This document shows positions 1 through 12,931 of a stretch of DNA of 12,931 nucleotides, one piece after another. The stretch is taken from the NCBI GenBank assembly GCA_030637245.1, contig DAOVVI010000007.1:1-12931 (forward strand), read 5' to 3'. Source of the stretch: Cyclobacteriaceae bacterium (GTDB taxonomy: Bacteria; Bacteroidota; Bacteroidia; Cytophagales; Cyclobacteriaceae). The notes under the pieces are model-generated. The model was not told the DNA's origin, did no database searches, and saw only the letters and a program-made list of their open reading frames with translations. The position numbers were made by a program, and so were the translations under genes. Numbering within the stretch: position 1 is the stretch's first letter; each line of letters opens with the position of its first letter.

Positions 1-232
1 CTTCATTTTCCATGAGCTTCATGCTTGTTTCAAATCGCTCTAGTTTTTCCTCAATGGTGGTTAGAGATGCGGTCTTTTTAATTCCGTCTATCAATAATTC
101 CATGTCGTTCAATTCTCTAACGAATTCCTCATCATTTTCTAGCGTTTTTTGAAAAAGTTCGACTTCCTTCATATCCAGATTACTATCCAGGTATTTTTCA
201 ATCAGATCAATATGTAAATTACGCTTATTCAT
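1..232 (-). CDS. Partial gene after the sigma factor; anti-sigma-like N-terminal region
   Basis: The reading frame starts with ATG at 232-230 and stays open to the left edge, so only the first 77 residues are visible. It begins MNKRNLHIDLIEKYLD, followed by a helical segment with LFQKTLENDEEFVREL. This 'IEKYLdgeL...eFekrLaeDpeF' pattern is common at the N-terminus of Bacteroidota anti-sigma and regulator proteins encoded behind ECF-type sigma genes. No zinc-binding HxxxCxxC signature appears in the visible part. The ATG overlaps the stop of the sigma gene by 8 bp (ATGAATAA), so the two are almost certainly co-transcribed and probably translationally coupled. The anti-sigma role is inferred from position and this short motif. 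The missing C-terminal part, possibly a membrane segment or another effector domain, would decide it. Confidence 0.6.
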   Translation of the reverse strand, partial: MNKRNLHIDLIEKYLDSNLDMKEVELFQKTLENDEEFVRELNDMELLIDGIKKTASLTTIEEKLERFETSMKLMENE

Positions 233-788
233 AATAATTGCTTTGTGTTACTTTTTGTTCCTCTTCAACAATTTTCCTTAACCTAATAAGATATTTGTAT
301 TTTAAATTTTTTACTGTTGCGCTGTTTTTATACTGAAGCAATTCAGCTATTTCTTTCATGGACTTTCCATGATAGTAGAAAAGTTCCAATATAGTTCGAC
401 CTGGCTCCCCCAATTTATCAAGGCCATGCTCAACACTTTCGAATTGTTGCTCTTTTATCAAGGTATCTGTTTTTTCGACATCCGGCAGATTGATCAATAC
501 ATTTTCGTTGCAGTTTTGCTCAAACTTTTTTTGTGCTTTCAGTTTTTCAAGATACGTATTGCGTCCTATGGCAAAAAGGTAGGTTTTGATACTGCAATCC
601 AATACTTTGAGCTTTGAGCTTATAACATTTTCGTAAAATGTGACGATAGCGAAGTGATATGCCTCTCCGGCGTCGTCACTCGAACAATGGTAAAGTTTTA
701 CAATCCAGGAGATAAATTCGGCTTTGTAGCTTTTATAAATGGTATCAATCTGGCTTTTATCGCCGTTTAGTATTTTTTCCAGTTCCAC
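225..788 (-). CDS. RNA polymerase sigma-70 family (ECF-like) sigma factor
   Basis: A 187-residue protein of ECF sigma size. Residues about 10-85 match sigma region 2, including the TYLFAIGRNTYLEKLK helix (about 69-84), the usual 'WLyxIARNxxxD' position. Residues about 120-172 match region 4, with a helix-turn-helix around GKSMKEIAELLQYKNSATVK. The acidic linker (about 100-118) is typical. The start is GTG at 788-786: the in-frame codons upstream run to a TGA at 836-834 without another good start, and AAAAGG lies just before the GTG. The YKN..TVKN.KYKYL region resembles a Bacteroidota subgroup often followed by a small helical protein and a larger effector. The next gene overlaps by 8 bp. The regulon cannot be read from this window. 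No convincing TAnnTTTG promoter was found between clpC and this gene. Confidence 0.88.
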   Translation of the reverse strand: MELEKILNGDKSQIDTIYKSYKAEFISWIVKLYHCSSDDAGEAYHFAIVTFYENVISSKLKVLDCSIKTYLFAIGRNTYLEKLKAQKKFEQNCNENVLINLPDVEKTDTLIKEQQFESVEHGLDKLGEPGRTILELFYYHGKSMKEIAELLQYKNSATVKNLKYKYLIRLRKIVEEEQKVTQSNYYE

Positions 789-885
789 CTTTTTAGGTTG
801 TTGATTACCCTTTATGTAAAAAAGGAGAAAAGGTCACCCAATAAATATGGAAATTTCCGAAAAATTAAATTTTGTAGAAGGGAAT

Positions 886-940
886 AAAAAAAGGCTGCCT
901 TAAAAGTAAGTGAATGCCACACTGACTTTTAATACAGCCT
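886..940 (-). terminator. Rho-independent terminator of clpC
   Basis: Just downstream of the clpC stop the minus strand forms a long hairpin: 892-897 pairs with 935-940 (AGGCTG/CAGCCT), 900-907 with 925-932 (TTAAAAGT/ACTTTTAA), and 909-912 with 920-923 (AGTG/CACT). A 2x2 internal loop and one mismatch interrupt the stem, and the terminal loop is 7 nt. On the minus strand the stem is followed by seven T (886-892). This should separate clpC transcription from the sigma gene. Confidence 0.85.
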
Positions 941-962
941 CTTTATGTTGTTGCAAGGCAAC

Positions 963-3509
963 CTATTCGTCTTTCTTTTCTTCTTTTTTCTTTGTTTTCT
1001 TTTTGATCTTGATTTTTAAGGAGTCACTTTTTCCATCATGATCTGCTATAATGACATCTCCTTCATTTAGGTCACCTTTAAGAATTTCTTCGGCCACTAA
1101 ATCCTCAAGGTATTTCTGAATTGCACGATTCAACGGTCTTGCTCCATATTGGGGATCAAAACCTTTTTCTGCAATAAAGTCTTTACCCTTTCCTGTCAGC
1201 TCAATAGAGTATCCAAGGGAATCAATTCTTATGAACAATTTATTAAGTGTAATTTCAATAATTTCATGGATATGCTCACGCTTCAGGGAGTTGAATATAA
1301 TGACATCATCCAACCTGTTAAGAAATTCAGGGCTAAATACCTTTTTCAATGCATTCTGAATCGTTGATTTCATGATATCATCTGCGCTGGCTTCATTTGA
1401 TTTTGTAGTGAAGCCAATACCTGAGCCAAAGTCTTTCAAGTCGCGAACTCCGATATTGGAGGTCATGATTAAAATGGTATTTCTGAAATCAACTCTTCTT
1501 CCAAGACCATCAGTTAGTATCCCATCATCAAGTACCTGAAGGAGTATATTGAATACATCCGGATGAGCCTTTTCTATCTCATCAAGGAGTACAACACTGT
1601 ATGGTTTTCTTCTGACTTTTTCTGTAAGTTGACCGCCCTCTTCATAGCCTACATAACCCGGAGGAGCTCCCACAAGCCGGGATACAGAGAATTTTTCCAT
1701 ATACTCACTCATGTCTATGCGAATAATGGCGTCTTCCTTATCAAATAAATATGTTGCTAAAACTTTAGCCAATTCAGTTTTTCCTACGCCTGTCGGACCT
1801 AAGAAAATAAAGGTGCCAATTGGTTTTTTGGGATCTTTCAATCCTACCCTTGTTCTTCTAATCGCCTTTGCCAGCTTTTGTATAGCTTCCTTTTGTCCCA
1901 CCACCTTATTACTAAGCTCCGAATTCATACCTAAAAGCTTTTCACTTTCATTTTGTGCAATTCGTTTTGTTGGGACGCCGGTCATCATGGCAACGATTTC
2001 TGCCACATTTTCTTCATCAACCGTGTAACGCTTAGTTTTAGTTTCATTTTCCCATTTGGTTTTTGCAGCATCCAATTGTTCAATGAACTTTTTCTCTTTA
2101 TCCCGGAGTTGTGCCGCTTCCTCATATTTTTGGCTTTTCACAACCCTGTTTTTCTCTTTCTTGATATTTTCGATTTGTTCCTCAAGTTCAACGATATCCT
2201 CAGGGACATGAATGTTATTGATGTGAACCCGTGCTCCAGCCTCATCCAATACATCGATTGCCTTATCCGGTAGATATCGATCGGAGATATATCGATCAGA
2301 GAGTTTCACACATCCTTCGATTGCTTCGTCAGTATAGCTCACATGATGGTGATCTTCATATTTTTCTTTAATATTATTGAGAATATCAATCGTTTCTTCC
2401 GGTGTGGTTGCATCGACCATTACGATTTGGAACCTTCTTGCAAGTGCGCCATCTTTTTCAATGTATTGCCTGTATTCATCAAGTGTAGTAGCTCCAATAC
2501 ATTGAATTTCTCCACGAGATAATGCCGGTTTGAACATATTTGAGGCATCCAAACTACCACTGGCGCCACCTGCGCCAACTATGGTGTGTAGCTCATCTAT
2601 GAAAAGAATAACTTCGGGAGTTTTTTCCAGTTCGTTCATTACTGCCTTCATGCGCTCTTCAAATTGGCCGCGATATTTTGTGCCGGCAACTAAACTAGCC
2701 AGATCAAGCGTAACTACTCTTTTACCAAACAAAACTCTTGAAACTTTCTTTTGCACAATTCTTAATGCTAAACCTTCAGCAATTGCAGTTTTGCCTACTC
2801 CTGGCTCACCAATGAGAATTGGATTGTTTTTCTTTCTTCTACTCAATATCTGACCAACCCGCTCAATTTCCTTATCCCGTCCAACGATTGGATCAAGTTT
2901 ATTGTCTTCGGCCATCTTGGTCAGGTCTCTTCCAAAATTATCCAAAACAGGAGTTCTGGATTTTTCAGTTGGTTTTGATGGAGTCTCTCTGCTACTTCCG
3001 GATGACGAACTACCAAATATCCTTGAAGAATCATCATCTCCTTCATCTGTATCAGAAGATGAAATCGGATTTTCAGTTTGATACTCGAGCAATTCTTTTA
3101 CTACCTCGTAATTGATATCAAATTTCTCTAAAATTTGGGTAGCAATATTATCTTCGTCTCTTAATATTGACAAGAGCAAATGTTCTGTGCCAATTAATTG
3201 ACTTTTAAAAATCTTTGCTTCAAGGTATGTGATTTTGAGTACTTTTTCCGATTGACGGGTCAATGGAATATTGGCTAAATTCTTAACATTACTTATTGCC
3301 GTACCCTTGGTGGCTTGCTCAACAGAAAGTCTTAATTCATCCAGAGACACGCCTAATTTTTTAAGTAAGCTTATCGCAACTCCTTCACCTTCACGAATCA
3401 TTCCCAATAGCAGATGCTCGGTGCCAATATAGTCGTGCCCCAATCTCAAAGCTTCTTCTCTACTTAAGGATATAACTTCTTTTACTCTATTTGAAAATTT
3501 TGCTTCCAT
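963..3509 (-). CDS. clpC: ClpC-type AAA+ unfoldase, ATPase subunit of the ClpCP protease
   Basis: An 848-residue class I Clp/Hsp100 ATPase. Order of parts: two N-terminal Clp repeats (about 1-145, each with an IGTEHLLL segment at about 28 and 106), a Ser/Asp-rich linker (about 149-185), and AAA domain D1 with Walker A GEPGVGKT (234-241) and Walker B ILFIDE (301-306). A UVR-type middle segment follows (EEAAQLRDKEKKFIEQL, about 463-479), then D2 with Walker A GPTGVGKT (571-578) and Walker B VVLLDE (639-644). An IGF tripeptide at 698-700 fits the ClpP-docking loop, so this is a ClpP partner rather than a ClpB disaggregase, which would have a longer middle domain. The C-terminus is a Lys/Glu-rich tail. 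It acts in the cytoplasm to unfold substrates for ClpP; no clpP lies nearby. The start is the ATG at 3509. The gene lies 107 bp after a WbqC-family gene and ends in a strong terminator. Confidence 0.97.
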   Translation of the reverse strand: MEAKFSNRVKEVISLSREEALRLGHDYIGTEHLLLGMIREGEGVAISLLKKLGVSLDELRLSVEQATKGTAISNVKNLANIPLTRQSEKVLKITYLEAKIFKSQLIGTEHLLLSILRDEDNIATQILEKFDINYEVVKELLEYQTENPISSSDTDEGDDDSSRIFGSSSSGSSRETPSKPTEKSRTPVLDNFGRDLTKMAEDNKLDPIVGRDKEIERVGQILSRRKKNNPILIGEPGVGKTAIAEGLALRIVQKKVSRVLFGKRVVTLDLASLVAGTKYRGQFEERMKAVMNELEKTPEVILFIDELHTIVGAGGASGSLDASNMFKPALSRGEIQCIGATTLDEYRQYIEKDGALARRFQIVMVDATTPEETIDILNNIKEKYEDHHHVSYTDEAIEGCVKLSDRYISDRYLPDKAIDVLDEAGARVHINNIHVPEDIVELEEQIENIKKEKNRVVKSQKYEEAAQLRDKEKKFIEQLDAAKTKWENETKTKRYTVDEENVAEIVAMMTGVPTKRIAQNESEKLLGMNSELSNKVVGQKEAIQKLAKAIRRTRVGLKDPKKPIGTFIFLGPTGVGKTELAKVLATYLFDKEDAIIRIDMSEYMEKFSVSRLVGAPPGYVGYEEGGQLTEKVRRKPYSVVLLDEIEKAHPDVFNILLQVLDDGILTDGLGRRVDFRNTILIMTSNIGVRDLKDFGSGIGFTTKSNEASADDIMKSTIQNALKKVFSPEFLNRLDDVIIFNSLKREHIHEIIEITLNKLFIRIDSLGYSIELTGKGKDFIAEKGFDPQYGARPLNRAIQKYLEDLVAEEILKGDLNEGDVIIADHDGKSDSLKIKIKKKTKKKEEKKDE

Positions 3510-3616
3510 ATTCTAATACTGAATATATAAAGTTACAGGTATTTGGATAATTATTATATTCCTGTCACTCTATATTTAACGAACGTAATAATTAAACAGT
3601 TATTAATCAAATTTGT

Positions 3617-4255
3617 CTATCTCAATACGCAGGATTTTCCTATAATTTGTCTTGCCTGAGGCCCTTCGCAAAAGATTAGATCAATTATGCTCAAGTTATT
3701 AACAAAGTTATTGCCAAAAACCTGGAAATAATCCACGGATGTAAAAAAGGAATTTCCAGGCATTGATTTTTTGGGATTTATCTTGTTTTTGGCATCATAT
3801 ACGCCATTTTTCTCAATGACATCTGTTTTATCTGAAAATTCAATTTTTAAATTTATATCCAATATTTCAAGACATTTTGTCAGCAAGTCTTTGTTGAGTT
3901 CATATAAGTGAGCTGGTTTTTTATTGTAAATTTCAACTAGTTCGTTCCCGTAATATTCAAAAAATGGCGCCTTCCCATAAGCAGATTTTATAGCCCGGAT
4001 GTGTTTGTTGAGCCACTTTTGGTTATAATCTATTTCAACATTACGGGTTAGTATTTTTTTATTTGAAATCTTCTTCACAGGTATTATCAAATTTTCAACA
4101 TTATTTGCACCGTTGATCCTGCATCTATTCCGATAAGTCTGTTTGGAGTAAACATCGTCAGGGTCAATAAAGATTTTGTTGAAGGAGCTTAAATAAACAA
4201 AATACTGTATGCATGGAAGGTAATGAAGCTCAATGAATAAAGTGCTTTGATTCAT
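3617..4255 (-). CDS. WbqC family protein
   Basis: A 212-residue protein matching the WbqC-like family widespread in Bacteroidota. Recognisable segments are ELHYLPCIQYFVYL near the N-terminus (about 9-22), the Y.KQTYRNRCRI.GAN block (about 36-51) leading to LIIPV, the WLNKHIRAIKSAYGKAPFF block (about 81-99), and a C-terminal FVNNLSIIDLIFCEGP (about 184-199). There is no signal peptide, so it is probably cytoplasmic. The family is named after a gene in O-antigen clusters and has been linked to sugar-nucleotide modification, but the biochemical role of the stand-alone Bacteroidota members is not settled, and no glycan genes adjoin it here. It starts 27 bp after the M16 peptidase stop on the same strand, so the two probably form an operon. 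Confidence 0.87.
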   Translation of the reverse strand: MNQSTLFIELHYLPCIQYFVYLSSFNKIFIDPDDVYSKQTYRNRCRINGANNVENLIIPVKKISNKKILTRNVEIDYNQKWLNKHIRAIKSAYGKAPFFEYYGNELVEIYNKKPAHLYELNKDLLTKCLEILDINLKIEFSDKTDVIEKNGVYDAKNKINPKKSMPGNSFFTSVDYFQVFGNNFVNNLSIIDLIFCEGPQARQIIGKSCVLR

Positions 4256-4282
4256 CTAACTAAAATTCAATTTATGTTCTAC

Positions 4283-5518
4283 TTACTTTTTCGATTTGTA
4301 ATGAAGTGTACTGCAATTTGAATTCACCAAAATTTCATTTGCCATATTTAGTATGTCTGTTTTCTTAACCTTACCGACCAATTCGATTTCTTCATTTACC
4401 AGGTTTGTATTTCCTAATGAATTTGCAACTGACAAATTTATCGATCTGTTAAGCAATTCGGTTTCAGAAAAATAAGTTGAAGACACAGCCTGATTAATAA
4501 CCTTTTCGACCTCAGTTTCTTTTAAATTATTTTTTAGTAAGTCAATTTCATCTACGATACGTTTTTCCGCATCTACAATATCAATATCAGGATTTACTTT
4601 CCCGGATATAATCAATAATCCCGGATCGGCTGAGCCTGTAATATAGGAATTGATGTCGTTAAATACTTTCTTGTCTTTTACCAGGCTTTGGTAAAGTCTG
4701 GAAGATTTTCCTCTCCCGAGTAAATCGCTTAGCAGGTCAGCAGTTATGTATTTTTTATTAATTCTTCCAGGCATATGATATACCTTGTAGATCGAATTGA
4801 GAGGTACGTTTGCATCAATTTCTAAAAACCTTGATGAAGTTTGCCGAGGTTCAGAGGTAATTTGATCATGCCCGTTTTGATTAGCCGGAATATTTCCAAA
4901 CCACTTTTTTGCAAGTTCATAAGTGTTTGTTGGGTCAATATTTCCCGATATTGTTAGCACAGCGTTATTTGGTGCATAATGTTTTTCGTGAAATTCCCGA
5001 ACATTTTTCAAGGAAGCTTTCTCTATATGGCTTATTTCCTTACCAATTGTTGGCCACTGGTAAGGGTGGACATGATAGGCCAATGGCAGGAGTTTTAACC
5101 ATACATCACCATAAGGGACATTCAGATATCGCTGTTTGAATTCTTCAACTACTACTTTTTTTTGAGTTGCCAGATTTTTTTTATCCAAATTCAAAAATTG
5201 CATTCTGTCCGATTCTACCCACAATGCAGTTTCAATATTTTCCGCACTTAATATGATATAATAGTTGGTAATATCCGTATTGGTAAAAGCATTGTTTTCA
5301 GCGCCTGCTTTCTGTAAATGTTTATCATAATCCGGTACATTTTTCGATCCTCCGAACATTAAATGCTCAAATAAATGAGCGAATCCAGTCCTTCCCGGCT
5401 GTTCATTTCTCGAACCAACTTTATACAAAATATTTACAACAACTAATGGAGCGCTTTTATCAACATGGGTAATCAATGTTAAACCATTGGATAGTAAATG
5501 TTCCTGATATTTAATCAT
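4283..5518 (-). CDS. M16 family zinc metallopeptidase (pitrilysin/insulinase-like)
   Basis: A 411-residue protein with one M16 N-terminal catalytic half and one C-terminal half, the usual size of the short two-domain M16 peptidases. The inverted zinc motif HLFEH is at 48-52 within GFAHLFEHLMFGGSKN. The third ligand is expected at about E126 in VVVEEFKQR, and the NNAFTNTDITNYY block (about 75-87) is also typical. Residues from about 190 to the end fit the M16 C-terminal domain. There is no obvious signal peptide, so it is predicted to be cytoplasmic, where such enzymes degrade or process peptides. The start is the ATG at 5518. It is the first gene of a probable operon with the WbqC gene. A TAnnTTTG-type element (5535-5542) lies just upstream. 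Confidence 0.92.
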   Translation of the reverse strand: MIKYQEHLLSNGLTLITHVDKSAPLVVVNILYKVGSRNEQPGRTGFAHLFEHLMFGGSKNVPDYDKHLQKAGAENNAFTNTDITNYYIILSAENIETALWVESDRMQFLNLDKKNLATQKKVVVEEFKQRYLNVPYGDVWLKLLPLAYHVHPYQWPTIGKEISHIEKASLKNVREFHEKHYAPNNAVLTISGNIDPTNTYELAKKWFGNIPANQNGHDQITSEPRQTSSRFLEIDANVPLNSIYKVYHMPGRINKKYITADLLSDLLGRGKSSRLYQSLVKDKKVFNDINSYITGSADPGLLIISGKVNPDIDIVDAEKRIVDEIDLLKNNLKETEVEKVINQAVSSTYFSETELLNRSINLSVANSLGNTNLVNEEIELVGKVKKTDILNMANEILVNSNCSTLHYKSKK

Positions 5519-5534
5519 AATTTAATTGAATGCC

Positions 5535-5542
5535 CAAAAATA
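5535..5542 (-). promoter_or_regulatory. Possible -7 element for the M16 peptidase gene
   Basis: Read on the minus strand this is TATTTTTG, an exact match to the Bacteroidota -7 consensus TAnnTTTG, 16 bp before the ATG. No TTG-type -33 element sits at the usual distance. The 5' leader would be only about ten nucleotides, so this remains tentative. Confidence 0.35.
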
Positions 5543-5558
5543 CAACTAACATGATTAA

Positions 5559-5585
5559 TTCAGTCTCCCAAGAAGCGAGTTTTTT
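5559..5585 (+). repeat. Intergenic repeat motif, copy 1
   Basis: The segment containing TCCCAAGAAGCGAG matches 10754-10780 at most positions, allowing one single-base gap; both share CCAAGAAGCG flanked by CAGT on the left and GTTT on the right. The two copies have the same orientation and lie in two unrelated non-coding gaps, which suggests a dispersed intergenic element. Two short copies alone cannot prove this. Confidence 0.4.
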
Positions 5586-6088
5586 AAAAGTATCCAAAGA
5601 AGTGGGAAGTGGTAGTAGCAGGGAGCAGGAAAAAAGAAAAGGGAGTAAGTTGGTATTAGTAAGTGGTAGTGACACTCTGGTCTGAGAGATGCCACACCTA
5701 AGTTGCAACCAGATGGCATGTAGGGAGTTACCTGCCTCTCTTGCCGGCGAGTATGATTTGTGCATAGGGGAGTAGATAATTGAAGATACTATTATGAGTC
5801 GAAATCTCGGCGCTTGCCTACATTCGGGAGATTGATCGGCAATTCAATGAATTTGTTTGAAAATTAAATTTCTCCGGCAATTTAGCTATTTGATCTTGAT
5901 GTTAATCCACCTGTAGGCAGATGCCTTTTACGCATAAGAAATATATATAAATGATAAAGGTGTAAAGAAAACTGGTTTATCAAACATTCTCGTTTACTTT
6001 ATTGGCTTTAAAAGAATACTATTTTAACGTATATATTACAATTGGTATCTTAAATAGACGTATTTATTATATAAAATATGGGAAATGG

Positions 6089-6096
6089 TATCTTTG
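6089..6096 (+). promoter_or_regulatory. Possible -7 promoter element of the repeat-protein operon
   Basis: TATCTTTG matches the TAnnTTTG consensus exactly. Transcription would start near 6103, giving a leader of roughly 50-70 nt to either candidate TTG start. A clear TTG-type -33 box is missing in the AT-rich upstream DNA. A similar TGGTATCTT occurs at about 6042-6050. Confidence 0.35.
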
Positions 6097-6150
6097 AAAA
6101 GTAAAATGCTTGAATAGATATCCGATTCAATCGATAGACAAAAATTCAAT

Positions 6151-8598
6151 TTGATAAACAGGTTAACATATTTGAGAAAAGGGAGTAATATCCTTTTAAT
6201 TAGCTCATTGGTGTTTTGCGCAATTTTTTGTGTGCAAACAGACCTGTTAGCGCAGTCTAAACCTCCTACAAAATTAAAAACCGAGCAAACTGGATTAAAA
6301 AGGCGCAAGTATTCAGAAAAGGAGAGAAAAAGAAAAAGCAAAGGTAATGTAAAAAGAAAAAATAAAGGATTACAAAAAGCTTATTACAAAAAGAAATCAA
6401 ATCAAACCCAATATCCCGGGAATATCTGGATCGATCCCAAGCCAAAGGATTTTACGGCAATCAAAGAGCGGGTTGAAAAAAATCCTTCCAGGAAAAACTT
6501 AAAAACACAAAAATCAAGAAAATCATATTTTAGAGCGAGTTCGAACCAAAAACATAAAAGTTTTGGTAGTGATGTGATTCTAAAACGGAATTCGAAACTC
6601 AGCAATAAGTACTCTTCAATGGTCATTATATCCAGCAAAGGCAATAGTAAAATTAAATCACCTAAAAGGGATTACAGGAAGTCCAGTAAGAAAATTCAAA
6701 AGCATTCCGGTAATATATTTTTACAACCTGAGGCCAAAAAGAAAGACTATAATGAGATTAAGACCAGAGTTGAAAAAAATCCCGGGAGGTCAATGGCAAA
6801 GCATCGAAACCGGCAAAAAAACAGGACGATCGCCAATACCTCTTTAACACAAACCTACAAGGGCGATATCAATGTGAAAGCGCAAAGAGCTAAAAAACAA
6901 ACCTATAAATATGATTCAAGAGCCATGCAAAAATCATCTGGTAATCTCAGAGCTCAAAGCATAAAATCAGATGAAAAACGAAGGAAGTATTATTCAAAAT
7001 CATCGGCGAGTTTCAAAGGAGACGTTGTATTACCTGCCAGAAATCACAAGAGGTTAAAGTATGAATATATGTCGAAAGCGTCTCAAAAGCATAAAGGTGA
7101 ATTAAAAAGACCAGCGAAAACTCCAGGGCCACAATATACAGCAAAATGGAGTGGTGATTTAAAATCCATTAGTAAGAAGAGTAAAGACCAATGGAAAAAG
7201 TATGAAACCAAAAGGCAGACTCTAAGCGCCGGTGATCTGAATGCCAGGAAAAATAGACAAAAATCCAGAGGTAATCCCCTATTGACGCAAAATATTGGAG
7301 GAATAAAAGTGTATTCTCGAAGTGGGCAAAAAAAACTTATGAAACGGGATTCGAAAATTACCGGCAGTTATTCAGGAAATATCCAGGTGATGTCTAAAAA
7401 ATACAGAAACCAGGAATTGCAGGGTAAATCCATGAATTTCACTGGGGACGAAGGTAATGTCAAAGTACTTTCAAAAAAGAAGCAGGATAAATTTATGTCG
7501 GGGAATTCCAAAACCTCAGGTGCTTATTCCGGAAATATGAGGGCAATGTCAAAAAAAACCAGGAACCAGGAATTGCAGGGTAAATCCATGAATATTACCG
7601 GAGAGGAAGGCAATATGAAAGTACCATCAAAAAAGAGGCAGGATAAATTTATGTCTAGGAATTCCAAAATCACAGGTAGTTATTCCGGGAACTTGAGGGC
7701 AATGTCAAAAAAATCCAGGAACCAGGAATTGCAGGGTAAATCCTTGAATTTTTCTGGAGATGAAGGCAATATGAAAGTACTATCAAAAAAGAAACAGGAT
7801 AAATATATGTCGGAGAATTCCAAAATAACAGGTACTTATGCGGGAAAGATACGAGCCATGTCAAAAAAATCCAGGAACCAGGAATTGCAAGGTAAATCAA
7901 TGAATTTATCCAACTACAAAGGCAATAGACATGTGCTTTCAAAGAGAGCCAGAGACCAGGAGCTGGAGGGTAAATCATTGAACTTATCTGGCTATAAAGG
8001 CAATAGAAGAGTGCTTTCAAAAAAGAGACAGGATAAGTTTATGTTGAGGGATTCCAAAATCACAGGTACTTATTCGGGAAATATAAGGGCAATGTCTAAA
8101 AAATCCAGGAACCAGAAATTGCAGGGTAAATCCTTGAATTTTACTGGAGATGAAGGTAACATAAAAGTTCTTTCAAAAAGGAAACAGGATAGGTTTATGT
8201 TACAGGATTCTCGAATCACCGGCAATTATTCCGGAGATATTGTAGGACTTTCCCCCAAACATCGGAAGCAGGAACTGGAAGGTAAATCTCTTAATATGTA
8301 TGAATACCGCGGTGAAGTCAGGATAAAGAGACATTATGCACGAGACAAATATTTCAGAAACATTTCTGATCGGAATCAGCAGATTATAGGTAATTATCGA
8401 ACTAAAACAAGGCTGACTAAGGACATAGAAGAACAAATTGCCTCTGCAAGAGTTCAAAATTACCAGGGAGGGCCAAAGGCCGGTCTGTTTACCAGGATAT
8501 GGTTGAGCTTGTTTGATAATAGTGGTAAGCTTGAAAAAATGGATGAAAAAACCAAGGAACCAAAATACGATAGTAGAGAATACAAAATTTGGTATTAG
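6151..8598 (+). CDS. Secreted, very basic 26-residue-repeat protein of unknown function
   Basis: I do not recognise this protein. From the first possible TTG (6151) it has 815 residues. A second TTG at 6172 would begin with MRKGSNILLISSL and give a compact signal peptide ending ...LLA|Q, which I find more likely; no ATG is available in frame after the TAG at 6115-6117. The mature protein is dominated by Lys, Arg, Ser, Gly and Asn. Two copies of a longer motif ending RVEKNP(S/G)R lie at residues 89-114 and 186-213. From residue 237 the chain is built from units of 26 residues starting S/E/K-G-N/D-hydrophobic; units 382-719 are thirteen perfect-length copies. A non-repeated tail of about 75 residues ends in YDSREYKIWY. 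No mature cysteines, enzyme motif or further membrane segment is seen. The gene precedes a bacilliredoxin gene by 3 bp. A periplasmic or surface structural role is inference only. Confidence 0.85.
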   Translation: MINRLTYLRKGSNILLISSLVFCAIFCVQTDLLAQSKPPTKLKTEQTGLKRRKYSEKERKRKSKGNVKRKNKGLQKAYYKKKSNQTQYPGNIWIDPKPKDFTAIKERVEKNPSRKNLKTQKSRKSYFRASSNQKHKSFGSDVILKRNSKLSNKYSSMVIISSKGNSKIKSPKRDYRKSSKKIQKHSGNIFLQPEAKKKDYNEIKTRVEKNPGRSMAKHRNRQKNRTIANTSLTQTYKGDINVKAQRAKKQTYKYDSRAMQKSSGNLRAQSIKSDEKRRKYYSKSSASFKGDVVLPARNHKRLKYEYMSKASQKHKGELKRPAKTPGPQYTAKWSGDLKSISKKSKDQWKKYETKRQTLSAGDLNARKNRQKSRGNPLLTQNIGGIKVYSRSGQKKLMKRDSKITGSYSGNIQVMSKKYRNQELQGKSMNFTGDEGNVKVLSKKKQDKFMSGNSKTSGAYSGNMRAMSKKTRNQELQGKSMNITGEEGNMKVPSKKRQDKFMSRNSKITGSYSGNLRAMSKKSRNQELQGKSLNFSGDEGNMKVLSKKKQDKYMSENSKITGTYAGKIRAMSKKSRNQELQGKSMNLSNYKGNRHVLSKRARDQELEGKSLNLSGYKGNRRVLSKKRQDKFMLRDSKITGTYSGNIRAMSKKSRNQKLQGKSLNFTGDEGNIKVLSKRKQDRFMLQDSRITGNYSGDIVGLSPKHRKQELEGKSLNMYEYRGEVRIKRHYARDKYFRNISDRNQQIIGNYRTKTRLTKDIEEQIASARVQNYQGGPKAGLFTRIWLSLFDNSGKLEKMDEKTKEPKYDSREYKIWY
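6415..6492 (+). repeat. RVEKNP motif, copy 1, in the repeat protein
   Basis: It encodes PGNIWIDPKPKDFTAIK followed by ERVEKNPSR (residues 89-114). It is paired with the copy at 6706-6789, and both begin with a GNI segment like the 26-residue units. Confidence 0.7.
6706..6789 (+). repeat. RVEKNP motif, copy 2, in the repeat protein
   Basis: It encodes SGNIFLQPEAKKKDYNEIK followed by TRVEKNPGR (residues 186-213), and is two residues longer than copy 1. The segment between the two copies holds weaker 23-26-residue units. Confidence 0.7.
6859..7293 (+). repeat. Diverged 26-residue units preceding the regular array
   Basis: Six units start at codons for KGDI (6859), SGNL (6937), KGDV (7015), KGEL (7093), SGDL (7150) and AGDL (7228). 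Four are exactly 26 residues, and the others are 19 and 22. They share the G-N/D-hydrophobic start and basic body with the later array but differ strongly from one another, as expected for older copies. Confidence 0.7.
7294..8397 (+). repeat. Tandem 78-bp (26-codon) repeat array, 13 exact-length units plus one degenerate
   Basis: Units begin every 78 bp from 7294 to 8230 with no insertion or deletion, and a degenerate 30-codon unit covers 8308-8397. Two alternating types are seen. Type A is like GNIRAMSKKSRNQELQGKS; type B is like GNMKVLSKKKQDKFM followed by SKITGxY. Alternation B-A holds for units 1-8, then breaks at unit 9 (7918-7995), which joins a B-like VLSK start to an A-like QELEGKS body, and resumes B-A-B-A. 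A-type units share long DNA stretches, so some duplications are recent or kept alike by gene conversion. Confidence 0.92.
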
Positions 8599-8601
8599 GT
8601 A

Positions 8602-8934
8602 ATGAATTGGAGTAGGATTAATTCTGAGGAAGCATTGAGTGAAATGATAAACAAATCGTTTGATGCTCCAAAGGTTTTATTCAAGCACAGTTCCAGGTGT
8701 TCTATCAGTTCGTTGGCATTGAATAAAATGCAAATCGTGTCAAAAAATATAGATTTGTATATACTTGATATTATTGCCCACAGAGATATCTCCAATACAG
8801 TCGCGCAACGGTTTAATGTGATTCACCAATCGCCCCAATTACTAATGATCCATCACGGCAAATGTATTTATAATACATCTCACCTCGGGATCTCGGCATC
8901 TGTTGTGGAGCGACAATTTGGCCTTCTCCAATAG
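8602..8934 (+). CDS. ytxJ: Monothiol bacilliredoxin, YtxJ/BrxC family
   Basis: A 110-residue thioredoxin-fold protein without a signal peptide, hence cytoplasmic. FKHSSRCSISS (about 27-37) matches the 'KHS..CPIS' active site of the YtxJ family, with the reactive cysteine at C33 and no second cysteine in the motif, i.e. CxxS. The SPQLL segment (about 77-81) carries the expected cis-proline. Members of this family (YtxJ, renamed BrxC) are monothiol bacilliredoxins linked to removal of bacillithiol from oxidised proteins, so the host probably makes bacillithiol. The usual proline after the cysteine is serine here. The ATG lies 3 bp after the stop of the repeat-protein gene, so it is probably translated from the same mRNA. 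No clear Shine-Dalgarno sequence is visible. Confidence 0.88.
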   Translation: MNWSRINSEEALSEMINKSFDAPKVLFKHSSRCSISSLALNKMQIVSKNIDLYILDIIAHRDISNTVAQRFNVIHQSPQLLMIHHGKCIYNTSHLGISASVVERQFGLLQ

Positions 8935-8985
8935 AAAATAAAATAAGAGATGTCTTCTGGAGGATATTTTTAAACAATTATTTAC

Positions 8986-9015
8986 TTTGGAATTATCATC
9001 AATAAACTAATTTTG
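8986..9015 (+). promoter_or_regulatory. Bacteroidota-type promoter for the beta-barrel gene
   Basis: A TTTG -33 element at 8986-8989 and TAATTTTG (exact TAnnTTTG) at 9008-9015 are separated by 18 bp, within the range known for the primary sigma factor of Bacteroidota. Transcription would start near 9021, about 27 nt before the ATG at 9048. Confidence 0.6.
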
Positions 9016-9047
9016 TATAATATCGTTATACCTATGAAGATTTTTCT

Positions 9048-9764
9048 ATGAGGAAGGTATCAAAATCATTTGTTGGAATAATAATTTTTTTGTGTTGCAT
9101 TCATACTGCACATGCACAGTACAGTGGTAATTATGAATACAGTACAGAAATGATATGGGGTATCACCAAGGCTACAAATAGTGGTTTGATCGGAGGATTC
9201 CTTTTTAAATACTCCAAAGAATTAAAAGAAGATCGATTCCATGGGGGAATTATAGAAATTGTAAATGTAAAGCACCCTCAGGAACAACGCTATTACTCTG
9301 AATCTGGCAATACCTTTATTGGAGGAAAGGAACACTATTTATATAGCTTAAGATTGTCATATTTACGAGAATTCACTTTTTTCAAAAAAGCATCTCAGCA
9401 GGGTGTTCAGGTAAATGGGCTGGTTGCCGCAGGACCAACACTAGGGATTGAAGCTCCATATTATGTTGAAGTAAAAAAAGGGAATCAAACAGTAAAAGAA
9501 CCATATGACCCTAATAAGAATCAGAAAATTTTAGGATCGGGCAACATTCTTCAGGGTATTGGGGAATCTTCCATTGTACCCGGGTTGAATGCCAAAGCGG
9601 GGGTATCCTTTGAATTTGGAACGTTTAAGTCAAATGTTGTTGGGGTAGAAGTCGGATTTCAGGTCGATTTCTTTACCAGGGATATCATACTGATTCCCAC
9701 TACAGAGAATTCCAACATTTTCCCATCGGCCTATGCAACCCTATTTTATGGCTCCAGGCGTTAA
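9048..9764 (+). CDS. Predicted outer-membrane beta-barrel protein
   Basis: A 238-residue protein with a clear signal peptide (MRKVSKSF, a hydrophobic core, HTAHA|Q at about 19-24). The mature part has alternating polar and hydrophobic stretches rich in Gly, Tyr and Phe, such as HYLYSLRLSYLREF, VNGLVAAGPTLGI and VGVEVGFQVDFF. It closes with a terminal strand, SAYATLFYGSRR, ending like many Bacteroidota outer-membrane barrels. The size fits a small barrel of 8-10 strands; the number is not determined. It is probably an outer-membrane protein of unknown ligand. The start is the ATG at 9048, and an upstream ATG at 9034 opens only a five-codon frame. It has its own promoter, so it need not be part of the repeat-protein operon. 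It could instead be a periplasmic beta-rich protein. Confidence 0.75.
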   Translation: MRKVSKSFVGIIIFLCCIHTAHAQYSGNYEYSTEMIWGITKATNSGLIGGFLFKYSKELKEDRFHGGIIEIVNVKHPQEQRYYSESGNTFIGGKEHYLYSLRLSYLREFTFFKKASQQGVQVNGLVAAGPTLGIEAPYYVEVKKGNQTVKEPYDPNKNQKILGSGNILQGIGESSIVPGLNAKAGVSFEFGTFKSNVVGVEVGFQVDFFTRDIILIPTTENSNIFPSAYATLFYGSRR

Positions 9765-9829
9765 GGATTAATAGTAAACACGATTTTCTGGTACTTCCAT
9801 TATTCATAAATTATTTTGGCGAAAGCTAT

Positions 9830-9837
9830 TATCTTTA
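9830..9837 (+). promoter_or_regulatory. Possible -7 element for lipA
   Basis: TATCTTTA matches TAnnTTTG at all fixed positions except the last, 21 bp before the lipA ATG. The only nearby TTTG (9815-9818) is about 11 bp away, too close for a normal -33 element. Confidence 0.28.
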
Positions 9838-9858
9838 CATTTTTAAAATCATTAAAAA

Positions 9859-10734
9859 ATGATAGAATTACCGGCGATTAATGAAAATAAAAAGCAGAAT
9901 ACCAGAAAGCCAGGTTGGTTGAGGGTTAAGCTGCCTGTGGGTAAAGAATATCTCAAAGTCCGGGAGCTTGTCGATAAATACAAACTGCATACAATTTGTG
10001 AAAGTGGCAACTGTCCGAATATGGGGGAGTGCTGGGGCAATGGTACGGCAACATTTATGATTCTCGGAAATGTGTGCACCAGAGCTTGTTCCTTTTGCGC
10101 TGTCGCCACGGGCCGGCCACCTGAGTATGATGAAAAAGAGCCGGGAAGAGTAGCCATGGCAATTAAATTGATGGGTGTAAAACATGCCGTATTCACATCT
10201 GTTAATCGTGATGAACTAAAGGATCGTGGCGCTGAAATCTGGTATCAGACAGTGGTAAAAACAAAAGAATTAAGCCCAGATATTACTATTGAAACATTGA
10301 TTCCCGATGTCAAAAATACATGGGATGCTTTGATTCGAATGATTAGCGGAGGACAGGAAATTGTTTCTCACAATCTGGAAACTGTTGAGCGGTTATATCG
10401 AAGAGTAAGGCCGCAAGGCAACTACTACAGAAGTCTGGAACAAATCAAACGGACTAAGGAATTTGGCAAAAAGACTAAGTCCGGCATCATGGTTGGAATT
10501 GGGGAAAAGGATGAAGAGGTTTTCAAAACCATGGACGATTTGGCAGCTCATGGTTGCGACGTGATGACAATAGGTCAATATTTACAACCCACAAAACTTC
10601 ACCATGAAGTATTGGAATTTGTGCATCCGGACAAGTTTGACCTTTATCGTGAAGAAGGATTGAGAAGAGGTATTTCTTATGTGGAGTCTGGCCCGCTGGT
10701 TCGATCATCCTATCATGCTGAAAAGCATATTTGA
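9859..10734 (+). CDS. lipA: Lipoyl synthase (radical SAM)
   Basis: A 291-residue protein of normal LipA length. It inserts two sulfur atoms into protein-bound octanoyl groups to make the lipoyl cofactor of 2-oxoacid dehydrogenases and the glycine cleavage system. Both iron-sulfur clusters can be read: the auxiliary-cluster cysteines C47, C52 and C58 in [12 protein letters not shown], and the radical SAM cysteines C73, C77 and C80 in CTRACSFC. The C-terminal RSSYHAE holds the conserved serine that contributes to the auxiliary cluster. The internal [17 protein letters not shown] and GIMVGIGE blocks are also typical. It acts in the cytoplasm. The start is the ATG at 9859, preceded by an A-rich leader. 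No lipB or lplA is adjacent. It converges with mutS2. Confidence 0.97.
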
Positions 10735-10742
10735 TTTTTTTT
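10715..10742 (+). terminator. Weak candidate terminator overlapping the lipA 3' end
   Basis: ATGCT-GAAA-AGCAT (10715-10728) is a perfect 5-bp stem with a GAAA loop inside the last codons of lipA. Eight T follow at 10735-10742. The stem is short and six bases separate it from the T-run, so this is only plausible. Confidence 0.35.
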
Positions 10743-10753
10743 AAGCTGAACAA

Positions 10754-10780
10754 ATCAGTTTCCAAGAAGCGTGTTTCTTT
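10754..10780 (+). repeat. Intergenic repeat motif, copy 2
   Basis: The segment containing TTTCCAAGAAGCGTG matches copy 1 at 5559-5585. It lies in the 121-bp gap between the convergent lipA and mutS2 ends. The same gap also holds GGAGTTTGGAGTGTC (10835-10849), another simple-repeat-like stretch. Confidence 0.4.
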
Positions 10781-10855
10781 CAGGGAAAATACATTGTGTG
10801 GGTGAATATGAAAACATAGTAATTATTGTGTCTGGAGTTTGGAGTGTCTAAAATT

Positions 10856-12931
10856 TCACCTAAATTCCACCACAGTAATTCCAGCCCCACCCCTGTCAGC
10901 GTGTTCATCATAACATGACCGGATGTCCTTATAAGTTTTCAATTCTTCTCTCAAAACTTCTCTCAAAATCCCATCTCCTTTGCCATGAATGATGCGTACA
11001 CTAGGTGTTCCAAATAGAATGGCATTGTCTAAAAAACCACCTAAAATCCGAAGCGCTTCTTCTGCTCTTTTCCCTCTTAAATCCAGATCAGGGTGAAAAT
11101 TGGCTAAGCGCTCATTAATATTAATCCCCTTGATGGAAAATGACTGTTTTTTCTTAATTTCCTTTAAAGCTCCTCTCGATATTTTCTCTAAACGATTGAG
11201 CTTGACTTTTGATTTCAGATCTCCAAACATGACCTCGGCATCCTTTTTGCCAATCTGCAAGACTTCTCCTACAGATTGCTGACCTTTTATCCGCACTAAA
11301 TCTCCAGAGTCAATAGCCCCGGCAATCACCTTTATCTCCTTTTCTTTCTTGCTGACATTTTCTATTCTGATTTCCTTTTCGAACTTCCTGACTTCTTCCC
11401 TGGATTTTTTAGTTGCTTCTTTCTCAGCTTTACTCTCCTTTATTTTCCGAATCAGGTTTTCGACTCGCTGATTGGTCTCCTTTAGCAGGTTTTTAGCTTC
11501 AATTTTAGCTTCATTCAAAATCACTTTTCTCCTTTCATCAATATTGGATTGAAGGTCTTTGTAATTTTTTATGGTAAGCTCAAGAACACTGTTTTGCTTT
11601 TCAAAATTCTTGCTTTGTTCTTCATAAAATTTCTTTTCCTGCTCTAGTTCAGTTAAAAGGCGATCAAGCTCCACAGCATCTGTCCCGACTTTCTTTTTGG
11701 CCGATTGGATCAAGTGTTGCGGCAGTCCGATTTTTCCGGCAATTTCCAAAGCAAAAGAACTTCCGGGTTTCCCGATTTCAAGTTGATACAGAGGTTCCAG
11801 TTTTTTCACATCAAATCGCATCCTTCCATTGATTAACCCAGCATGAGCATCTGCCATTTTTTTCAGATTATTATAATGAGTCGTTATGATGCCCATCGCC
11901 TTGGATTGTGCCAATTGCTCAAGAATTGCTTCAGCAATAGCTCCTCCAAATTGTGGATCCGTACCTGCGCCAAATTCATCAATTAAAAACAACATTCCTT
12001 TACTTGCATTTTTAAGCAAATAATTCATGGATTTCAGATGCGAACTATATGTACTCAAATCATCTTCAATAGACTGTTCATCTCCAATGTCAATAAATAT
12101 ATCTTTAAAAATTGTTGTTTCAGATCCCTCTAAAAGCGGAACAGGTAATCCGCACTGATACATATATTGAAGTAACCCGACTGTTTGAAGGCACACCGAT
12201 TTACCTCCGGCATTAGGACCGGAAATCAACAAAATCCGTTTTTGACGATCAAGCTTAACATATAATGGTACAATATCTTTTTCTTGCTTTAGCAGGGCCC
12301 TCTTTAGTACAGGGTTTATCGCTCCAATCCATTCAATGTTACCATTTTTATTTAAAGCGGGGACAGACGCTTCAAATTCAATTGAAAGTAAAGCTTTTGA
12401 CTTGATCAAATCGATAATACCCAAAAATAAACTACCACGAGAGATATCTTCTCTATGTGTTCTAATCTCATCAGTCAGGTCGGTTAAAATTCGGATGATT
12501 TCTCTCTTTTCACCGTAAGAAAGCTCTTTTAGTTCGTTATTGATCTCTAATACTTCTGCGGGCTCGATGAAAATAATATTTCCTGAAGTTGAAGCGTCAT
12601 GGATAAATCCTTTAACTGACCTTTTATATTCCGCTTTTATTGGAATGACCAGCCTTCCATTCCTGATTGTCAATGAACTATCTTCCGGCGACATATCCGA
12701 TTTCCTTGTATCTCTTATTACCCGATCCAGTGTTTTCCTGGCTCGCTGTTCATTTTTACGAATTTCGGATCTGATCCTTCTCAACTCAGTCGAAGCATTC
12801 TCCCTGAGTTGTCCCTTTTCATCAATGCATTCTTCAATTTTTTTTATCAGTGATGGATCGATTTGAATATGTATTGCCAATGACGAAAGTTCTATATAGG
12901 CATCATTTTTGGTTTGTAAAAACTTTGACCA
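10856..12931 (-). CDS. mutS2: MutS2 family ATPase with C-terminal Smr domain (N-terminus outside window)
   Basis: The frame is open to the right edge: 691 residues are visible and the N-terminus is missing. Visible residue numbers count from the edge. A core/clamp region (about 1-215) leads to the MutS ATPase with Walker A GPNAGGKS (about 238-245), the LFLIDEFGAGTDP Walker B block, and the switch histidine in TTHYNNLK. A long coiled coil rich in Glu and Lys follows, then a KOW/SH3-like segment (SGDLVRIKGQQSVGEV...), then a C-terminal Smr domain with LDLRG and HGKGDG. This order is diagnostic of MutS2, not mismatch-repair MutS. MutS2 proteins are reported to restrict recombination, and in Bacillus to rescue collided ribosomes; which role applies here is unknown. 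The LDLRG motif is intact, as in Smr domains with nuclease activity. Confidence 0.95.
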   Translation of the reverse strand, partial: WSKFLQTKNDAYIELSSLAIHIQIDPSLIKKIEECIDEKGQLRENASTELRRIRSEIRKNEQRARKTLDRVIRDTRKSDMSPEDSSLTIRNGRLVIPIKAEYKRSVKGFIHDASTSGNIIFIEPAEVLEINNELKELSYGEKREIIRILTDLTDEIRTHREDISRGSLFLGIIDLIKSKALLSIEFEASVPALNKNGNIEWIGAINPVLKRALLKQEKDIVPLYVKLDRQKRILLISGPNAGGKSVCLQTVGLLQYMYQCGLPVPLLEGSETTIFKDIFIDIGDEQSIEDDLSTYSSHLKSMNYLLKNASKGMLFLIDEFGAGTDPQFGGAIAEAILEQLAQSKAMGIITTHYNNLKKMADAHAGLINGRMRFDVKKLEPLYQLEIGKPGSSFALEIAGKIGLPQHLIQSAKKKVGTDAVELDRLLTELEQEKKFYEEQSKNFEKQNSVLELTIKNYKDLQSNIDERRKVILNEAKIEAKNLLKETNQRVENLIRKIKESKAEKEATKKSREEVRKFEKEIRIENVSKKEKEIKVIAGAIDSGDLVRIKGQQSVGEVLQIGKKDAEVMFGDLKSKVKLNRLEKISRGALKEIKKKQSFSIKGININERLANFHPDLDLRGKRAEEALRILGGFLDNAILFGTPSVRIIHGKGDGILREVLREELKTYKDIRSCYDEHADRGGAGITVVEFR

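Follow-up and report, generated by a model that had tools for sequence, protein, structure and literature searches.

A putatively exported, polybasic repeat protein family of the Cytophagales with a conserved C-terminal module

Introduction

Among the exported repeat proteins of Bacteroidota are cargo proteins of the type IX secretion system that carry repeat arrays, of which the SprB-like adhesins are an example. Mussel foot proteins, which are eukaryotic, are exported, basic, tandem-repeated and disordered, and act in adhesion through DOPA/Lys-rich condensates. The protein considered here, which we call REP, resembles each of these systems in some features and departs from it in others. Like the type IX cargo, it appears to be an exported repeat protein of Bacteroidota, but it has no match to the C-terminal domain (CTD) models of that cargo. 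It shares with the mussel foot proteins predicted export, a basic and tandem-repeated sequence and probable disorder, but differs from them in its conserved C-terminal module. Its repeat unit has a fixed length in the size range of the units of LRR, TPR and ankyrin solenoids, from which it is set apart by the lack of a Pfam match, by few hydrophobic residues and by the absence of a predicted fold. With the Pfam family Big_15 (PF20622) it shares a summed score above the cut-off, but neither a complete domain nor predicted strands.

Judged from the sequences compared, REP is a fast-evolving protein of the Cytophagales that keeps its C-terminal module and its charge while its repeats are replaced between lineages. 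What might have passed for the curiosity of one metagenome-assembled genome becomes an unnamed protein family of an environmental bacterial order.

The REP gene and its product

REP is encoded on the forward strand at 6151..8598 of the window, by which we mean the whole 12,931-nucleotide stretch of Cyclobacteriaceae DNA that was analyzed. The open frame (815 aa, the coordinates including the stop) begins with a TTG at 6151; the equivalent residue is the start in several of 20 homologs (P0002, P0006, P0013 and P0020), and others among the 20 have their called starts elsewhere. Residues 1-34 (6151..6252, forward strand) form a putative signal peptide, judged by eye from the sequence, that ends in LLISSLVFCAIFCVQTDLLA and is followed by Q. 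Cleavage is expected near A34/Q35, and no Cys is present at the cleavage site. The preliminary description of this DNA had called the protein secreted and strongly positively charged; the signal-peptide-like N-terminus bears out the first point as predicted export, and the composition bears out the second, with 24.9 % K+R vs 8.1 % D+E.

Beyond the signal peptide lies an N-terminal block conserved among close relatives (6346..6540, forward strand, around YPGNIWIDPKPKDFTAIKERVEKNPSRK; alignment A1, 19 sequences), and comparison with the homologs in the same alignment places a second copy of the N-terminal motif, GNIFLQPEAKKKDYNEIKTRVEKNPGR, at 6703..6792 on the same strand. At the other end of the protein, the last 130 aa and the stop (8206..8598, forward strand) make up a C-terminal module that is common across the order, as seen in alignments A2 (27 rows) and A5 (53 rows) and in profile searches. 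In REP the module closes with E-P-K-Y-D-S-R-E-Y-K-I-W-Y; in most other members a K precedes the P.

The 26-residue array

The main array (7297..8469, forward strand) runs from anchor Gly 383 to anchor Gly 773 and on into the C-terminal module. Its 16 anchor glycines, at residues 383, 409 and so forth to 773, define 15 intervals of exactly 26 residues each. The 13 units without length variation first noted at 7294-8307 are thus confirmed as part of a longer array. The 26-residue (78-bp) unit proposed with them is correct as a spacing, but most of the array repeats as a 52-residue A/B doublet, in which GNIRAMSKKSRNQKLQGKSLNFTGDE exemplifies type A and GNMKVPSKKRQDKFMSRNSKITGSYS type B; the alternation shows one A-A irregularity, at units 7-8. 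The BLOSUM autocorrelation reaches 1.03 at lag 52, 0.51 at lag 104, 0.32 at lag 78 and 0.27 at lag 26. Since the best value from 50 shuffles (lags 5-119) was only -0.31, this periodicity is not a product of chance. TRF reports a period of 156 bp at 7349-7907.

Diverged 26-residue units with anchor glycines at 212, 238, 264, 290 and 316 precede the main array (6784..7098, forward strand). The earlier claim that diverged units continue back to 6859 holds for these 26-residue steps but not for a continuous register, which is broken by subsequent steps of 19 (to Gly 335), 26 (to 361) and 22 residues (to 383). Between like units, divergence is greater at synonymous than at non-synonymous sites (mean dN 0.15, mean dS 0.69, ratio 0.21; 10 non-independent pairs of units at even unit distance with more than 75 % DNA identity), and the direction of this difference fits an array that is translated and under purifying selection.

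Two readings of REP start from this regularity. In the first, each 26-residue unit would form one turn, a YxGxIxV strand and a basic helix, and the turns would stack into a rod; the register held over 15 intervals favors such a solenoid or fiber, which we weigh below against the structural models. In the second, REP would be a precursor that is cleaved at dibasic sites into many small peptides, and K-K or K-R indeed occupies one position throughout units 1-11, out of 15 units compared. By eye, however, neither a constant dibasic site nor a peptide is kept between genera, and the part that is conserved is the C-terminal module, which a precursor need not retain; we find the precursor reading scarcely credible.

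Comparison with known domains and repeat families

A Pfam scan of the whole of REP at E <= 0.1 listed only Big_15 and TxDE, with no significant profile match to LRR, TPR, ankyrin, RHS/YD or CarboxypepD repeats. With 48.3 bits, the whole-protein score of Big_15 exceeds the curated cut-off (27), but none of the individual stretches reaches significance, and the best of them spans only profile positions 6-28 of 82 (23 positions). Against the C-terminal 180 aa of REP the score is 21.2, below the cut-off, and the family matches the C-terminal piece of only 1 of 12 members. We reject identity with this Ig domain because we read the score as a sum of weak repeat matches, with no complete domain of about 82 positions and no predicted strands. 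The TxDE match lies below its cut-off and was treated as noise. Eight diverse members showed no Pfam family common to them; the scattered weak matches of single members were set aside as noise, including PF25498 and PF05357 in one member (L112), which rose above cut-off in sum without a significant stretch.

No NCBIfam family matched the whole of REP at E <= 1, and 12 C-terminal pieces gave seven families, each in one member and at best with E 0.019, which we treat as noise. Neither the scan of REP nor that of the 12 pieces (both at E <= 1) returned a type A/B type IX CTD, for which we take TIGR04183 and TIGR04131 to be the models. A sequence search of the PDB with the whole of REP found nothing at E <= 1, and the single PDB match of the C-terminal profile (E 0.11) was considered noise. 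PADLOC gave no match to REP, and identity with a defence system was rejected on that ground. By these searches REP contains no credible known domain of Pfam, NCBIfam, PADLOC or the PDB, in keeping with the preliminary description, whose author had recognized no known repeat family in it.

Extent of the family

REP belongs to a family for which neither Pfam nor NCBIfam has a model, its newness being judged from the sequence libraries searched. A protein search with REP returned 20 relatives, one of which (P0020) continues into domains of the sensor-kinase/regulator type. Searches that depend on the repeats alone leave a large part of the family undetected: REP as a single sequence matched in 10 of a set of 59 genomes made up of the window's own and those of relatives, and most members from other genera came to light only through profiles. 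In a contig search the single sequence found no relative, and alignment A1 then gave 11 loci.

Alignment A1 gave matches in 32 of the 295 genomes searched from the window's family; a missing match, here or with the profiles below, does not amount to absence, as one genome (G008) carries a member by position that the A1 search overlooked. Profile A2, made from the last 130 aa, matched in 72 of 291 order genomes, and the broader profile A5 in 93 of the 291, in 54 of 116 genera; both counts take in the window's own genome. Beyond the order sample, A2 matched 4 of 295 class genomes and A5 the same four of 395, all of them in the window's family (f1) and the window's own genome among them. The A5 matches in the order fall under 14 family labels (f1, f3, f5, f7, f9, f10, f12, f14, f15, f16, f17, f19, f20 and f22), and are weak (E ~1e-3 to 1e-10) throughout f14 and f19 and in part of f15 and f22, most of these weak matches being unread as ORFs; no A5 match is listed for f2, f4, f6, f8, f11, f13, f18 and f21. 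REP itself scores E 2.1e-42 with A2 and 1.7e-34 with A5, being a row of both alignments. There is usually one locus per genome.

Conserved and divergent features of the members

The C-terminal module has its end around the tail motif P-x-Y-D-x-x-E-x-x-I-W. Among the 27 rows of A2 the motif's P, Y, E, I and W are invariant (27/27) and its D nearly so; in A5 only E and W remain invariant (53/53), with P and Y at >=90 % and departures from the motif in, for example, L112, L120, L126 and L135. REP itself has the full set of family features, namely this tail, a signal peptide, high K+R, a Cys-free mature part and a ytxJ gene downstream.

A simple hydrophobicity rule finds a signal-peptide-like N-terminus in 47 of the 50 ORFs that have an upstream stop; of the three that fail, one is a false member, one a broken gene and one a masked stretch. 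The false member (L063, 155 aa), which had been picked by the tail-motif rule, is still included in these 50 and is left out of the counts of 60 and 59 members given in this and later sections. In 60 members with 60 residues dropped, the mature part contains no Cys (0/60), the pI ranges from 9.47 to 11.57 (median 10.36) and the net charge per residue from +0.02 to +0.23 (mean +0.14). These composition counts are biased, as the members were collected by the tail motif together with a K+R floor of 15-16 %, and they are not independent, the members being related. In a control without the composition filter, 68 distinct ORFs found with the C-terminal profile have 16.9-31.0 % K+R (mean 23.3 %), the profile itself having been built from collected members.

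The stretch between the signal peptide and the C-terminal module diverges. The repeats here are lineage-specific: 26/52 residues in the window, and approximately 16, 18-19, 36-38, 43 or 48 elsewhere. By comparison, of 49 members with unique tails from other genera, 35 have a 26-residue Y/F/W/H-x-G interval in the last 160 aa, against a mean of 0.38 and a maximum of 3 of 49 in 200 shuffles. As the spacing persists outside the genus, the 26-residue unit looks old and the window's genus looks to have amplified it; the retention of this spacing near the C-terminus across families also counts in favor of a solenoid. That charge and tail are kept while the repeats change freely fits a protein in which composition matters and the tail makes the specific contact.

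Predicted structure and disorder

AlphaFold2 models of the whole of REP (19 sequences; pLDDT 42.7, pTM 0.19) and of its C-terminal 180 aa (12 sequences; pLDDT 44.5, pTM 0.15) are of very low confidence; the first contains no strand and the second only short helices. A Foldseek comparison of the whole-protein model with the PDB, a check proposed in the preliminary description, found nothing at E <= 0.001. Again with 60 residues dropped, all 60 collected members plot as disordered relative to the charge-hydropathy boundary, and I/L/V/F/M/W make up on average 17 % of their residues.

The solenoid draws some further support from the C-terminal model, in which steps of 26, 26, 26, 28 and 23 residues separate successive weak helices. 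Against it stand the lack of strands and the very low confidence of both models, the lack of a structural match, the few hydrophobic residues and the behavior of the relatives, which swap the 26-residue array for units of other periods or nearly lack it, something that is hard to reconcile with a stacked rod. The models and the charge-hydropathy analysis together argue against a solenoid, which we consider decidedly improbable, and the regular beta-rich fiber first suggested for the array finds no support. Disorder is not thereby proven, because the alignments behind the models had only 19 and 12 rows and their low confidence may stem from that shallowness, so that folding on a partner could still occur; the REP chain is probably unfolded. 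Of the combination originally named as counting against the fiber, a confident prediction of complete disorder with no homolog keeping the 26-residue spacing, neither part was observed: the models are of low confidence and fall short of proving disorder, and many relatives retain the spacing close to their C-termini.

Proposed role

We tentatively propose in general terms, at somewhat less than an even chance, that REP is an envelope polycation of the periplasm or the outer-membrane surface that binds anionic polymers. REP would be exported from the cytoplasm by Sec and would then remain periplasmic or sit at the outer-membrane surface, its short basic helices joined by Y-x-G-x linkers into an extended chain. 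This chain would bind anionic envelope polymers (LPS, anionic polysaccharide, peptidoglycan or extracellular DNA) through many weak contacts, and predicted export together with positive charge makes such polymers the likely ligand. The C-terminal module would serve as a specific anchor to a partner, leaving the array to determine no more than reach and valency, which many kinds of basic repeats could provide. The suggestion, made when the array was first noted, that its charge would suit acidic polymers finds support in this strongly basic and putatively exported sequence.

A related reading places the protein outside the cell, as a secreted, condensing adhesive, rich in Lys, Arg and Tyr and similar in composition to the mussel foot proteins, that would act in attachment or as slime in gliding. 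REP is basic, contains Tyr and Gly, is tandem-repeated, is disordered by charge-hydropathy and has predicted export, all of which would suit an adhesive; however, Y+F+W average only 7.8 %, and the lack of a type IX CTD match leaves the adhesive with no known route across the outer membrane, and we regard this reading as improbable. To return to the envelope polycation, a true case would be a clear bacterial example of selection on charge and a terminal motif while the repeats turn over, and the tail motif would be directly testable as a docking or sorting signal. It is conceivable, though rather unlikely, that REP represents a new class of envelope polycation altogether, a disordered exported protein found throughout one bacterial order, with lineage-swapped basic repeats, whose function would lie in its composition and its short C-terminal address instead of the repeat sequence, and in which the tail P-x-Y-D-x-x-E-x-x-I-W is a new sorting or docking signal.

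Gene neighborhood

REP is followed on the forward strand by ytxJ (BrxC; 8602..8934), which encodes a monothiol bacilliredoxin (PF11009, E 3.9e-29; TIGR04019 above cut-off) that is presumably cytoplasmic and whose ATG begins 3 nt past the REP stop. In 27 loci, which include the window and were selected for carrying both genes, the distance from REP stop to ytxJ start is -10 to +22 nt and the product of the preceding gene is basic in all. Of the members not fetched through ytxJ, and with L135 (fetched that way) left out of the count, 50/59 have ytxJ directly downstream and 9/59 lack an adjacent copy. Conversely, 25 genomes picked mostly because they gave no REP match yielded 18 ytxJ loci, of which 1 has REP upstream. 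Mature REP is without cysteine, though ytxJ adjoins its gene.

Further downstream on the forward strand lie a gene for a predicted exported outer-membrane-type protein (9048..9764; assigned by eye, syntenic and with only a sub-cut-off Pfam match) and lipA, for lipoyl synthase (9859..10734; an ORF named by eye that forms a conserved flank by synteny). The outer-membrane-type gene was rejected as a specific partner of REP because its profile (A4) matches 256 of 291 order genomes, including many that lack a detected REP.

The neighbors suggest a role linked to cytoplasmic redox chemistry or to lipoate, for which speak the directly adjoining ytxJ in most members, the presence of lipA nearby in many loci and, in one genome, an E1 dehydrogenase-like gene. 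The signal peptides of 47/50 ORFs and the Cys-free mature part speak against it, as do the 9/59 members without adjacent ytxJ and the frequent occurrence of ytxJ without REP, and we hold such a role to be very doubtful. For the envelope polycation, in turn, the coupling to ytxJ and the proximity of lipA do not point to the envelope.

The conserved flank on the divergent side comprises a gene for an M16 peptidase (PF00675/PF05193; 4283..5518, reverse strand; conserved by synteny), wbqC and clpC (by eye), and where contigs are long enough this arrangement, with ytxJ, the outer-membrane-type gene and lipA downstream, recurs both within the genus of the window and at more remote loci, L067, L068 and L069 among them. 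In the complete 4,433,218-bp genome G366, a 337-aa member is followed immediately by ytxJ and then by the outer-membrane-type gene and lipA.

Duplicated N-terminal block

The N-terminal part of the predicted exported polybasic repeat protein (window 6151-8598, + strand) contains the block G-N-I-x...K-D-[FY]-x-x-I-K-x-R-V-E-K-N-P-x-R twice (window 6346-6540 and 6703-6792), the two copies being spaced about 97 residues apart, and in the alignment this duplication is conserved among close relatives. In P0020, one of the relatives found by protein search, the N-terminal part continues into sequence with precomputed Pfam matches to PF02518 and PF00072, PF00165 and PF12833, domains typical of sensor kinases, response regulators and AraC-type proteins; P0020 may be a chimera that arose in assembly or in gene calling.

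Other members and gene neighborhood

In a metagenome genome, the stretch matching the repeat gene (L026, G006:C121:76264-78395) carries in-frame TGA and TAG stops, and the gene there is therefore broken or misassembled. At two loci of f13, a family without a match to the repeat-protein profile, short basic ORFs with a signal peptide lie upstream of ytxJ (L140 and L141, by eye); the C-terminal tail motif P-x-Y-D-x-x-E-x-x-I-W is absent from these ORFs by eye, and they may be either very diverged relatives or replacements. In the window, a 632-bp spacer (5519-6150) separates the repeat gene from the divergent M16 peptidase gene (4283-5518, - strand). In a genome read as C. hutchinsonii, two ORFs stand between these genes (L109:4099-6412), one E1 2-oxo-acid-dehydrogenase-like and the other small and lipoprotein-like, both named by eye.
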